Origin: Rhodopirellula bahusiensis
GTDB taxonomy: Bacteria > Planctomycetota > Planctomycetia > Pirellulales > Pirellulaceae
Direction: 5' to 3'
Assembly (NCBI RefSeq): GCF_002727185.1
Contig: NZ_NIZW01000001.1
Location: 496,001 to 560,000, forward strand
DNA: 64,000 bases
The notes under the pieces were generated by a model. That model was not told the DNA's origin. It was given only the letters and a program-made list of their open reading frames with translations, and did not search any database. Of this stretch, positions 1 to 64,000 are shown in pieces. Position numbers and translations under genes: made by a program. Within the stretch, counting starts at the first letter, position 1; each line of letters starts with the position of its first letter.

Positions 1-2
1 TT

Positions 3-773
3 GTCGAGCACAATCTTGTCGGCACGATCAATGTACTGGAACTTTGTAAACGCACGCAGGCCGGGCTGGTCCTCCTCAGTAGCAGTCGAGTTTACTCGAT
101 TCTTCCATTGGCGAATCTTTCGATTGGCATCAACAACGGGGCTTACTTTCCCAAGCCACCGTTCCCCGATGGCATGTCAGAAAAAGGGATCCGCGAGAGC
201 TTTTCGACAACTCCCCCTGTATCGCTGTACGGGTCGACCAAGTGCGCATCCGAACAAATTGCACTTGAATACGCGGCAACTTTTGGATTCCCTTGTTTGG
301 TCAATCGCTGCGGCATTCTGGCTGGTGCGGGACAATTTGGACGGCCGGATCAAGGCATCATCGCCTTCTGGATACACAGCCATCTTGCACGTCGTTCGTT
401 GCACTACACAGGCTTTGACGCGTTGGGACATCAAGTTCGTGATTGTCTTCATCCGCGTGACTTACTGTCACTGATTGCCCACCAAATGACATCGGAGCTT
501 CACGAGAAGCCTTTGATCACAAACGTTTCCGGAGGAATCGAATCGGCAATTTCTCTGCAGCAACTGACCGCCTGGTGTGACGAACATCTTGGTGCCCATG
601 CAGTCGAATCTCAGCACACCACTCGGCCTTTCGATCTTCCGTGGGTGGTTCTGGACAACACACTGGCAAAATCGGCCTGGGGATGGCATCCTAAAACGAC
701 GAAAGAGGAAATTTTCGCAGAGATCGCGGATTACGCCAAGGCAAACCCTGACTGGCTCGACATTTCAACATGA
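3..773 (+). CDS. NAD-dependent sugar-nucleotide epimerase, 5'-truncated by the window edge
   Basis: The frame is already open at the window edge, so the N-terminal Rossmann glycine motif lies outside. What remains is the second half of an extended short-chain dehydrogenase/epimerase: a Ser-rich strand (LLSSSRVYS) and then the catalytic YGSTK (Tyr-x-x-x-Lys), followed by the substrate region with NRCGILAGAGQFGRPDQG. The long insert between the Ser strand and the YxxxK, and the NRCG...GxGQFGxxDQG stretch, resemble CDP-paratose/CDP-tyvelose 2-epimerases more than UDP-galactose epimerases, but the exact substrate is inferred. A glycosyltransferase follows on the same strand, fitting a surface-polysaccharide or glycan cluster. 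Confidence 0.85.
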   Translation, partial: VEHNLVGTINVLELCKRTQAGLVLLSSSRVYSILPLANLSIGINNGAYFPKPPFPDGMSEKGIRESFSTTPPVSLYGSTKCASEQIALEYAATFGFPCLVNRCGILAGAGQFGRPDQGIIAFWIHSHLARRSLHYTGFDALGHQVRDCLHPRDLLSLIAHQMTSELHEKPLITNVSGGIESAISLQQLTAWCDEHLGAHAVESQHTTRPFDLPWVVLDNTLAKSAWGWHPKTTKEEIFAEIADYAKANPDWLDIST

Positions 774-883
774 CAGACGACAGCTCCTTTCCTGAATCAC
801 AGTCGACTCATTGTTCTACTTTGAGCCAAGTCCTCCGATAAATCGATCGATGGAATCAATGCGAGAGAAAGTGGTTTAACGCG

Positions 884-1705
884 GTGTCCGACGAACAACA
901 AAAACGAGAGAGCCCACCCCATCCAATCGAAGGGGGCGCACCCGATGGAGTAGTCGATCCGTTGCAACTCCTGTCGGTCGTTATTCCTGCTCGCGATGAA
1001 GAAGGCTGCATTCGTTCGAGCGTCGAGCATCTGCATCTGGAGTTACGACTCAAGGAAGTTCCGCACGAGATCGTCGTCGTCGATGACGGAAGTTCGGATC
1101 GAACCTGGGCGATCTTGTCTGAAATGGCAAACTCACTTCCGGCGTTGAAGCCCGTTCAAAACCTTGGTGAACACGGATTCGGTCTTGCGATCCGACACGG
1201 CATCGATCAATCCACGGGCGATGCTGTGGTCATCATGATGGCCGATGAATCGGACGATTGCCGCGACGTCGTCCGCTATTGGAATTTATTGAACGAAGGC
1301 TTCGACGCTGTCTTCGGAAGCCGATTTGTCAAAGGTGGAGGCGTTGTCGACTACCCCTGGTTCAAATTGTTTCTCAACCGGACAGCCAATCATCTGATCC
1401 GCTTCCTTTTTCGAATCAAGCTGAACGACACCACCAACGCCTTCAAAGCGTATCGCCGGACGACACTTGACGGATGCCGTCCATTCCTTTCGCCTCATTT
1501 CAATCTGACCGTCGAATTGCCATTGAAATCAATCGCTCGTGGTTATTCTTGGGTCGTCATTCCTATCACCTGGCGAAATCGTCGGACAGGATTGGCAAAA
1601 CTAAAAGTCCGTGAGATGGGAAGTCGCTACTTCTTCATCGTTGCCTATGTTTGGCTTGAGAAATACTTCAGCCGTGGTGACTACGCGAAACCTGAGAAAT
1701 TGTAG
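884..1705 (+). CDS. family 2 glycosyltransferase (dolichol-phosphate-mannose synthase type)
   Basis: The protein has 273 residues with a GTG start. A GT-A fold begins near residue 30 with LSVVIPARDEEGCI, followed by the nucleotide-binding VVDDGSSDRTW and the metal-binding region MMADESDD, where a canonical DAD is replaced by ADE. FGSRFVKGGG and a C-terminal basic TWRNRRTGLAKLK segment are typical of polyprenyl-phosphate hexose synthases. No strong transmembrane helix is seen at the C-terminus, so it is likely a peripheral membrane enzyme transferring a sugar to a lipid carrier or glycan. It lies 110 bp after an epimerase gene in the same direction. The sugar is not determinable from sequence. 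Confidence 0.88.
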   Translation: MSDEQQKRESPPHPIEGGAPDGVVDPLQLLSVVIPARDEEGCIRSSVEHLHLELRLKEVPHEIVVVDDGSSDRTWAILSEMANSLPALKPVQNLGEHGFGLAIRHGIDQSTGDAVVIMMADESDDCRDVVRYWNLLNEGFDAVFGSRFVKGGGVVDYPWFKLFLNRTANHLIRFLFRIKLNDTTNAFKAYRRTTLDGCRPFLSPHFNLTVELPLKSIARGYSWVVIPITWRNRRTGLAKLKVREMGSRYFFIVAYVWLEKYFSRGDYAKPEKL

Positions 1706-1801
1706 GCTTCGAGTGAGGGAATGTTCCGCAAGAACGAGGAACAAGTTCGAGTCCAACAATGAGAACCAGCAATCTCCTTGCAACGACGGAATGTCCCTGA
1801 A

Positions 1802-2155
1802 TCACTTCCGTTCAGAAAACGACTTCAAACGCATCAATGCGTCTTCCCACTGCCCGGCGACGATATCCAGAAATTCATGCACTTCGCTGATTGCTTCTGA
1901 ACGAGCTACAAACCGGCGTTCTCGTCCGTGTGCTTCCTGGGAAACGAAGTTGGCTTCTTCGAGCACGCGTAGATGCCGGGTGACCGCTTGTCGAGTCACG
2001 GGCAAGTCCGCAGACAACTGCTTGATGGACTGAGGTACACCCGAACGCAGCTTCACCAAGATCTTCAGTCGCGTGTCATCTCCTAGCGCAGCGAACATCA
2101 TCGCGTGACGTCGCGTGTCAATTTTGTTGGATGAATCAGAGGTTGTCTTGGACAT
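1802..2155 (-). CDS. ArsR-family transcriptional regulator (SRPBCC-linked type)
   Basis: A 117-residue winged-helix protein. Residues about 20-80 hold the ArsR helix-turn-helix: FAALGDDTRLKILVKL, then SIKQLSADLPVTRQAVTRHL and the wing at AHGRERRFVA. There is no metal-binding ELCVCDL motif, so it is not a metal sensor of the classic kind. The start codon lies inside the 3' end of the upstream SRPBCC gene (20-bp overlap), so the two are translationally linked. ArsR/SRPBCC pairs of this type are common in bacteria, with the regulator usually controlling its own operon; that role here is inferred. Confidence 0.9.
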   Translation of the reverse strand: MSKTTSDSSNKIDTRRHAMMFAALGDDTRLKILVKLRSGVPQSIKQLSADLPVTRQAVTRHLRVLEEANFVSQEAHGRERRFVARSEAISEVHEFLDIVAGQWEDALMRLKSFSERK

Positions 2156-2597
2156 AGTTCTGAACGTTCACGACCTGCGCTGCCCAACCACCATCATTCA
2201 TGCGAAAAGCTTCCTCACGACGATGGGCGGGAATTCCATCAAAGCCGGACTCGGTGACGCGAACCAATGTCCCTGACTCAACCGCATCCAAGATGAACTC
2301 CACCAATGTACGAGGCTCGTTGGAGTAATCAACCTTTGGATCGACTGCATAGGGACGCCACCAAAAAGCGAAGCGGCGTTCCGGTTCGATCGCCTCCACG
2401 ATCACTTCCATCGTCACATGCTCATAGCCGGGATAGGTGATTGCACCGCGAGTCATCTCCCCCACCTCGAACGGCCCTTCCAAATTCACTCGAAACCACT
2501 CACCAAACTCTTGGTGGTCCGTGATCGCTCTCCAAACACGCGAAACCGGGGCATCGATTTCAATTTGCTTTTCGATTCGATCGGTTGTTTCATTCAT
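2136..2597 (-). CDS. SRPBCC/AHSA1-domain protein
   Basis: A 153-residue START-like domain protein. IEIDAPVSRVWRAITDHQEFGEWF is the usual first strand and helix of the AHSA1 (activator of Hsp90 ATPase C-terminal-like) family; FAFWWRPYAVDP and a final amphipathic helix (EEAFRMNDGGWAAQVVNVQNYV) complete the hydrophobic cavity fold. The ATG at 2597 follows a GGCGGAAG sequence; an in-frame GTG one codon upstream is an alternative. Its ligand is unknown. The gene overlaps an ArsR regulator downstream and is divergent from a DUF1579 gene, suggesting one small stress or detoxification module. Confidence 0.88.
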   Translation of the reverse strand: MNETTDRIEKQIEIDAPVSRVWRAITDHQEFGEWFRVNLEGPFEVGEMTRGAITYPGYEHVTMEVIVEAIEPERRFAFWWRPYAVDPKVDYSNEPRTLVEFILDAVESGTLVRVTESGFDGIPAHRREEAFRMNDGGWAAQVVNVQNYVQDNL

Positions 2598-2776
2598 CAC
2601 TTCCGCCTTATTTCCCAGACAGTAACATGCAACATATCGGTTGCACGTTAGCGTGATCGGGCGTTATGCTCAAGTCAAATTGGAAATTCTTCGGGCGTTT
2701 TGTCGATTCAGGACCAATGCGTTCGACCAGAATAAAACGCAATCATCGAAACTCTCAACTGACCAGGAAACCAAAC

Positions 2777-3340
2777 ATGCACCATTCATTTCTGCTGCTG
2801 TCGCTTGCATTCGCATCACTGTTGACTGGGCACGCGATCGCACAAGAGCAACCTGCAATGTCCGAGCCCACTCAAAAGCATGAATGGCTGCAAAAATTCT
2901 CAGGCACTTGGACCACCAAATCAGAAGCCAGCATGGGACCGGAACAACCGCCAGTTCAATGCGAAGGCACCATGACATCCCGTATGCTCGGCGGCTTTTG
3001 GTTGATCAACAACATGAAAGGCGACTATGCGGGAACGCCGATGAATGGCATTCAAACGATCGGCTTCGATACAACGAAAAAGAAGTATGTGGGCACCTGG
3101 GTCGACTCAATGACATCCTTCATGTGGCACTATCAAGGTCAGGTCGACACCACTGGGAAAATCTTGACGCTGGAAGCTGAGGGTCCCAATTTCATGACGG
3201 ATGGAACGACAACAAAATTTGAAGACATCTATGAGTTCAAGTCCGAAAACGATCTCTCGATCAAATCTCGAATCCTCGCCGAAGATGGCAAGTGGGTCAC
3301 ATTCATGAGCGGCATTGCAACCCGAAGCAAATCCGACTGA
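2777..3340 (+). CDS. exported DUF1579 family protein
   Basis: A 187-residue protein with a clear signal peptide (MHHSFLLLSLAFASLL, cleavage likely after GHAIA). The mature part matches the layout of DUF1579: EWLQKFSGTWTTKSE, a CEGTMTSRMLGGFWL strand pair, IQTIGFDTTKKKYVGTWVDSM, and a late DIYEFKSEND segment, a lipocalin-like barrel. The start at 2777 follows AGGAAA; longer in-frame starts would bury the signal peptide and were rejected. It is divergent from the SRPBCC/ArsR pair and precedes a DoxX-like gene, an association seen in many bacteria. Its biochemical function is unknown. Confidence 0.85.
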   Translation: MHHSFLLLSLAFASLLTGHAIAQEQPAMSEPTQKHEWLQKFSGTWTTKSEASMGPEQPPVQCEGTMTSRMLGGFWLINNMKGDYAGTPMNGIQTIGFDTTKKKYVGTWVDSMTSFMWHYQGQVDTTGKILTLEAEGPNFMTDGTTTKFEDIYEFKSENDLSIKSRILAEDGKWVTFMSGIATRSKSD

Positions 3341-3452
3341 ATCGACAATCAACCATGATCACGAACGCTCGGTCCCCCGGCATCGTATCGTGATTCCCGA
3401 CGTAAACATCGCATCTACCGAATCATCTGCTCTAGAACCTATTGGCACAAAG

Positions 3453-3869
3453 ATGAAATCAAACAAGAAGTTGACCATTGCCGGATGGATCCTGAGCGGT
3501 CTTTTGGCCCTGATGCTGATTGGAGCAAGTGCCTCCGGGAAGCTGACTTCGTGGGAGGGCAAATCCGAAATGTTTGCCAAAATGGGATGGAGCGAAGATG
3601 TGATGTTCTGGATTGGCATCGTCGAAGTGACCGTCACGGTCCTGTTTCTGATTCCGCGAACATCGTTCATCGGCGCCATTCTGTTGGCTGCCTACTTGGG
3701 TGGCGCGACCGCAACACACGTTCGAATGGAAGAACCATTCTTCATCCCGATCATCGTTGGGATCGCCGTTTGGGTTGCCCTTGGACTTCGTAACCCGGCC
3801 GTGTTCCGCATGGCCTTCGCACCTCAATCCGTTCTGCATTCGACGGAAACCGCAGGGCATTCGGACTAG
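3453..3869 (+). CDS. DoxX-like membrane protein
   Basis: A 138-residue protein with four predicted membrane helices: AGWILSGLLALMLIG, VMFWIGIVEVTVTVLFLI, FIGAILLAAYLGGATATHV and IIVGIAVWVALGL. The ASGKLTSWEG and KMGWSEDVMFWIGIVEV segments are typical of the DoxX-like family (quinol-oxidase-subunit-like fold). Start chosen at the first Met before the first helix. The 3' end overlaps the convergent hydrolase gene by four bases. Likely an integral cytoplasmic-membrane protein of unknown activity, functionally grouped with the DUF1579/SRPBCC/ArsR genes upstream. Confidence 0.82.
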   Translation: MKSNKKLTIAGWILSGLLALMLIGASASGKLTSWEGKSEMFAKMGWSEDVMFWIGIVEVTVTVLFLIPRTSFIGAILLAAYLGGATATHVRMEEPFFIPIIVGIAVWVALGLRNPAVFRMAFAPQSVLHSTETAGHSD

Positions 3870-4459
3870 AAACCGAACATAAAATCGGCCACCGCGTGGT
3901 GAACGTTTGGTTGCAATGGAATTGACAGGTGAGTTGCAGCGACGCGTCGAGCCTCCAAGTTACTAACGTGCGAAAGGTCGACGCTTCGCAAGCTTTCGTC
4001 GATCCAAGACCACAACACCAATCGCCGCACATTGGAATCACAGTCTGCATTCGCGGAGGCTCGATCGGGATCCATGATCACCGTCACCTCCGGGATCCGG
4101 TTCCCCGAGACGACGGAAAGCAATCCGGTCAGAAATCCGAACCGCATCAACGGAGTCAACGAAACGAGTGTCGTGACACGATGCTCCGGCGCCCTCGCGA
4201 TCGCAGCTCGAACAACCCAGTCACCAAAACTGTGCGTGACAACTCCTATCGACTTCCCTGCCTCGCGGTCTCCCGAAATACGTTTGACCATTCGATCAAC
4301 GCTGCGATCGAGGTCACGAAAAATGCAGCGGTCTTGCCAGCACTCCACACAAGGACAGTGTTTAAGGAGCGACCATTGCAGTGGAACCATCGCGATGCTT
4401 GGTTCCAAAAGCCCCGGAACAAGAATGATTTCCTCCGGTCGTTCGATTCCATCTCTCAA
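3866..4459 (-). CDS. alpha/beta-hydrolase (lipase-like)
   Basis: A 197-residue protein starting at TTG, with a good GGAGG sequence nine bases upstream. The N-terminal strand IILVPGLLEPS has the oxyanion-type LVPG, and the nucleophile elbow is VVTHSFGDWVV (Ser in H-S-F-G). A late His is seen in VAATHLSIPL or NVHHAV, and an Asp in MDPDRA, so a Ser/Asp/His triad is plausible. The protein is short for the family and may be a minimal esterase of the PGAP1/lipase-2 kind. The substrate is unknown. It converges on the DoxX-like gene with a four-base overlap. Confidence 0.7.
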   Translation of the reverse strand: MRDGIERPEEIILVPGLLEPSIAMVPLQWSLLKHCPCVECWQDRCIFRDLDRSVDRMVKRISGDREAGKSIGVVTHSFGDWVVRAAIARAPEHRVTTLVSLTPLMRFGFLTGLLSVVSGNRIPEVTVIMDPDRASANADCDSNVRRLVLWSWIDESLRSVDLSHVSNLEARRVAATHLSIPLQPNVHHAVADFMFGF

Positions 4460-4640
4460 CTCAGCGTGCCTCCGGCCATCGTTGTTGTTCGCGAGCGAGC
4501 GGGAATCGATGATTCCTCAGGAGTGAACCAAAGTTCGCATCAGACGAAGAAGCTGCTGCGTTTTCGACCTGGGGACTGGCAAGCCTGAACAACAAAACTT
4601 CCGTCAGAATTGCCTATGCTCCCCATTCCGTCCGCGCATG

Positions 4641-4665
4641 AAAAAACCCCGTGAATCACGGGGTT
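4641..4665 (-). terminator. Rho-independent terminator of tRNA-Leu
   Basis: Read on the minus strand this is a perfect 10-bp stem (AACCCCGTGA / TCACGGGGTT) followed directly by a run of six T, placed just after the tRNA 3' end. It fits an intrinsic terminator for the tRNA transcript. Confidence 0.9.
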
Positions 4666-4672
4666 CAATCAG

Positions 4673-4757
<85 letters not shown>

Positions 4758-4833
4758 GAGCTGTGTTGGTCTTTGACTGGGTGGCAAAGTTTGGCACAAA
4801 TCCGTCCGACGTCAACGCCCAGTTACCCTGGAT

Positions 4834-5580
4834 TCACCGGGCCGCCCCGCCTCGCCCGATGGCTGCGACGAATTGGCGGATTTTCTCGGCGTTTTTCTGT
4901 CCCTTGGGCTGTTCCACACCGCTGGCCACATCGACGCTGCTCGCCCCGCTGACGCAAATCGCCTCGTGAACGTTTTCAGGATTCAGACCGCCAGCCAGCA
5001 CCCACGCGGCCGCGGACTCACCACGATTTTTTGACCACGCTTGAATACTGGGCCAATCCAACGACTGGCCGCCTCCGCCAAATGAGGCTCCCGCGTCGGC
5101 GTCGAGCAACAGCGACACGTCCACGCCATTCCACTCACCGATAACAAATTCGATCTGACCGGGCTCCAGTTTCCCGCGAGGCAATCGAACGGCTCTCAAC
5201 ACTCGTTTCCCATTCGCAATCAGGGTCTTCGCGAGGGACACCGGTTCGTCCCCATGCAACTGAATCCAGTCGAGCTGCAACGAACCGGCAACCCGCAGGA
5301 TGAATGCCGAGTCGTGGTTGACGAACAGTCCGACGCGGGTCAGCCCGTGGTCTCGGGCGGCGTCGTTGATCTGCAAAGTTTCGGCAGCATCGGGGTTGAG
5401 TGAACGGACGCTGGGTTCGTAGAAGTTCAGTCCTACCGCGTCGGCTCCAGCCTCCGCGACGGCTCGTACGTCGTTGACGCTTCGCATGCCGCAGATTTTG
5501 ATCGCGAAGGGAGGCCCCACCGGACGAGCAAAAGCCGCGGCGGGGGGATCACTGGGACCGGATGGAGGCAAGGTTGTCAC
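4834..5580 (-). CDS. trpF: phosphoribosylanthranilate isomerase
   Basis: A 248-residue TIM barrel with a GTG start. The signature IKICGMRSVNDV near residue 27 holds the catalytic Cys; GADAVGLNFYEPSVRSL, VGLFVNHD, IQLHGDE, LLDADAG (catalytic Asp region) and WVLAGGLNPENV (phosphate-binding Gly loop) follow in family order. It converts N-(5-phosphoribosyl)anthranilate to CdRP in tryptophan synthesis. The N-terminus has about 25 extra Pro/Ala-rich residues, so a later start is possible. The gene stands alone, with no other trp genes in the window. Confidence 0.95.
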   Translation of the reverse strand: MTTLPPSGPSDPPAAAFARPVGPPFAIKICGMRSVNDVRAVAEAGADAVGLNFYEPSVRSLNPDAAETLQINDAARDHGLTRVGLFVNHDSAFILRVAGSLQLDWIQLHGDEPVSLAKTLIANGKRVLRAVRLPRGKLEPGQIEFVIGEWNGVDVSLLLDADAGASFGGGGQSLDWPSIQAWSKNRGESAAAWVLAGGLNPENVHEAICVSGASSVDVASGVEQPKGQKNAEKIRQFVAAIGRGGAAR

Positions 5581-5701
5581 AATCGTTTCAAGTTTCCTGG
5601 ATCACCGAAGTGGAACCGGCCGATCAACAACAAGGACGGTCCGCGATCTCTCCGATCGCGACCGAATCGCCGGTCCCTCGCGTTTTCAGTGGCATCGTTT
5701 C

Positions 5702-6544
5702 GTGTCTGGCAAATTCGCTGCATTGAGAATCCTAACACGCAACCCGCTCGTCGGCATCGCGGTCGCCTCGATCGCCAGTTTCATGTTGATGATGGCTATC
5801 TGGCCTCCGGAACCGGCACGGCAACGGGTTTCCTACCCGCAATCGGTTCACGCGAAATCTTCCGCCGCGAACCACAGTGATACCGAGTGGTCTCATCGAG
5901 TTGTGACCAGCGACAACGTGGATGGGTTTCGCAAGCGGCTGCTCGACGCCCAGCAACCCAAGGCGTCCGCCAATGTCGGATGGGTGCGTTGGCGAAGCGA
6001 GGTGGCGGCCTTCTACGCGAACGCGGAACAAAGCCGATTCGCAGCGAATGAGAGCGATTCAGAATCGCCGCTCCGATTGGCCAGTCATTCGACTTCCGAA
6101 CCGCCACCCAAAGCTTCCAAGTGGGCTACGTTTTGGCGGAGCGAAACAACCCGTACCAACGAGTGGCTGGCGGGATACGAGCGAGCCAATGCGGACCGGA
6201 TCGCGTTGTTTGCCAAGTCCATCGAAGTGAAAAAGCTCGCTACGTCATGGCCGCTACAGGCTTGGATGTGGGCGACTGGCGTGGCTCTGATGGTTGCCAT
6301 CACGGGTTGGACCTGGGCAGATTCCTCGCCGGTCCGCCGGCTGGAACTTGCATCGTTGGGCATCGGTGACCAGGAAGCGAAAGCGGCCGAGGGATCCGAA
6401 GCGGATTGGACCGCGATGACATTTCGCGCCGAATGGGTCGCGGTGACTCAGCCCGCCGGAGTCTGGCTGCGTCGAACGGTTGCGGTGAGCCTAGTGGTCG
6501 CTGCGGGCGTGCTGGTTATCGTCCGTGTGCTAGGCGTCGCTTAG
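5702..6544 (+). CDS. hypothetical protein with two membrane helices
   Basis: Not recognised as a known family. From the GTG at 5702 the protein has 280 residues: a first helix near residues 13-33 (LVGIAVASIASFMLMMAI), a polar middle of about 140 residues rich in Ser/Ala/Glu with WRSEV and WRSETTR segments, a second helix (LQAWMWATGVALMVAITGW), a cytoplasmic stretch, and a third hydrophobic segment at the C-terminus (VAVSLVVAAGVLVIVRVL). The frame stays open upstream to 5474, but that would overlap trpF on the other strand by about 100 bp. The start is therefore uncertain. Confidence 0.6.
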   Translation: MSGKFAALRILTRNPLVGIAVASIASFMLMMAIWPPEPARQRVSYPQSVHAKSSAANHSDTEWSHRVVTSDNVDGFRKRLLDAQQPKASANVGWVRWRSEVAAFYANAEQSRFAANESDSESPLRLASHSTSEPPPKASKWATFWRSETTRTNEWLAGYERANADRIALFAKSIEVKKLATSWPLQAWMWATGVALMVAITGWTWADSSPVRRLELASLGIGDQEAKAAEGSEADWTAMTFRAEWVAVTQPAGVWLRRTVAVSLVVAAGVLVIVRVLGVA

Positions 6545-6560
6545 CAGATAGCTGATTCGT

Positions 6561-6632
6561 AACCCGCCGCGTCAGCAAGGCTGAGCCTGCCCAGACGCCC
6601 CGGTGATCGATTCCTTGCTCACGCGGCGGGTT
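6561..6632. repeat. inverted repeat, 20-bp arms, between the membrane protein gene and leuS
   Basis: Arms AACCCGCCGCGTCAGCAAGG (6561-6580) and its near-exact reverse complement (6613-6632) match at 19 of 20 positions, with 32 bases between. There is no T-run, so it looks more like an intergenic palindromic repeat (REP/MITE-like) than an intrinsic terminator, though it could end the upstream transcript. Confidence 0.8.
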
Positions 6633-6838
6633 GCAATCGTTGGACCACCGCTGAGAACCGAGCGATCCAGCGAACCCCAGACGTGGCAGCCAGCTCTCAT
6701 CCCACGCGGCTCGCCTACCAGACCGCTTGCCCGAAAACGCCCTCTGAGGGAACCTGTTTGCAACGCGGAGCGGTCGCTTTTTCTTTGCAAGTGCCCTGCC
6801 CCGCTCTGCCCTGCCCTTCCCCGCATCGCTAAGACGAC

Positions 6839-9691
6839 ATGGTCCGCTACAACCCCAACGAAATTGAACCTCGCTGGCAAGCTTACTGGGACGAACACCA
6901 CACTTTCGCCACGCCCGAAAAGGTCGGTGAAAAGAAACGTTACGTGCTGGACATGTTCCCCTACCCCAGCGGCGACGGTTTGCACGTCGGGCACCCGGAA
7001 GGCTACACGGCAACCGACATCGTTTCGCGATTCGCACGAGCTCGCGGGGAATCGGTTTTGCACCCGATGGGATTCGACGCGTTTGGATTGCCCGCAGAAG
7101 AGCATGCGATCAAGACCGGCGAGCACCCTCGCGTTCAAACTCAACGCAACATCGACAACTTCACTCGCCAATTGAAGATGCTCGGTTTCAGCTATGACTG
7201 GGACCGAGTCTTGGCGACGACAGACGAAGAGTACTTCCGCTGGACGCAGTGGATCTTTGGCGTCTTGTATGACACTTGGTTCGACCAGGACCAACAAAAA
7301 GGTCGCCCGATCGCGGAGTTGCCGATCCCCGATAACGTCACCGCCGAAGGCGAGTTGGCGATCGAGCAGTATCGCGATTCAAAGCGGTTGGCTTACCTCG
7401 ATGACGCTTTGGTGAACTGGTGCCCGAAACTCGGCACGGTGTTGGCCAATGAAGAAGTGGTCGATGGCAAAAGTGAAGTGGGCGGGCACCCGGTCAAACG
7501 GATTCCGCTGCGGCAATGGATGTTGCGGATCACGGATTACGCCGAACGGTTGTTGGAAGGCTTGGACGATCTCGATTGGCCCAACGGCATCAAGAAATTG
7601 CAGTCCGATTGGATTGGCCGCAGCACCGGTGGCGAAGTCGACTTCTACTTGCAACGCGGTGCCGCGGGCGACGACACCGGTCCGTTCGTTGCGTTCAAAC
7701 GAGCTCGCGAAACAGAAGGCTTTCCATCCGATCCCGGCAAGGATTGCTTGCGTGTTTACACGACGCGTCCCGACACCTTGTTCGGAGCGACCTACATGGT
7801 CGTCGCGCCGGAACACCCATTGATCGACGTGTTGGTCAAACCCGAACAGAAAGACGAAGTCGACGCCTATCGCGAAAAGGCTTCGTTCAAAAGTGACCGC
7901 GAACGAACCGATGGCGACCGAGCCAAGACGGGTGTCTTCACGGGCTCGCACGCGATCAACCCTGCCGACGGACGCAGCATCCCGGTTTGGGTCGCCGACT
8001 ATGTGTTGGCCGGTTATGGAACCGGCGCGATCATGGCCGTCCCTGCTCACGACGAACGCGATTTTGAATTCGCCGTGGCGTTTGACTTGCCTGTCATCCC
8101 AGTCGTCGATCCACCAGCGGACCACAAGCAACGCGAAGAGATCTTGGCCGGCAAAGCCTGCTTCGCCGCGGAAGGCGTTGCGATCAACAGCGGCGAGTAC
8201 GATGGCAAGACGACCGCGGAAGTCAAAGCCGCTTTGACCGCGGAATTGGCCAAACAAGGCTTGGCCTGCGAAGCCGTCAATTACAAGCTGCGTGATTGGT
8301 TGTTCAGCCGCCAGCGTTTCTGGGGCGAGCCCTTCCCAGTCTTGCACGAAATTGATTCTGAAGGCAATGCGACCGGCGTGCGTCGCTTGGTTCCCGATGA
8401 TCAATTGCCCGTGACGTTGCCGGAACTCGCGGACTTCAAACCACACGGTCGCCCCGAGCCGCCGCTCGCGAAAGCCGACGACGATTGGTTGATCGTGGAG
8501 CTCGACGGCAAACGCTATCGCCGCGAAACCAACACGATGCCTCAGTGGGCTGGTTCATGCTGGTACTACTTGCGGTACATCGATCCGAAGAACAGCGACG
8601 CATTGATCGATCCGCAGAAGGAAAAGGATTGGATGCCGGTCGACTTGTACGTCGGTGGTGCCGAGCATGCTGTGTTGCACTTGCTGTACTCACGGTTCTG
8701 GCACAAAGTCCTGTTTGATCGCGGCCATGTGACTTGCCCGGAACCGTTTGGCAAACTCGTCAACCAAGGCATGATTCTCGGCGAAGTCGAATTCACCAGC
8801 TTTGTGGATCCGTCCGGCAAACACGTTTCCACGAAAGACGTCAAGAAAGACTCTGAGGACAATCGCGTCCACAAAGCCACCGGCGAACCAGTCGAGATTG
8901 TTGCGTTGACGGAAGAACAAGTCGTCAAGAAAGGCGAAGGTTTTGTCTTGGCATCCGACGCCTCGATCAAGGTCGACAGTCGCGCATTCAAGATGAGCAA
9001 AAGCCGCGGCAACGTGGTCAACCCAGACTCAGTCGTTCGCGATTATGGCGCGGACTCGCTGCGTTTGTACGAGATGTTCATGGGCCCGCTGGAGGCGACC
9101 AAGCCTTGGGCGATGAACGGCGTCGGCGGCGTGCGCAGCTTCCTCGATCGCGTCTGGCGGATGATCATCGATGAGCCCGAAGACGAGCTGAAGCTTTCCG
9201 GTGCGGTGGTGGACACGGCTTGCGATGAAGAGCAACTTCGCGTGCTGCATCAAACGATTCGCAAGGTAACCGAAGACAACGAAGCGATGAGCTTCAACAC
9301 CGCGATTGCAAAGATGATGGAATTCACCAATCACTTCACCCGTTGCGAAACGCGACCGCGTGAAGCGATGGAATCGTTCCTGATATTGCTGGCTCCCTAC
9401 GCACCTCACATGTGCGAAGAACTGTGGAAGCACCTCGGTCACACCGAATCGATTTCGCTGCAGCCTTGGCCGGAGTGGGACGAAGCCGCTTTGGTTCAGT
9501 CCAGCATCGAGATCCCGGTTCAGATCAACGGCAAGGTGAAAGCGAAGATCTCGTTGTCACCCGATGCGAAGCCGAACGAGATGGGCGAAGCAGCACTGGC
9601 GGATGCGGCGGTGCAAAACGCGATCGGCGACAAGAAGGTTGTCAAAACGATCGCCGTCCCTGGCCGAATGGTGAACCTAGTCGTCAAGTAA
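6839..9691 (+). CDS. leuS: leucyl-tRNA synthetase
   Basis: 950 residues, class I synthetase. The HIGH motif is HVGH at residues 49-52, inside [15 protein letters not shown], and KMSKS is at 718-722, inside [13 protein letters not shown]. The CP1 editing domain contains [12 protein letters not shown] and [16 protein letters not shown], including the conserved editing-site Thr-rich and Asp residues. [11 protein letters not shown] and the C-terminal [10 protein letters not shown] are typical of bacterial LeuRS. It charges tRNA-Leu, one of which lies about 2 kb away on the opposite strand. The insert around residues 645-700 (after LGEVEFTSF) is longer than in E. coli. It appears to be a single-gene unit. 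Confidence 0.98.
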
Positions 9692-9694
9692 CCT

Positions 9695-9761
9695 CCTGTA
9701 GCGTGGCGGTCACCGTCGTGAATGGGAATCAGTTCTCGGTGGGGGACCACCGCGCTGCAGG
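9695..9761. repeat. long imperfect hairpin downstream of leuS
   Basis: CCTGTAGCGTGGCGGTCACC (9695-9714) pairs with GGGGACCACCGCGCTGCAGG (9742-9761) at 18 of 20 positions if G-U pairs are allowed. It lies three bases after the leuS stop. No T-run follows. It may end or protect the leuS mRNA, or be a member of a dispersed palindrome family. Confidence 0.6.
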
Positions 9762-9811
9762 TTAACGCACGAATTCTGGTGAATCCGGTTGCGATGTTTC
9801 AGGTCGTCGCC

Positions 9812-9834
9812 GTAGGCCATGTCTCACATGGCGA
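9812..9834 (+). repeat. short intergenic palindrome, copy 1
   Basis: GTAGGCC-ATGTCTCACAT-GGCGA contains the inverted halves GCCATGT and ACATGGC. A related copy lies 82 bp downstream in inverted orientation, sharing GTAGGCC at one end and TGGCGA at the other while the palindrome core has changed in a compensated way. Confidence 0.6.
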
Positions 9835-9916
9835 TGGTGAAATGCCGAGATAACCGACGCTCGTGAAGGAGCGTTGTGCGGGTACCAAGCCTCGCTTCTC
9901 ACGCGCACCGGTTGGG

Positions 9917-9939
9917 TCGCCAGGTACAACCTGGCCTAC
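9917..9939 (-). repeat. short intergenic palindrome, copy 2 (inverted)
   Basis: On the minus strand it reads GTAGGCC-AGGTTGTACCT-GGCGA. Both arms of the core differ from copy 1 (ATGT/ACAT against AGGT/ACCT), yet each copy keeps its own pairing, which points to selection on the hairpin. Confidence 0.6.
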
Positions 9940-9970
9940 GACTGGCTACGACGTTTCGAAGGCGGGCAGC

Positions 9971-11317
9971 TCAGCCGGCGACTGCTTCCGCAACCGAGGG
10001 TCGTCGCACTCGCTCGGAAACCTTCGCATACAGCCGACGCAGAGCCTTCGTGATGGGTTGCTCGATCCGGTTCGTGATTACCAACGCCAGAGCGAATGAG
10101 AACACGATCACGATCGCCAAACAAACCAACGGTGGCAGGCCGGCTTGATCGAATGTGTTCAGCAACACGCAGCCGAGGTTGTTGTGACACAGATACAACG
10201 CGTACGAGATCGCACTGATGGTCACGAACGGTTTCATTCGCAGGACAGGAATCTTTCCGTAAGCGGCCATGGTTACCAGACCGATGATCAAGGCCGTCGC
10301 GGCAGGGTTGTGCTTGCCGTGATCGATGCTGTGGAAAACGCCCGCGGCGACAACAATGCCCAGCAAGTTCTTCCACTTTGGTCCCACTCCGGTCTTGATC
10401 ATGTAGAGCAAGAACCCGATCGCGAACAATGGAACGAAGTCGAGCACCAACAAGTGCCTGACCGCGGACAATGCAGCAAACAACGACGTGTGTCCATAGC
10501 TGGCTTGGGCAGCATCCAATGCAGGACACAACACCAACGAAGCGACCAACAACGATCCCCAGCCGACGAAATACCGCTGCAAGTAGCCTTTGCAAAACAG
10601 CGTCACCAAGACGAAGTAGAACATCATCTCAACTTGCAAGGTCCACATCACGGGATCAATGCATTCGTAGCCAAAGACACGTGGCATCAAAGTCAAATTG
10701 GCCAGGAACTGCTGCGTTGAAACCGGTTGGCCGTTCAGCGGAGCAAACGTCACGATCCAAAGGTTCGCGAAAATTACCATTAAGAACAGTGGCACGATTC
10801 GAATCAATCGAGCAGCCACAAAATCAACTGGCTTGCCACGACGCATCAGCGACATGCTGTTGACGAAACCGCTGAGGATAAAGAACAGCTCGACGCCGTA
10901 GGCACCATAGGGCCATTCTCCGCCCAGCGGACTGGAGAAGCCAAACTTGACCGCATACACGTGCGTGAAGTGGAACAACACCAAGTTGATGGCCGCCATC
11001 GCACGCAACGCATCCAGCTCTAGAATCCGGCGATGCAGCTTCAGGGTGGACGGCGTTTCGACCGTTTCACTTTCTAGCGTTTCTTGTTCGGAATCCGCTG
11101 GCGAGAAACCACCGAAAGACACATCGCGACCTTTACGAACCGCACGCGCTAGCTGCCGAACCTCCAACGAGGATCGAACGGCGGGCAACGTCGGCACAAC
11201 CGGTTCTTCCCACCTTTCCTGAACGGGCGGATTGTCCCACGCATGCTCAGACGGAAAATGACCTGAAAAGGGGCCAGTCGCCGAGTCGGAATCCGATGGT
11301 GGTGGGGCAGATTGCAT
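9971..11317 (-). CDS. acyltransferase family 3 membrane protein
   Basis: A 448-residue multi-pass protein. After about 100 polar N-terminal residues comes ILELDALRAMAAINLVLFHF, the opening of the acyltransferase-3 family with the conserved Leu-Arg-Ala and His. YGVELFFILSGFV (residues about 155-170) is the second family motif, followed by MTLMPRVFG-type loops and WTLQVEMMFY with the conserved Glu. About ten membrane helices are seen. Such enzymes O-acylate surface glycans or lipids; the acceptor here is unknown. The long soluble N-terminus is unusual and a later start is possible. It is flanked by palindromic repeats on its 3' side. Confidence 0.9.
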   Translation of the reverse strand: MQSAPPPSDSDSATGPFSGHFPSEHAWDNPPVQERWEEPVVPTLPAVRSSLEVRQLARAVRKGRDVSFGGFSPADSEQETLESETVETPSTLKLHRRILELDALRAMAAINLVLFHFTHVYAVKFGFSSPLGGEWPYGAYGVELFFILSGFVNSMSLMRRGKPVDFVAARLIRIVPLFLMVIFANLWIVTFAPLNGQPVSTQQFLANLTLMPRVFGYECIDPVMWTLQVEMMFYFVLVTLFCKGYLQRYFVGWGSLLVASLVLCPALDAAQASYGHTSLFAALSAVRHLLVLDFVPLFAIGFLLYMIKTGVGPKWKNLLGIVVAAGVFHSIDHGKHNPAATALIIGLVTMAAYGKIPVLRMKPFVTISAISYALYLCHNNLGCVLLNTFDQAGLPPLVCLAIVIVFSFALALVITNRIEQPITKALRRLYAKVSERVRRPSVAEAVAG

Positions 11318-11588
11318 CGTTTGAAAATGGACCGGGAACGAAGAGGATCTCTGTGTCCGCTCAAGGATGGGTCAGCTCCTCCCTCTGCACCACCAATTTT
11401 TGCTTGTCTGGTCAAAGTCCACTCTTTCGCGTGGAAGGCTGCATCGATCAATCCGATGTCAACGATGACGGCAATCGGAGCGATTTTGCCGGTTCTTGCG
11501 ACGCTGGTTTCTGTCGGGCCCTTTCGTTTTCGCGGGCGTTCAACGAAACTGCCGCAATTCTTTCGACCATCCAGGCGGAGCCTTCGCC

Positions 11589-12830
11589 ATGAAATATGTC
11601 CTGATCATTCCCGACGGCTGTGCCGACGAACCCCTCGAATCACTGAACGGCCGCACACCGCTGCAAGCCGCGAATTTGCCAGCGATGGACCAAATCGCGT
11701 CGCTGGGCCGCGTCGGCGTGACCGACAACACACCGATCGACTTCCCCGCCGGCAGCGAAATCGCGAATCTTTGCCTGCTGGGATACGACCCAAACGTTTG
11801 CTTCACCGGCCGGGCTCCCTTGGAAGCCGCCGCACAGGGCATCGAGCTGGGCCCGCAAGATTGCGCCGTGCGTTGCAATTTGGTGACGATTCGCGACCAG
11901 ACGATGATCGACTTCACCGCCGATCACATCAGCACCGAAGAAGCGACCACGTTGCTGGAAGATCTGTCGAAGGAGTTGTTTGGTGAAAACGGACCTCTCG
12001 GCGACAGCGACTTGGCCGGCCGACTGGAATTTGTCCCCGGAGTCAGCTACCGCAACTTGATGCTGTATCGCGGCGACGCGGAACATCCGTCGCCGTTCAC
12101 CAATTCGACACGGTCGAGCGCCCCGCACGATTTGACCGACCTCAGCGTGGTCGATGATTTCCCGCGTGGTCCAGGCAGCCAAATTTTGGTCGACCTGATG
12201 AACGCGTCGGCCGAGATCCTGGCCAAACACCCGATCAACGTCGCTCGCAAAGCAGCCGGCAAAGACGTCGCGACCCACGTTTGGTTGTGGAGCTCGGGCG
12301 GAGCACCCAAATTGTCAACGTTCGAAGAACGCTACGGCATTCGGGGTGTAATGATCACGGCGGTGGATCTCCTTCGTGGCATCGGTGCACTCGCCGGTTG
12401 GCCTCGAATCGAAGTGGAAGGTGCAACCGGGTACCTCGACACGAATTACGCAGGCAAAGGTGAAGCGGCAATCCAAGCGCTCGCCGACTATGATTTCGTC
12501 TGCGTCCACATTGAAGCTCCCGACGAGGCCTCTCACGAGGGCAATGTCGAAGCCAAGATTGAAGCGCTCCAGCAGATCGACCAGCAAATCGTCGCTCCGC
12601 TTTGGGATGCCCTTTCCAAGCACGACGAGCATCGCATGTTGATCTTGCCCGACCACCCAACGTTCTGTCGGACCAAGAAACACACGCACGGCCCCGTGCC
12701 GCTGACCATGGCTGGCACCGGCATCGAATCCGACTCGGCGACGACCTTTGACGAGATCTCCGCCAACGCGGCTGGATGGGTGTTCGATCCCGGCTGGACG
12801 ATGATGGACGTCTACATTCAAAAAGGTTGA
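11589..12830 (+). CDS. ApgM-family cofactor-independent phosphoglycerate mutase / proposed homoserine kinase
   Basis: 413 residues, start at the ATG after GGCGGAG. The alkaline-phosphatase-superfamily metal site opens with VLIIPDGCADEP; the phospho-Ser region is FPAGSEIANLCLLGYDP; later metal ligands lie in HIEAPDEASHEGN and LILPDHPTFC...HTHGPVP. The family is the archaeal-type phosphoglycerate mutase ApgM. A bacterial subgroup with exactly this HxEAPDExxHEGN region has been proposed (TIGR02535) to be a homoserine kinase, from its association with aspartate-pathway genes. Here the next gene, 78 bp downstream, is an aspartokinase, which favours that reading. Glycolytic mutase activity remains possible. 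Confidence 0.85.
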   Translation: MKYVLIIPDGCADEPLESLNGRTPLQAANLPAMDQIASLGRVGVTDNTPIDFPAGSEIANLCLLGYDPNVCFTGRAPLEAAAQGIELGPQDCAVRCNLVTIRDQTMIDFTADHISTEEATTLLEDLSKELFGENGPLGDSDLAGRLEFVPGVSYRNLMLYRGDAEHPSPFTNSTRSSAPHDLTDLSVVDDFPRGPGSQILVDLMNASAEILAKHPINVARKAAGKDVATHVWLWSSGGAPKLSTFEERYGIRGVMITAVDLLRGIGALAGWPRIEVEGATGYLDTNYAGKGEAAIQALADYDFVCVHIEAPDEASHEGNVEAKIEALQQIDQQIVAPLWDALSKHDEHRMLILPDHPTFCRTKKHTHGPVPLTMAGTGIESDSATTFDEISANAAGWVFDPGWTMMDVYIQKG

Positions 12831-12908
12831 TCGGCCGGGCCTGGTGGCAACGCCGGCGACCGATTTCTTCCGCAACTCCGTTTCTTTCCGTTTCGCTTCG
12901 TCACTTCC

Positions 12909-14696
12909 ATGTCCCTGATCGTTCAAAAATTTGGCGGCACGTCGGTTGCCGACACCGAGAAGATTCGTGCCGCGGCTCGGAAGGCTATCCGTGCGCAAAA
13001 AGCTGGCCACCAAGTCGTCATGGTGGTCAGCGCGATGGGGAAGAACACGGACACGCTGCTGGATCTGGCGTCGCAAATCAGCGATGAACCACCGGCTCGC
13101 GAAATGGACATGCTGCTCAGCACGGGCGAACAAGTCAGCGTGGCGTTGGTCGCAATGGCGATCCACAGCATGGGTTCCCAAGCGGTCAGTCTGACCGGTG
13201 GTCAGATTGGGCTGAAGACCGACAACAGCTTCAGCAAAGCACGCATTCAATCGATCGACACGGGCCGCATTGAACGCTTGCTCGACGCCGGCAACATCGT
13301 CGTTGCGGCGGGTTTTCAAGGCATCGATGATGACTTGAACATCACGACGCTCGGACGAGGCGGCAGCGACACCACCGCGGTGGCTTTGGCAGCCGTGTTG
13401 GGCGCGGACGCTTGCGAGATCAACACCGACGTCGATGGCGTTTACACGACCGACCCCAGACTACTGGCCGAGGCTCGTCGCGTGGACGTGATCAGCTACG
13501 ACGAGATGCTCGAACTGGCTTCTCTGGGCGCCGGAGTGATGCACTCCCGCTCGATCGAATTCGCCAAGAAGTTCGAAGTGCCGATCCACGTCCGCAGCAG
13601 TTTCTCCGATCAAGACGGCACGATGATCGTCGCCCAACCCGAATCGGAAACCGCTCCGGTATCGGGCGCAGCCCTCACTCGTGACGAAGCTCGCGTGACC
13701 GTGTTGGGCGTTCCAGACGTCCCCGGTATGAGCCAACAAATCTTCTCGGCGATCGCCGCTGAAAAAGTCGCCGTCGACATGGTCGTCCAAAACGTTGGCA
13801 CTTCCGGTAAGGCCGATGTGTCCTTCACAGTTGCCGGTGGCGAGCTGAAGAAAACCCTCGCGGCTCTCGAAGGCATCCTGGAATCACTCGGTGCCGATGG
13901 CGTCACGCACGACGATCAAGTGTCCAAGGTCAGCGTCGTTGGCCTGGGCATGGCTCACCAAAAAGCCGTCGCGGCGAGCATGTTCCGTGCTCTGGCGGCC
14001 GCCAACGTGAACATTCACATGATCACGACCAGTGAGATCAAAATTTCTTGCCTGGTGCCTCGCGACCAAGCCAACGAGGCTCTGCGAACGGTCCACGAAG
14101 CGTTCTCTTTGGACCAACGTCCGAGTGACGCAAAAACTTGGAACGAGATCAAAGCGAGTAACGCGAAAGAAGCCGATGTGGCCGATGTCGTGGCCCGTTT
14201 GCAAAACGATGCGTTGGAAGCTCTCACGCTCACCGACATTTCGATCGTTCCCAATCAAGCCCGCGTGACGCTCGATGGCGTGCCGGACCAAGTCGGCGTG
14301 GCAGCGGACATGTTCGAACAAATCGGTGAGGCCGGAATCTTCGTCGACATGATCGTGCAAGGTTACGATGGCGAAGACGGCAGCACCAGCGTCAGCTTCA
14401 CGGTCGAACAAGCCGACTTGGATGCTGCAGAAAAGGTTGCTCGAGCGATTTGCGACAAGCACTCGATGCGCGACGTCCGTGGTGCTTCCGGAATCACCAA
14501 GCTCAGCGTCAGCGGCATCGGATTGCGAAGCCACACGCAAGTCGGCACGGTGCTGTTTGAACAATTGGCCGGTGCGGGAATCAATGTCGAGATGATTGCG
14601 ACCAGCGAATTGCAAGTGAACGTGGTCATCCAAAGCGACCAAGCCGGCGACGCCGCCGCGAGGCTGAAACAAGCCTTCGCGGAAGCCTTGAATTAG
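12909..14696 (+). CDS. lysC: aspartate kinase with four ACT domains
   Basis: 595 residues, against about 400-450 for usual monofunctional enzymes. The kinase domain (1-250) starts with LIVQKFGGTSVAD and includes LTGGQIGLKTD, TTLGRGGSDTTAVALAAVLGADACEINTDVDGVYTTDPR. The C-terminal half holds four ACT units, beginning near residues 260, 339, 449 and 531 (VTVLGVPDVPG, VSVVGLGM, VTLDGVPDQVG, LSVSGIGL). Units 1/3 and 2/4 look alike, so an ACT pair has been duplicated. It phosphorylates aspartate at the head of the Lys/Met/Thr pathway; the ACT units should bind Lys and/or Thr for feedback control. Confidence 0.97.
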   Translation: MSLIVQKFGGTSVADTEKIRAAARKAIRAQKAGHQVVMVVSAMGKNTDTLLDLASQISDEPPAREMDMLLSTGEQVSVALVAMAIHSMGSQAVSLTGGQIGLKTDNSFSKARIQSIDTGRIERLLDAGNIVVAAGFQGIDDDLNITTLGRGGSDTTAVALAAVLGADACEINTDVDGVYTTDPRLLAEARRVDVISYDEMLELASLGAGVMHSRSIEFAKKFEVPIHVRSSFSDQDGTMIVAQPESETAPVSGAALTRDEARVTVLGVPDVPGMSQQIFSAIAAEKVAVDMVVQNVGTSGKADVSFTVAGGELKKTLAALEGILESLGADGVTHDDQVSKVSVVGLGMAHQKAVAASMFRALAAANVNIHMITTSEIKISCLVPRDQANEALRTVHEAFSLDQRPSDAKTWNEIKASNAKEADVADVVARLQNDALEALTLTDISIVPNQARVTLDGVPDQVGVAADMFEQIGEAGIFVDMIVQGYDGEDGSTSVSFTVEQADLDAAEKVARAICDKHSMRDVRGASGITKLSVSGIGLRSHTQVGTVLFEQLAGAGINVEMIATSELQVNVVIQSDQAGDAAARLKQAFAEALN

Positions 14697-14750
14697 ACGT
14701 CGGTCCGGTTCCAATCGGACGTTCGCGTCCCAAATGGTTCGCCTCGAAGA

Positions 14751-16175
14751 CTACCGAGCGGCGACTTCGGTGGCTTTTGGCTCTTCGGTGGTTTCTTCCT
14801 CTGGTTCGGGCGGCGTCTGCAACGAACGCAGGAAGTTGATCAAGTGCCACACATCGTCTTCTTCGAATTCGCCATCGACGAACGTGGCAGCGGGCATCGG
14901 TGAACCTTCAATGCCTTGCGTGATTCGGACGTACAAATCGTTCGCGGTTCCACCGCCGTGGAACAACCCGTTGGTGAAGTTTCGTGGCACGGCATTGATG
15001 GGTGGCAAAGCACCTCGGGCCAAAAGCGGAATCAACTCGTCGCGATTCTCCGGCTTGATACCGATGCCGAGAGTCCACTCTTTCGTCCAATCGTCGAAGT
15101 CGGTCGTTTGTCCGTCGCCCAGTCCCTTCACTCCGTGGCACTTGCTGCACAAAGCAATTTTGCCAACGTACAACTCTTGGCCTCGCTTGACGGATTCGGC
15201 CAGCGTCTCGGCTTCGTCACCGTTTTGGAACGCGACGAACTCCTCGTAGTTGTCCGCCACAGGCAAGTCAGCGGGTGGCTCAGGGACTTCCACAACCATG
15301 TCGGGAGCCGCCAACCAAGCATCGGCGATCTCGAGGGCGTAGTCTTCGGCGATCTCCCAGCCTTCGTCGAACAATTCCTTCTCTTCTTCGTCGGTTGAAT
15401 TCTTGTGGGCAGGATTGATGATTCGATCGCCACCTTCCAAATCCAACTCAAAGATCGCGTCGTCGATCAAGCTTCGCTCCAGCTCGCCGCGCCAGGAAAG
15501 GTAGATCACGTAGTCGGTCAACGCTTCGGTTTGCTGGTCAATCACTTCTTCGTTGACCGCTTCGACTTCGTCGCCGCTGAGCGTATCGAATGCTTTTCCA
15601 ATGTGAGCCGCAACTTGCTCTTCAGTCAGCTTTGGAAGAGCCACCATGGCGGTGCCCTGAATACCGTTTTTGATCAACTTCGCCAAATCTTCCCGCGTTG
15701 GCTTTTCACCCCGCTCGGTCGATTTGAACTTGAAAACGCCTTTGCGGTAATCGCGAGGATACGGGTTCAGAATGGCGGATGACGCCCCGCGTCCATCGCC
15801 ACTGATACCGTGGCAAATGACACAGTGTTTTTGATACAGCCCGCGACCTTCGGCGTCAGCGGGCCCCGATGCCATCATCAAGTTGTCCAGCGACACAAGT
15901 GTCGCGAAATCCTCGTCCTCCATCGCGACTTCGGGCAGCTTCGGTTGCTCGGGCGTTCCGAACATTTGCGTCACAATCCAAAACGCATCCTCGGTCGCTT
16001 GCTCCATCTCGATGCCCTCTTTCAGCTCGTACTTCATCGAGTGCACGAGGTTGGGCTCGAACGTCATCGGTTTCGGTTCGCTGCAACCGCTGACAAACAC
16101 TGCGCCGGCCGCGACCGTGAACGCCCCGGCCAAACACGAAAGGGATTTCGAACGACGAAGAAAGTTGGACGGCAT
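14751..16175 (-). CDS. di-haem c-type cytochrome lipoprotein
   Basis: 474 residues. The N-terminal signal ends in a lipobox (VSGC, Cys31), so the mature protein is lipid-anchored outside the cytoplasmic membrane. Two haem c sites are seen: CVICH at residues 118-122 and CSKCH at 343-347, each in its own cytochrome c domain, with possible Met axial ligands (ALPKLTEEQ-domain: TAMVAL; second domain: EGSPMPA). The linker of about 130 acidic residues between domains is long. It probably shuttles electrons to a terminal oxidase or another complex. It is the third gene of an operon, 34 bp after a PlsC-type acyltransferase. Confidence 0.9.
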   Translation of the reverse strand: MPSNFLRRSKSLSCLAGAFTVAAGAVFVSGCSEPKPMTFEPNLVHSMKYELKEGIEMEQATEDAFWIVTQMFGTPEQPKLPEVAMEDEDFATLVSLDNLMMASGPADAEGRGLYQKHCVICHGISGDGRGASSAILNPYPRDYRKGVFKFKSTERGEKPTREDLAKLIKNGIQGTAMVALPKLTEEQVAAHIGKAFDTLSGDEVEAVNEEVIDQQTEALTDYVIYLSWRGELERSLIDDAIFELDLEGGDRIINPAHKNSTDEEEKELFDEGWEIAEDYALEIADAWLAAPDMVVEVPEPPADLPVADNYEEFVAFQNGDEAETLAESVKRGQELYVGKIALCSKCHGVKGLGDGQTTDFDDWTKEWTLGIGIKPENRDELIPLLARGALPPINAVPRNFTNGLFHGGGTANDLYVRITQGIEGSPMPAATFVDGEFEEDDVWHLINFLRSLQTPPEPEEETTEEPKATEVAAR

Positions 16176-16209
16176 GATCGTGTTGGCGTTAGATGAGTTG
16201 AAAGATGAC

Positions 16210-17436
16210 TCAGGCCAACAATTTGGCCTCTTGGGACAACGATGTCACCATTGTATGCAGTTGTTCACGCAATTGGCAAAGCACCGGATCAGCTTCTCCG
16301 CGCGGTGGACGTCCGGCAGGAACCGGGATTGCTTCCCCAACATCAATCACGACACTCATCGGAAGAGACTCCTTCGCCTTGCCAAAAATGGCCTCTTGGA
16401 TGCGTTGGATCGTTTCTACGATGCGAGTGTCGGTGATTTTCCCCGGTGTCAAATATTCATCGGGAAACGAAAGGAGAAACTGTGCCAAGTCCGCGCGTTC
16501 TGCGTCGCGACGAAAAGTCGCAGGGTCACGAACCGCTTCCTCAGCAGCAAAGAACGTCGTTGAAACCGCGGCACGGATTTTCCGAACGCGTTCTCGAACA
16601 TCCTCCGTCGGCTTCGCCACCAAGCTATACCGTTCTTCGGCCTGCAGAAGTAACTTCTCGATCAAAGCATCTCGCCGGGGACTGAGTTCACCCGTCGACG
16701 CGTGGCCGGTGAATTCGATCTCTTTCAACGCCAAGTACGCCTGCGAAACTCGAAGCAATCGCTCGATCAGTTTCTCGATCGATCCTGGTGCGGAGGCTGG
16801 TTGCCAGCTCAGCGTTCGCTCGAGCTCAGCCAACTGCTCGTGGGCCCAATCGTGAGCGTCTTCGAGACACAGGTATTTCAGGCCAACGGGATGAACAACG
16901 ACCTGACCTTTGTCTTGCTTCGCACGTTTCTTCGCGGCGGATCGAGCGATGAATGAGACACCATCCAGGAGTGGCTTCAGAAGATCGTTGGTGCGGTTCG
17001 TGGTTCCTTCGGGGAACAACACCAGCGGTCGCTCGCCGCTGACCAAAATATCGATCGCTGTTTCCAACGCCTTGCGATCGTTTCCCTCGCGAAAAACGCT
17101 GAAGGCTCCCATCCGGCGAAGTGCGAACTGTTCGAATTTATTGGTATTGAAGAGATGCCACGAGGCCATCGCATACAGGTGCGTGTTGACCTGGCGAGCC
17201 AACCACCCCAGCACGATCGGATCGGCGTAGCGGCAATGGTTGGGTGCCAGAAGGATGCCGTGGCCGGCTCGCAACGATTCAGCGAATCGTTCGGCGTTGC
17301 GGCATTCAAAACTGAGGACGGCTTCCTTCTTCCGAAGGTGCCAGTCGATCAACCGAAAGTTTTGAATTGCGGAGGGCCAAAGGTTTCCGCGATAAGGCGG
17401 CACAAATTCGTAGGGCCGATCAAGAACAACAGTCAA
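16210..17436 (-). CDS. PlsC-type 1-acyl-glycerol-3-phosphate acyltransferase family protein
   Basis: 408 residues. The N-terminal acyltransferase domain has the HX4D block as NHCRYAD (residues 66-72) and the acceptor-binding block FPEGT at 141-145. The C-terminal 180 residues are helical and not part of the standard PlsC fold; they hold no recognised motif. The start is a TTG that overlaps the upstream kinase stop (TTGA), so translation is probably coupled. It should transfer an acyl chain to a lysophospholipid or related acceptor at the membrane. Context (kinase upstream, cytochrome lipoprotein downstream) does not narrow the substrate. Confidence 0.88.
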   Translation of the reverse strand: MTVVLDRPYEFVPPYRGNLWPSAIQNFRLIDWHLRKKEAVLSFECRNAERFAESLRAGHGILLAPNHCRYADPIVLGWLARQVNTHLYAMASWHLFNTNKFEQFALRRMGAFSVFREGNDRKALETAIDILVSGERPLVLFPEGTTNRTNDLLKPLLDGVSFIARSAAKKRAKQDKGQVVVHPVGLKYLCLEDAHDWAHEQLAELERTLSWQPASAPGSIEKLIERLLRVSQAYLALKEIEFTGHASTGELSPRRDALIEKLLLQAEERYSLVAKPTEDVRERVRKIRAAVSTTFFAAEEAVRDPATFRRDAERADLAQFLLSFPDEYLTPGKITDTRIVETIQRIQEAIFGKAKESLPMSVVIDVGEAIPVPAGRPPRGEADPVLCQLREQLHTMVTSLSQEAKLLA

Positions 17437-18965
17437 GACGTCACTTTCGCGAGGAAATAACCCAGTGCCAATGCAGCGACGAAAAGCGATGTCACCACGG
17501 TGCCCAACAAAACCGGATCAATGCCCTTGTTCCGACTGTCGTTGCGTTGCGTTTGTGCCGCTGCCCCTTCACCTCGATCGATGCCGGAACCGACTCCGCG
17601 CCGACTACCGGAACTGGGTGCCCGCCCCGTGGGCCCTTTGTATCCGGACTCGACTTCCAAATCGAGGAAGCTGCCTTCCAACATGTCGGCGGGAGTTCCC
17701 ATCGACCCAACCTTTACCAATCGACCACTTTCGCTGGCCGCTTGATCTTGTTCACGAATGAGCTTCGATCGACTACTCGCCAGCGTGTCGTCGTTCTTGT
17801 TCGTCAGCGTGTCTTGGTTGGACTGCGTGACCATTGATCCCGAGCTGCTATCGAAATCCATCGAAGACAAACTGCTGTCTTCATCTGGACCTTCGCCCAA
17901 CCCGACTCGAATCACTTCGCCCTTGGGAACCGCCGCTGCAAACTTTTCCAAGACCTCGGCGACGTCGGTGGCGTTTTGATAGCGATAGCGAGGATCCTTT
18001 TGGATCATCTTCACCGCGATGCCTTCGAGTTCGCCCGGGCATTCCGGTCGCAATTCTCGAATCGCTTTGGGCATTTCATTTTGGTGCTTTGCAATTCGCT
18101 GGGCGAGCGTGCCTTCGGCGAACGGAGGACGACCGGTCAGCAAGAAATACAACGTGCAGCCAAGGCCGTAGATGTCGACTCGGTGGTCAACGGTGTGACT
18201 GTTCAGAGCCTGCTCGGGTGCCAAGTAGTCGGCCGTGCCGAGGACGTTTTCGTTGTTGGCGACGGTCAATGATTCGTCGTCGCCCGTTTTCGAAACCAGA
18301 GCCAACCCCATGTCCAGCAACCGCACACGGCCGTCGCTGTCGATCAACAAGTTGGCAGGTTTGACATCTCGATGCACGACGCCGCGATCATGAGCGTGCG
18401 CCAACCCGCGAGCCGCTTGAGAGATGAGCTCGGCGGCGGTCGAGAAATCGAGTGGCCCGTCGCGCCGCACCAGCACTTGCAAATCCACCCCGTCGACATA
18501 TTCCATCACGATGTAGTGAACATCGCCGTCGTTGTCGATGTCGTGCGCCAACACGATGTTGGGGTGATTCAGCGACGCGATCGCTTTCGCTTCCAGTTTG
18601 AAGCGAGCCAGATACGAAGCATCGTTGACGCGTTTTTTGGGCAACACCTTGATCGCGCGTTTGTCGCCCAACCCGATGTGCTCGGCCAAATACACACTGC
18701 TCATCCCACCCGACCCGATGTGACCGAGGAGTTTGTACTTGCCGAGGAAGAAGCCTTTGTACTTTCCCGTGAACAGTTTCTCGATGTGCCAATCCGACAG
18801 CAGGCCCGCTTTCTTGTAGGCCATTGCCAGCTTCTTGGAACTGGCCGGCAACTTTCCACCGCACTTTTCGCGAACCTTTTTCAGGAACCGTTCTTGCGTG
18901 GCTTCGTCGACCAAGTTGCTACGTGCAACCATTTCGACAAATCGTTCCGATGTGATCGAAGCCAT
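17433..18965 (-). CDS. membrane-anchored Ser/Thr protein kinase
   Basis: 510 residues. An N-terminal helical region of about 75 residues (ERFLKKVREKCGGKLP, KKAGLLSDWHIEKLF) precedes the kinase domain, as in many planctomycete kinases. Motifs: G-loop GHIGSGGMSSVYLAE (81-95), Lys106, HRDVKPAN (198-205), and DMG (218-220) in place of DFG. Catalytic residues are therefore present. After about residue 345 comes a Ser/Asp-rich disordered linker, then one membrane helix near the C-terminus (LLGTVVTSLFVAALALGYFL). It is a Hanks-type kinase with its catalytic domain in the cytoplasm and is the first gene of the kinase-acyltransferase-cytochrome operon. Confidence 0.95.
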   Translation of the reverse strand: MASITSERFVEMVARSNLVDEATQERFLKKVREKCGGKLPASSKKLAMAYKKAGLLSDWHIEKLFTGKYKGFFLGKYKLLGHIGSGGMSSVYLAEHIGLGDKRAIKVLPKKRVNDASYLARFKLEAKAIASLNHPNIVLAHDIDNDGDVHYIVMEYVDGVDLQVLVRRDGPLDFSTAAELISQAARGLAHAHDRGVVHRDVKPANLLIDSDGRVRLLDMGLALVSKTGDDESLTVANNENVLGTADYLAPEQALNSHTVDHRVDIYGLGCTLYFLLTGRPPFAEGTLAQRIAKHQNEMPKAIRELRPECPGELEGIAVKMIQKDPRYRYQNATDVAEVLEKFAAAVPKGEVIRVGLGEGPDEDSSLSSMDFDSSSGSMVTQSNQDTLTNKNDDTLASSRSKLIREQDQAASESGRLVKVGSMGTPADMLEGSFLDLEVESGYKGPTGRAPSSGSRRGVGSGIDRGEGAAAQTQRNDSRNKGIDPVLLGTVVTSLFVAALALGYFLAKVTS

Positions 18966-19225
18966 GGCGTGTGGAAAGAAATCCCGCTAGAAGACAAGTC
19001 CGTTGGTGAACATCCCGATCGACGAGACGCCTTACAAAGGAAGTGGGCGACGCGGCGAAGGTATCCCCACGCGACCGCCCCCTCAATCAAGTTTAACCAA
19101 AACTTCGCGTTCGACAGAACGAAATTGCTGGATTGCCGAACGCCAAGGGCGGAATTGTAGACGAATCCGACATCGCTGAGTGGTCGCGAGCGCCGCCGTT
19201 TCCTGACTCCGTCAAATCATTTTTC

Positions 19226-20071
19226 ATGCCCAAACCGCCGTCGACTCCACTCCGTTCGCTCGAGACCTCTGCCCCGAACATCCGCAAGCTCGGTGTGATG
19301 GCCAAAGTCGCGATCGAAGGGAAAGTCAAAACGCGATTGGGCGATACCATTGGTTTCGACAAATCGGCCCAGATTCACCAACGATTTCTGGATCATCTAT
19401 TCGGCAGATTGCAGGACTGGGGCGACGAACGGCACTGGGTCGCTTCCCCCATCGAATCCGTTTCCCGGACCACATTCACACCACCATCTCAGTGGCGGAT
19501 CATCGACCAGGGTGGCGGAAATCTGGGCGACCGAATGCGACGCTGGTTTACCGATCATGTCTTCGACCGCCCTGCCCTGCCCCGCACCAACGCAGTTTTG
19601 ATCGGTGCCGATTGCCCGCTGCTGAGTCACGCAGATCTCGACAAGGCCGCTCGACTCTTTCGGGAATGTGATTTGGTGCTGGGACCGGCCGCGGATGGTG
19701 GTTACTACCTGATCGGGCTATCGGGATCGTTCCAGTCTTCGGACTCAACCGCGAATTCCGAGCCTCACCAGCGGACAACTGAAAGCGATTGCCCGAGGCC
19801 AGGCATTCCCTCGCCGCAACAGATATTGGACACCCTGTGGAACGATATCCCATGGAGCACCGACGAAGTCTTCGACCGCACGGTCGCGGCGGCGGAGTCG
19901 ATTGGTATGCGAGTTGGCACGCTTCCGGTCCGATCGGATGTCGACACGGAAGAAGACCTGACTGCCCTCCTTCATCAAATCGAACATCCAGTCGACAATG
20001 AGGAAGTGCCCTCCGACGACATTGAACTCGCCCGAGACCTCCGCCGCATCCTTTCCGACCAAACGACCTGA
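19226..20071 (+). CDS. TIGR04282/DUF2064-type glycosyltransferase-like protein
   Basis: 281 residues from the ATG at 19226; an in-frame start 93 bp upstream is possible. KLGVMAKVAIEGKVKTRL matches the opening of the family (a K-x-P/E-x-G-x-V-K-T-R-L motif), VLIGADCPLL is the nucleotide-sugar/metal strand, and LVLGPAADGGYYLIGL is the second family block. The fold is GT-A-like, related to nucleotidyl transferases. Some members are tied to arsenosugar synthesis, but no arsenic gene lies nearby. The stop codon is separated by one base from the next start, so it forms a pair with the ThiO-like oxidase. Confidence 0.85.
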   Translation: MPKPPSTPLRSLETSAPNIRKLGVMAKVAIEGKVKTRLGDTIGFDKSAQIHQRFLDHLFGRLQDWGDERHWVASPIESVSRTTFTPPSQWRIIDQGGGNLGDRMRRWFTDHVFDRPALPRTNAVLIGADCPLLSHADLDKAARLFRECDLVLGPAADGGYYLIGLSGSFQSSDSTANSEPHQRTTESDCPRPGIPSPQQILDTLWNDIPWSTDEVFDRTVAAAESIGMRVGTLPVRSDVDTEEDLTALLHQIEHPVDNEEVPSDDIELARDLRRILSDQTT

Positions 20072-20072
20072 A

Positions 20073-21287
20073 TTGTCCGCCTCTTCAACCTCAACGAGCG
20101 ACCAGCCCAGCCAGCCTGCCCAGGAAGCAACTGGCACGCTGATCGTGGGCGGTGGCGTGATCGGACTTTCCATCGCTTGGGAATTGGTCCGCCGAGGCGA
20201 GGACGTGACAGTGATTGACCGTGGCCCGATCGCTCATGGAACCTCATGGGCCGCCGCAGGCATCTTTCCGCCAGCCAACTTCGATCGCGCGACCGACCCG
20301 ATTGATCGTCTTCGTGGATTCAGCCACACGCTTTGGCCGTTGTGGTGCCAACAACTCCTGGATCAAACCGGCATCGATCCCGGACTGATTCGTTGCGGCG
20401 GTTTGTACTTGGCCGAAACAGTCGGTGAAGCGTCCGCCCTGACCGGAATGATGTCGTACTGGGGCGACCTTGATTTGGAATGCGAACGAATCGAAGCGAC
20501 CGATTTGCTCCGCCGACAACCTCGACTCAAAGATTGGGCACAGACCAACCCATGGATTCAGTCGCATCCAAACAGCGCCGCTTGGTGGACACCCGATGAA
20601 TATCAAATTCGCCCGTCGCGATTGCTGACGGCTTTGGCCACCGCCTGCCAAAGTCGAGGCGTTGTTTTGCTGCCGCACACTTCCGTCCTAGATCTCTCGA
20701 CGGACGATACCGGTTGCACCGCGAAGGTCATGACTCGAGATGCCACCGAACACACTTTGCGGTGCGACCGCGTGGTTCTTTGCGGCGGGGCTTCGATCGG
20801 CAGCATCTGCCCCGAGATCCGACTGGAGTCCTCGGTGATTCCAATCCGTGGTCAGATCCTGTTGCTGCACAGCGAAACGTTCACGGACCCGATCGTGCTC
20901 AACGTCGGCAACCGCTACTTGGTTGCTCGCGGAGATGGAAACGTGTTGGTCGGTTCTTGCGAAGAAGAAGTGGGCTTTGAAGAAGGCACCACCTGCGAAG
21001 TCATTCAAGGACTCCGGCACTTCGCGAATCGAGTTTGCCCGGAACTTGAATCAGCCACCGTCGTCTCGCAGTGGTCAGGTCACCGACCAATGACGTTCGA
21101 CGGCTTCCCAATGATCGGACGCGTGCCAGATCAATCGAACCTGTTTGTCGCGGGCGGTCACTATCGCAGCGGGATCCACCTGGCCAGCGGAACCGCCGTC
21201 GCGATGGCTGACATTCTCGAAGGCAAACAGTCCTTCATGGACCTGTCCGCCTTTTCAGTTGGCAAACAGCAAGCCGTTGTGCATTGA
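20073..21287 (+). CDS. FAD-dependent glycine/D-amino-acid oxidase (ThiO-like)
   Basis: 404 residues from a TTG directly after the previous stop. An ATG at 19998 is in frame but would overlap the upstream coding region by 74 bp. The dinucleotide-binding motif is LIVGGGVIGLSIAWELVRRG, then VIDRGPIAHGTSWAAAGIFPP (ThiO signature with GTSWAAAGI), and near the C-terminus WSGHRPMTFDGFPMIGRVP and FVAGGHYRSGIHLASGT. The family (DAO) oxidises glycine or other amino acids; ThiO supplies the imine for the thiamine thiazole. No other thiamine gene is in the window, so the pathway role is inferred from motif similarity. Confidence 0.88.
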   Translation: MSASSTSTSDQPSQPAQEATGTLIVGGGVIGLSIAWELVRRGEDVTVIDRGPIAHGTSWAAAGIFPPANFDRATDPIDRLRGFSHTLWPLWCQQLLDQTGIDPGLIRCGGLYLAETVGEASALTGMMSYWGDLDLECERIEATDLLRRQPRLKDWAQTNPWIQSHPNSAAWWTPDEYQIRPSRLLTALATACQSRGVVLLPHTSVLDLSTDDTGCTAKVMTRDATEHTLRCDRVVLCGGASIGSICPEIRLESSVIPIRGQILLLHSETFTDPIVLNVGNRYLVARGDGNVLVGSCEEEVGFEEGTTCEVIQGLRHFANRVCPELESATVVSQWSGHRPMTFDGFPMIGRVPDQSNLFVAGGHYRSGIHLASGTAVAMADILEGKQSFMDLSAFSVGKQQAVVH

Positions 21288-21297
21288 GCCAACCGAC

Positions 21298-22980
21298 TCA
21301 GTCAAAGCAACGATTGCGAACGGTGGCACCGCCCGCAAGGTTCTGAACTTCGAAACCGTTCTGTCGCAGAATCCTGGCGGCGATGTGACCGCGGACTCCG
21401 ACGGCACAACTGACAACGGTTGGCTTGGTTCGATCCAGTTCATCCAGTCGATCACGAAGCTCGTCAACGGGAATGTGAATCGAACCGGATGCTTTGCAAA
21501 GAGGTGCCTTCTCGATCTCTGTCGCACCACGGACATCGACGATTTGCACCTCCTCGAGCGAAGCATCGGAATCGCGAAACGATTCGATGCCATCCAGCGA
21601 GTTGCTCGCCGCAAAGGCGGCCATGTGAACCGGGTCCTTGGCCGAACCGAATGGCGGTGCGTAGGCCAAATCCAACCCAGCCAAGTCACGAACGCTTCCG
21701 CCAAAATGCATCGCGGTGGCGATCACATCGATCCGTTTATCGATGCCCTCACCGCCAACGCACTGAGCCCCCAATACCTTTCCAGTATTCGGCTCATAGA
21801 CCAATTTCAAAGTCATCGTCTCGGCACCGGGAAAGTATCCCGCATGATGCTTTGCAACGACGGTCACGCTGTCAGCTTCCTTGCCAAACCGTTTTGCCGA
21901 GGCTCGTGTCAATCCAGTCATGCCAACCGAAACATCAAACACTCGCACCACGCTCGTTCCCCACACCGACGTCGCCGTGGCGGACATTCCGGTCACCGCA
22001 TGCTCGCCAGCCAGTCGTCCGGAACGGTTGGCTGGACCAGCCAAAGGCACTCGCATCGGTGTCCCGGTTGGACCGTAAACTGGTTCGGATGCATCGCCAA
22101 CGGCATAGATATCCGGGTCGCTGGTCCGGGAATACTCATCAATGGAAATGCCACCAGTTCCGCCGATTTCCAAACCGGCTTCGCTCGCCAGCCGGGCGTT
22201 GGGGCGGACGCCGATTCCAAGGATCACCAACTCTGTCGGCAATTCCTTTCCATCGCTCAATCGAACAGAAGTTGCCAACTCTCCGTCGCGCTGAATCGAC
22301 TCCAGCCCCACGCCGGTGTGAACACCAACATTGTTTCGACGCAAAGCCTCCTCAATCGGACGAGCCATCTCATGATCGAGCAACGGCAGGACTTGATCGC
22401 GCAGCTCGATCAAGTCAACGGCCACACCGCGACGGCGCAGTTGCTCGACCATTTCCAATCCGATGTAACCAGCTCCCACGACCACGGCACGGCGAACCGA
22501 TCCGGAATCCACACGAGCCTTGATCCGGTCCATGTCGACCAAATTTCTCAACGTCAAAACATTGTCTGAATCAACACCCGGAAGATCCGGAACGATTGGC
22601 GAAGCACCCGGTGCCAGGATCACCTTGTCATAAGGCTGCTCATACGTTTTGTCTTGCTCAGATGTCATGCCACGCCGAACCACGGTGACAACCCGCTTTT
22701 CGCGATCGATCGAGACCACTTCTTCCCGAGTCCTCACGTCCAACCGAAAACGCCGACGAAGAAAATCCGCTGAAGCCACCACCAAGGCGTCGCGGTCTTT
22801 GATCTCTTCCCCGATATGATAGGGCAGCCCACAATTGGCGAACGAAACATCATCATCCTTTTCAAACAGAATGATCTCAGCTTGTTCGTTCATGCGTCGG
22901 GCTCGGGTGGCCGCCGAAGCGCCTCCAGCGACGCCACCAACGATGACCAAGCGAACGGGTGCATTTGATTCAGCCGACAT
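21298..22980 (-). CDS. CoA-disulfide reductase-like flavoprotein fused to a rhodanese domain
   Basis: 560 residues. The FAD/NAD(P)H disulfide-reductase core starts with VRLVIVGGVAGGASAATRAR and has the single catalytic Cys in SFANCGLPYHIG (residues about 45-56), typical of CoA-disulfide/NADH-oxidase-like enzymes. The NAD motif is AVVVGAGYIGLEM, and the second FAD motif DIYAVGDASE. The last 90 residues form a rhodanese domain (VQIVDVRGATEIE) with the active-site Cys in SCAVGVRGH. Such fusions (CoADR-RHD) handle CoA persulfide and polysulfide. A strong AAGGGAAG ribosome site precedes it. The divergent gene is an ArsR regulator. Confidence 0.92.
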   Translation of the reverse strand: MSAESNAPVRLVIVGGVAGGASAATRARRMNEQAEIILFEKDDDVSFANCGLPYHIGEEIKDRDALVVASADFLRRRFRLDVRTREEVVSIDREKRVVTVVRRGMTSEQDKTYEQPYDKVILAPGASPIVPDLPGVDSDNVLTLRNLVDMDRIKARVDSGSVRRAVVVGAGYIGLEMVEQLRRRGVAVDLIELRDQVLPLLDHEMARPIEEALRRNNVGVHTGVGLESIQRDGELATSVRLSDGKELPTELVILGIGVRPNARLASEAGLEIGGTGGISIDEYSRTSDPDIYAVGDASEPVYGPTGTPMRVPLAGPANRSGRLAGEHAVTGMSATATSVWGTSVVRVFDVSVGMTGLTRASAKRFGKEADSVTVVAKHHAGYFPGAETMTLKLVYEPNTGKVLGAQCVGGEGIDKRIDVIATAMHFGGSVRDLAGLDLAYAPPFGSAKDPVHMAAFAASNSLDGIESFRDSDASLEEVQIVDVRGATEIEKAPLCKASGSIHIPVDELRDRLDELDRTKPTVVSCAVGVRGHIAARILRQNGFEVQNLAGGATVRNRCFD

Positions 22981-22999
22981 TTGACTTCCCTTTTCGGTC

Positions 23000-23019
23000 G
23001 TTACCTCGTAACATTACGA
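23000..23019. promoter_or_regulatory. candidate operator between CoADR-rhodanese and ArsR genes
   Basis: Two overlapping perfect inverted repeats: GTTAC-CTC-GTAAC (23000-23012) and TCGTAA-CA-TTACGA (23006-23019). They lie in the 85-bp gap between divergent genes, 20-40 bp before the flavoprotein start, where an ArsR-type repressor would be expected to bind. Function is inferred from position and symmetry. Confidence 0.5.
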
Positions 23020-23065
23020 CACATAAATATCGACTCCCCCTCTCCCGTGCAACAGCTCCTCCGCC

Positions 23066-23413
23066 ATGGCCGCATCAAAATCACGCACCGGCAAACGTGC
23101 CTCGGAAGAACCCACCAAACCGGCCGGCGACGTGCAAGCTTTCGCTGAGGCGGCGGAATGCCTGAAAACACTGGCTCACCCGGTCCGATTGCGGATCGTC
23201 CAGTTGCTGCTGCACAGCCGTTACACGGTGGGTGAAATCGCGGCCGATTGCGAAATCGCGGACAACTTGGCGTCCGAGCACCTGCGCTTGCTGCAGCGTT
23301 GTGGTTTTCTCGACAGTGAACGCGAGGGCCGCCGGGTTTACTACAAAGTGGTTGAACCTCACCTCAGCAAACTGATGGCTTGCGTGGAATCACGGTTTTT
23401 GACCGAGATTTGA
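23066..23413 (+). CDS. ArsR-family transcriptional regulator (thiol-sensor candidate)
   Basis: 115 residues. AAECLKTLAHPVRLRIVQLLL is the ArsR dimer/first-helix block, VGEIAADCEIADNLASEHLRLL the DNA-reading helices, and EREGRRVYYKV the wing. There is no ELCxCDL metal site. Four cysteines (32, 62, 79, 106) are present; ArsR proteins such as SqrR, BigR and YgaV sense persulfides by a Cys pair, but I cannot tell whether these positions are equivalent. Divergence from the CoADR-rhodanese gene and the palindromes between them make it the likely regulator of that gene. Confidence 0.9.
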   Translation: MAASKSRTGKRASEEPTKPAGDVQAFAEAAECLKTLAHPVRLRIVQLLLHSRYTVGEIAADCEIADNLASEHLRLLQRCGFLDSEREGRRVYYKVVEPHLSKLMACVESRFLTEI

Positions 23414-23546
23414 ACCTGCCCGCGAATTAGATCGCGGCAACTGAAACGCGACCGCTTGAGACAACCCGGCGAATGATTGACGATAAGGACGAACTCAATG
23501 GAGTTCCTTCGCGTCCGCCTCCTCTGTCGCAGAAAGATTGCCTGCT

Positions 23547-25142
23547 ATGTCCATCGCTTCTCCCGCCACGCACCCTGTTTTGATCGCTGGAACTTGGCGT
23601 GAAGCCAATGCTGAGTCCACTTTCCAGGCCACCGACCCCAACCGCAACGAAAAACTCGACGCCGCGTTTCCTGTGAGCAGCTGGAAAGATTGCGACGAAG
23701 CACTCGACGCAGCCGTGGAAGCCGCCGCTGAACTTCGCAAACTTGGTCCCGCCAAAATCGCCGATTTCATGGAGGCGTACGCGGACAAAATCGACGGCGC
23801 CAAAGATCAGCTCGTCGACACCGCCTTTGCTGAAACCGGACTGGGCCGTTCACCCCGCTTGGCCGATGTCGAGTTGCCTCGAACCAGCAACCAATTGCGT
23901 GCGGCTGCCAAAGCGTGCCGGACCGGCAACTGGGCCATGCCAACCGTCGACACAAAAACCGGCATTCGCTCCTGCCTCGGTCCACTCGGTCCCGTCTGCG
24001 TGTTCGGCCCCAACAACTTCCCCTTCGCTTTCGGCAGCGTTTCCGGTGGCGATTTCGCAGCTGCTATCGCGGCCGGCAACCCGGTGATCGGCAAAGCCAA
24101 CAGTTCGCACCCCGACACCACACGTCTGTTCGCCGAACTGGCATTGGCCGCCTTGGCGGAAACTGGATTGCCCGCCGCAACCGTGCAACTTATTTACCGA
24201 ACCAGCCACGCGGATGGCGAGAAACTGGTTTCTGATCCACGCGTTGGAGCGACTGGATACACCGGCAGTCGTGGGGCTGGACTGACACTCAAGGCCGCCG
24301 CCGACAAAGCTGGCAAGCCGATCTACTTGGAACTCTCCAGCGTCAATCCCGTCGTCATCACTCCCGCCGCCCTGGAAGAACGTGGCGATGCAATCGTCGA
24401 TGAGTTCATCACCAGCGTCCTGATGGGAACCGGGCAATTCTGCACAAATCCCGGCATGGTGATGCTGGTCAAAGGCGAAGCCACCGACAAATTCATCGCT
24501 GCGGTCAAAGAGCGTTTCGCGAGTGCTCCAGCGGGAACGTTGCTCTCGCCCGCAGTTGCATCGTCGCTCGGCAAAGCCATTGAACAACTGGTTGGATTCG
24601 GCGCTGAACTCTTGGCTGGCGGTGGCGAAGCAGAAGCCGACCGCTGTGCGATGGCCAACACGTTGCTCAAGACCAGTGGCAGCGACTTCCTCGGCAATCC
24701 AGAAGGATTCCAAACCGAAGCCTTCGGCAACGCTTCTCTGATCGTTGTGGCGGACGACTTGGACCAGCTCTGTGAATCAATTCGCCATCTGGAAGGCAAC
24801 CTGACCGGCTGCGTCTACACCGCGACCACCGGCGACGACGAAGACGCTTACTCTCAGATCGCGTTTGAGTTGGAACCCAAAGTCGGCCGGATGCTGAACG
24901 ACAAGATGCCCACGGGCGTTGCCGTCAGCCCCGCGATGAACCACGGTGGCCCCTATCCCGCGACCGGTCACCCGGGCTTCACAGCCGTCGGAGTTCCCGG
25001 CTCGCTGCTTCGATTTGGGAAGCTCACGAGTTTCGACAACGTTAGAGAAACGCGCCTTCCTGCTTTGTTGCAATCGGCACCACCGACCGCTGACACCTGG
25101 CGTTTGGTGGACGGATCTTGGACGAAAGACGCGATTTCTTAG
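23547..25142 (+). CDS. NADP-dependent aldehyde dehydrogenase, alpha-ketoglutarate-semialdehyde type
   Basis: 531 residues, ATG after AGAAAG. The N-terminal HPVLIAGTWREA and long GPLGPVCVFGPNNFPFAFG (cofactor strand with the catalytic Asn), LELSSVNPVV (general base Glu) and MGTGQFCTNPGM (nucleophile Cys) follow the order of 2,5-dioxovalerate (alpha-ketoglutarate semialdehyde) dehydrogenases. The G-x-F-C-T-N-P-G form is specific to that subgroup. These finish oxidative pathways for pentoses, glucarate or hydroxyproline. No such catabolic genes lie adjacent, so the pathway is not fixed. Confidence 0.93.
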   Translation: MSIASPATHPVLIAGTWREANAESTFQATDPNRNEKLDAAFPVSSWKDCDEALDAAVEAAAELRKLGPAKIADFMEAYADKIDGAKDQLVDTAFAETGLGRSPRLADVELPRTSNQLRAAAKACRTGNWAMPTVDTKTGIRSCLGPLGPVCVFGPNNFPFAFGSVSGGDFAAAIAAGNPVIGKANSSHPDTTRLFAELALAALAETGLPAATVQLIYRTSHADGEKLVSDPRVGATGYTGSRGAGLTLKAAADKAGKPIYLELSSVNPVVITPAALEERGDAIVDEFITSVLMGTGQFCTNPGMVMLVKGEATDKFIAAVKERFASAPAGTLLSPAVASSLGKAIEQLVGFGAELLAGGGEAEADRCAMANTLLKTSGSDFLGNPEGFQTEAFGNASLIVVADDLDQLCESIRHLEGNLTGCVYTATTGDDEDAYSQIAFELEPKVGRMLNDKMPTGVAVSPAMNHGGPYPATGHPGFTAVGVPGSLLRFGKLTSFDNVRETRLPALLQSAPPTADTWRLVDGSWTKDAIS

Positions 25143-25433
25143 AGTTCTGACGGAAACTGGCGAAAGATTTCCGAGATTTCCTGAAATCTTCTCAAAAGAA
25201 CCAGTGTCCAGGAACACGCCCTTCGCTGTCGTTTTCGGAAACATGCCGACAGTTGAGTTTGCCCCCCGTGCTCCTGGTCGATCGATTTACGCGGCGGTGG
25301 CTCCGGCCACGCCGCGTTTGACATTTGGCGCTCGAAAAAAAGCGCCTATGGTCATTGCAGTGGCCGAGCGAGACGACGGCGGAGCATTGAAGCTCTTGCC
25401 GGCCATTTGGTATTCACCTTCTAGGACCGAATG

Positions 25434-25622
25434 ATGACTGCAAACGTGGGCAAATGGATGACCGCCGGTCTGCTTCTCTCTGCATTGACCGGATGCGGTG
25501 ACCCTCAGACGAAGATCATTCCCGTCGCATCGATGGATGAAGATCAAGCGTCCGTGGAAGCGACCATGGGCCGAGCCAATACAACGGTCACCGAACAACC
25601 TGGTGAATCCGACTTCGAATGA
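25434..25622 (+). CDS. small lipoprotein
   Basis: 62 residues (63 if the preceding ATG at 25431 is used). A short basic N-terminus and hydrophobic stretch (MTAGLLLSALTGCGDP) end in a lipobox (L-T-G-C), leaving a mature peptide of about 43 acidic residues with no known domain. It sits directly upstream of a DUF1559 pilin-like gene. Planctomycete DUF1559 genes often have such tiny lipoproteins beside them, which supports it as real. Function unknown. Confidence 0.7.
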   Translation: MTANVGKWMTAGLLLSALTGCGDPQTKIIPVASMDEDQASVEATMGRANTTVTEQPGESDFE

Positions 25623-25757
25623 ACATCGGCGTGCACCAATCACGTCCGAATTGGAACAGCGAAATCCCATCAGCTCTTTGGCGCTGATGACAATTTCTTG
25701 ACCCTCCTTTCGATCCAACCTTTCCGCGGCCTACCCACCACACCTCAAGGTGCCTTC

Positions 25758-26972
25758 ATGTTCGCTCCGCACTCAACACACGAACACACAAGCCCGCAGC
25801 GTGCCTTCAATCGTTCGAACCGATTGGCGTTCACGCTAGTCGAACTCTTGGTGGTGATCGCAATCCTGGGTGCCTTGGCGGGGTTGCTTCTGCCGGCGGT
25901 CCAAGCAGCTCGTGAAGCCGCCCGGCGAATGAACTGCAACAACAACTTCAAACAGTTGGGAGTCGCACTTCACAACTATCACGCCGCCTACAACAACTTC
26001 CCGTTCAGCCGAATCGTCAACGACACCAACTGGCGCGGCTATGGTCCGGTCGTCGGCATGCTCCCCTTCATGGAACAACAAGCCGCGTGGGAAATGATTT
26101 CCCATCCTCATACCAGCGAAAGCGGCACCGAATACGTCGCCTTTGGTGGGTTCCCATGGAGCGTCGATTACACACCCAACCGTTTCCAGATTCCCACGCT
26201 ACGTTGCCCCTCCGATCCCGCCGAAAACAAAACGATCGGTCGCATCAACTACGGTTTTTGCTATGGCGATGCAGCTCGTTACATTTCCTTCTATTGGTTT
26301 CACCCCGACCAAAATCGCTCCGACCCAGCTTACGACTGGTTAGGTGACGAAGCGGTCGACCGCGGCATGTTCGCTTGGAATCAAAGAAAGAGATTCCGTG
26401 ATTGCAAGGATGGAACCAGCCAAACGATGATCATGGGCGAGATGGCAACGTTCCTGGATGATCGCTCGATCATTGGAACCGCCGCCGTGTTCGGCGACCG
26501 TCAATTCCAAACCGATCTGCAACAGTGCGCCAACACTTACGACCCTGAACACCCGCAGTTCTATAAGCCTGGCCAAGAAGTGATCGGCTTTGGCAGCTTC
26601 AGCGGCCAATCCAACCGAGGACGCTGGTGGGCGGACCCGATCGCTTGCAACACCGCGGTCAACACAATCTTTGCACCTAACAGCGTCAGCTGCACCTATA
26701 GCACTGGACCAGGATCGGATTGGTACGGCGGCGTGTACACGGTTACCAGTCGCCACCAAGGTGGTGCTCATATTCTGATGACCGATGGGTCGGTCAAATT
26801 CGTCTCCGACTCGATCAACGCGTCGACCAAAGGCATGGACACCAACACAACGGTCACACGCTACGCACCGGGTCCCGTTCACCCGGCTGACATCGAAAGT
26901 CCCTTCGGCGTCTGGGGAGCTTTGGGAACGTCCGACTCTCATGAATCGCGAGCGAACGAAGCCGAGCTTTGA
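25758..26972 (+). CDS. DUF1559 pilin-like (type II pseudopilin-type) protein
   Basis: 404 residues. The prepilin cleavage/methylation motif is at residues 25-38 (FTLVELLVVIAILG), preceded by a basic leader, and continues into the hallmark [20 protein letters not shown]. The last 70 residues carry the H-x9-DG motif (HQGGAHILMTDGSVKF). The family is greatly expanded in planctomycetes and is thought to form pseudopilin-like fibres or secreted surface proteins; partner genes are not in this window. The ATG at 25758 was chosen over an upstream frame-open start because it gives a normal leader length. A strong terminator follows. Confidence 0.93.
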   Translation: MFAPHSTHEHTSPQRAFNRSNRLAFTLVELLVVIAILGALAGLLLPAVQAAREAARRMNCNNNFKQLGVALHNYHAAYNNFPFSRIVNDTNWRGYGPVVGMLPFMEQQAAWEMISHPHTSESGTEYVAFGGFPWSVDYTPNRFQIPTLRCPSDPAENKTIGRINYGFCYGDAARYISFYWFHPDQNRSDPAYDWLGDEAVDRGMFAWNQRKRFRDCKDGTSQTMIMGEMATFLDDRSIIGTAAVFGDRQFQTDLQQCANTYDPEHPQFYKPGQEVIGFGSFSGQSNRGRWWADPIACNTAVNTIFAPNSVSCTYSTGPGSDWYGGVYTVTSRHQGGAHILMTDGSVKFVSDSINASTKGMDTNTTVTRYAPGPVHPADIESPFGVWGALGTSDSHESRANEAEL

Positions 26973-27017
26973 TCGAACCGGCGACTCTCGTTCGCTTGAC
27001 TTGAGACACACAAGACA

Positions 27018-27051
27018 AAGCCACGTCGACTTCGGTCGAGGTGGCTTTTTT
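27018..27051 (+). terminator. Rho-independent terminator with TTCG loop
   Basis: AAGCCACGTCGAC-TTCG-GTCGAGGTGGCTT followed by a T-run. The 13-bp stem has one G-G mismatch and is capped by a stable UUCG tetraloop. It lies 45 bp after the DUF1559 stop. Confidence 0.92.
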
Positions 27052-27247
27052 CGTGCGCAGTTCAAAAGCTGCCGCATCCAGATCTCGGTTGCTCAGCAAA
27101 CCACGCCAATCGCTCCCATCACAAAAATCAAACGAACCCGAAGCATTTGCCCTTCCGCGGTCTCTAGTGGGGAATGACTTGGCCTAGATTGGTCGGTCCC
27201 GACCATGGCCAGTTTGGTCCTTCGCTTGCTTTTTCCCCGCGGTTTCC

Positions 27248-30200
27248 ATGATGGAAGTGCTGTTTTTCATCGCGATTGGGTGGCTGATCATCACTTTGGT
27301 CGGGCACCTGACCTGGGTCGTTTTCGCGACCATCTTTCGGCTGGCGTTCGCCCCTAAAACGCTCTACCCGCCGACGCCAAATCCTCGGGTCGAAACACCT
27401 GAAACGCAACGATTCACCGCCCAAAGCCAGAAAAGCACGGCGAATTCCGGTGAACGACCCTCGGCGGAAGCGGACCTGGCCGCATTTTCCCGAATGATGG
27501 ATGCGCTGACCGCCACCGACCAGATCGATGAGCAGACCGCTGGCCGATTGAAAGCATCCGCCCAAGACCTGGCTTTGGACTCGAAGCCGAGAAACGGCGA
27601 GACGGTTATCGAACCAATCCCTCTCGTAACAACGCCTCAACCAATCGCGGATTCCGTCACCGCGGTCACAGCCAATTCGATCGAAGCACCGCCGATCGAA
27701 CTCGGGTCCATTGAACCTGCCCCCATCGTCGAGGAACCCGTCATTGCGGAAGCGGTCAATGCCGAAGCCGTCTACAACCCTCCGGTCCCAACGACGCCCA
27801 AGCGAGCTTTGTCGGAAGTCATCACTTCGTTCCTGGCACGCAACAACATTCGTTGGGGCGAACTGGTTGCTGGATTGCTGGTCGTGGTCTGCTCGATCGG
27901 TTTGGTCGTCAGCCTTTGGAATCCGCTGAGCTCCGCTCACCGAGTCGTGCCGTCGCTGATTTTCATGTCGGCCGACGCGGCAATCTTCGCGGCCGGCTTA
28001 TACACGGTTCGGCGATGGAAACTGCGGCACACCAGCCGCGCGGTTTTGATCATCGCGACGCTGCTGGTTCCCTTGTGCGTGCTGGCGGGAATGGCCGCGG
28101 CAGGCGCGGGACTGGATTCAGTCACGCTCTCCGACCCCGCGACGCTGGGCACGATCGTGGCTGGATTGGCCGGTTGCGGCTGGCTGCTGCTTCAATCCTC
28201 TCGCAGTTTGGTGGGTCGCGCCGATGCGTTGCCGATGACGGCCAGCGTCATCGCACCGACGCTGGCATTGCCGTTGCTTCCCACCGCCGCACGCCTGCTT
28301 GGTTCCAACGCTGGGTTTGCGGTTTTGGTTCCCGCGATCTGTGTCGCCGCAGCGATTCTTTGGCCGCAACGTCAACGACGCACACGCCTGAATTCGCGTG
28401 AACAGTCTGATTCAGTTGGCGGTCGAAGGCATTGGAAGAACCGTTGGCTGTCGCTCGGCATCGCCGCTTCTTCGATGGCCAGCGTCCTTGTCTACGCAGC
28501 GTTTCTGTTCAGCAACTTCGAGAACCAATTCGCAGTGCAGACGGCTTGGATTCAAATCGCGATCGCATCGATTCCGTTTTGGATCGCGATTGCTTCGAGT
28601 TGCCACAACGACTCGATGAAGCTTCGCCGCCCAGCCGATTCTTCGTCGAGCAAACGCGGATGGATGGCCAACTCGAACTTGATCGCGACAGTTCTAACGC
28701 TGCTTTCGATGGGTGCCGTCTTGGCGATCCTACCCGCGTCGCTTCGCAGGTTGGATTGGATCTGGATGCATGCGATCGTGGCCGCGGCGTCATGGCTCGC
28801 GGCCAGCATCGCACTGCGGCAACCGTCTCGCGTGGTCGGTGCGACCTTGCCGCTGGGGATCGCCGCGATGCTGTCGTCTCCCGTTTGGATGGGCGACATT
28901 ACCTGGGGCGACCTGCCGCTGTGGCGATTGATCTTGGGTGGCGAACCGATGGTCACGTCGCTTGGCATTGCCGCGTTGCTCGGTGGAGCCGGCATTGCCC
29001 TGAGCCAAATCGCGAAAGACAAATCTTGGGCTCGCGAATTGTTTGCGTCGAGCTGTTTCGCCGGATGCGTGTGGGGCGGACTCGCATTCGTCCAAGCACT
29101 GGTGCTCAGCTTCGCCCCGGCAACTTGGCTGGGACAGGTGCCACCGATGGTGGTCGATGTGGTGCTCGGTGTATCGGCGTTCGGATGCATCCTCGGATCC
29201 TTCAAAGATTCGCGAGCCTCGCTGGCAGCACCGGTGATCTTGGTTGCGTTCTGGACTTCCGTGCTGGGACTGCTGACCTGGACGAACGGTCAACCTCACG
29301 CCGATTTCACGTTGACACCTTGGATCGGACTGGCGGTCACGGTGTCTTTGATGGTTGCCGCCGCTCTTGCGAAAGCCTTGCTTCTCCGTCAATCAAACTC
29401 CGGCGAACAATCCAACCCTCTCGAACGATTCAGCTCGCTATCGCAAACTGCTGAGCAGTCGATGCGACGTCACGCTTCATCGGCGGGAGTGATGGCTTGC
29501 TTGTCAGCGGCCGCCTTAGGTTTGGTCGCTTTGTTTTCGCTATCCCCCAGTGGCCTCGAATCGCCCGGTTGGTGGTCCGCCAGCGGTCAACTTTGGCTGC
29601 TGGTCGCATCGCTATTCGGTGTCGCGATTTTGTTACGAGAACGCGGTTGGCTACAAACCTCGATGGGCCTGTCAGCGATCACGGTCGCGACCACGCTCAC
29701 CGCCTGCTTGGGCGTGACGGTTTGGCATTCGGAGTCTTGGCTGGGCGGAATTGCGACGTGGTGGGTCGCGGCAATCTTCGCGTCGACTTCGGCGTTGTGG
29801 ATACTCGTCCGAACCACCATGCCACTGCGAACATGGTTCCCAATCAACAAACTTCAAACAGCTCATCTGAACTGGGGCCAAATGCCAGACGGCCTGTTCG
29901 CGATGTTGGCAACGGGCACCATCGTCTTCACCGTCGCTCGCCAGTACGCCGCGATCGTGGCGGGCCCCCTGGAAGTGATTGCCCAGTGGTCCACCAACGA
30001 CTGGATCGCTGCCGCCGACTTCGCTTGGTTCGAATCAGCCGCGTGCTTGGGATTGGTCGCCGGCACCTCGGCGTTGTTCATTCTTTCGCGAAGCCACACT
30101 GAAGACTCGCACTGGTCAAAAGACGGCTGGCAAGATTGGTTCTTGGGCTTGCTCGGTGCAGCCAGTTTTTATCTGGCGAGCCAGCTTGGATTGGCATGGA

Positions 30201-33200
30201 CGGGCACCGCTGCATCCTGCTTGGTCGTCACAACAACGCTTGCCTGTGCGTTCTTGTTTGCATGGAAGTTCCGTTCCCGATTCGCGACTCAGCAATGGCT
30301 CGCCTTCCTTTCGCCGAGCCCATCGGAACGACTTGCCATCCACTCGATGATCGCGGGATTGGTGGCCGCGGGGTCATTGGTTTTGCTCGGGACGCGTTGG
30401 CTGGCACCGCTGTCGAACAACCAATCCCCGGATCGGTTCAGCACCCTCGCGGTGACGGCATGGTGGATCATCGCTTCGGTCGGATTGCTGTGGTCCAAAG
30501 CGGACTCTGCTCGCGAAGCAAAATTCAACGCACTGCTTTCCAGCGTCTTGCTGCCCGCGGCGGTAGGCATTGCCACCCCGGCGATCGCGACGCGAATTCC
30601 TTTCGTGAACCAGCCCTTGGTATGGGTCCAGATGTCGGTGTTTGGGTCGCTCGCCTGGTGGCTGCTCCAGCAGTTGATCAGCAAGACATCGGGCTCACCT
30701 GACAACACCTCGTCACGCTTCACCACAGGAGCCCACCTTTCGCGGGCTTGGATCCTGGTCGTTGGCTTGGTGTGCAGCGTTGTCGCTGGCTCCATCGCCT
30801 ATTCGTCAACGGGAACGATGCTGCAGTTTCCGTTTTCATTGTGGACGTTGCCCATCGGCGGGTTGGTGTCGCTGATCGCCGTCGCGGTGGCGATGCGAAG
30901 CTATGTCACTCCGGCTCGCGATGCATGGCCTTTCGCGATCAGTCTGCTGTCCGGACACGCGACGATTCTGGTTGTTTGGATGCAGTGGATTCATCCCGAT
31001 TCGGCGCTGACCATGTTGGGCAGCATCTGGCTCGCCGCATCGATCGGCTCGGCAGTGGTGCACTGGATACGAAACATCCCACTGCACGCGTGGCACATGA
31101 CACTGCTGACATTCGCGTTGGCTTGGGTCGGCTTGTTCGACAACGACACCGCACCTTGGGCTCTGTCGTCGCTCGCCGTCGCCGGCCTTTCAGTCGCGGG
31201 GATTTCATGCACTCGGTTCGGGCGAACGATCGCAAGCAGCGACCTCCCCGAAACCAGTGACGAACCGGAAACCGACACCACCCAACCACGACGTTCCACT
31301 TGGCAAACGATGGGTTCGGTCAATTCTCTGGCCGGATGGAACTGGCGATTTATCTTGCCACGATTGCTGGGATGGACCACCGTGGGAGTTGGCGGGTTCT
31401 TGCTTTGGAACACCGCTTTGGATCCGATCGTTGCGGTGGCCAAGTTTGACCCGACCTCGATTTGGTTGGCTTGGATGGCGCTGTGGGTGATTGTTTGGCG
31501 AAGTGTCAGAAGCGATCGCTCGGCTCCACTGGCCGACATCGAAACCGCTTGTGCGATGATTCCCATCGCCGCTCTGGGTTGGATGGAGTCACATTTGGCG
31601 CTGCCCAACTCCGCCTTTGCCGGTTCCGGTTGGATTGGCGTGACCAGCGGCACGTTGACATTGGTTTCGCTTGGATTGGTCGCCGCGTCGGCTTGGCTGC
31701 GCCCGAGTGGGCGAACGGTTTGGTTTGTCAGCCTCGTGCTTTCTTGCATCGGGGCCAGCGAAGTCGCTTTGTGGATCGGATCGCAGGCCGGACTGACAAC
31801 CAACCAAGGTTTCGCGGTGACTCACTTGGTCGTGTCGGCCGTCTTGGTGGCCTGGACGTTTGGTTCATCGCTGCTTGGAAAAGCTCGCCTGCAATTGGCG
31901 GGCTCGCTCGAACAAGTGACGCTGATTTGGGTTGGCCTCAGCTCGCTGCTGGCATGCTGGTTGGTCGTGGATCACATCGACGAACCGTGGCCGCGTGTTT
32001 GCATCCTTGCCACCGGTGCGCTCGCGTGGGTGTTCTTCGAATTGTCGGAACGAAACCTCGCCAACAATCCCACCACCACTGCCAGACGCCGTCACATCAC
32101 CGTCGGCATCGTGCTTTGGTCGGTCGCGTTGATGGCGGTGTTGACCGGACTGCCGCTGAAGCACCCTGCCCTGATCGCGGTGATGCGATTGTTAGTGGCA
32201 AACGTTTTGATGGTCGCGGTTCTGCTGCTGGCGATTCCCAAACTACTCAAGGGTCCGTTCCTGGATCGTTGGAAGGAAGCATTGACGCGTGGCGGGCTGA
32301 TCTCAGGCGTCGTCGCCATTGGTTCACTGGTCGTGATGTTGGCGTTGGAAACTGCGGTTCGCAAACCGGTGATCGGCATTCCCGGGATTAGCATGCCTGT
32401 CGTGATCGCAGTTGCAATCACGCTGGGCGGACTGGCCGCGATGGCAGGTGTCTTGGCGGTTTTGACTGGCCCCAATTCGCGACTGCCAAACGCGATCCGA
32501 AACGTGCAGCTCACCGATTCGCAGCGGAAATGGTTGCTGTACATCGCTCAAGGAGTTGCCGCGACGACTTGGTTGCACTTGTTCCTCTGCCGAACCGGAA
32601 TCGCGTTCTTAGGACTGCGACAAGTTTGGCCGTACGTTGTGATGGTGATCGCGTTCGCCAGCGTTGGCTTGACTCAGTGGGCGATACGCCGGGGCGATAA
32701 AGTGCTGGCCGATGTGATGCGTCGCACGTCCATGTTCTTGCCGATGATTCCCGTCGTCGGTTTCTGGCTGAGCGGTTCATACGCGGTGGTGACGCAATCG
32801 GAAGCTTGGTCGTGGACGTTTTTCAAAGGCACGACTTCCTACCAAGGTTTGCTGCTGGTCGGTGCGATCTACTACGGGATGATGTCGCTGCTGTGGAAGA
32901 ACGGTCTGCCGCGAATTGCGACGGTGGTGCTGGCCAATGCCGCGCTGTGGGTGACGCTGACTCAGGTGCCCGGTTGGGACTTCATCACGCACCCGCAAGC
33001 CTGGCTGATTCCGCCGGCGGTTTGTGTGTTGTTAATCGCTCACTTGCAACGCGATCGTTTGGACCCGGCCATGGGATCGGCGATTCGTTACGCGTGCACC
33101 TTGATGATTTACCTCAGCAGCACGGCTGACATGCTGCTGTCAGAAATCGGCCGCTCGCTGTGGGGACCAGTGATCCTGGTGCTGCTTGCGTTGGCCGGGA

Positions 33201-33436
33201 TGGCACTCGGCGTCGTTCTGCGAGTCAAACCCTTCCTCTACTTGGGCACCATCTTTGTGTTCCTCGGTGTGACCAGCATGGTCTGGCATTCGACTCAAGC
33301 GATCGATGCCGTTTGGCCGTGGTGGGCGTTTGGAATCACAACCGGGCTGCTTCTGCTGACCGGGCTGGCGATGATCGAGAAGCACCGCCCGCGGCTGAAC
33401 CAATGGGCGAACCAACTGGCGAGCTGGGAAAGTTAG
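27248..33436 (+). CDS. giant multi-pass membrane protein of unknown function (2062 residues)
   Basis: I do not recognise a defined family beyond a loose likeness to very hydrophobic DUF2339/DUF2157-type proteins. The first helix is at residues 5-33 (FFIAIGWLIITLVGHLTWVV). Residues about 40-195 are polar, Glu/Pro/Ala-rich and probably cytoplasmic. From about residue 200 to the end the chain is almost continuously hydrophobic, with Trp-rich helices separated by short loops; I estimate several tens of membrane spans. It contains no catalytic motif I can name. It ends with a charged tail (MIEKHRPRLNQWANQL). It stands alone between a terminator and a small cytoplasmic hypothetical gene. ATG at 27251 is an equal alternative start. 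Confidence 0.85.
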   Translation: MMEVLFFIAIGWLIITLVGHLTWVVFATIFRLAFAPKTLYPPTPNPRVETPETQRFTAQSQKSTANSGERPSAEADLAAFSRMMDALTATDQIDEQTAGRLKASAQDLALDSKPRNGETVIEPIPLVTTPQPIADSVTAVTANSIEAPPIELGSIEPAPIVEEPVIAEAVNAEAVYNPPVPTTPKRALSEVITSFLARNNIRWGELVAGLLVVVCSIGLVVSLWNPLSSAHRVVPSLIFMSADAAIFAAGLYTVRRWKLRHTSRAVLIIATLLVPLCVLAGMAAAGAGLDSVTLSDPATLGTIVAGLAGCGWLLLQSSRSLVGRADALPMTASVIAPTLALPLLPTAARLLGSNAGFAVLVPAICVAAAILWPQRQRRTRLNSREQSDSVGGRRHWKNRWLSLGIAASSMASVLVYAAFLFSNFENQFAVQTAWIQIAIASIPFWIAIASSCHNDSMKLRRPADSSSSKRGWMANSNLIATVLTLLSMGAVLAILPASLRRLDWIWMHAIVAAASWLAASIALRQPSRVVGATLPLGIAAMLSSPVWMGDITWGDLPLWRLILGGEPMVTSLGIAALLGGAGIALSQIAKDKSWARELFASSCFAGCVWGGLAFVQALVLSFAPATWLGQVPPMVVDVVLGVSAFGCILGSFKDSRASLAAPVILVAFWTSVLGLLTWTNGQPHADFTLTPWIGLAVTVSLMVAAALAKALLLRQSNSGEQSNPLERFSSLSQTAEQSMRRHASSAGVMACLSAAALGLVALFSLSPSGLESPGWWSASGQLWLLVASLFGVAILLRERGWLQTSMGLSAITVATTLTACLGVTVWHSESWLGGIATWWVAAIFASTSALWILVRTTMPLRTWFPINKLQTAHLNWGQMPDGLFAMLATGTIVFTVARQYAAIVAGPLEVIAQWSTNDWIAAADFAWFESAACLGLVAGTSALFILSRSHTEDSHWSKDGWQDWFLGLLGAASFYLASQLGLAWTGTAASCLVVTTTLACAFLFAWKFRSRFATQQWLAFLSPSPSERLAIHSMIAGLVAAGSLVLLGTRWLAPLSNNQSPDRFSTLAVTAWWIIASVGLLWSKADSAREAKFNALLSSVLLPAAVGIATPAIATRIPFVNQPLVWVQMSVFGSLAWWLLQQLISKTSGSPDNTSSRFTTGAHLSRAWILVVGLVCSVVAGSIAYSSTGTMLQFPFSLWTLPIGGLVSLIAVAVAMRSYVTPARDAWPFAISLLSGHATILVVWMQWIHPDSALTMLGSIWLAASIGSAVVHWIRNIPLHAWHMTLLTFALAWVGLFDNDTAPWALSSLAVAGLSVAGISCTRFGRTIASSDLPETSDEPETDTTQPRRSTWQTMGSVNSLAGWNWRFILPRLLGWTTVGVGGFLLWNTALDPIVAVAKFDPTSIWLAWMALWVIVWRSVRSDRSAPLADIETACAMIPIAALGWMESHLALPNSAFAGSGWIGVTSGTLTLVSLGLVAASAWLRPSGRTVWFVSLVLSCIGASEVALWIGSQAGLTTNQGFAVTHLVVSAVLVAWTFGSSLLGKARLQLAGSLEQVTLIWVGLSSLLACWLVVDHIDEPWPRVCILATGALAWVFFELSERNLANNPTTTARRRHITVGIVLWSVALMAVLTGLPLKHPALIAVMRLLVANVLMVAVLLLAIPKLLKGPFLDRWKEALTRGGLISGVVAIGSLVVMLALETAVRKPVIGIPGISMPVVIAVAITLGGLAAMAGVLAVLTGPNSRLPNAIRNVQLTDSQRKWLLYIAQGVAATTWLHLFLCRTGIAFLGLRQVWPYVVMVIAFASVGLTQWAIRRGDKVLADVMRRTSMFLPMIPVVGFWLSGSYAVVTQSEAWSWTFFKGTTSYQGLLLVGAIYYGMMSLLWKNGLPRIATVVLANAALWVTLTQVPGWDFITHPQAWLIPPAVCVLLIAHLQRDRLDPAMGSAIRYACTLMIYLSSTADMLLSEIGRSLWGPVILVLLALAGMALGVVLRVKPFLYLGTIFVFLGVTSMVWHSTQAIDAVWPWWAFGITTGLLLLTGLAMIEKHRPRLNQWANQLASWES

Positions 33437-33494
33437 TCCAATCAGGCAAAACAGGTCTCTCGTCGCGGGAGCCAAGTTCGCTAGACTGAGCTTC

Positions 33495-33510
33495 TCGCTC
33501 GAACGAGCGA
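33495..33510. promoter_or_regulatory. perfect palindrome upstream of the 243-residue hypothetical gene
   Basis: TCGCTCG-AA-CGAGCGA, a 7-bp perfect inverted repeat 30 bp before the start codon. It could be an operator or an mRNA leader hairpin. Confidence 0.35.
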
Positions 33511-33540
33511 TGAATTCGGCACAAACACGGAGGATCAACG

Positions 33541-34272
33541 ATGGCGAAGTCGGAACAACAAAAGCAAAAGAAGCTGGCCAAACTGAAAGCCAAAGAACAG
33601 CGAAAAAAGAAAGAGCTGGCCCGCCAGCAACAGATGATGGCGTCGATGGCAGGCAAAATGCGAGCGGCAGCCACCGGATCGATCGTGGACTGCATGATCA
33701 GCCCTGAGCTGCTGGTTCAAAAACCAGCCAGCCCCGCGATCGGGCACGTGATGCTTTCGCGAACCGCACCGGGTGGCCAAATTGCTGCCGCGTTCTTCCT
33801 GATCGATCTGGGGTGCATGGGTGTCAAAGACGCGACAGGCAACTATCGAACCCAAACCGAATACAACGACGTGATCGCCGACATGCGTTCGCGTCAGATG
33901 GTGCAACCTTGCCCGCCCGAGTTTGCTCGCGGGGTCGTGGAAGCAGCGATCGCCTACGCCGAATCATGCGGTCTGCAGCCGCATCCGGACTACAACAAGT
34001 TCGCGCCGTTGTGGCACCACATCGAGCCCGCATCGGTGGGAGAAGCAATCTCGTTCGGCTTCGAAGGGAAACCGACTTATGTCGCGGGCCCATTCGACGA
34101 CATGGCGAGGCAAACGCGAATCTACAACCGAATGCTCGACACCCTTGGCGAAGGCAACTTCGATTTCGCGATGGCAACGTTGGGTGCCCAGAACTTCGAT
34201 GACTTCGAACTAGACGAAGAGATCGAGCTCGATGAAGAGAGCTCGATCGTGCGGCTTGATTCAGCGGAGTGA
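33541..34272 (+). CDS. conserved hypothetical protein with Lys-rich N-terminal coil
   Basis: 243 residues with a good GGAGG ribosome site. The first 45 residues are a Lys/Gln-rich helix (KQKKLAKLKAKEQRKKKEL), likely coiled coil or nucleic-acid contacting. The body (about 50-215) is compact with SPAIGHVMLSRTAPGGQIAAAFFLIDLGCMGVKDA and a helical second half; the C-terminus is very acidic (DDFELDEEIELDEE). I know no function for this arrangement, which has the look of a conserved uncharacterised family. There are no membrane segments. Confidence 0.8.
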   Translation: MAKSEQQKQKKLAKLKAKEQRKKKELARQQQMMASMAGKMRAAATGSIVDCMISPELLVQKPASPAIGHVMLSRTAPGGQIAAAFFLIDLGCMGVKDATGNYRTQTEYNDVIADMRSRQMVQPCPPEFARGVVEAAIAYAESCGLQPHPDYNKFAPLWHHIEPASVGEAISFGFEGKPTYVAGPFDDMARQTRIYNRMLDTLGEGNFDFAMATLGAQNFDDFELDEEIELDEESSIVRLDSAE

Positions 34273-34290
34273 ATCGCCGGCCAAGGCGAT
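34273..34290. terminator. weak bidirectional hairpin between convergent genes
   Basis: ATCGCC-GGCCAA-GGCGAT sits exactly between the stops of the 243-residue gene and the convergent Tyr/Pro-rich protein gene. No T-run, so termination is only a guess from position. Confidence 0.3.
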
Positions 34291-36299
34291 CAACGATCCA
34301 GTGCGTGCCAACCTGACTCTTTGTGCTTGGTTGGCTGTGGCTTGACGGGTTTTGGCTTGACGGGCTTTGGCGTGATGGGCTGTGAAGCTCGTTGCGCCGC
34401 ATTGCTGGACGCTGTTGAAGGTCGCAGGCTCTGCACGCGAGTCGATCGATCTTGCATCGGCTGACGAACCGGCTGGTAGTCACCCACTGGCTCGGACAAA
34501 GCCTTCGTGGCTGGCATCGAAGGCCGACGTTCTGTCAGCGATGCTTCGCGGACTTTGTAGCCCCACTGAACCGGACCTTCGTCTTCCACCGATGGAACCA
34601 TTCGCGATTGAGCTTGCTCATAAGCTCCGCTGTTGGTGCTTGGTGGAGGCGGCAAAGCGGGCAACAAATCAGGCGCTCGCAATTGGCCCGTTTCCGATGT
34701 GGCAGGCGGTGTCAGTGACGGGATGGAACGAACCGGTGCGGTGCTTGGACGAGCAACCGGTGCGGCGGCTTGTACTCCTCGATCGTCGAACGCGTGACGA
34801 TAACCTTCCGGTGCTGGGATCGGACGCACGCGAGGTGCGGCGGAAGGATTGGCGGGAGCATTTCCCGATGTCAATCGACGCAGATCTTCACGATCTCGCA
34901 GGACTTCTTGCCGACTTCGGCCAAGGTAGTCATCCAGCGAGTTCTGGCTGCTTTCTTCGCTGCCGCCCTGCCCTTCCGACTCAGGTTGGTAGCGATAGCT
35001 GTCGTAAACATCGTTGGGATAGCTGTCTTCCGTTTCGGCTGGCTCGTCGGCCGGACGGTTCGATTGAGCTGGTGGTTCGATGCTGTATCGGTACTGCGTC
35101 GTCGGTGGTTGATCCGAAGGCGAAGGTTGTGATTCAGATGGTGGTTCACTGGCGTAAGGCGACCCTGTCAGCGGCGAAAGCGTTTGCTGCTGAGCGTCGA
35201 ATGGTTGCAAGTTCGAAGGAGTGGATGCCGGCGGAGCCATGGGTTGCAAGTCGCTTGTTTGCGCGACTCCACCGTAGCCACTCGGGTCGATCGAACTCGG
35301 GATCGAGGACGCCGAAGGACCACCGCTCCAACTTGGCTGGGCCGCAAACGAATCAACCGGTGCCGATTGCGTGTAAGGCGACGCAGCATAAGGCGATGCA
35401 CCGTAGGGGCTGGTCACCGGAGCCACCGATGTTGCCACACCGCACGAGTCGACCGTGGTCATGCACGGATCAATCGTGGTGGACGGCACCATGGCTGGCT
35501 GCGATGCCAAACCTTGGAATGTTGTGTAGGGCGTTCGCTGCAGTTGCTGAACCGTCGATTCACAAGCGCGCTGAACCGTGACCGTGGTTCCGGTGACCGG
35601 ATCCAAAGTCGTCGCGGGTCGGTAATAGGTGATTGGTGCCGTGTAATACGAACTGCGATAGCCGGTGCCGAGCAACGAATTGAAGAACCGCGACAAACCG
35701 CTACGGATCGGAGTCCGATAGCCATTCGATGTCGGGTAGGTCGTTGCCGGACGGTAAGCCGTGACGGGCTGGACACCTGCGACGTTGGTCGCGTAACTGC
35801 TGTTTGGATAGACGTTGCCTGTTCCCATGAACGGGCTGCCGGTGGAAACGGTTCCGCGGTAGCCAGCGACAACTGGTGAGTTCGTCGTTGGCAATCCCGT
35901 GTAAACCGACGGGTTGTCCAACGGAACGGCACCGTAGGCCGGACGCTGCAACGAATAAGGTTGCGATGGCGTGTAGATGCTGGATGGATTGAGCGGCAGA
36001 ACCGACGAGTTCGGCGCCGCGGTCATCAGAGGCGTGTAACCCGCGGTGTAGCCCGGGTAGTTGGCGGCGTATCCCGGAGGTGCCGCAATCGCGGGAGCCC
36101 CCATGGCTGTGCCGGGTGTGGTCGTGATCGTTGTGACCGGCGCACCCACGACCGGCGTGTAGCCGGCTACATAAGCGGGTTGCTTGCCGTACAACCAATC
36201 CGTCAGACAACAGGCGCTGGCAGAAGGAGTGGCGAACGAGCCCACAAACTGGCTCAGGACGGCAAACGACAGGACATATCGGCGATGACACCAACGCAT
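34290..36299 (-). CDS. exported Tyr/Pro/Ser-rich low-complexity protein
   Basis: 669 residues from the ATG at 36299 (an in-frame TTG is four codons upstream). A signal peptide covers the first 28 residues (YVLSFAVLSQFVGSFATPSASA). After CCLTDWLYGKQPAYVAGYTPV come many near-repeats of a Tyr-Pro-Gly/Thr kind (PGYTAGYTPL, YRPATTYP, ASPYAASPYTQ), then a Pro/Ser/Gln/Glu-rich half with DDYLGRSRQEVLRDREDLRRL and a Lys/Pro tail (KPVKPKPVKPQPTK). No enzymatic domain. Probably a cell-envelope or matrix protein; Tyr-rich repeat proteins of this kind are known from planctomycetes. Confidence 0.82.
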   Translation of the reverse strand: MRWCHRRYVLSFAVLSQFVGSFATPSASACCLTDWLYGKQPAYVAGYTPVVGAPVTTITTTPGTAMGAPAIAAPPGYAANYPGYTAGYTPLMTAAPNSSVLPLNPSSIYTPSQPYSLQRPAYGAVPLDNPSVYTGLPTTNSPVVAGYRGTVSTGSPFMGTGNVYPNSSYATNVAGVQPVTAYRPATTYPTSNGYRTPIRSGLSRFFNSLLGTGYRSSYYTAPITYYRPATTLDPVTGTTVTVQRACESTVQQLQRTPYTTFQGLASQPAMVPSTTIDPCMTTVDSCGVATSVAPVTSPYGASPYAASPYTQSAPVDSFAAQPSWSGGPSASSIPSSIDPSGYGGVAQTSDLQPMAPPASTPSNLQPFDAQQQTLSPLTGSPYASEPPSESQPSPSDQPPTTQYRYSIEPPAQSNRPADEPAETEDSYPNDVYDSYRYQPESEGQGGSEESSQNSLDDYLGRSRQEVLRDREDLRRLTSGNAPANPSAAPRVRPIPAPEGYRHAFDDRGVQAAAPVARPSTAPVRSIPSLTPPATSETGQLRAPDLLPALPPPPSTNSGAYEQAQSRMVPSVEDEGPVQWGYKVREASLTERRPSMPATKALSEPVGDYQPVRQPMQDRSTRVQSLRPSTASSNAAQRASQPITPKPVKPKPVKPQPTKHKESGWHALDR

Positions 36300-38605
<2,306 letters not shown>

Positions 38606-38684
38606 GCCGCTGCCCGCGACCCTCTTTCAATCCTTTTTCCACCCCCACATTCAAACTCAACTTTCAACTCACAGGAATCAACTC

Positions 38685-38990
38685 ATGGCCACTGCTAAAA
38701 AAATCAACCTGCGTCCTCTCGATGACCGCGTCGTGGTTCAACCCAGCGAAGCCGAAGAAACCACCGCTGGCGGCATCGTGCTCCCCGACTCGGCAAAAGA
38801 AAAGCCACAACGCGGCACCGTTGTCGCTGTTGGACCTGGCAAGCTGCTCGATAGCGGCAACCGCGGTGAACTCAGCGTTTCGGTCGGCGACGTCGTGATC
38901 TACGGCAAGTACGGCGGAAGCGAAATCGAAGTCGACGGACACGAAATGAAGATCCTTCGCGAAAGCGACATTTTGGCCAAGATCGGCTGA
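38685..38990 (+). CDS. groES: 10 kDa co-chaperonin GroES
   Basis: 101 residues with AGGAA ahead of the [38 protein letters not shown] contains the mobile loop ([12 protein letters not shown]) that docks on Gro[17 protein letters not shown] and [21 protein letters not shown] follow. It is the only groES in the window and lies between two groEL genes, so it probably serves both rings. Confidence 0.97.
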
Positions 38991-39035
38991 TCCGGTTCGT
39001 TCTTTCACCCCAAAACATCTACGAGGAATTCAGTC

Positions 39036-40658
39036 GTGGCAAAACAATTGCTTTTTGACGATCACGCTCGGGCCCGCATGTTGGCCGGCGTGGAAAAACT
39101 GGCCAAGGCCGTCGCAACGACGATGGGTCCTACAGGCCGGAATGTGATCATCGATAAATCCTTCGGTGGTCCAACCGTGACCAAAGACGGTGTGACCGTC
39201 GCCAAGGAAATCGAACTCGAAGACCGCTTCGAGAACATGGGTGCCAAACTCGTCATCGAAGTTGCTCAAAAGACAAGCGACTTGGCTGGCGACGGAACCA
39301 CCACCGCAACCGTTCTCGCTCGTGCCATCTTCAAAGAAGGCCTTCGAAACATCGTTGCCGGCAGCAACCCAACCGCGATCCGTCGCGGGATCGAAAAGGC
39401 TGTCGAAGCCGCTTGCGGTCAACTGGTTGAAATGGGACGCCCTGTCAGCGGCAAACAAGAAGTCGCTCACGTCGGTGCGATCTCGGCCAACAACGACAAC
39501 GTGATCGGCGAATTGCTCGCTGACGCTTTGGAACGAGTCGGCAAAGACGGTGTCATCACCGTCGAAGAAGGCAAGAGCCGCACCACCGAAGTCGAATACG
39601 TCGACGGGATGCAGTTCGATAAAGGCTACGTTTCGCCTTACTTCATCACCGATTCCGGATCGATGGAAGCGAGCCTCGAAGACGCACTCGTGTTGCTGTA
39701 CGAAAAGAAGGTCAGCAACATTCGCGACCTCGTGCCATTGCTCGAGAAGACCGCTCAAACCGGTCAGCCATTGTTGATCATCGCCGAAGACGTCGACGCG
39801 GAAGCATTGACGTTGTTGGTGGTCAACAAACTGCGTGGCACGCTCAACGTGTGTGCGGTCAAGGCTCCTGGCTTTGGCGATCGTCGCAAATCGATGCTCG
39901 GCGATATCGCCACATTGACCGGCGGTACGCTGATCAGCGAAGACCTCGGCATGCAGCTCGAAAACGTTACCCTGGAACACCTCGGTCGCGCGAAGAAGGT
40001 CACCGTCGACAAGTCGAACACGACAATCGTCGAAGGTGCTGGCAAACGCGAAGACATCGACAAGCGTGTCGCTCAAATCCGCGCTCAAATCGAGCAAACG
40101 GACAGCGATTACGACAAGGAAAAGTTCCAAGAGCGTTTGGCCAAACTGGCCGGCGGTGTGGCTGTCATCAGTGTCGGTGCCGAAACCGAAGCTGAAATGA
40201 AGCAAACCAAGGCTCGCTTGGAAGACGCTTTGCACGCAACTCGCGCTGCAGTCGAAGAAGGCATTCTGCCCGGTGGCGGTGTCGCTTTGGTTCACTGCCG
40301 CGAAGCAGTCGAAGCAGCCAAGAAGAAGGCCAAGGGCGACGAGAAAATCGGCGTCGACATTGTCCTGGGTGCTCTCGACGCTCCCATGCGTCAGATCGCC
40401 GACAACGGCGGCATCGACGGTAGCGTCGTGGTGGATGAAGTCCTGCAGAAGAACAATCCTAAAATCGGTTTCAACGCTCACACGGGCGAATACACCGACA
40501 TGGTCAAAGCAGGCGTCATCGATCCCGTCAAAGTGGTTCGCACCGCATTGACCAACGCTGCCAGCATCGCAGGCTTGTTGCTCACGACCGAAGCCTTGGT
40601 CACGAACTTCGAGCAAGAAGACAAGGACAAACGTCCGGTTGAAGGCATGGTTAGCTGA
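39036..40658 (+). CDS. groEL: 60 kDa chaperonin GroEL, copy 2 (no GGM tail)
   Basis: 540 residues from GTG with GAGGAA ahead. [29 protein letters not shown] (85-94), [21 protein letters not shown] and [13 protein letters not shown] show a full GroEL with the ATPase residues kept. The C-terminus ends [17 protein letters not shown], with none of the GGM repeats that line the cavity floor in copy 1. The two copies are clearly diverged across the apical domain. A specialised client set is therefore plausible. It is co-directional with groES and ends in a strong terminator. Confidence 0.97.
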
Positions 40659-40736
40659 TCGCTAGTCGCCTCCACTAACTGCTTGAGTCGAACGGCTGAA
40701 TCATTGATTGAGCCTTCGACACTGCAAATTTTAAAT

Positions 40737-40768
40737 GGGCCGTTCGCCTTCGGTGAGCGGCCCGTTTT
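40737..40768 (+). terminator. Rho-independent terminator after groEL2
   Basis: GGGCCGTTCGCC / GGTGAGCGGCCC forms a 12-bp stem (with G-U pairs) and is followed by GTTTT. It separates the chaperonin genes from dnaJ-grpE. Confidence 0.88.
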
Positions 40769-40869
40769 CATGACCCTCCGTCGCCGAATCGTTGTCCTGC
40801 ATTTGTGCCAACGATCCACACGGCGTCGAGGCAATCACTGACCACGAACACTTTTCTGTTTGATTTCTC

Positions 40870-42051
40870 ATGGCCACCCAAACCTGCTACTACGAAGTGC
40901 TGAAGGTCGAACGAACGGCCACGAAGCAGCAGGTCGATCGCGCGTATCGAAAACTTGCCATCAAGTATCATCCCGACAGCAATCGGGACGACGACTCCGC
41001 GACGGCGAAATTCAAAGAAGCAACCGAAGCCTACGAAGTCCTCAGCGACGCGAATAAACGAGCTCGCTACGATCAATACGGTCATGCGGGTGTCGAAGGT
41101 GCGACGCAGCAATACGGCGACGTCGAAGATATCTTCGAAGCATTCGGCGACCTCTTTGGAGGCGGCGGCTTCGGTGACTTCTTCGGAGGAGGCTCCCGGC
41201 GTGGCGGTGGCGGACGACGACGCGTTCGACGCGGCGCGGATGTTCGCTGTGACGTCACGCTCTCGCTCGAAGAAGCCGCTCGCGGATGCCACAAGGACAT
41301 CGTCTTCCGACGTCGCGTTTCCTGCGACACCTGTGACGGCACCGGCGCCGCCGCGGGCAGCGAACCAGTCACCTGCACCATGTGCGGCGGGCAGGGACAA
41401 GTCATCCAGTCCGCGGGCATCCTGCGTGTCCAAACGACCTGCCCAACCTGCAAAGGTGCGGGCAAGCAAATCGGCGAACCGTGTGGCAAATGCCGTGGCA
41501 CGGGAACGCAGAACGAAAAAGCTGAGATGAACGTCGAGATCCCCGCCGGGGTCGACGATGGCATGCGAGTCCGCTTGCAAGGCGAAGGCGAACCGAGCCC
41601 CGATGGCGGCCCCAACGGCGACTGTTACTGCTTCATCTCCGTCAAAGAACACAACCTGTTCAAACGCGAAGGCCAGCATCTGATTTTGCAGATGCCCATC
41701 TCGTACGCCCAGGCTGCTCTCGGTGCTGAAATCAATGTGCCGACCCTCGACGGACCGCATGAACTGACCGTTCCCGCCGGCACCCCAACCGGGCACGTCT
41801 TCACCGTTCGCGGTCAAGGAATCGTTGACCCTCGCAGCGGAAGAACGGGAGACCTGTTGGTTCAGGTCTTCATCGAAGTCCCGAAAAAGCTCAACGACAA
41901 ACAACAAAAATTGCTTCGCGAATTAGCCGATCTCGATCACGATTCGGTGCTTCCCGAACGCACATCGTTTCTCGACAAACTTCGTCACTTTTTTGACCCC
42001 GAACCGGAAGATGCCAACACCGGCTCAACCGACACGGAGAAAGACTCATGA
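40870..42051 (+). CDS. dnaJ: chaperone DnaJ (type I, with zinc fingers)
   Basis: 393 residues. J domain 1-75 with HPD at 34-36, then a Gly/Phe-rich linker (GGGGFGDFFGGGSRRGGGG), four CxxCxGxG zinc motifs (CDTCDGTG from residue 152, CTMCGGQG, CPTCKGAG, CGKCRGTG) and the substrate-binding C-terminal domains. It stimulates the ATPase of DnaK, which is not encoded in this window. The stop overlaps the grpE start by four bases (ATGA). Confidence 0.97.
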   Translation: MATQTCYYEVLKVERTATKQQVDRAYRKLAIKYHPDSNRDDDSATAKFKEATEAYEVLSDANKRARYDQYGHAGVEGATQQYGDVEDIFEAFGDLFGGGGFGDFFGGGSRRGGGGRRRVRRGADVRCDVTLSLEEAARGCHKDIVFRRRVSCDTCDGTGAAAGSEPVTCTMCGGQGQVIQSAGILRVQTTCPTCKGAGKQIGEPCGKCRGTGTQNEKAEMNVEIPAGVDDGMRVRLQGEGEPSPDGGPNGDCYCFISVKEHNLFKREGQHLILQMPISYAQAALGAEINVPTLDGPHELTVPAGTPTGHVFTVRGQGIVDPRSGRTGDLLVQVFIEVPKKLNDKQQKLLRELADLDHDSVLPERTSFLDKLRHFFDPEPEDANTGSTDTEKDS

Positions 42052-42650
42052 ACGAACAACCCAACGAAGAACTTCAATCCGAAGACGAACAGCTCGATTC
42101 ACAAGTCGACGCTTCGCTTGAAAACGAAACCGCAGCCAACGACGAAGCATTCGCGGAAGCCGGTGAGGAAACTCGCGACGAAGAAATGATCCGTCTGCGA
42201 GGCGAAGTGGAAGACGCCAGCAAACGCGTTCTGCAAGCCCAAGCCGAAGCGGAGAACTTCCGCAAACGCTTGCGCCGCGACACGGAAGATCAACTGAAGT
42301 TTGCCGGCATGCCTCTGGTCACCGACATCCTACAAGTCCGAGACAACTTGCTGCGAGCGATCGATGCAGCCAACTCCGCTGGCAACGGCGAATCCGCGGC
42401 CGGACTGACCGAAGGCGTGTCGATGGTCTGCAAACAGCTTGACGACGTGTTGGCCAAACACGCGATCAAAGAGATCCCTGCGGAAGGCGAACTGTTCGAC
42501 CCGAATTTCCACGAAGCCATCTCACAGATGCCTCATCCCGAAATCGCATCGGGCATGGTGGCTCACGTCGCAACACCTGGGTTTCAAATGCACGACCGAG
42601 TTGTGCGTCCGGCTCAGGTCGTCGTCAGCACCGGTGACGGATCCGCGTGA
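42048..42650 (+). CDS. grpE: nucleotide exchange factor GrpE
   Basis: 200 residues. An acidic Glu/Asp/Gln-rich N-terminal 50 residues is followed by the long dimerising helix (RVLQAQAEAENFRKRLRRDT) and the beta-wing domain with FDPNFHEAISQMPHPE and HDRVVRPAQVVVS. It releases ADP from DnaK. It is coupled to dnaJ by an ATGA overlap. Confidence 0.95.
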   Translation: MNEQPNEELQSEDEQLDSQVDASLENETAANDEAFAEAGEETRDEEMIRLRGEVEDASKRVLQAQAEAENFRKRLRRDTEDQLKFAGMPLVTDILQVRDNLLRAIDAANSAGNGESAAGLTEGVSMVCKQLDDVLAKHAIKEIPAEGELFDPNFHEAISQMPHPEIASGMVAHVATPGFQMHDRVVRPAQVVVSTGDGSA

Positions 42651-42727
42651 CCCGCTCGCATTGTCACTGAACGAATCTGCTCCGTTTCCGTTTTCCACTT
42701 TCACCCTTTTTCTTTCAATCCTTTCCT

Positions 42728-43021
42728 ATGCCGACTTACGATTATTTGTGTGAAGCTTGTGGTCACGAGTTGGAAGTGTTCCAAGGCATCAACGACGAAG
42801 TGCTGAAAAAGTGCCCGGAATGCAAGAAGAACAAACTGCAACGACAGTTTGGAACCGGGGCTGCGATTGTGTTCAAAGGCAGCGGTTTCTATCAAACCGA
42901 CTACCGAAGCGAGAGCTACAAGAAAGGTCAGAACGCCGACAAACCCAAGTCGGAATCCAAAAGCGATGGCAAGAAAGGCGACAGCACGGCAAAGAAGTCC
43001 ACGCCAAAGTCCAAGGACTGA
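42728..43021 (+). CDS. FmdB-family zinc-ribbon protein
   Basis: 97 residues. MPTYDYLCEACGHELEVFQG with Cys8/Cys11 and CPEC (about 29-32) forms the FmdB zinc ribbon. FKGSGFYQTDYRS is the second conserved block. The tail is a Lys/Ser-rich disordered stretch. The family is widespread and its function is poorly defined (possible regulatory or nucleic-acid-binding role). It lies 77 bp after grpE on the same strand. Confidence 0.92.
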   Translation: MPTYDYLCEACGHELEVFQGINDEVLKKCPECKKNKLQRQFGTGAAIVFKGSGFYQTDYRSESYKKGQNADKPKSESKSDGKKGDSTAKKSTPKSKD

Positions 43022-43153
43022 GTCGCTCTTTCCGCCATCCAAGGCCGGGCAACAACCGACCACGATTGGTTAGGAACACGGCCGGTTGATTTTGGCCGCC
43101 GTGCTATCAAACAGCGCTCCTACGTTGCTTGAGAACCTGCTACGATTGCCGGC

Positions 43154-43960
43154 ATGGATGTTCTGTGTTTGCAATCAGGAAGCAGCGGCAACTGTGTCTT
43201 TGTCGACACGGGCTCGGAGTGTTTACTCTTCGATGCGGGAATCAGCTTCCGTAAAGTCCAAACCCGCTTGAAAGATGCCGGGCGTGACGCATCGGAAATC
43301 GACGCCATTGTGATCTCGCACGATCACCGCGACCACATCGGTTGCTTGGGCGTTTTGAACCGCAAGCTGAAAGTGCCGATTCACATCAGTCGCCGAACCT
43401 TGCGATCGACCGAGCGTCGCGTTCCGCTCGGTCCAGCCCAAGACATCCAGCATTTCGTCCCCGGCGAAACGTTCACTGTCGGCGAGACGGCCATCGAAAC
43501 GATGCCCACACCGCACGACGGTGTCGACGGCGCCGCATTCACGCTCGACAACGGTTGCTCTCGATTTGGATTGTGGACAGATCTGGGCTGCGTCTTCGAC
43601 GACTTGCTCGCCAGCGTCAACACGCTCGACGCGTTGCTCATCGAAAGCAACTACGACGAAAGCATGTTGGCAGCATCCGCCTACCCCGATTTCCTTCGCG
43701 ATCGCATCTCAGGATCCGGCGGCCACATCTCGAATCGTGAAGCCGCGGAAGTGATCTCTCACGCCAGCGACCAACTGCAATGGGCATGCTTGGCTCACCT
43801 TTCCGACGAAAACAATTGCCCTGACGTGGTGATGCAAACCCATCGCGAATGCCTTGGCGATCGCCTGCATTTGGTCTGCGCTGACCGCCATCTCGCCACT
43901 CAGCCGCTGAAGATCTCCCCCTCGAAGAACCGGAAACTCACCCAGCAGATGTTTTTCTAA
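43154..43960 (+). CDS. metallo-beta-lactamase-fold hydrolase (YycJ/WalJ-like)
   Basis: 268 residues. The first strand VLCLQSGSSGNCVFVDTG and FDAGISFRKVQTRL are typical of the YycJ group. The metal-binding HxHxDH is SHDHRDHIG (residues about 56-64). Further metal ligands lie near TPHDGVDG, TDLG and the late HLSDENN. The size matches the family. Members are predicted phosphodiesterases or nucleases, in Firmicutes linked to cell-wall signalling; here the role is open. It stands alone. Confidence 0.9.
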   Translation: MDVLCLQSGSSGNCVFVDTGSECLLFDAGISFRKVQTRLKDAGRDASEIDAIVISHDHRDHIGCLGVLNRKLKVPIHISRRTLRSTERRVPLGPAQDIQHFVPGETFTVGETAIETMPTPHDGVDGAAFTLDNGCSRFGLWTDLGCVFDDLLASVNTLDALLIESNYDESMLAASAYPDFLRDRISGSGGHISNREAAEVISHASDQLQWACLAHLSDENNCPDVVMQTHRECLGDRLHLVCADRHLATQPLKISPSKNRKLTQQMFF

Positions 43961-44176
43961 CTCGGCAAACGCTTCCGTTTCGCAAAACGTTTGAGCCGGA
44001 CGACCGTACGATGGACTTCCGAGCCCGCTGACCAGCCTGAACGCCCAAATCAATCCATTAGGGCAAACAAGCTTCCATCCGATTCCGTCGGACCGCGATA
44101 AATTTGACGCAGCAAGTCAATTGAGTCAGAGTCATCGCTTCCAATTCTTCCTTTCTTGCTGCAGTTGAGCGATCCC

Positions 44177-45817
44177 ATGACGGTCAGCATCTTCAATGAC
44201 GTCATTGGCCCAGTCATGCGAGGCCCCAGCAGTTCGCACTGCGCCGCCGCTCTTCGAATTGGACGCCTGGCCCGCGACCTGGTGGGCGGCGACCTGCAAC
44301 ATGTGCTGATTCAGTTCGACGAATCGGGATCACTTCCCGCGACCCACACCAGCCAAGGGTCCGACATGGGCTTGTTCGGCGGGTTGCTCGGCTGGGAAGC
44401 CCACGACGAACGCTTGCCAAACTCGCGCCAGCATCTGATCGACAATGGCATCGCATTCGAATTTGAATACGGCAACTATGGCGACGCTCACCCGAACACC
44501 TATCGCCTGACCGTTTGCGGCGAACAAGAATCCCACACGCTGATTGCGATCTCCACCGGCGGCGGCATGATCGAAGTCACCTCGATCGACGACTTTGATG
44601 TCTCCATGGATGGTGGCTTTGACGAGACCCTTGTTCGCCTGGCAGAACCCGCCTCGAACGAAGCCATCCAAACCTTGGATTGCGAATCGCTCGCGAAAGA
44701 GTTGATGGCTGATCATGTCCATGTAAGGACGTCCGATCAAAACGTGATGTTGCAGATTCAATCCAGCCAACGCCTTGAATTCGCGACGCTGCAACGATCG
44801 CTTCCTTGGGAAAGCCCTGAGCCGATTGTTCGCCTGGCACCCGTGCTGCCGATCCGCTCGCGTCCCAACGCTGAGATTCCCTTCCAAGATTGCAACACAC
44901 TGACATCGCAAGCCGACGTCGACTCCAAACCACTTTGGAAGTGGGCGGTTGAATATGAGATGCAGCGAGGCGGACTGACCGAGCGAGAAGTTTTGGACCG
45001 CATGATCGAGATCGTCCAGATCGCTCGCACCAGCATTGAGTCCGGCCTCAACGGAACCGAATACGCCGACCGAGTGCTCGGTTATCAGTCCGGCGGCTTT
45101 CGCGACAAGCTGCAATCAGGGCAACTGCTTGATGCGGGTGCGCTGAACCAAATCGTGCTTTACACAACCGCGATGATGGAAGTGAAGAGTTCAATGGGTG
45201 TCATCATCGCCGCTCCCACAGCAGGAGCCTGCGCTGCCCTTCCCGCGACTTGCCTGGCGATGGGTGAATCGCTGTCGCTGTCCGACGAAGAAATCGCCAA
45301 GGCATTTTTGGCGGCAGGCTTGATTGGAGTCTTCATCGCGACTGCGTGGAGCTTTGCTGCGGAAGTTGGCGGTTGCCAAGCCGAAGGTGGCTCAGCCGCT
45401 GCAATGTCCGCGGCTGCCCTCGTCACGATGGCGGGCGGGACGACCACGCAAGCGACCGGCGCCGCATCGATGGCTCTGCAAAACATGCTGGGCTTGATTT
45501 GCGACCCCGTTGCCAACCGTGTCGAAGTCCCCTGCTTGGGCAAAAACGTGATCGCGGCCAGCAACGCAATCTCATGTGCCAATATGTGCCTGGCAGGATT
45601 TGATCCCGTCATTCCACTGGACGAAACCATTGACGCGGCTCGTCGAGTTTCCGAACGCATGCCCCGCGAACACCGCTGCACCGCCTTGGGCGGATTGGCC
45701 ACCACGCCGACATCGCTGCAGATCGAAAAACGATTGCAACAATGCGGCACTGGTTGTGGCTGCAGCGGAGGACCGGCTCCCGTGCAGCTGGACACCAAGG
45801 TACCAACCGCGACTTGA
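44177..45817 (+). CDS. sdaA: L-serine dehydratase, single-chain iron-sulfur type
   Basis: 546 residues from ATG 44177. The N-terminal beta domain opens with SIFNDVIGPVMRGPSSSHCA and GSLPATHTSQGSDMGLFGGL; an ACT-like region follows to about 200. The catalytic alpha domain has the Fe-S ligands in CLGKNVIAASNAISCANMC and a late Cys cluster GTGCGCSGG. It is about 90 residues longer than E. coli SdaA because of an extended middle region. The enzyme turns L-serine into pyruvate and ammonia using an oxygen-sensitive [4Fe-4S] cluster, notable for an aerobe-type genome. Confidence 0.94.
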   Translation: MTVSIFNDVIGPVMRGPSSSHCAAALRIGRLARDLVGGDLQHVLIQFDESGSLPATHTSQGSDMGLFGGLLGWEAHDERLPNSRQHLIDNGIAFEFEYGNYGDAHPNTYRLTVCGEQESHTLIAISTGGGMIEVTSIDDFDVSMDGGFDETLVRLAEPASNEAIQTLDCESLAKELMADHVHVRTSDQNVMLQIQSSQRLEFATLQRSLPWESPEPIVRLAPVLPIRSRPNAEIPFQDCNTLTSQADVDSKPLWKWAVEYEMQRGGLTEREVLDRMIEIVQIARTSIESGLNGTEYADRVLGYQSGGFRDKLQSGQLLDAGALNQIVLYTTAMMEVKSSMGVIIAAPTAGACAALPATCLAMGESLSLSDEEIAKAFLAAGLIGVFIATAWSFAAEVGGCQAEGGSAAAMSAAALVTMAGGTTTQATGAASMALQNMLGLICDPVANRVEVPCLGKNVIAASNAISCANMCLAGFDPVIPLDETIDAARRVSERMPREHRCTALGGLATTPTSLQIEKRLQQCGTGCGCSGGPAPVQLDTKVPTAT

Positions 45818-45843
45818 TCGGCCGTGCGTGAAGGAATGAACTT

Positions 45844-47610
45844 CTACGGAATATCGACCACTTCGCGGCCCGCTCGCGTCAGCATTTTCCGGAAAAGATC
45901 TGGGTCGATCTCCTCAGTGATGAACTTCACGGCACCATCACCCATGCCAACATGGAATCCACCTTGCCATGAACTGCCCAGTCCCTTCAGTGGATTATCT
46001 AGATCGATGTTTAGATCTTCTGGTTTGGTCCACAGCACAGCTTGATCCGCATTGGTCTCCAAGATCAAGACTGAGTTCGAAAGGCCATCCAAGAATTCAC
46101 GGAACCCAGTTCGCTGCATTGGCTTGAGTCCAATCGAATCACCGACAACTGCCTGGTAAATGGTGTGCCCTGGTTCGACGGGCTTCCTCAACGGCTGATA
46201 GACAGAAGGGATCTGCTGAGCCAATGGCAGATTATGGTCACTGTCCCAAGGCTCATCCAATTTGAACTGATTATAAAGTTCCTGTTCATCCATGAATGGC
46301 AACAAAGCCACTCGCCAACTGAGCAATGGGTTCCCGTCGTCATCCACGATGGCAGACAAAGGCAATTCTCTGTAAGCCGAGTGATGGTTGTGCATCGCCA
46401 ACATGATCTGCTTGACGTTGTTGGATGACTGCATTCGACGAGCCGCTTCCCTGGCGGCTTGCACGGCTGGCAACAACAATCCGACCAACACGCCGGAGGT
46501 CGCGATCCCCATTTCAGACTCGACTGCGATGGACAGATCTGTCCCTTCGCGAATTGGCTGGATCGCATCCTTCACCAAGGCCGTGATTCGCTCGGCATAC
46601 GCTTCCGTTGCCTGCCGCATTGCCGGTGACATATCCGACGCGTTCAGTTCATTTTGAATCGCAGCATCAGCCATCGCTTCCGCTTCAATCAGCGAGTCTT
46701 TGACGATTAACTCGATTTGCTCGGCCGCCGATTCATCGATCGCCACCACGGTCAATTCCACTGATGTCTTTTGGTCGACCAACCCAAGATGCAACAACAC
46801 CGCATCGGTCAAACCAGGAACCTGACCGAGCACCTGCAACCGAGGCGGCAAACTTCCGGCTGCATTCATCGCCAGCCCACTGACCATCGGACGAATGGAT
46901 TGCATTTCGACCACCAAAGACAATCCATCTCGCGCCGGCAATTTCGCGACGCGATTGGGCAGAGGGCCTCGTTCAGCTTCGATCACTTCCGCCTTCGCCT
47001 GAACCACACGTTCGAGATATTCAGAAGTCCCGATGTACCAAACTTCTGACTCGGCACCGTTCTGCTCAAGCTGGCATAGAATGAGCGGAGGCGAAGGCTG
47101 CACCTGGTACACCGTTCGGCCATCGATTTGCATCGGCTGAGGATTGGCATCCAGAGCCTCCAGCAACACCGCCTGATCAACGTTTCCATCCATCATCACG
47201 ACGCCGCCAAATTCGGGCTGGCCGGTCGTCGGGGAAATCGCAAACGAGGCCCGGACCTCACGGACATCCATCGGATCAAAGCCCACTGTTTCCAGTGCCT
47301 GCACCCGGAAAACTTCCGTCGGGAACAGTTGGAACATTTCATTGTCCCACAAAGATTCAGATGTGATCCTTAACAACGCAATCGCATCATCGGGGACATA
47401 TCGCCCGCCAATCTTCTCGATGGGCCCCGACTCCGCCAACAAATCGGACTGCACCACCGCCCGAAGTTGGTCTTGAGCCTGTGTTTCACAGGCAGCAATC
47501 AGAACCGCTGAAATTCCCAGTGCCGTTAGAAATCCCATCCACTTCATCGACCGCCTAAATCGCATTACTTGCTGGCTTTCACGCCGATCGCAATCAGTGT
47601 CCCGCATCAT
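45844..47610 (-). CDS. exported protein with a C-terminal DUF1559/pilin-like body
   Basis: 588 residues from the ATG at 47610, which has a strong GAGGGAAAC site; longer and shorter starts are in frame. A hydrophobic signal segment ([22 protein letters not shown]) is followed by about 330 residues of unknown fold. Then comes an internal copy of the DUF1559 helix motif ([20 protein letters not shown]) and body ([19 protein letters not shown]), ending with a degenerate H-x-DG site ([14 protein letters not shown]). There is no N-terminal prepilin motif, so this is a fusion of an extracytoplasmic domain with a pilin-like domain rather than a normal pilin. It converges on sdaA. Confidence 0.82.
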
Positions 47611-47783
47611 CGTTTCCCTCGTGGCAAAAAAATTGTGTACCGAACTCATTGGTATGCGGCGGTTTTTGTCCGATCGTCTTGGTCTAATCAAGAATCACTT
47701 GCCGCCAGAACTTTGCTTCGGTCCCCCGAAGGAGGTTATAGTAACCCGCTGGCTTCAACCATGTTCACGACGGGAAATAACAG

Positions 47784-48821
47784 ATGTCGCAATCGGTGGT
47801 GTCCAATAACTCATCTGCTTCCTCGGTGACGGAACCATCGCTAAGCGATGACGATGTCCAAGCCGTCGACCGTCTCGGGCGATTGACTCAGCAACTCCGA
47901 GACGAACTGGCTCGGGTGATCGTTGGCCAACGTGAAACAGTTGACTTGTTGTTGGTGTGTTTGTTTGCACGACGACATGCATTGCTGATGGGAGTTCCAG
48001 GACTCGCCAAGACTCTGTTGGTCAGCAAGCTCGCCGAAACGATGTCGCTGAAGTTCAATCGCATCCAGTTCACACCGGACTTGATGCCCATGGACATCAC
48101 CGGCACCGACATCCTGCAAGACAACGGCGACGGTCGTCGCGAATTCCAGTTCGCTCATGGGCCAGTGTTCGCAAACATCGTGTTGGCCGATGAGATCAAC
48201 CGAGCCCCACCCAAGACCCAAGCGGCGATGTTGGAAGCGATGCAGGAACAACGCATCACCGTTGTCGGCAAAGGCTTTGACCTGCCGCCACCCTTCATGG
48301 TGCTTGCGACACAAAACCCAGTCGAACAAGAAGGCACGTACCCGTTGCCGGAAGCTCAACTGGATCGCTTCATGGCGTTGATCGAATTGGACTACCCATC
48401 CGAAGAAGAAGAGATCGCGATCGCTCGTACAACGACGGGCGGACGGTTGCCTGAACTTCAGCACTTGATGACGGCAGAAAACATCGTCGCCAATCAAGAC
48501 CTCGTCCGCCGGATCCCGGTGCCAGATCACATTTACACCGAAGCCGCCCAGTTGGTCCGCAAGACTCGACCGGCCGGCGGAACCGCTCCGTCATGGTTGC
48601 TGCCGTTGGTGTCCTGGGGTGCTGGCCCACGAGCCGTTCAGGATTTGATCTTGGGCGCCAAGTCACGAGCCGCACTGGAAGGTTCCTACATGGTCCGCAC
48701 CGAAGACGTCCGAGCAGTGGCACTGCCCGTGCTGACACACCGACTGATCACCACCTTCGCCGCCCAAGCCGAAGGCATGACCGCCCGAGACATCGTCGCA
48801 AGGTTGCTGGAAGAGGAGTGA
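47784..48821 (+). CDS. MoxR-family AAA+ ATPase
   Basis: 345 residues. Walker A is GVPGLAKT (70-77), preceded by the MoxR-typical LFARRHALLM; FTPDLMPMDITGTDIL is the MoxR insert; Walker B is IVLADEINRAPPKTQAAMLEAMQE; LATQNPVEQEGTYPLPEAQLDRF holds sensor 1 and the Arg finger; the lid domain follows. MoxR proteins act as chaperone-like ATPases with VWA and DUF58 partners. Here the DUF58/VWA genes follow, but a small mobile-looking element now separates them. Confidence 0.95.
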   Translation: MSQSVVSNNSSASSVTEPSLSDDDVQAVDRLGRLTQQLRDELARVIVGQRETVDLLLVCLFARRHALLMGVPGLAKTLLVSKLAETMSLKFNRIQFTPDLMPMDITGTDILQDNGDGRREFQFAHGPVFANIVLADEINRAPPKTQAAMLEAMQEQRITVVGKGFDLPPPFMVLATQNPVEQEGTYPLPEAQLDRFMALIELDYPSEEEEIAIARTTTGGRLPELQHLMTAENIVANQDLVRRIPVPDHIYTEAAQLVRKTRPAGGTAPSWLLPLVSWGAGPRAVQDLILGAKSRAALEGSYMVRTEDVRAVALPVLTHRLITTFAAQAEGMTARDIVARLLEEE

Positions 48822-48827
48822 GAGTCA

Positions 48828-48855
48828 CTAGCTACTAGCTGTTAGCTGTTAGCAA
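48828..48855 (+). repeat. short heptad run left of the DUF559 element
   Basis: Four 7-bp units CTAGCTA, CTAGCTG, TTAGCTG, TTAGCAA. They resemble the ten CTAGCTC units right of the element, in the same orientation. Confidence 0.7.
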
Positions 48856-48922
48856 AGGAGCGTCAGCGACGCGTTGTCCCCTCTCCCCCGGCTTCCGGGG
48901 GAGAGGGCAAGGGTGAGGGGGA
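48855..48922 (+). repeat. left terminal inverted repeat of the DUF559 element (68 bp)
   Basis: Matches the reverse complement of 49325-49391 with only four substitutions and one single-base gap. Inside it, 48879-48907 is a perfect 13-bp hairpin with a 3-base loop (CCCTCTCCCCCGG / CCGGGGGAGAGGG), and 48860-48872 is a smaller one (GCGTC-AGC-GACGC). Confidence 0.92.
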
Positions 48923-48943
48923 ATCCACCAAACAGAGCAAACC

Positions 48944-49339
48944 ATGCCAATCCGCCAACCACCTCAACTAACACAAAACGCTCGCAAGCTCCGCACCAAC
49001 CAAACCAAAGCCGAATCACTCGTCTGGACACTCCTCCGCAATCGTCAACTCAACGGAAACAAGTTTCGACGGCAATTGCCCATCCCACCTTTCATCGCCG
49101 ACTTTGCCTGTGTCGAGAAACGATTGATCGTTGAACTCGACGGCGACTACCACGAACATCAAGAGCAACAAGACATGAGCCGAACTGCTCAATTGAACCG
49201 CGCAGGATGGATCGTCGTGCGATTTTGCAACGCGGATGTCTTGGAAACACCGAGGCGGTTGGTGTGGCGATATTGCGGGCTATGGGAGAGGAATGGAAAG
49301 GTCACTAGTGATTGTGTTTTGAGATCCCCCTCACCCTAG
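48944..49339 (+). CDS. DUF559 family endonuclease-like protein
   Basis: 131 residues. Family blocks are all present: FRRQLPIPPFIADFACVEKR, LIVELDGDYHEHQEQQDMSR, LNRAGWIVVRFCNADVL. The likely PD-(D/E)xK site is Glu24, Asp53, Glu64 and Asp66, in the same superfamily as Vsr mismatch endonucleases. All these residues are intact, so it is probably active. The last codons and the stop (TAG at 49337) come from the right inverted repeat. It is in the same direction as moxR and DUF58, but its role is unrelated to theirs as far as can be seen. Confidence 0.88.
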   Translation: MPIRQPPQLTQNARKLRTNQTKAESLVWTLLRNRQLNGNKFRRQLPIPPFIADFACVEKRLIVELDGDYHEHQEQQDMSRTAQLNRAGWIVVRFCNADVLETPRRLVWRYCGLWERNGKVTSDCVLRSPSP

Positions 49340-49391
49340 CCCTCTCCCCCGGAAGCCGGTGGAGAGGGGACATCGCGTCGCTTCGCTCCTT
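49325..49391 (-). repeat. right terminal inverted repeat of the DUF559 element
   Basis: 67 bp, the inverted partner of 48855-48922. Its hairpin (49340-49368) keeps the 13-bp stem with one mismatch and an AAG loop complementary to the CTT loop of the left copy. Confidence 0.92.
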
Positions 49392-49397
49392 CGGAAA

Positions 49398-49467
49398 CTA
49401 GCTCCTAGCTCCTAGCTCCTAGCTCCTAGCTCCTAGCTCCTAGCTCCTAGCCCCTAGCTCCTAGCCA
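49398..49467 (+). repeat. 7-bp tandem array, CTAGCTC x10
   Basis: Ten head-to-tail heptads: units 1-7 and 9 are CTAGCTC, unit 8 is CTAGCCC, unit 10 is CTAGCCA. It begins six bases after the right inverted repeat of the DUF559 element. Confidence 0.97.
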
Positions 49468-49470
49468 CCC

Positions 49471-49596
49471 AACACCCAACACCCAACACCCAACACCCAA
49501 CACCCAACACCCAACACCCAACTCCCAACACCCAACTCCCAACACCCAACTCCCAACTCCCAACTCCCAACTCCCAACTCCCAACTCCCAACTCCC
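49471..49596 (-). repeat. 7-bp tandem array, AACACCC/AACTCCC x18 (G-run heptads on the minus strand)
   Basis: Eighteen heptads: seven AACACCC, then alternating AACTCCC/AACACCC, then a run of AACTCCC (nine of each in total). On the minus strand every unit has a GGG run spaced by four bases (GGGAGTT/GGGTGTT), the pattern of G-quadruplex-forming sequence. The array ends one base before the TTG start codon of the DUF58 gene, leaving no Shine-Dalgarno sequence. Confidence 0.97.
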
Positions 49597-49597
49597 C

Positions 49598-50509
49598 TTG
49601 TCCGAACAACACACTCCTCGCGAATTTTTGGAACCGAAGGTCTTGGCAGGCTTGTCGGGGTTGCCTTTGTTTGCGCGCCGGCCAATGCGAGGCAATGTTT
49701 CCGGTCGGCACACCAGCCCCATGCGGGGCGCGAGCGTGGAGTTTGCTGAGTACCGAAAGTACGTTCCCGGCGATGACCTGAGACGATTGGACTGGCGAGC
49801 ACACGGTCGCAGCGATCGCTACTACGTCAAAGAATTCGAAGCCGACACGAACCTGCGTTTGCAACTGGTTTTGGACACCAGCGGTTCGATGGAATACGGC
49901 TCCGGCGAACTCAACAAATTGCAGTATGCCCGTCGCATCGCCGCCGCGATCGGTTACTTGGCCGTGCAACAAGGCGATGCCGTCGGGCTGTCGTGCGTCA
50001 GCAATGGCATCACCGGTCACTTGCCACCTCGACGCAACCCGGCTCACCTCAAGACCATCTTCGATGCCCTCGAAGAAACTCGCGGCCAAGGCGAAACCCA
50101 TCTGGTCGACGTCTTGCATGAACTCGCCGAAACGACTCGCCAAGCTGCGATGGTGATCGTGATTTCGGACTTCTTCGTTGATCCCAATCAACTGCGAAGC
50201 TGCTTCGAACACTTGCGATTTCGCAAACACGATTTGTCGCTGTTCCATCTGCTCGATCCGATGGAACTGAACTTCGAATTTTCGCGGCCGACTCGCTTCC
50301 TCGACATGGAAGGCGGCACCGCCATCTTTGCCGAACCCAGTGAGATCGCAGATCGGTATCACGATGCCTTGAAAGACTACCTGGATCAACTGCAACGAAT
50401 CGTGGTGTCCTCGGGTGTCGACTATCACCGAGTCAGTATCGATCAACCGTACCCCGAAGTGCTGACGAACTTCTTGACCCGACGCGCGATGGCAAAGGGG
50501 GGACGATGA
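49598..50509 (+). CDS. DUF58 domain protein
   Basis: 303 residues from a [23 protein letters not shown] and [17 protein letters not shown] form the DUF58 signature; the following VWA-like part has DTSGSM (MIDAS). The frame remains open back through the heptad array, but there is no start codon in it, and a stop lies in the preceding array, so TTG at 49598 is the only available start unless CTG-like codons are used. DUF58 proteins work with MoxR ATPases. Its stop overlaps the next start (ATGA). Confidence 0.92.
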
Positions 50510-52566
50510 GCTTTCTTCAACCCTGGATGCTGTTCGCTCTGCCGATCGCCCTGCTGCCGATCATCATTCACTTGATCAACCAGCGTCGTTATCAAACGAC
50601 GCAGTGGGCGGCGATGATGTTCCTGCTGGCCGCGAACCGGATGAATCGCGGTTACGCTCGAATTCGACAGTGGGCCATCCTGGCTTTACGAACGCTGGTG
50701 CTGTTGGCCTTGATCATCGCCATCGGACGACCACTCGCCAGCGGTTCGCTTGGTGGCGGACTGGTTGGCTCGCTCTCGGGAGGTTCGTCCGCGAACACGA
50801 TTGTGTTGCTCGATCGTTCGCCTTCGATGAACGCCAACGCAGCGGGCGATTCGCGAACCAAACTGGAAGCCGGCGTCGCTCAAATTGCGGAAACACTGCA
50901 AACACTCGGTGCCGGCCGAGTCCTGCTGATCGACAGCAACACGGTCACGGCATCGGACTCTTCTCCTGCTCGAGAACTGGCGTCGCCCGAGGAATTACTG
51001 GATCTCCCGCAGACCGGACCTTCCGATGCATCGGCGGACATCCCGGCGATGATGTTGGCGGCACTGGACACCATCCAAGCCAACTCGATGGGTCAAACCG
51101 ACGTTTGGATTTGCTCCGACGCTCGTGAGCATGATTGGCAATCGCGAGACGGGCGTTGGCCCACGCTTCGCGAAGCACTGGCCCAATTCGGACGCCGAGT
51201 TCGTTTCCGATTGCTGACCGTCGCGGGAACTGACCAGCCCAACCGATCGATTCGCATCGACGACATTGCACTGCGAACCGAAGGCGACGAGCGAGTGTTG
51301 ACGCTGTCGGGCAAACTTCAAAGCGATTCTGAAGACGGCGACACATCGAACACACCGGCAAACACATCCATCCGCATGGATCTCGATGGAGCCGAATCGA
51401 TCGTCGAGCTGCCACTTGATTCTGGTTCAGGCGAATTCACTGACTTGCGAGTCCCCTTGGATCGCGAACAGGAACGGGGACTCGGGCACGTGTCTTTGCC
51501 TGCTGATGGCAACAACGCTGACAACACGTACTACTTTGTCTTCGACCAGCCACCGCCGCGAAAAACGGTGGTCGTGTCTTCGAACGAAGACGTTGCCAAC
51601 GTGCTGCGATTGGCGGCGGAGATCACTCCCGACCCAAACATCGACGCTTCCGCGGAGGTCCTCCTGCCCGCCGAAGTTCCATCGATCGCCTGGGATGAAA
51701 CCGCACTCTTGCTTTGGCAAGCCCCGCTGCCCGTCGGCGCATCCAATGCCGAGCTTCGCAAACGCTTGGAATCATTTTTGGACCGCGGCGGTCGAGTGAT
51801 CTTCTTTCCTCCCGACAATCCGAAGCCAAAGGCGGAATTGTTCGGCGTGTCCTATTCCCCTTGGACGGATTTGAAAGACGACGTATCCATCGCGACATGG
51901 CGAGGCGAAGCGGATTTGCTGGGCAAGACATTGGCGGGAGCCTCCCTGCCGGTTGGAAAGCTGAAAGTACATCGCCTCGCGGCACTCTCTGGCGAAACGA
52001 CTCCGCTAGCGAAGTTGTCCAACGACGAACCCGTCTTGGTCCGAGTCCCCACGCCTCGCGGCGGAGTTTACTTCTGCGGGACAACCCCGGCCGCGAAGGA
52101 TTCGACTCTTTCGTCCGACGGTGTGGTGTTGTACGTGATGATCCAGCGAGCCTTGGTCGACGGTGCCGCTTCGCTCGCCAACACTGGTCGCTTAGATGCC
52201 GGAACCGTTGATGCAGAACTGGCGGCGAACTGGAAACGACTGCAAGGCCCTGACAAGTCGCTGTCCACCGAACATGCTTTCACCGCAGGGGTCTACGCCG
52301 ACGGCGATCGCTACAACGCGATCAATCGCTCGGCAGGCGAGGACGCCACCGACACGTTGAAAGAATCTCAGATCGATGACCTCTTTCAAGGCTTGGTGTT
52401 GGAACGCGTCAACCAAACCGCGGGCGAATCCAATTCGTTGGTCGACGAAGTCTGGCGAGCGTTTCTGATTCTGATGCTGATTGCCATGATCGGTGAAGCC
52501 ATCTTGTGTTTGCCGCGGCAATCCGCCCAAGCGGCCTCCCCATCCGTCGGAGGTGCCACGGCATGA
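50506..52566 (+). CDS. BatA-like membrane protein with VWA domain
   Basis: 686 residues. The N-terminal BatA motif is [20 protein letters not shown] with LINQRRY and WAAMMFLL, then a second helix ([19 protein letters not shown]). A VWA-type domain follows with an altered MIDAS, LDRSPSM (residues about 104-110). After a beta-rich middle there is a second alpha/beta region, and a last helix near the C-terminus ([18 protein letters not shown]). Such proteins sit in the cytoplasmic membrane with the VWA domain exposed. It overlaps the upstream and downstream genes by four bases each. Confidence 0.9.
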
Positions 52567-54827
52567 TCGAAACTCATTCGCTCTCGTTTGCTTGGACGCC
52601 GTGGACCATCGCCATCGCGGTGATCGCCATCGCAGCCACGCTCGTGCTTGGTTTCCTCGCGTGCTGGCGAAACCATTTCCGCAAAGCGACCGTGCTGCTG
52701 GAAGCGTTGCGTTTGATCGTCGTCGTGGTCGCCGCGATTTTGCTCGGCGGCCCCGAATGGGTCGAACAGTACGTCCCTGATGACAAACCTGTCGTTGCGG
52801 TGCTGTACGACGATTCGGGCAGCATGCAAACACGGGACGTGGTGCAGTCCGAACCTCAAACCCGCGAAGAAGCAATCGCATCGCTGACGCAAATGGAGGC
52901 TTGGAAGTCACTCGAGTCACGCGCCGAAGTGGTCATCGAACCGTTCGCCGAAACCAAACCAGAACCGAACAATCCCAACCGCATCAATCCGATCTCCAAC
53001 CCCGCCGGAGTCGCTCCTGGTGAAACCGCTGAGTTCGCGGAAGAGAAAGGCACCGACCTTTCCAGTCCACTGTTGGACGTGGTTCGCAAGCATCAACATT
53101 TGCTCGGTGTCGTGCTGGCATCGGACGGTGACTGGAACCAAGGCGACGCGCCCGTGCGTGCGGCGGGACGTCTGCGATCGATGGGCATTCCCGTGTTCAC
53201 CGTTCCAGTTGGCAGCGAAGAACGTTTGCCCGATGTCGAACTGCTCAGCTTCGATGTGCCAACGTTTGCGATCGGCGGCAAGAAGGTTCGGATCCCGTTT
53301 TCGATCGAAAGTTCGCTGCCGCGAGACCACGCCGCGACGGTCACCATGACCACCTCGAAAGGCGAGACGATCACCAAGGACATTCGCATCGCCGCGATGG
53401 GCCGCACCAATGATTCGGTCGATTGGGAACCAGAAGACCTCGGCGATGAAACGCTGACGCTGACGATCAGCAAACATCCCAACGAGCTGCTCGATGACAA
53501 CAACGAGATCACCGCACCGATCTCCATCCGAGAAGAGAAACTTCGTGTGCTCGTGATCGAATCGGTGCCTCGCTGGGAATACCGGTATCTACGAAACGCT
53601 TTGTCGCGAGACCCCGGTGTCGAGGTTTCGTGCTTGCTGTTTCACCCGGGCCTCGACGCTCGCGGCGGAGGCAACGCCGATTACATCGCGACCTTCCCGG
53701 ACACCAAAGAAGAGCTATCGAAGTACGACGTCGTCTTCCTCGGCGACGTGGGCTTGGACGACGATCAACTGACGCTCGAACAATGCGAATGGTTGCACGG
53801 CTTGGTCGAACAACAGGCCAGCGGTCTCGTCTTCATTCCCGGTTGGGAAGGCCGCCAGTTCAGCCTGCAGGAAACACCGCTGAAAGATCTGTTGCCAGTC
53901 ACGCTCGACGAAGGCCAACCGGGCGGTTGGGGTTCACGCACCGCACAGCACTTCGAACTCACACAACTGGGTCGTCGCAGTTTGCTGACCAAACTCGCCG
54001 ACACCGCCGACGACAACCTGGAAGTCTGGGGCAACCTGCCTGGCTTCCAGTGGTACGCCCCGGTGCTGGCCGCGAAACCGGGGTCGGAAACGTTGCTCGT
54101 TCACCAAGAGGTCAGCAACCGATTCGGCCGTCTGCCGCTGCTGGTCACGCGAACGTATGGAGCGGGCAAGGTCCTGTTCATGGGAACCGACGGTGCTTGG
54201 CGTTGGCGAAAAGGCGTCGAGGATTTGTACCACTATCGGTTCTGGGGCCAAGTTGTTCGCTGGATGGCGTATCGCCGGAACATGGCCCAAGGCGAAACGA
54301 TGCGGCTGTATTACTCACCCGAACAACCGCAAGTCCGCCAAACGGTCAGCGTCAACGCAAACGTGATGGAAGCCAGTGGCGAACCGCTCTCCGGTGGTGA
54401 CGTGACGCTGCAAATTGTGGCTCCGTCGGGTCGTTCGCAAACGATTCAATTGCAATCCTCGGGCGAAGCCTGGGGTGCGTTCGCAGGCCGCTTCACACCG
54501 GAAGAACCCGGCGAACACAAGTTGACTTTGTTTTGCAAACAAACCGGTGACTCATTGCAGACCACGGTGTTTGCTCAGGGAGTCGCCTTGGAACAAATTG
54601 GAAAACCGGCTCGCCCCGACGTGATGCAAGAGATCGCTCGCGTCACCAATGGGCAAGTCTTCACCGTCGATCGAGTGGAAGACGTGATCGCGTGGCTGTC
54701 CGCCATGCCCGATCGTCCGCCTTCGATTCGTCGCATCGCACTTTGGAGTCACCCGGCAATCGTCGGTGGATTCATCGCTCTGTTGGCATTGTTTTGGATC
54801 GGTCGCAAGGGAGTCGGATTGATATGA
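52563..54827 (+). CDS. VWA-domain membrane protein
   Basis: 754 residues from the ATG in the ATGA overlap. Two N-terminal helices (WTIAIAVIAIAATLVLGFLA and LIVVVVAAILLGG) are followed by a VWA domain with the MIDAS DDSGSM (residues about 83-88), an immunoglobulin-like part, a class-I glutamine-amidotransferase-like alpha/beta part (VLVIESVPRWEYRYLRNAL, VFLGDVGLDDDQL), and a C-terminal helix (IVGGFIALLALFWIG). The layout matches large VWA proteins found after BatA-like genes in planctomycetes and related phyla. Function unknown beyond probable MoxR/DUF58 partnership. Confidence 0.9.
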   Translation: MIETHSLSFAWTPWTIAIAVIAIAATLVLGFLACWRNHFRKATVLLEALRLIVVVVAAILLGGPEWVEQYVPDDKPVVAVLYDDSGSMQTRDVVQSEPQTREEAIASLTQMEAWKSLESRAEVVIEPFAETKPEPNNPNRINPISNPAGVAPGETAEFAEEKGTDLSSPLLDVVRKHQHLLGVVLASDGDWNQGDAPVRAAGRLRSMGIPVFTVPVGSEERLPDVELLSFDVPTFAIGGKKVRIPFSIESSLPRDHAATVTMTTSKGETITKDIRIAAMGRTNDSVDWEPEDLGDETLTLTISKHPNELLDDNNEITAPISIREEKLRVLVIESVPRWEYRYLRNALSRDPGVEVSCLLFHPGLDARGGGNADYIATFPDTKEELSKYDVVFLGDVGLDDDQLTLEQCEWLHGLVEQQASGLVFIPGWEGRQFSLQETPLKDLLPVTLDEGQPGGWGSRTAQHFELTQLGRRSLLTKLADTADDNLEVWGNLPGFQWYAPVLAAKPGSETLLVHQEVSNRFGRLPLLVTRTYGAGKVLFMGTDGAWRWRKGVEDLYHYRFWGQVVRWMAYRRNMAQGETMRLYYSPEQPQVRQTVSVNANVMEASGEPLSGGDVTLQIVAPSGRSQTIQLQSSGEAWGAFAGRFTPEEPGEHKLTLFCKQTGDSLQTTVFAQGVALEQIGKPARPDVMQEIARVTNGQVFTVDRVEDVIAWLSAMPDRPPSIRRIALWSHPAIVGGFIALLALFWIGRKGVGLI

Positions 54828-57800
54828 AGATTGCAGACAACCATTCACCCGCGCAAACAAATCTGCGCATTCCCGATTCGCTCAAGCAGCAATTGCTGGC
54901 TTACCGGAGGCGAGTTTGGCAAATCAAACTGACCGAAGCCGTCGCGATCGTGGTCGCGGGGATCGGACTGGCGTTCCTGCTCGTCTACGGCATGGACCGC
55001 TTCACCGACACGCCGGCGATTCTGCGAGGCCTGCTCTGGATCGGCGGATTCGCTTTGGTGACCATCGTGCCCTGGGCGATCTACAAATGGGTCTACAAGC
55101 ACCAAGCCCTCGAGCCGCTGGCCAAATTGCTGAGCCAAAAGATGCCCTCGATCGGCGACCGATTGTTGGGCGTGATCGAGCTGACTCACAACGCGTCCGA
55201 ACAAGCCCGCTCGCCCGAGCTTTGCCAAGCCGCGATGACGCAAGTCGCCGACGACGCGGCGGGCAAAGACTTCCGCGGCGCGGCACCGAACTCCTGGTAC
55301 AAAGCCTGGACCGGTTTGGCCGCCGCAACGGTGCTGGCCATTGGAGCCTTGGCGGTGACCTACCCCGCCGCAACGGGCAACGCGATGACTCGGTTGTTGG
55401 CACCTTGGGGTTCCACGCCACGGTACACGTTCACCCGAATCGACGCGTTGGCAAACGACGTCTACATCCCACACGGCGAACCCGTGGTCCTGCCGGTTGC
55501 ATTGAGTGAGGATTCACGCTGGCAACCTGAGTCCGCCGAACTGCACATCGGTCAACAAAAACCAATCCAAGCCACCCTCCGCGACGGGCAGTACGCCTTT
55601 GCGGTGCCGCCTCAACTCAGCGAACATCCAATGTCGCTCACCGTTGGCGACGTGAAGCAGTCGGTGAAGCTGAAACCCACTTTGCGTCCCGAGCTTTCCA
55701 AGATTGTCGCGGACGTGAACTTGCCCGAATACCTCGGCCAACCCGAACCCAAACAAATCGACACGCGAGGCGGCTCTTTGACCGTCGTTCGCGGAAGCCA
55801 AGCTGTTGTGACCGCGATCGCCAATCGCGAATTGGCCGACGGCAAAGTCAACGAACAATCGCGTCCGGTCGATGGACCGCAATTGGCCAGTGATCCCGTG
55901 CAAGCCGTCGAAACGGAAACGCTGCAGTTCCAATGGCGTGACCAGATGGGTCTGACGGGACGCGAACCGTTCACGTTGTCGATCGAAGCGATTGACGACG
56001 AGGCCCCCACGCTGATCTGCGATGGTCTGGAACGCCAAGCGGTCGTGTTGGATTCAGAAACCTTGACCTTCCAGGTCCGTGCCAACGACGACTTCGGCAT
56101 CCGCCGCGTTGGCATCCAGTGGAAAGGCATGGACGTCGGAGCAGTCGAAGAACCGGCCGAAGGCGAACGAGCTCTCGCGGCAGGCGACCCATCGGCCAGC
56201 AGTTTGGAAGCGATGGGAACGTTCTCGGCCAAGTCGCTGGGGATTCCCGCTCAACCAATCGAACTGCAAGTTTGGGCGGAGGATTACCTGCCCGAGCGTG
56301 CTCGTGTGTTGTCACCTCCGTTTTTGTTGTACGTCCTTACCCCGGACCAACATGCGATCTGGATGACCGAACAATTGAGCAAATGGCACCGGCAAGCCCT
56401 CGATGTTCGCGACCGGGAACGACAACTCCACGAGAAGAACAAGCAACTTCGAGCGTTGTCCGCCGACGAAGTGGAAATGGATCAGCACCAACGCGACATC
56501 GAACGCCAAGCCGCCGCGGAACGGTCCAACGGTCGTCGATTGGAACGGCTCGGACAGATGGGCGACCAATTGGTTTTGGCGGCATCCAAGAACCCCGAAA
56601 TCGGAGTTGGCCACCTGGAGAGTTGGGCGGAGATGCTGCAAGTCCTTCAGGACCTCTCCGACAATCGGATGCCCAGCGTCGCGAATCTGCTGGACGACGC
56701 GGCACAGGAAGCACCCAAGATTGCATCCAAACCTGGCCCCAAAAGTCCCGGCGGCCCCAAAGCCGGTCAAAGCCGTGCGGGCGGCCCGGGCCCCGGATCT
56801 GAAATGTCCAAGCACCCTGGCCCCAAACCACGTGCGGCACCGCAGTTGGTCGACATGGAATCCTCCGCCAACTCACCCGACGAAGGCAAAGGTTCGCCCG
56901 GCGGACCAAAGAAACCCAGCAACCCTGCGCTGCGTTTGCCAACGACCACCGTGATGGGCAAGAGCCAACCTTCGGATGACAAACCGAAGAAGGATGAGCC
57001 GCTGAAGATGGCCCAAGCGATCACCGAGCAAAAGGAACTGCTCGACGAATTCGACAAAATCGCTGACGAACTGAATCTGATCTTGGCAAACCTAGAAGGC
57101 AGCACGTTGGTCAAACGACTGAAGGCTGCCTCTCGCAAACAGAACTTGGTCGCCAAGCAACTGACCAATCACCTCGAACCCGCGTTCGGACAAAGTGCCC
57201 CGCGCATCGACGACGAAGTCAAGGAGGTCTTCACGGAACTTCAAACCGCCGAGGATGAAAGCACCGAACAGATCTCCTACATCATGGACGACATGGAGGC
57301 CTACTTTGAACGACGACGCTTCGCTCAGTTCAAAGTCACCTTGGACGAGATGAAATCCAGTGATGTGATCGGTGGACTGCGACAACTTTCCGCGGCAATC
57401 AAAGACCAACAAGGCATGTCCGTCGCACAGTGTGAGTTCTGGTCGGACTCGCTGGATCGTTGGGCTGAAAATCTGGTCGATCCCGCTTGCAACGGCAGTT
57501 GCCCCGGCGGCAAGTCGCCGGAAAGTCTGCCGCCATCGATCGTTCGCGACGTGATGCAAATCCTGGAATCCGAAGTCAACCTGCGTGACGAAACTCGCGT
57601 GGCCGAACAAGCCAAAGCGGCCGTTGACGCCAAAGACCACAAGGCCACGGCCGAGACGCTGGCCAAGACTCAAACGGAGATCAACGAACGCGTTGTGGAC
57701 GTGATTGAACGCATCCGCGAATTGCCGGACGCGAGCAAGCACTTCGGGAAAGAGCTCAAGATGCTGGCGCAAGTCGATGCTGTGATGACCGACGCGACTT

Positions 57801-58108
57801 CGATCTTGAAGCAACCCAACACGGGCTCGCAAGCCATCGCAGCCGAGACCGAAGCGATTGAGTTGATCCTGCGATCCAAACGCATCAATCCCAAAGGCGG
57901 CGGAGGCGGCGGCAGTTCACCGGGTGGCGGATCAGGCGGTGGCAACAGTGCTGATTCCGCTTTGGCATTGCTTGGAAAAAGCAAGAACGAAAAGGAGGTG
58001 CGTGAGAACAAAAACGTCACCCAATCGACCGGCGAGACCGGCGCGGAACTCCCCGAAGAATTCCGCCGCGGACTGGATCAATACTTCAGCCGATTGGGAG
58101 GAACCTGA
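54824..58108 (+). CDS. 1094-residue membrane protein with long coiled coils
   Basis: Start at the ATGA overlap. Two helices near the N-terminus (AVAIVVAGIGLAFLLVYG, LLWIGGFALVTIVPWAIY) and a third (ATVLAIGALAVTYPAA) are followed by beta-rich extracytoplasmic regions up to about residue 500. Then come coiled coils (DRERQLHEKNKQLRALSADEVEM), a Pro/Gly/Lys-rich disordered part near 620-720, a second helical section, and a Gly-rich tail (PKGGGGGGSSPGGGSGGG). There is no catalytic motif. It resembles the DUF4175-type proteins found downstream of VWA genes in envelope operons, an assignment I hold weakly. Confidence 0.85.
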   Translation: MKIADNHSPAQTNLRIPDSLKQQLLAYRRRVWQIKLTEAVAIVVAGIGLAFLLVYGMDRFTDTPAILRGLLWIGGFALVTIVPWAIYKWVYKHQALEPLAKLLSQKMPSIGDRLLGVIELTHNASEQARSPELCQAAMTQVADDAAGKDFRGAAPNSWYKAWTGLAAATVLAIGALAVTYPAATGNAMTRLLAPWGSTPRYTFTRIDALANDVYIPHGEPVVLPVALSEDSRWQPESAELHIGQQKPIQATLRDGQYAFAVPPQLSEHPMSLTVGDVKQSVKLKPTLRPELSKIVADVNLPEYLGQPEPKQIDTRGGSLTVVRGSQAVVTAIANRELADGKVNEQSRPVDGPQLASDPVQAVETETLQFQWRDQMGLTGREPFTLSIEAIDDEAPTLICDGLERQAVVLDSETLTFQVRANDDFGIRRVGIQWKGMDVGAVEEPAEGERALAAGDPSASSLEAMGTFSAKSLGIPAQPIELQVWAEDYLPERARVLSPPFLLYVLTPDQHAIWMTEQLSKWHRQALDVRDRERQLHEKNKQLRALSADEVEMDQHQRDIERQAAAERSNGRRLERLGQMGDQLVLAASKNPEIGVGHLESWAEMLQVLQDLSDNRMPSVANLLDDAAQEAPKIASKPGPKSPGGPKAGQSRAGGPGPGSEMSKHPGPKPRAAPQLVDMESSANSPDEGKGSPGGPKKPSNPALRLPTTTVMGKSQPSDDKPKKDEPLKMAQAITEQKELLDEFDKIADELNLILANLEGSTLVKRLKAASRKQNLVAKQLTNHLEPAFGQSAPRIDDEVKEVFTELQTAEDESTEQISYIMDDMEAYFERRRFAQFKVTLDEMKSSDVIGGLRQLSAAIKDQQGMSVAQCEFWSDSLDRWAENLVDPACNGSCPGGKSPESLPPSIVRDVMQILESEVNLRDETRVAEQAKAAVDAKDHKATAETLAKTQTEINERVVDVIERIRELPDASKHFGKELKMLAQVDAVMTDATSILKQPNTGSQAIAAETEAIELILRSKRINPKGGGGGGSSPGGGSGGGNSADSALALLGKSKNEKEVRENKNVTQSTGETGAELPEEFRRGLDQYFSRLGGT

Positions 58109-58875
58109 TGGTCATCCGCTGCGGGATCTTTCTGTTGTTTGGTCTGCTTACGTTGATGGGTCGCCCGGTCTCATCGCAGGAACGAAGAGTGCAGGCGGTC
58201 CAGGATTTCAATGCACTCAATCGATTCGCGGGAGGCCAACTGAAAGCGGTCGAAAAGAACCCCAAACCGATCGAGTGTCTTCGCCCGCTAGTGAACGCGG
58301 AACTGTCATTCGTTCATCGGGTTTGCGAGCCGACCGACGAACAGATGAAAGCCATCATCGAATCGGCACAAGAAGCATTCAACGAGATGGGAGATCTGAG
58401 GCTGCAAAACATGGCTCAGAGCCCACGTTTGCGCTTCCACGGAGTGAACGGTGAAACCCTGAAGTCGAATCCAATCCGTCGAGTTCGGAAAGACACCATG
58501 GACTTCCTTCCATTGCTCGTAACCGAAAAGCAGTTTCAAAAGTACAAACAAGAATCATCGCAACGAGACCGCATCGAAAGTGAGGCAGCCGCAGACTACC
58601 TCGTCGCCTTGTTGAACTCGAAATTGATTCTCACCAAAGTCCAGCAACGGAAGCTTCGAACCGCTTTCCTCGACGATTGGACTGAACTCGACGTCGAGTG
58701 GATCAACAACTATGTCAACAACCCAAACTTTCTGCCGATCATCCCAAGCAACTTGCTGCGAAAAGTCTTAACAACCGACCAACAGGCAGCGTGGTCTTCC
58801 CTGCAACAGGTCAGCATGGGCGTCATGATCGGTCAAAACTCAGAGCGTTTTTTGGTGAAGGAGTGGCTGCCATGA
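58108..58875 (+). CDS. exported protein with LTxxQ-like motifs, copy 1
   Basis: 255 residues. A signal peptide covers the first 23 residues (IFLLFGLLTLMGRPVSS). The helical mature part has four T-x-x-Q motifs: PTDEQ (75-79), VTEKQ (138-142), LTKVQ (175-179) and LTTDQ (221-225). Repeated LTxxQ is the hallmark of the CpxP/Spy family of periplasmic chaperones; whether this is a true relative needs a profile search. The start overlaps the upstream stop by one base (TGATG). The next gene has the same design. Confidence 0.75.
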   Translation: MVIRCGIFLLFGLLTLMGRPVSSQERRVQAVQDFNALNRFAGGQLKAVEKNPKPIECLRPLVNAELSFVHRVCEPTDEQMKAIIESAQEAFNEMGDLRLQNMAQSPRLRFHGVNGETLKSNPIRRVRKDTMDFLPLLVTEKQFQKYKQESSQRDRIESEAAADYLVALLNSKLILTKVQQRKLRTAFLDDWTELDVEWINNYVNNPNFLPIIPSNLLRKVLTTDQQAAWSSLQQVSMGVMIGQNSERFLVKEWLP

Positions 58876-59672
58876 AACCGTTCGGATGGGTCGCTTTATT
58901 CATCGCCATTCTACTTGGAACACTTGGAGGAATGGCCCCCAATCAGTGCGTCGCCCAGAACCAGATCGACCTGGCTCAGTTTGACAGTTGGATCTTCCAA
59001 CGGCATGGCCGAGATGAAGCTCGGTGTCGCTCGGCTCTGAAAAAAGAGATCGAACTCCGGTTCGTCCGCATCGAACAATCCACTCCATTGACGGAAGGTC
59101 AAAAAGACGCCCTGCGTCTGGCCGGACATGGTGACATCAAGCGGTTCTTTGATCGTGTGAATAAAGCTCGTGAGACGTTCCTCAACATGGAACAGGACAA
59201 CGACAATCGAAACATCAACGAAGCTTACCAACTGGCCTCCCCGCTTCAGCAAGAACTCACTCAAGGAATCTTCGGTGATGGGTCACTTGTTCAGAAAGTC
59301 ACCCGCTACGTGATGACCGAAGAGCAAGCAACGGAGCTGGAAGAACGAGAGATCGAACAATTCCGAGCTCTGTTCAGCGCCCAGGCCAATTTATTTCTTG
59401 CCACCCTTGGGCGCAGCATGGCGTTGACGGCGAAGCAGCAGCGTCAACTGCAGGGTCACTTAAAAAAGAGGATCGAACAGATCCAGAAAACACCCTCAGG
59501 AAAACTTCATGTCAGCTTTTATCAAACTGTTTTCATTAAATGGATCGCTGAATCGCAAGAGGAGGAAGCCACGTCCATTCTTGACCGTGAGCAAACAAAA
59601 GTCATTGAGAATCTTGCAAAAAACGCCCAGGGAGCTCTGCCAAGGCTCAAAAAAGAAGGACTGATTCAGTGA
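58872..59672 (+). CDS. exported protein with LTxxQ-like motifs, copy 2
   Basis: 266 residues from the ATG in the ATGA overlap. Signal peptide 1-29 (VALFIAILLGTLGG, cleavage likely after CVA). Motifs LTEGQ (73-77), MTEEQ (148-152) and LTAKQ (185-189) lie at spacings like those in the preceding protein, and both share an LTxxQQRxL segment, so the two are probably paralogues. Mostly helical and charged; no enzyme motif. Confidence 0.75.
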   Translation: MKPFGWVALFIAILLGTLGGMAPNQCVAQNQIDLAQFDSWIFQRHGRDEARCRSALKKEIELRFVRIEQSTPLTEGQKDALRLAGHGDIKRFFDRVNKARETFLNMEQDNDNRNINEAYQLASPLQQELTQGIFGDGSLVQKVTRYVMTEEQATELEEREIEQFRALFSAQANLFLATLGRSMALTAKQQRQLQGHLKKRIEQIQKTPSGKLHVSFYQTVFIKWIAESQEEEATSILDREQTKVIENLAKNAQGALPRLKKEGLIQ

Positions 59673-60745
59673 AAAATAGAAGAGCGAAGACATCTTCAAT
59701 CTTGCTGATTGCGTTTGCGATCGGAACGCTGTTTTCACCGCAGGCCAGCGCCCAATTCCCAACGGCACAACTCGGCGATGTGGTGCCGCGTGACGTGCGT
59801 GAGATATACGAAAAGGGCATTCAGTATCTCGCGAAATCTCAAAGCGAATCGGGCAATTGGTCCGAAGGTTCTTACGGTGGGCCTGGCGTGACCGGCATGG
59901 CCGTGATGACGTTCCTGGCTTCGGGGGAAGACCCCAACTACGGCATCTACAGCAGCAACATTCGCCGCGGCTTGATCAGCATCGTCAACTCGCAAGATCC
60001 CAACTCGGGCATCCTGGGTGGCAACAGCGGTCCCGGCGGTCACGCCAGCATGTACAACCACGGTTTCGCGACCTTGGCTCTCGCGGAAGCCTACGGTGTG
60101 GTCAACGAACGCCTGCTCACCACCGGCGGCAAGAAGTTGGACCGGTCATTGGGTGAAGCCTTGGAACTCGCCGTTCGAGGAGCAGTGACCTCACAGAAGA
60201 AGAACTCTTACGGAGGCTGGCGATATGGCGCCGATGCCAAAGACGCCGACACCTCCGTCAGTGGCGCTGTCATGGTCGGATTGCTGGCGGCTCGGAATGC
60301 TGGCGTTAAAGTCCCCGACGAAGCGATCGATCGCGGCGTGGCTTACTTCAAATCCATGACCAGCTCGTCCGGACAAGTCGCCTACGCCGGACTGGGAGGG
60401 TTCGACAATTCAACGCCTCGAATTTCAATTGGCTGTTTGGTCTATGCCGTGTCGCGTCGAAAAGACATGCCCGAATTCAAAGCCACCCTCACCGCACTGA
60501 CCAATCAGATGGATACTTCCGGCGGTTCCTACAAGAGCTACGGAAACTACTACCAAGCCCAAGCGTTGTTCCAGGGCGATGTCGACGCCTGGGAAAAATG
60601 GAACAAGGATTTGATCCGTCAGCTCAAGGCCAGCCAAAACGAGGACGGCAGCTTTTCAGGCAACTTTGGCCCCACCGTTGAAACCTCTTTGTCACTGCTA
60701 GCGATGGCGCTCAACTTCCGTTTCCTGCCGATCTACGAACGATGA
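59669..60745 (+). CDS. exported prenyltransferase/squalene-cyclase-repeat (alpha/alpha-toroid) protein
   Basis: 358 residues from a GTG that overlaps the preceding stop (GTGA). A signal peptide (SILLIAFAIGTLFSPQASA) is followed by repeats of the toroid kind: YLAKSQSESGNWSE with GVTGMAVMTFLASG, YNHGFATLALAEAYGV, GGWRYGADAKDADTSVSGAVMVGLLAARNAG, and LKASQNEDGSFSGNFGPTVETSLSLLAM. The QxxxGxW-type motifs match the terpenoid-cyclase/protein-prenyltransferase repeat family. The DxDD motif of hopene cyclases is not evident, so a cyclase activity is unlikely; a scaffold or ligand-binding role outside the cytoplasm is the better guess. Confidence 0.87.
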   Translation: MKNRRAKTSSILLIAFAIGTLFSPQASAQFPTAQLGDVVPRDVREIYEKGIQYLAKSQSESGNWSEGSYGGPGVTGMAVMTFLASGEDPNYGIYSSNIRRGLISIVNSQDPNSGILGGNSGPGGHASMYNHGFATLALAEAYGVVNERLLTTGGKKLDRSLGEALELAVRGAVTSQKKNSYGGWRYGADAKDADTSVSGAVMVGLLAARNAGVKVPDEAIDRGVAYFKSMTSSSGQVAYAGLGGFDNSTPRISIGCLVYAVSRRKDMPEFKATLTALTNQMDTSGGSYKSYGNYYQAQALFQGDVDAWEKWNKDLIRQLKASQNEDGSFSGNFGPTVETSLSLLAMALNFRFLPIYER

Positions 60746-63700
60746 AAATTTTGGAAAATCACGATCGCATGAAACGACCATTCGCCAAGCTCATCCGGTG
60801 TTCAGACCTTGCAAACATCGGCGCCTTCACCCTTCACCCTCCCGCTGGGAGGGTCGAGCGAAGCGAGGGGAGGGTCGAGCCTGAACTCAGCAATCGCACT
60901 CCCCGGCCCGAAGCGGACCGTCTCTCCCCAAGGCACCGAAGGACTTCCACCGCGGCGAGGGTGTCCCTGATCTTGCTAGTGGGCGTCTTTGGTTTCCTGA
61001 ACCGGGCGTTGTGCCCCCCTCCATTGTTCGCGAATGATTTCTCAGGAATCCTGAGGCTGAACAATGGCGACCATGTGCAAGGCCATTTCGCGGCGTCGCG
61101 GATCAGCGAGGAAGAAACCCCGGCCATCGTGAATTGGCAAAACGCTGAATTCGCAACACCGTTTTCGTTTCCGTTTGGTTCCTTGGCCTCGGCCACTTTT
61201 CCACCGCCATCGGAAATCAACGCCACCCAAGGGCAGTTCGCACTGGAACTGCTCAACGGCGACCGCCTGTTCGGCAACATCGTCAAAATGGGCGATCCGT
61301 TGACGGTTTCACTCGCCGGCGGAGAAACGTCGAAACTTCCGCTCGCCATGGTTCGCCAGATCTTTCGCTGGGATGACAGTCGCGCCGTTGTCTTCCAAGG
61401 TCCCGGCCCACGTGATGACTGGGAATCGAACGGTCAGTTTGAGAGCTGGACCGATTCGACGGGCACGCTCGAAACCAGCGCCGCGATGGCCACCATTTTC
61501 CGAGATTTGCAACTCCCGAAATTGGCCAGCATCGAATTGGACATCGCTTGGGAAGGAAAACCCAACTTTGTGATCGCAGTTGGTGTCGATCCTGATTCGG
61601 CGGAACACACTTGGGCCGACGCGTTTCACATTGAGGTTTGGGATGATGACATCGTTGCCGTTTGGGAAGACGGTTCGCTGGCTGGTGTCGAATCCATCGC
61701 GAAACTCAAAGACCTTGGCAATCGACTGCAGGTGACCCTCAAGATCGATCAGGTCAAACGACGCGTGATGATCGAGTCGATGCGTGGCGAAACACTGACG
61801 CAGTACACACTGCCAATCAAAACGCCACGCGTCGCTCAAACCGGCATCTACTTTCGCAACATCGACGGCGTCCTGCGGATTCGTTCCTTGCAAGTCCTAC
61901 ACGCGACGGATCTCTCCTCCAAGCCAGGGACGCCCACCAAAGCATCCCAGACGTCAGACGAAACGCCCGACGAATCCGGCGTCGGCGTTTCGGTGCACCT
62001 GAGCGACGGTGAGTCGTTTCAAGGAAGCTGGATGGGGATCAAAGAAGACCAATGGCTGTTTTCAGTTGGCGAAGAAGAACGTCTCGTCGCAGCCGACCAA
62101 ATCATGGTCATGGACTTCCTCCACGCCGCCTCGAAAAATCCTCCCGAAGAGCTATCCACCATCGATCAGTTGCAAATCAGAACCTTTGATGGGATGCGTC
62201 TGAGTGGCCGTTTGGAACGAATCGACGATCAGTCCTTGCATGTCGTTGCAGCGGCGACACAAACCAAAGTTGCGATCCCAACTTCTAGCATCGACACGAT
62301 CGACTTCCAGTCATCGCAACCGTTGGTGCCGTCGCAACGGGGACTGATGCGATTGGAACTGGACGGCACACGGCTTCACGGGCGTTTGCTCGATGCTGAA
62401 CCGGACAGTCAGCCAACGGCACTCCGGTTCGAAACATCGGGCGCAGCACCAGTTGTCATGCGTCCCAACATCGAAGGAAAACTGACACTGCGTCCCAAAG
62501 TGGAAACCACCAAATCCGCGACCGAACTTCGCATCGAGAGGCTGCAAAAGATTCGACAGGCAGCCCAAAAGCAAAACAATCTGCAACGCGCCGCCGTCCG
62601 ACGCGCACCCGTCCAGCAAGCAAAAAAGCCTGGCATCTGGAACGTGTTCAGCAAAGTCTTCGACCCTAAAGAGAACGCGAAGGCGATTGCGGGAAGACCA
62701 ATCTATCTGAAAACCGGCGAAGTCATCCCGGGCAGAGTGATTTCCATTGACGAAAATGAAGTCACCTTTGAATCCGGGATGACTCAGAAAACAAAGCTAC
62801 CGAGAGAACAGATCCGTGCGATTCATCTGAGTTCGATCGGGAGCGAACCGGTCATCGACACGCAAGAACGCGAACGTTTGCTCACCGTTCCTCGCAATCG
62901 AAAAAACAGCCCACCAACCCACCTCTTGATCGCTGACAATGGCGACATGATGCGTTGTCGACTGGTGTCACTCACCAAAGAAAACGCCGAGGTCGAATCA
63001 CGTCTAGAAACCATCACGATCCCTCGAAAAGTCATCTCAAAGATCATCTGGTTGAAACCGCCGATCGACACGGATGAGTCAACCAAAGCAACCGGCGAGG
63101 AGGCAGACGAAGAACTTGGAAACAAGAAAGCAGACGTCGATTCGGACAAATTGACGGTGCAAGGCAAGCTTCTCGATGGCAATCGATTGTCATTGGTTCC
63201 CGAGAGCGTTATCAATCAAACGATGATTGGCGAAAACTTTTTCCTCGGCCCGATTCGTCTGCCACTTGCGAACTGCGAGGAACTGTATCTCGGCAAACGC
63301 GACGATCTCGATAACCCCGATGATCCGCACGCGATTTGGCAACTGGTGAATGCTCCCGAACCCATCATCGGTGACTCGGGCGGTGGCGACGATTCGATGG
63401 CGGGCACACGATCCCCGCTGGTTGGCCAGAAAGCTCCTGACTTCAAACTCAAAACCTTGGATGGCGAACCGTTCCGCATCGCCGATCAAACTGGTCGAAC
63501 GCTGGTTTTGGATTTCTGGGCCACCTGGTGCGGTCCGTGCATGCAAGCCATGCCGGTGATCGAAGATGCGGTTGCCGAGTTTGATCCCGAGCAAGTCAGA
63601 TTGGTCGCGGTCAATTTGCAAGAAAGTGCCGACGACGTCCGCAACACACTCGACCGAATCGGAGTCAGCCCCGAAGTCGTGCTGGACATCGACGGTGTCG

Positions 63701-63858
63701 CGGCAGGACGCTACCAAGCCAACGCGATTCCTCAGACGGTCGTGATCGACGCAGAAGGCACCGTGACGCGAGTCTTCGTCGGCGGCGGATCGAAGCTGGG
63801 CGAACAATTGGCCGACGCCATTCGTGAAACGCTGGGTGAACCCGCGAAACAAAACTGA
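60742..63858 (+). CDS. large exported repeat protein with C-terminal thioredoxin (TlpA-like) domain
   Basis: 1038 residues from the ATG in the ATGA overlap; an in-frame GTG at 60961 would remove an odd Arg/Pro-rich leader and start directly before a signal-like helix (SLILLVGVFGFLNRAL). The middle contains about eight copies of a small beta unit of the pattern L-x-D/N-G-x-x-x-x-G...L-P-x-x-x-I (LNNGDHVQGHF, LLNGDRLFGNI, LSDGESFQGSW, TFDGMRLSGRL, ELDGTRLHGRL, LKTGEVIPGRV and others). One region (about 220-390) looks like a lectin/LamG-type fold. The last 145 residues are a TlpA-like thioredoxin domain with WCGPC (Cys930, Cys933). Last gene of the coupled chain. Confidence 0.85.
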   Translation: MKILENHDRMKRPFAKLIRCSDLANIGAFTLHPPAGRVERSEGRVEPELSNRTPRPEADRLSPRHRRTSTAARVSLILLVGVFGFLNRALCPPPLFANDFSGILRLNNGDHVQGHFAASRISEEETPAIVNWQNAEFATPFSFPFGSLASATFPPPSEINATQGQFALELLNGDRLFGNIVKMGDPLTVSLAGGETSKLPLAMVRQIFRWDDSRAVVFQGPGPRDDWESNGQFESWTDSTGTLETSAAMATIFRDLQLPKLASIELDIAWEGKPNFVIAVGVDPDSAEHTWADAFHIEVWDDDIVAVWEDGSLAGVESIAKLKDLGNRLQVTLKIDQVKRRVMIESMRGETLTQYTLPIKTPRVAQTGIYFRNIDGVLRIRSLQVLHATDLSSKPGTPTKASQTSDETPDESGVGVSVHLSDGESFQGSWMGIKEDQWLFSVGEEERLVAADQIMVMDFLHAASKNPPEELSTIDQLQIRTFDGMRLSGRLERIDDQSLHVVAAATQTKVAIPTSSIDTIDFQSSQPLVPSQRGLMRLELDGTRLHGRLLDAEPDSQPTALRFETSGAAPVVMRPNIEGKLTLRPKVETTKSATELRIERLQKIRQAAQKQNNLQRAAVRRAPVQQAKKPGIWNVFSKVFDPKENAKAIAGRPIYLKTGEVIPGRVISIDENEVTFESGMTQKTKLPREQIRAIHLSSIGSEPVIDTQERERLLTVPRNRKNSPPTHLLIADNGDMMRCRLVSLTKENAEVESRLETITIPRKVISKIIWLKPPIDTDESTKATGEEADEELGNKKADVDSDKLTVQGKLLDGNRLSLVPESVINQTMIGENFFLGPIRLPLANCEELYLGKRDDLDNPDDPHAIWQLVNAPEPIIGDSGGGDDSMAGTRSPLVGQKAPDFKLKTLDGEPFRIADQTGRTLVLDFWATWCGPCMQAMPVIEDAVAEFDPEQVRLVAVNLQESADDVRNTLDRIGVSPEVVLDIDGVAAGRYQANAIPQTVVIDAEGTVTRVFVGGGSKLGEQLADAIRETLGEPAKQN
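60837..60879 (+). repeat. palindromic repeat within the 5' end of the thioredoxin-domain gene
   Basis: CCCTCCC-GCT-GGGAGGG (60837-60853) is a perfect 7-bp hairpin; GGGAGGGTCGAG occurs at 60847-60858 and again at 60868-60879. If the 60742 start is used the repeat is translated in frame as an Arg/Pro/Glu-rich leader. Confidence 0.8.
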
Positions 63859-63960
63859 ATCTAAAAAAACTTTTCGACAGGCGTGAGATTCTCGCTCGGT
63901 GGAGGACTGTTCTTCTTAGACGACACGTTTCGTTCACAGCGCCGCTCGAAAAGGAGCCAC

Positions 63961-64000
63961 GTGACGGAGCAGGTGCAGCTTTTCTTTTCGGCGGTCCCCA
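63961..64000 (+). CDS. start of a further gene, cut by the window end
   Basis: GTG preceded by AAGGAG four bases upstream; the frame reads M-T-E-Q-V-Q-L-F-F-S-A-V-P to the window edge. It is about 100 bp after the thioredoxin-domain gene in the same direction. Too short to identify. Confidence 0.45.
   Translation, partial: MTEQVQLFFSAVP

Follow-up and report, generated by a model that had tools for sequence, protein, structure and literature searches.

DUF559 nuclease genes between inverted hairpin repeats: a putative mobile element without a transposase that recurs across bacterial phyla

REPIN/RAYT systems combine hairpin repeats, inverted pairs of these repeats that hold no gene, and one gene flanked by the repeats. 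RIME of Sinorhizobium and the Rickettsia palindromic elements are further known repeat elements, and we know of no cognate nuclease for either. The PIT or intrastrand triplex motif (TM, TMECO) was described by Holder et al. 2015 (PMC4666352), who report the motif in more than 260 genomes, five inverted motif pairs in E. coli and triplex formation by the E. coli motif in vitro, and state that no mobility-providing activity was found near it. PMC4666352 makes no mention of DUF559, and neither do the open-access RAYT/REPIN papers that we checked. The open-access papers searched yielded no link between DUF559 and repeats; subscription journals lay outside this search, and such a link may be in print elsewhere.

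Here we analyze a window of 64,000 nucleotides from Rhodopirellula bahusiensis (the whole stretch of DNA under study; contig NZ_NIZW01000001.1, positions 496,001–560,000, forward strand), in which a small nuclease gene lies between two inverted hairpin repeats. Units of this kind share with REP/REPIN and RAYT (TnpA-REP) the small hairpin repeats, the gene-less inverted pairs, and the single gene flanked by the same repeats. They differ in the enzyme, which is a DUF559 protein of Vsr-type fold and not an HUH Y1 nuclease, and in the repeat tail, which is GGTGAGG here, in contrast to the REP tags GTAG/CGTC given in the title of PMC3733652.

The DUF559 unit between moxR and DUF58

The unit sits between moxR and a DUF58 gene, as the initial annotation had placed it, and together with heptamer arrays on both sides it parts the two genes. 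Downstream, the overlapping operon junction described earlier is also present, with an overlap of 4 bases between the DUF58 gene and the next ORF. The features are as follows.

47784–48821 (+): moxR (AAA_3), upstream flank of the element, from ORF and domain match
48828–48853 (+): short run of heptamer-like units (CTAGCTn/TTAGCTG) to the left of the element, missing from empty sites
48855–48922 (+): left repeat arm, a hairpin and then a AGGGTGAGGGGG tail facing the gene, from the sequence
48879–48907 (+): left hairpin, 13-bp stem and CTT loop, from the sequence
48944–49339 (+): nuclease gene of the DUF559 family (PF04480) and Vsr fold, with its last ~30 codons frameshifted, from PF04480 match and ortholog comparison
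49325–49391 (−): right repeat arm, an inverted copy of the left arm, from the sequence
49340–49368 (−): right hairpin, stem with one mismatch, from the sequence
49398–49597 (+): tandem arrays of heptamers, first (CTAGCTC)n and next (CCCAACA/CCCAACT)n, to the right of the element, missing from empty sites
49598–50509 (+): DUF58 gene, downstream flank of the element, from ORF and domain match

The two inverted hairpin repeats first noticed around the DUF559 gene are real: segments 48865–48922 and 49325–49382 are 95% complementary over 58 nt, with a spacing of 402 nt. Each arm consists of a GC-rich hairpin followed by a AGGGTGAGGGG tail directed to the gene, and the PIT-type block order (pyrimidine, purine, and a third purine-rich block) is present in these arms as in the recurrent arms described below. 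Of the 13-bp hairpin originally assigned to each arm, the left one has a perfect stem and the right one carries a mismatch; the complementary CTT/AAG loops exist as described, and their complementarity follows automatically because the arms are inverted copies. The heptamer arrays right of the element vary among orthologous loci.

The gene between the arms is a DUF559 gene by its PF04480 score (122.1 bits, E 1.2e-35, gathering cut-off 20.6), with family matches to DUF559 and MTES_1575 only. It is the sole ORF with a family match between the arms, where neither a transposase gene nor a gene for an HUH Y1_Tnp enzyme is found. In an AlphaFold2 model of the ortholog from G002 (mean pLDDT 83.6), the nearest solved folds by Foldseek are 3hrl (a DUF559 protein), the catalytic domain of the homing endonuclease I-Bth0305I, and Vsr; a profile search concurs for 3hrl and I-Bth0305I. 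The I-Bth0305I catalytic domain is the closest solved relative outside DUF559 (hmmsearch E 3.6e-5, Foldseek E 1.2e-3). The likeness to the Vsr mismatch endonuclease comprises a shared fold and a weak profile match only (TIGR00632, 18.2 bits, under the family cut-off of 97.85). An alignment of 61 sequences, including that of the window, has as invariant residues E24, W28, F41, R42, D53, E64, D66, G67, H70, D77, and R93.

The nuclease gene had been called intact, which comparison with five orthologs at the same locus (G002, G003, G004, G006, and G012) contradicts: in the window copy, the loss of one nucleotide near 49245 shifts the last ~30 codons out of frame, and for this reason the stop codon of this copy lies within the right repeat. 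The statement that the right repeat supplies the stop thus holds for the window copy, and only by way of the deletion, since the orthologs have an in-frame stop after 121–122 aa and the right arm begins 14–17 bases past it in four of them (in G003 the contig ends). Purifying selection acts on the first 100 codons, where dN/dS is 0.11–0.27 in all 15 pairs of six sequences.

The age of the insertion can be read from a genus sample of 13 genomes, 11 of which have a MoxR match at E<=1e-120 (none at that level in G007 and G008). A DUF559 gene stands beside moxR in six congeners (G000, G002, G003, G004, G006, and G012), with the junction read directly in G000, G002, and G004 and placed by match positions in the other three; a DUF58 gene downstream of the element is seen in G006 and G012, and the contig ends in G003. 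The unit had been proposed to be an insertion, and empty sites are indeed found in five congeners (G001, G005, G009, G010, and G011), where the DUF58 gene starts 1–4 bases past the moxR stop and the junction holds neither the repeat nor the heptamers. MoxR identity to the protein of the window is 95–100% in occupied genomes and 87–88% in empty ones, which is most simply explained by a single old insertion within one clade. The window element is thus old and vertically kept, with its gene copy damaged later at the end. Recent movement, previously read from the high identity of the arms, is ruled out for this unit, which is common to six genomes.

Ongoing homogenisation of the arms, the other reading offered for their identity, was assessed over a shared 56-nt core. 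Between genomes, left arms are 93–100% identical (15 pairs) and right arms 91–98% (10 pairs). Left and right arms are 89–100% identical within a genome (mean 94.3, five genomes) and 89–98% identical between genomes (mean 94.0, 25 pairs), and because the two means are so close, general homogenisation is unsupported. G006 alone fits: its two arms (L015) are identical over the 56 nt and carry the same private loop change, which suggests homogenisation; the other four of the five genomes show no sign of it. Synonymous divergence among orthologs at the locus is substantial (dS 0.17–0.57) where the arms vary little, so the arms seem to be conserved between species.

These observations would also suit a host function, with DUF559 as a repair-type nuclease for processing these hairpins, flanking repeats that control its expression, and no mobility now. 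Besides the age and vertical inheritance of the copy, the purifying selection on it, and left arms that differ by 0–7% between species across such synonymous divergence, this explanation can call on the few records that match one DUF559 query among phages (5 of 50,697) and plasmids (46 of 72,556), and on PADLOC, where neither the window protein nor its ortholog matches a defence family at E<=0.1 (the DUF559 protein of L075, discussed below, weakly matches a single model of 1911 positions, E 0.0096). We nevertheless regard a present host role as quite unlikely, as the genes undergo tandem amplification in one genome (G421), gene-less pairs with shared ends are dispersed, and DUF559 presence is patchy within families. 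A mobile-type unit is the reading that we prefer. Phage or plasmid cargo was also considered and rejected on the same few matches.

Recurrence and arm design of repeat-bracketed DUF559 genes

Five aligned DUF559 proteins, searched against one genome per species, returned at least 526 confirmed relatives. The best 80 of these were kept, and their record titles name Planctomycetes, Chloroflexi, Alpha- and Gammaproteobacteria, Nitrospirae, Bacteroidetes, and others. We scored a locus as flanked when an inverted match between the 400 bp on each side reached a score of >=40, and as stand-alone when its open frame was <=260 aa and both flanks were >=300 bp, which excluded 5 short-flank loci. Inverted flank repeats occur at 49 of the 57 stand-alone DUF559 loci drawn from the best 80 of at least 526, as compared to 6/1952 sliding windows and 2/300 neighbouring ORFs used as controls; the remaining 8 of 57 have no flanking inverted repeat. 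Loci with longer frames (>260 aa), counted apart, pass at 10/18. In the Xanthomonas family, 25/28 stand-alone and 2/2 longer loci pass, these loci being too short for control windows of their own. None of four Azospirillum DUF559 loci has a flanking inverted repeat. The architecture first recognized in the window, a mobile-type unit with a nuclease of Vsr/DUF559 fold and no transposase, recurs across phyla, and we hold it very probable that units of DUF559 gene and repeats form a genuine class of element.

Within the genus, self-comparison of 19 loci reveals that almost every small DUF559 gene has inverted repeats on its two sides, and that these repeats differ in sequence among loci. The exceptions are the fragments L028, L031, and L032, which have no bracketing pair, and L012, which is cut by a contig end.

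Across 40 loci, the arms differ in sequence and mostly share a design, which consists of a hairpin, a short spacer or second hairpin, and a GGTGAGG-like tail toward the gene; some right arms overlap the ends of DUF559 ORFs. The commonest arm hairpin is CCTCTCCC-loop-GGGAGAGG. In the longer inserts, a Watson-Crick stem of >=5 is found in 33 of 52 repeats versus 14.6% of shuffles, the 52 having been picked by hand from listings and not being independent. Judged by sequence, the commonest arm is the known PIT/TM motif: in PMC4666352, the motif has the same order of blocks (CCTCTCCC, GGGAGAGG, GGTGAGG) and is likewise intergenic, dispersed, widespread, and at times arranged in inverted pairs. The difference lies in the enzyme gene found here between the motifs. 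Rfam gave two matches, both under the gathering score.

 G421 carries five repeat-DUF559-repeat units in tandem (L301, G421:C5:328500-340500), whose proteins are nearly identical around the active site. In Sinorhizobium, the DUF559 genes of L259 and L260 are flanked by inverted two-hairpin units of about 110–130 bp, a likeness to RIME.

Association with DUF559, gene-less copies, and empty sites

We searched genomes with a strict pattern, CCTCTCCCN{2,8}GGGAGAGGN{1,30}GGTGAGG, and with its reversed form as a control. The pattern misses the repeat of the window itself, and G000 scores 0, because the loop of that repeat is too long. In 198 genomes from the family of Xanthomonas sp. Leaf131, which we take to be Xanthomonadaceae, the repeat is present in 94/106 genomes with PF04480 versus 18/92 without, with a mean of 29.3 versus 1.3 copies; the reversed pattern has 0 matches in all 198. 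This association persists in three genome-size classes. Among 297 genomes of the class to which the window belongs, the repeat is found in 65/95 with a strong DUF559 match (E<1e-20), 24/69 with weaker matches only, and 30/133 with none. The strict pattern is absent from 12/106 DUF559 genomes in the Xanthomonas family and 30/95 in the class of the window. Conversely, 48 genomes have the repeat and no DUF559 match (18/92 and 30/133, respectively); in the class of the window, 11 of the 133 genomes without a match have >=10 copies, with a maximum of 126. Loss, draft gaps, or another enzyme are candidate explanations for these. The initial annotation had named, as evidence against its reading, repeats that form a common stand-alone family with no link to DUF559; they do form such a family, and one strongly associated with DUF559.

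Genomes with repeats and no DUF559 would be expected if a RAYT or another enzyme moved the repeats and DUF559 genes were merely captured between them. The RAYT domain Y1_Tnp is indeed frequent in the Xanthomonas family (134/198), and without stratification it has a weak association with the repeat (83/134 versus 29/64, p 0.03; Fisher p-values overstate because the genomes are related, and are descriptive only). Within DUF559 strata, however, Y1_Tnp does not predict the repeat (73/82 versus 21/24; 10/52 versus 8/40), and the repeat families that bracket DUF559 genes differ across many phyla, as they do between the two DUF559 genes in the genome of the window, which renders mere capture very unlikely. 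The association instead makes DUF559 the likely cognate enzyme of the repeats, and suggests that it is the enzyme so far missing from a widespread and unexplained bacterial repeat family. Its role in moving the repeats is inferred from association.

A REPIN-like feature, inverted pairs that hold no gene and end as the gene-bearing copies do, was found in G041 (Rhodospirillales bacterium URHD0017), which has 87 + 88 pattern matches, about 175. Of 100 listed matches, 76 fall in 38 tail-to-tail pairs, with no head-to-head and no same-strand pairs, and one of the 38 encloses the DUF559 gene of L075. Twenty chosen pairs with short spacers have sharp ends 7 bp outside the hairpin. None of the 20 shares >=3 nt at the apparent end, as a target-site duplication would; 2 nt are shared in 2/20 versus 1.3 expected from mispairing, and other end offsets give no clear excess. 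The unit therefore differs from a DDE-type insertion sequence in having no transposase gene and, in this set, no clear target-site duplication. Both DUF559 genes fetched from G041 (L075 and L122) have the termini and hairpin of the gene-less pairs. L075 also has their tail, with its ATG one base past the arm, and L122 has a tail without GGTGAGG and a right arm inside the ORF end. Seven G041 pairs with longer spacers contain poly-C/poly-G (4), stretches of N (2), or the L075 copy (1); the C runs followed by G runs within palindromic pairs (L302–L305) look like hairpin assembly artefacts.

A second empty site was sought by matching the joined flanks of eight elements to the 198 Xanthomonas-family genomes. 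At the junction occupied in L111, between genes that we take from their reading frames to be hppD and hmgA, the match runs continuously through the joint in, for example, G087, G120, and G147, among the matches listed. The aligned empty spacers are short and hold no repeat, and they are too diverged for the exact joint to be seen. Empty sites thus occur at two loci in two phyla, neither close enough to define the exact joint. No strain-level empty site appeared among the matches listed for Azospirillum and Sinorhizobium replicons.

These sites bear on a homing variant, in which DUF559 cuts gene-less pairs and recombination copies the gene in, so that the repeats are the target and spread by other means. 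Its appeal lies in the kinship with the I-Bth0305I catalytic domain and in the ends and orientation that gene-less pairs share with gene-bearing copies. The EDxHD homing endonuclease I-Bth0305I (reviewed in PMC3943268) is likewise encoded by a small gene and has a related catalytic fold; DUF559 units differ from it in not lying in an intron and in the absence of a long DNA-binding region. They are also bracketed by repeats, and their diverged empty sites are without the repeat. Since the empty moxR-DUF58 (five genomes) and hppD-hmgA sites hold no repeat, the elements there were not inserted into a pair already present, unless that pair was lost. Homing would moreover leave the spread of the repeats unexplained, and we judge it unlikely compared with the movement of repeats and gene as one unit.

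In E. coli, ycjD is a DUF559 gene whose 3' end is overlapped by a degenerate repeat, and a motif copy with one mismatch to the strict pattern lies ~170 bp downstream (L137 1908-2261, about 1705-1745). The locus varies, with >=80% of it covered in 3362/5426 genomes; in strain 167 it is 106 bp shorter and ycjD is truncated. As a clean empty-site case ycjD fails, because in the two ycjD-less strains that we read other genes stand beside fabI.

Proposed mode of spread and repeat copies in the genome

Our interpretation is based on the architecture of the units, their recurrence, the association of repeat and gene, the sharp ends shared in one genome, the empty sites, the absence of clear duplications in one set, and selection at the locus. 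On balance, we favour the combined statement, mechanism included, that repeat-DUF559-repeat is an autonomous element and the gene-less copies are its derivatives, a REPIN/RAYT-like arrangement with an unrelated enzyme. The ends would be two inverted hairpin repeats, commonly CCTCTCCC-loop-GGGAGAGG, each with a spacer or variable second hairpin and an inward GGTGAGG-like tail. They would enclose one gene for a DUF559 nuclease of ~110–140 aa with the Vsr/I-Bth0305I fold. Gene-less copies with the same ends, as inverted pairs or single hairpins, would be non-autonomous derivatives, so far named PIT or intrastrand-triplex motifs.

The specific cut-and-copy mechanism is a tentative part of this proposal. 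DUF559 would recognize the folded repeat, probably in DNA that is single-stranded during replication or extruded, and nick or cut it at its border. Host replication or repair would then copy or join the freed hairpin-ended DNA elsewhere without a target-site duplication. To our knowledge, a lone nuclease of the Vsr/DUF559 fold has no known strand-transfer chemistry. Taken at its widest, the proposal makes DUF559 proteins the enzymes dedicated to mobilising a class of hairpin/triplex repeats that spans phyla, with PIT/TM and relatives as non-autonomous copies of a transposase-free element spread by structure-specific cutting and host copying; in this form it is in our estimate evenly balanced between true and false. 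We set the element apart from the REPIN kind because RAYT, the defining enzyme of that kind, was tested for and is absent; a stricter reader could place it within REPIN. If the link is true, the repeats gain an enzyme and the enzyme gains a substrate. Bacteria would then have a second REPIN-like system with unrelated chemistry, and some orphan intergenic repeats that rank among the most widespread in bacteria would be explained as non-autonomous copies.

In the genome of the window, the other DUF559 gene (L002) is flanked by a different hairpin repeat family, ACCCTCC..GGAGGGTCGAGCGAAGCGAGGGGAGG. This family has 8 copies in 800 kb of the genome (40 stretches of 20 kb), 3 of them at L002, as compared to zero for the reversed control in the same 800 kb. 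A solitary copy lies in the window.

60836–60873 (+): solitary repeat of the L002 type, the second family of the genome, from a pattern match in the window

Further genomic copies of the window repeat, anticipated by the initial annotation, were found as well. The window-type core has six exact copies, two at the window gene, two at L006 in direct orientation about 154 bp apart, and two in L008. Exact copies alone count, since the pattern and its reversed control match equally often once up to 3 mismatches are allowed. These few copies include no gene-less inverted pair with gene-bearing ends. The two repeats of L008 (about 1498–1600; G000:C2 about 689340–689440) are in-frame insertions in a dehydratase gene that resembles rmlB, a likeness to the Rickettsia palindromic elements, and residues 283–316 (~34) of the gene product are without a counterpart in the solved dTDP-glucose dehydratase 1g1a.
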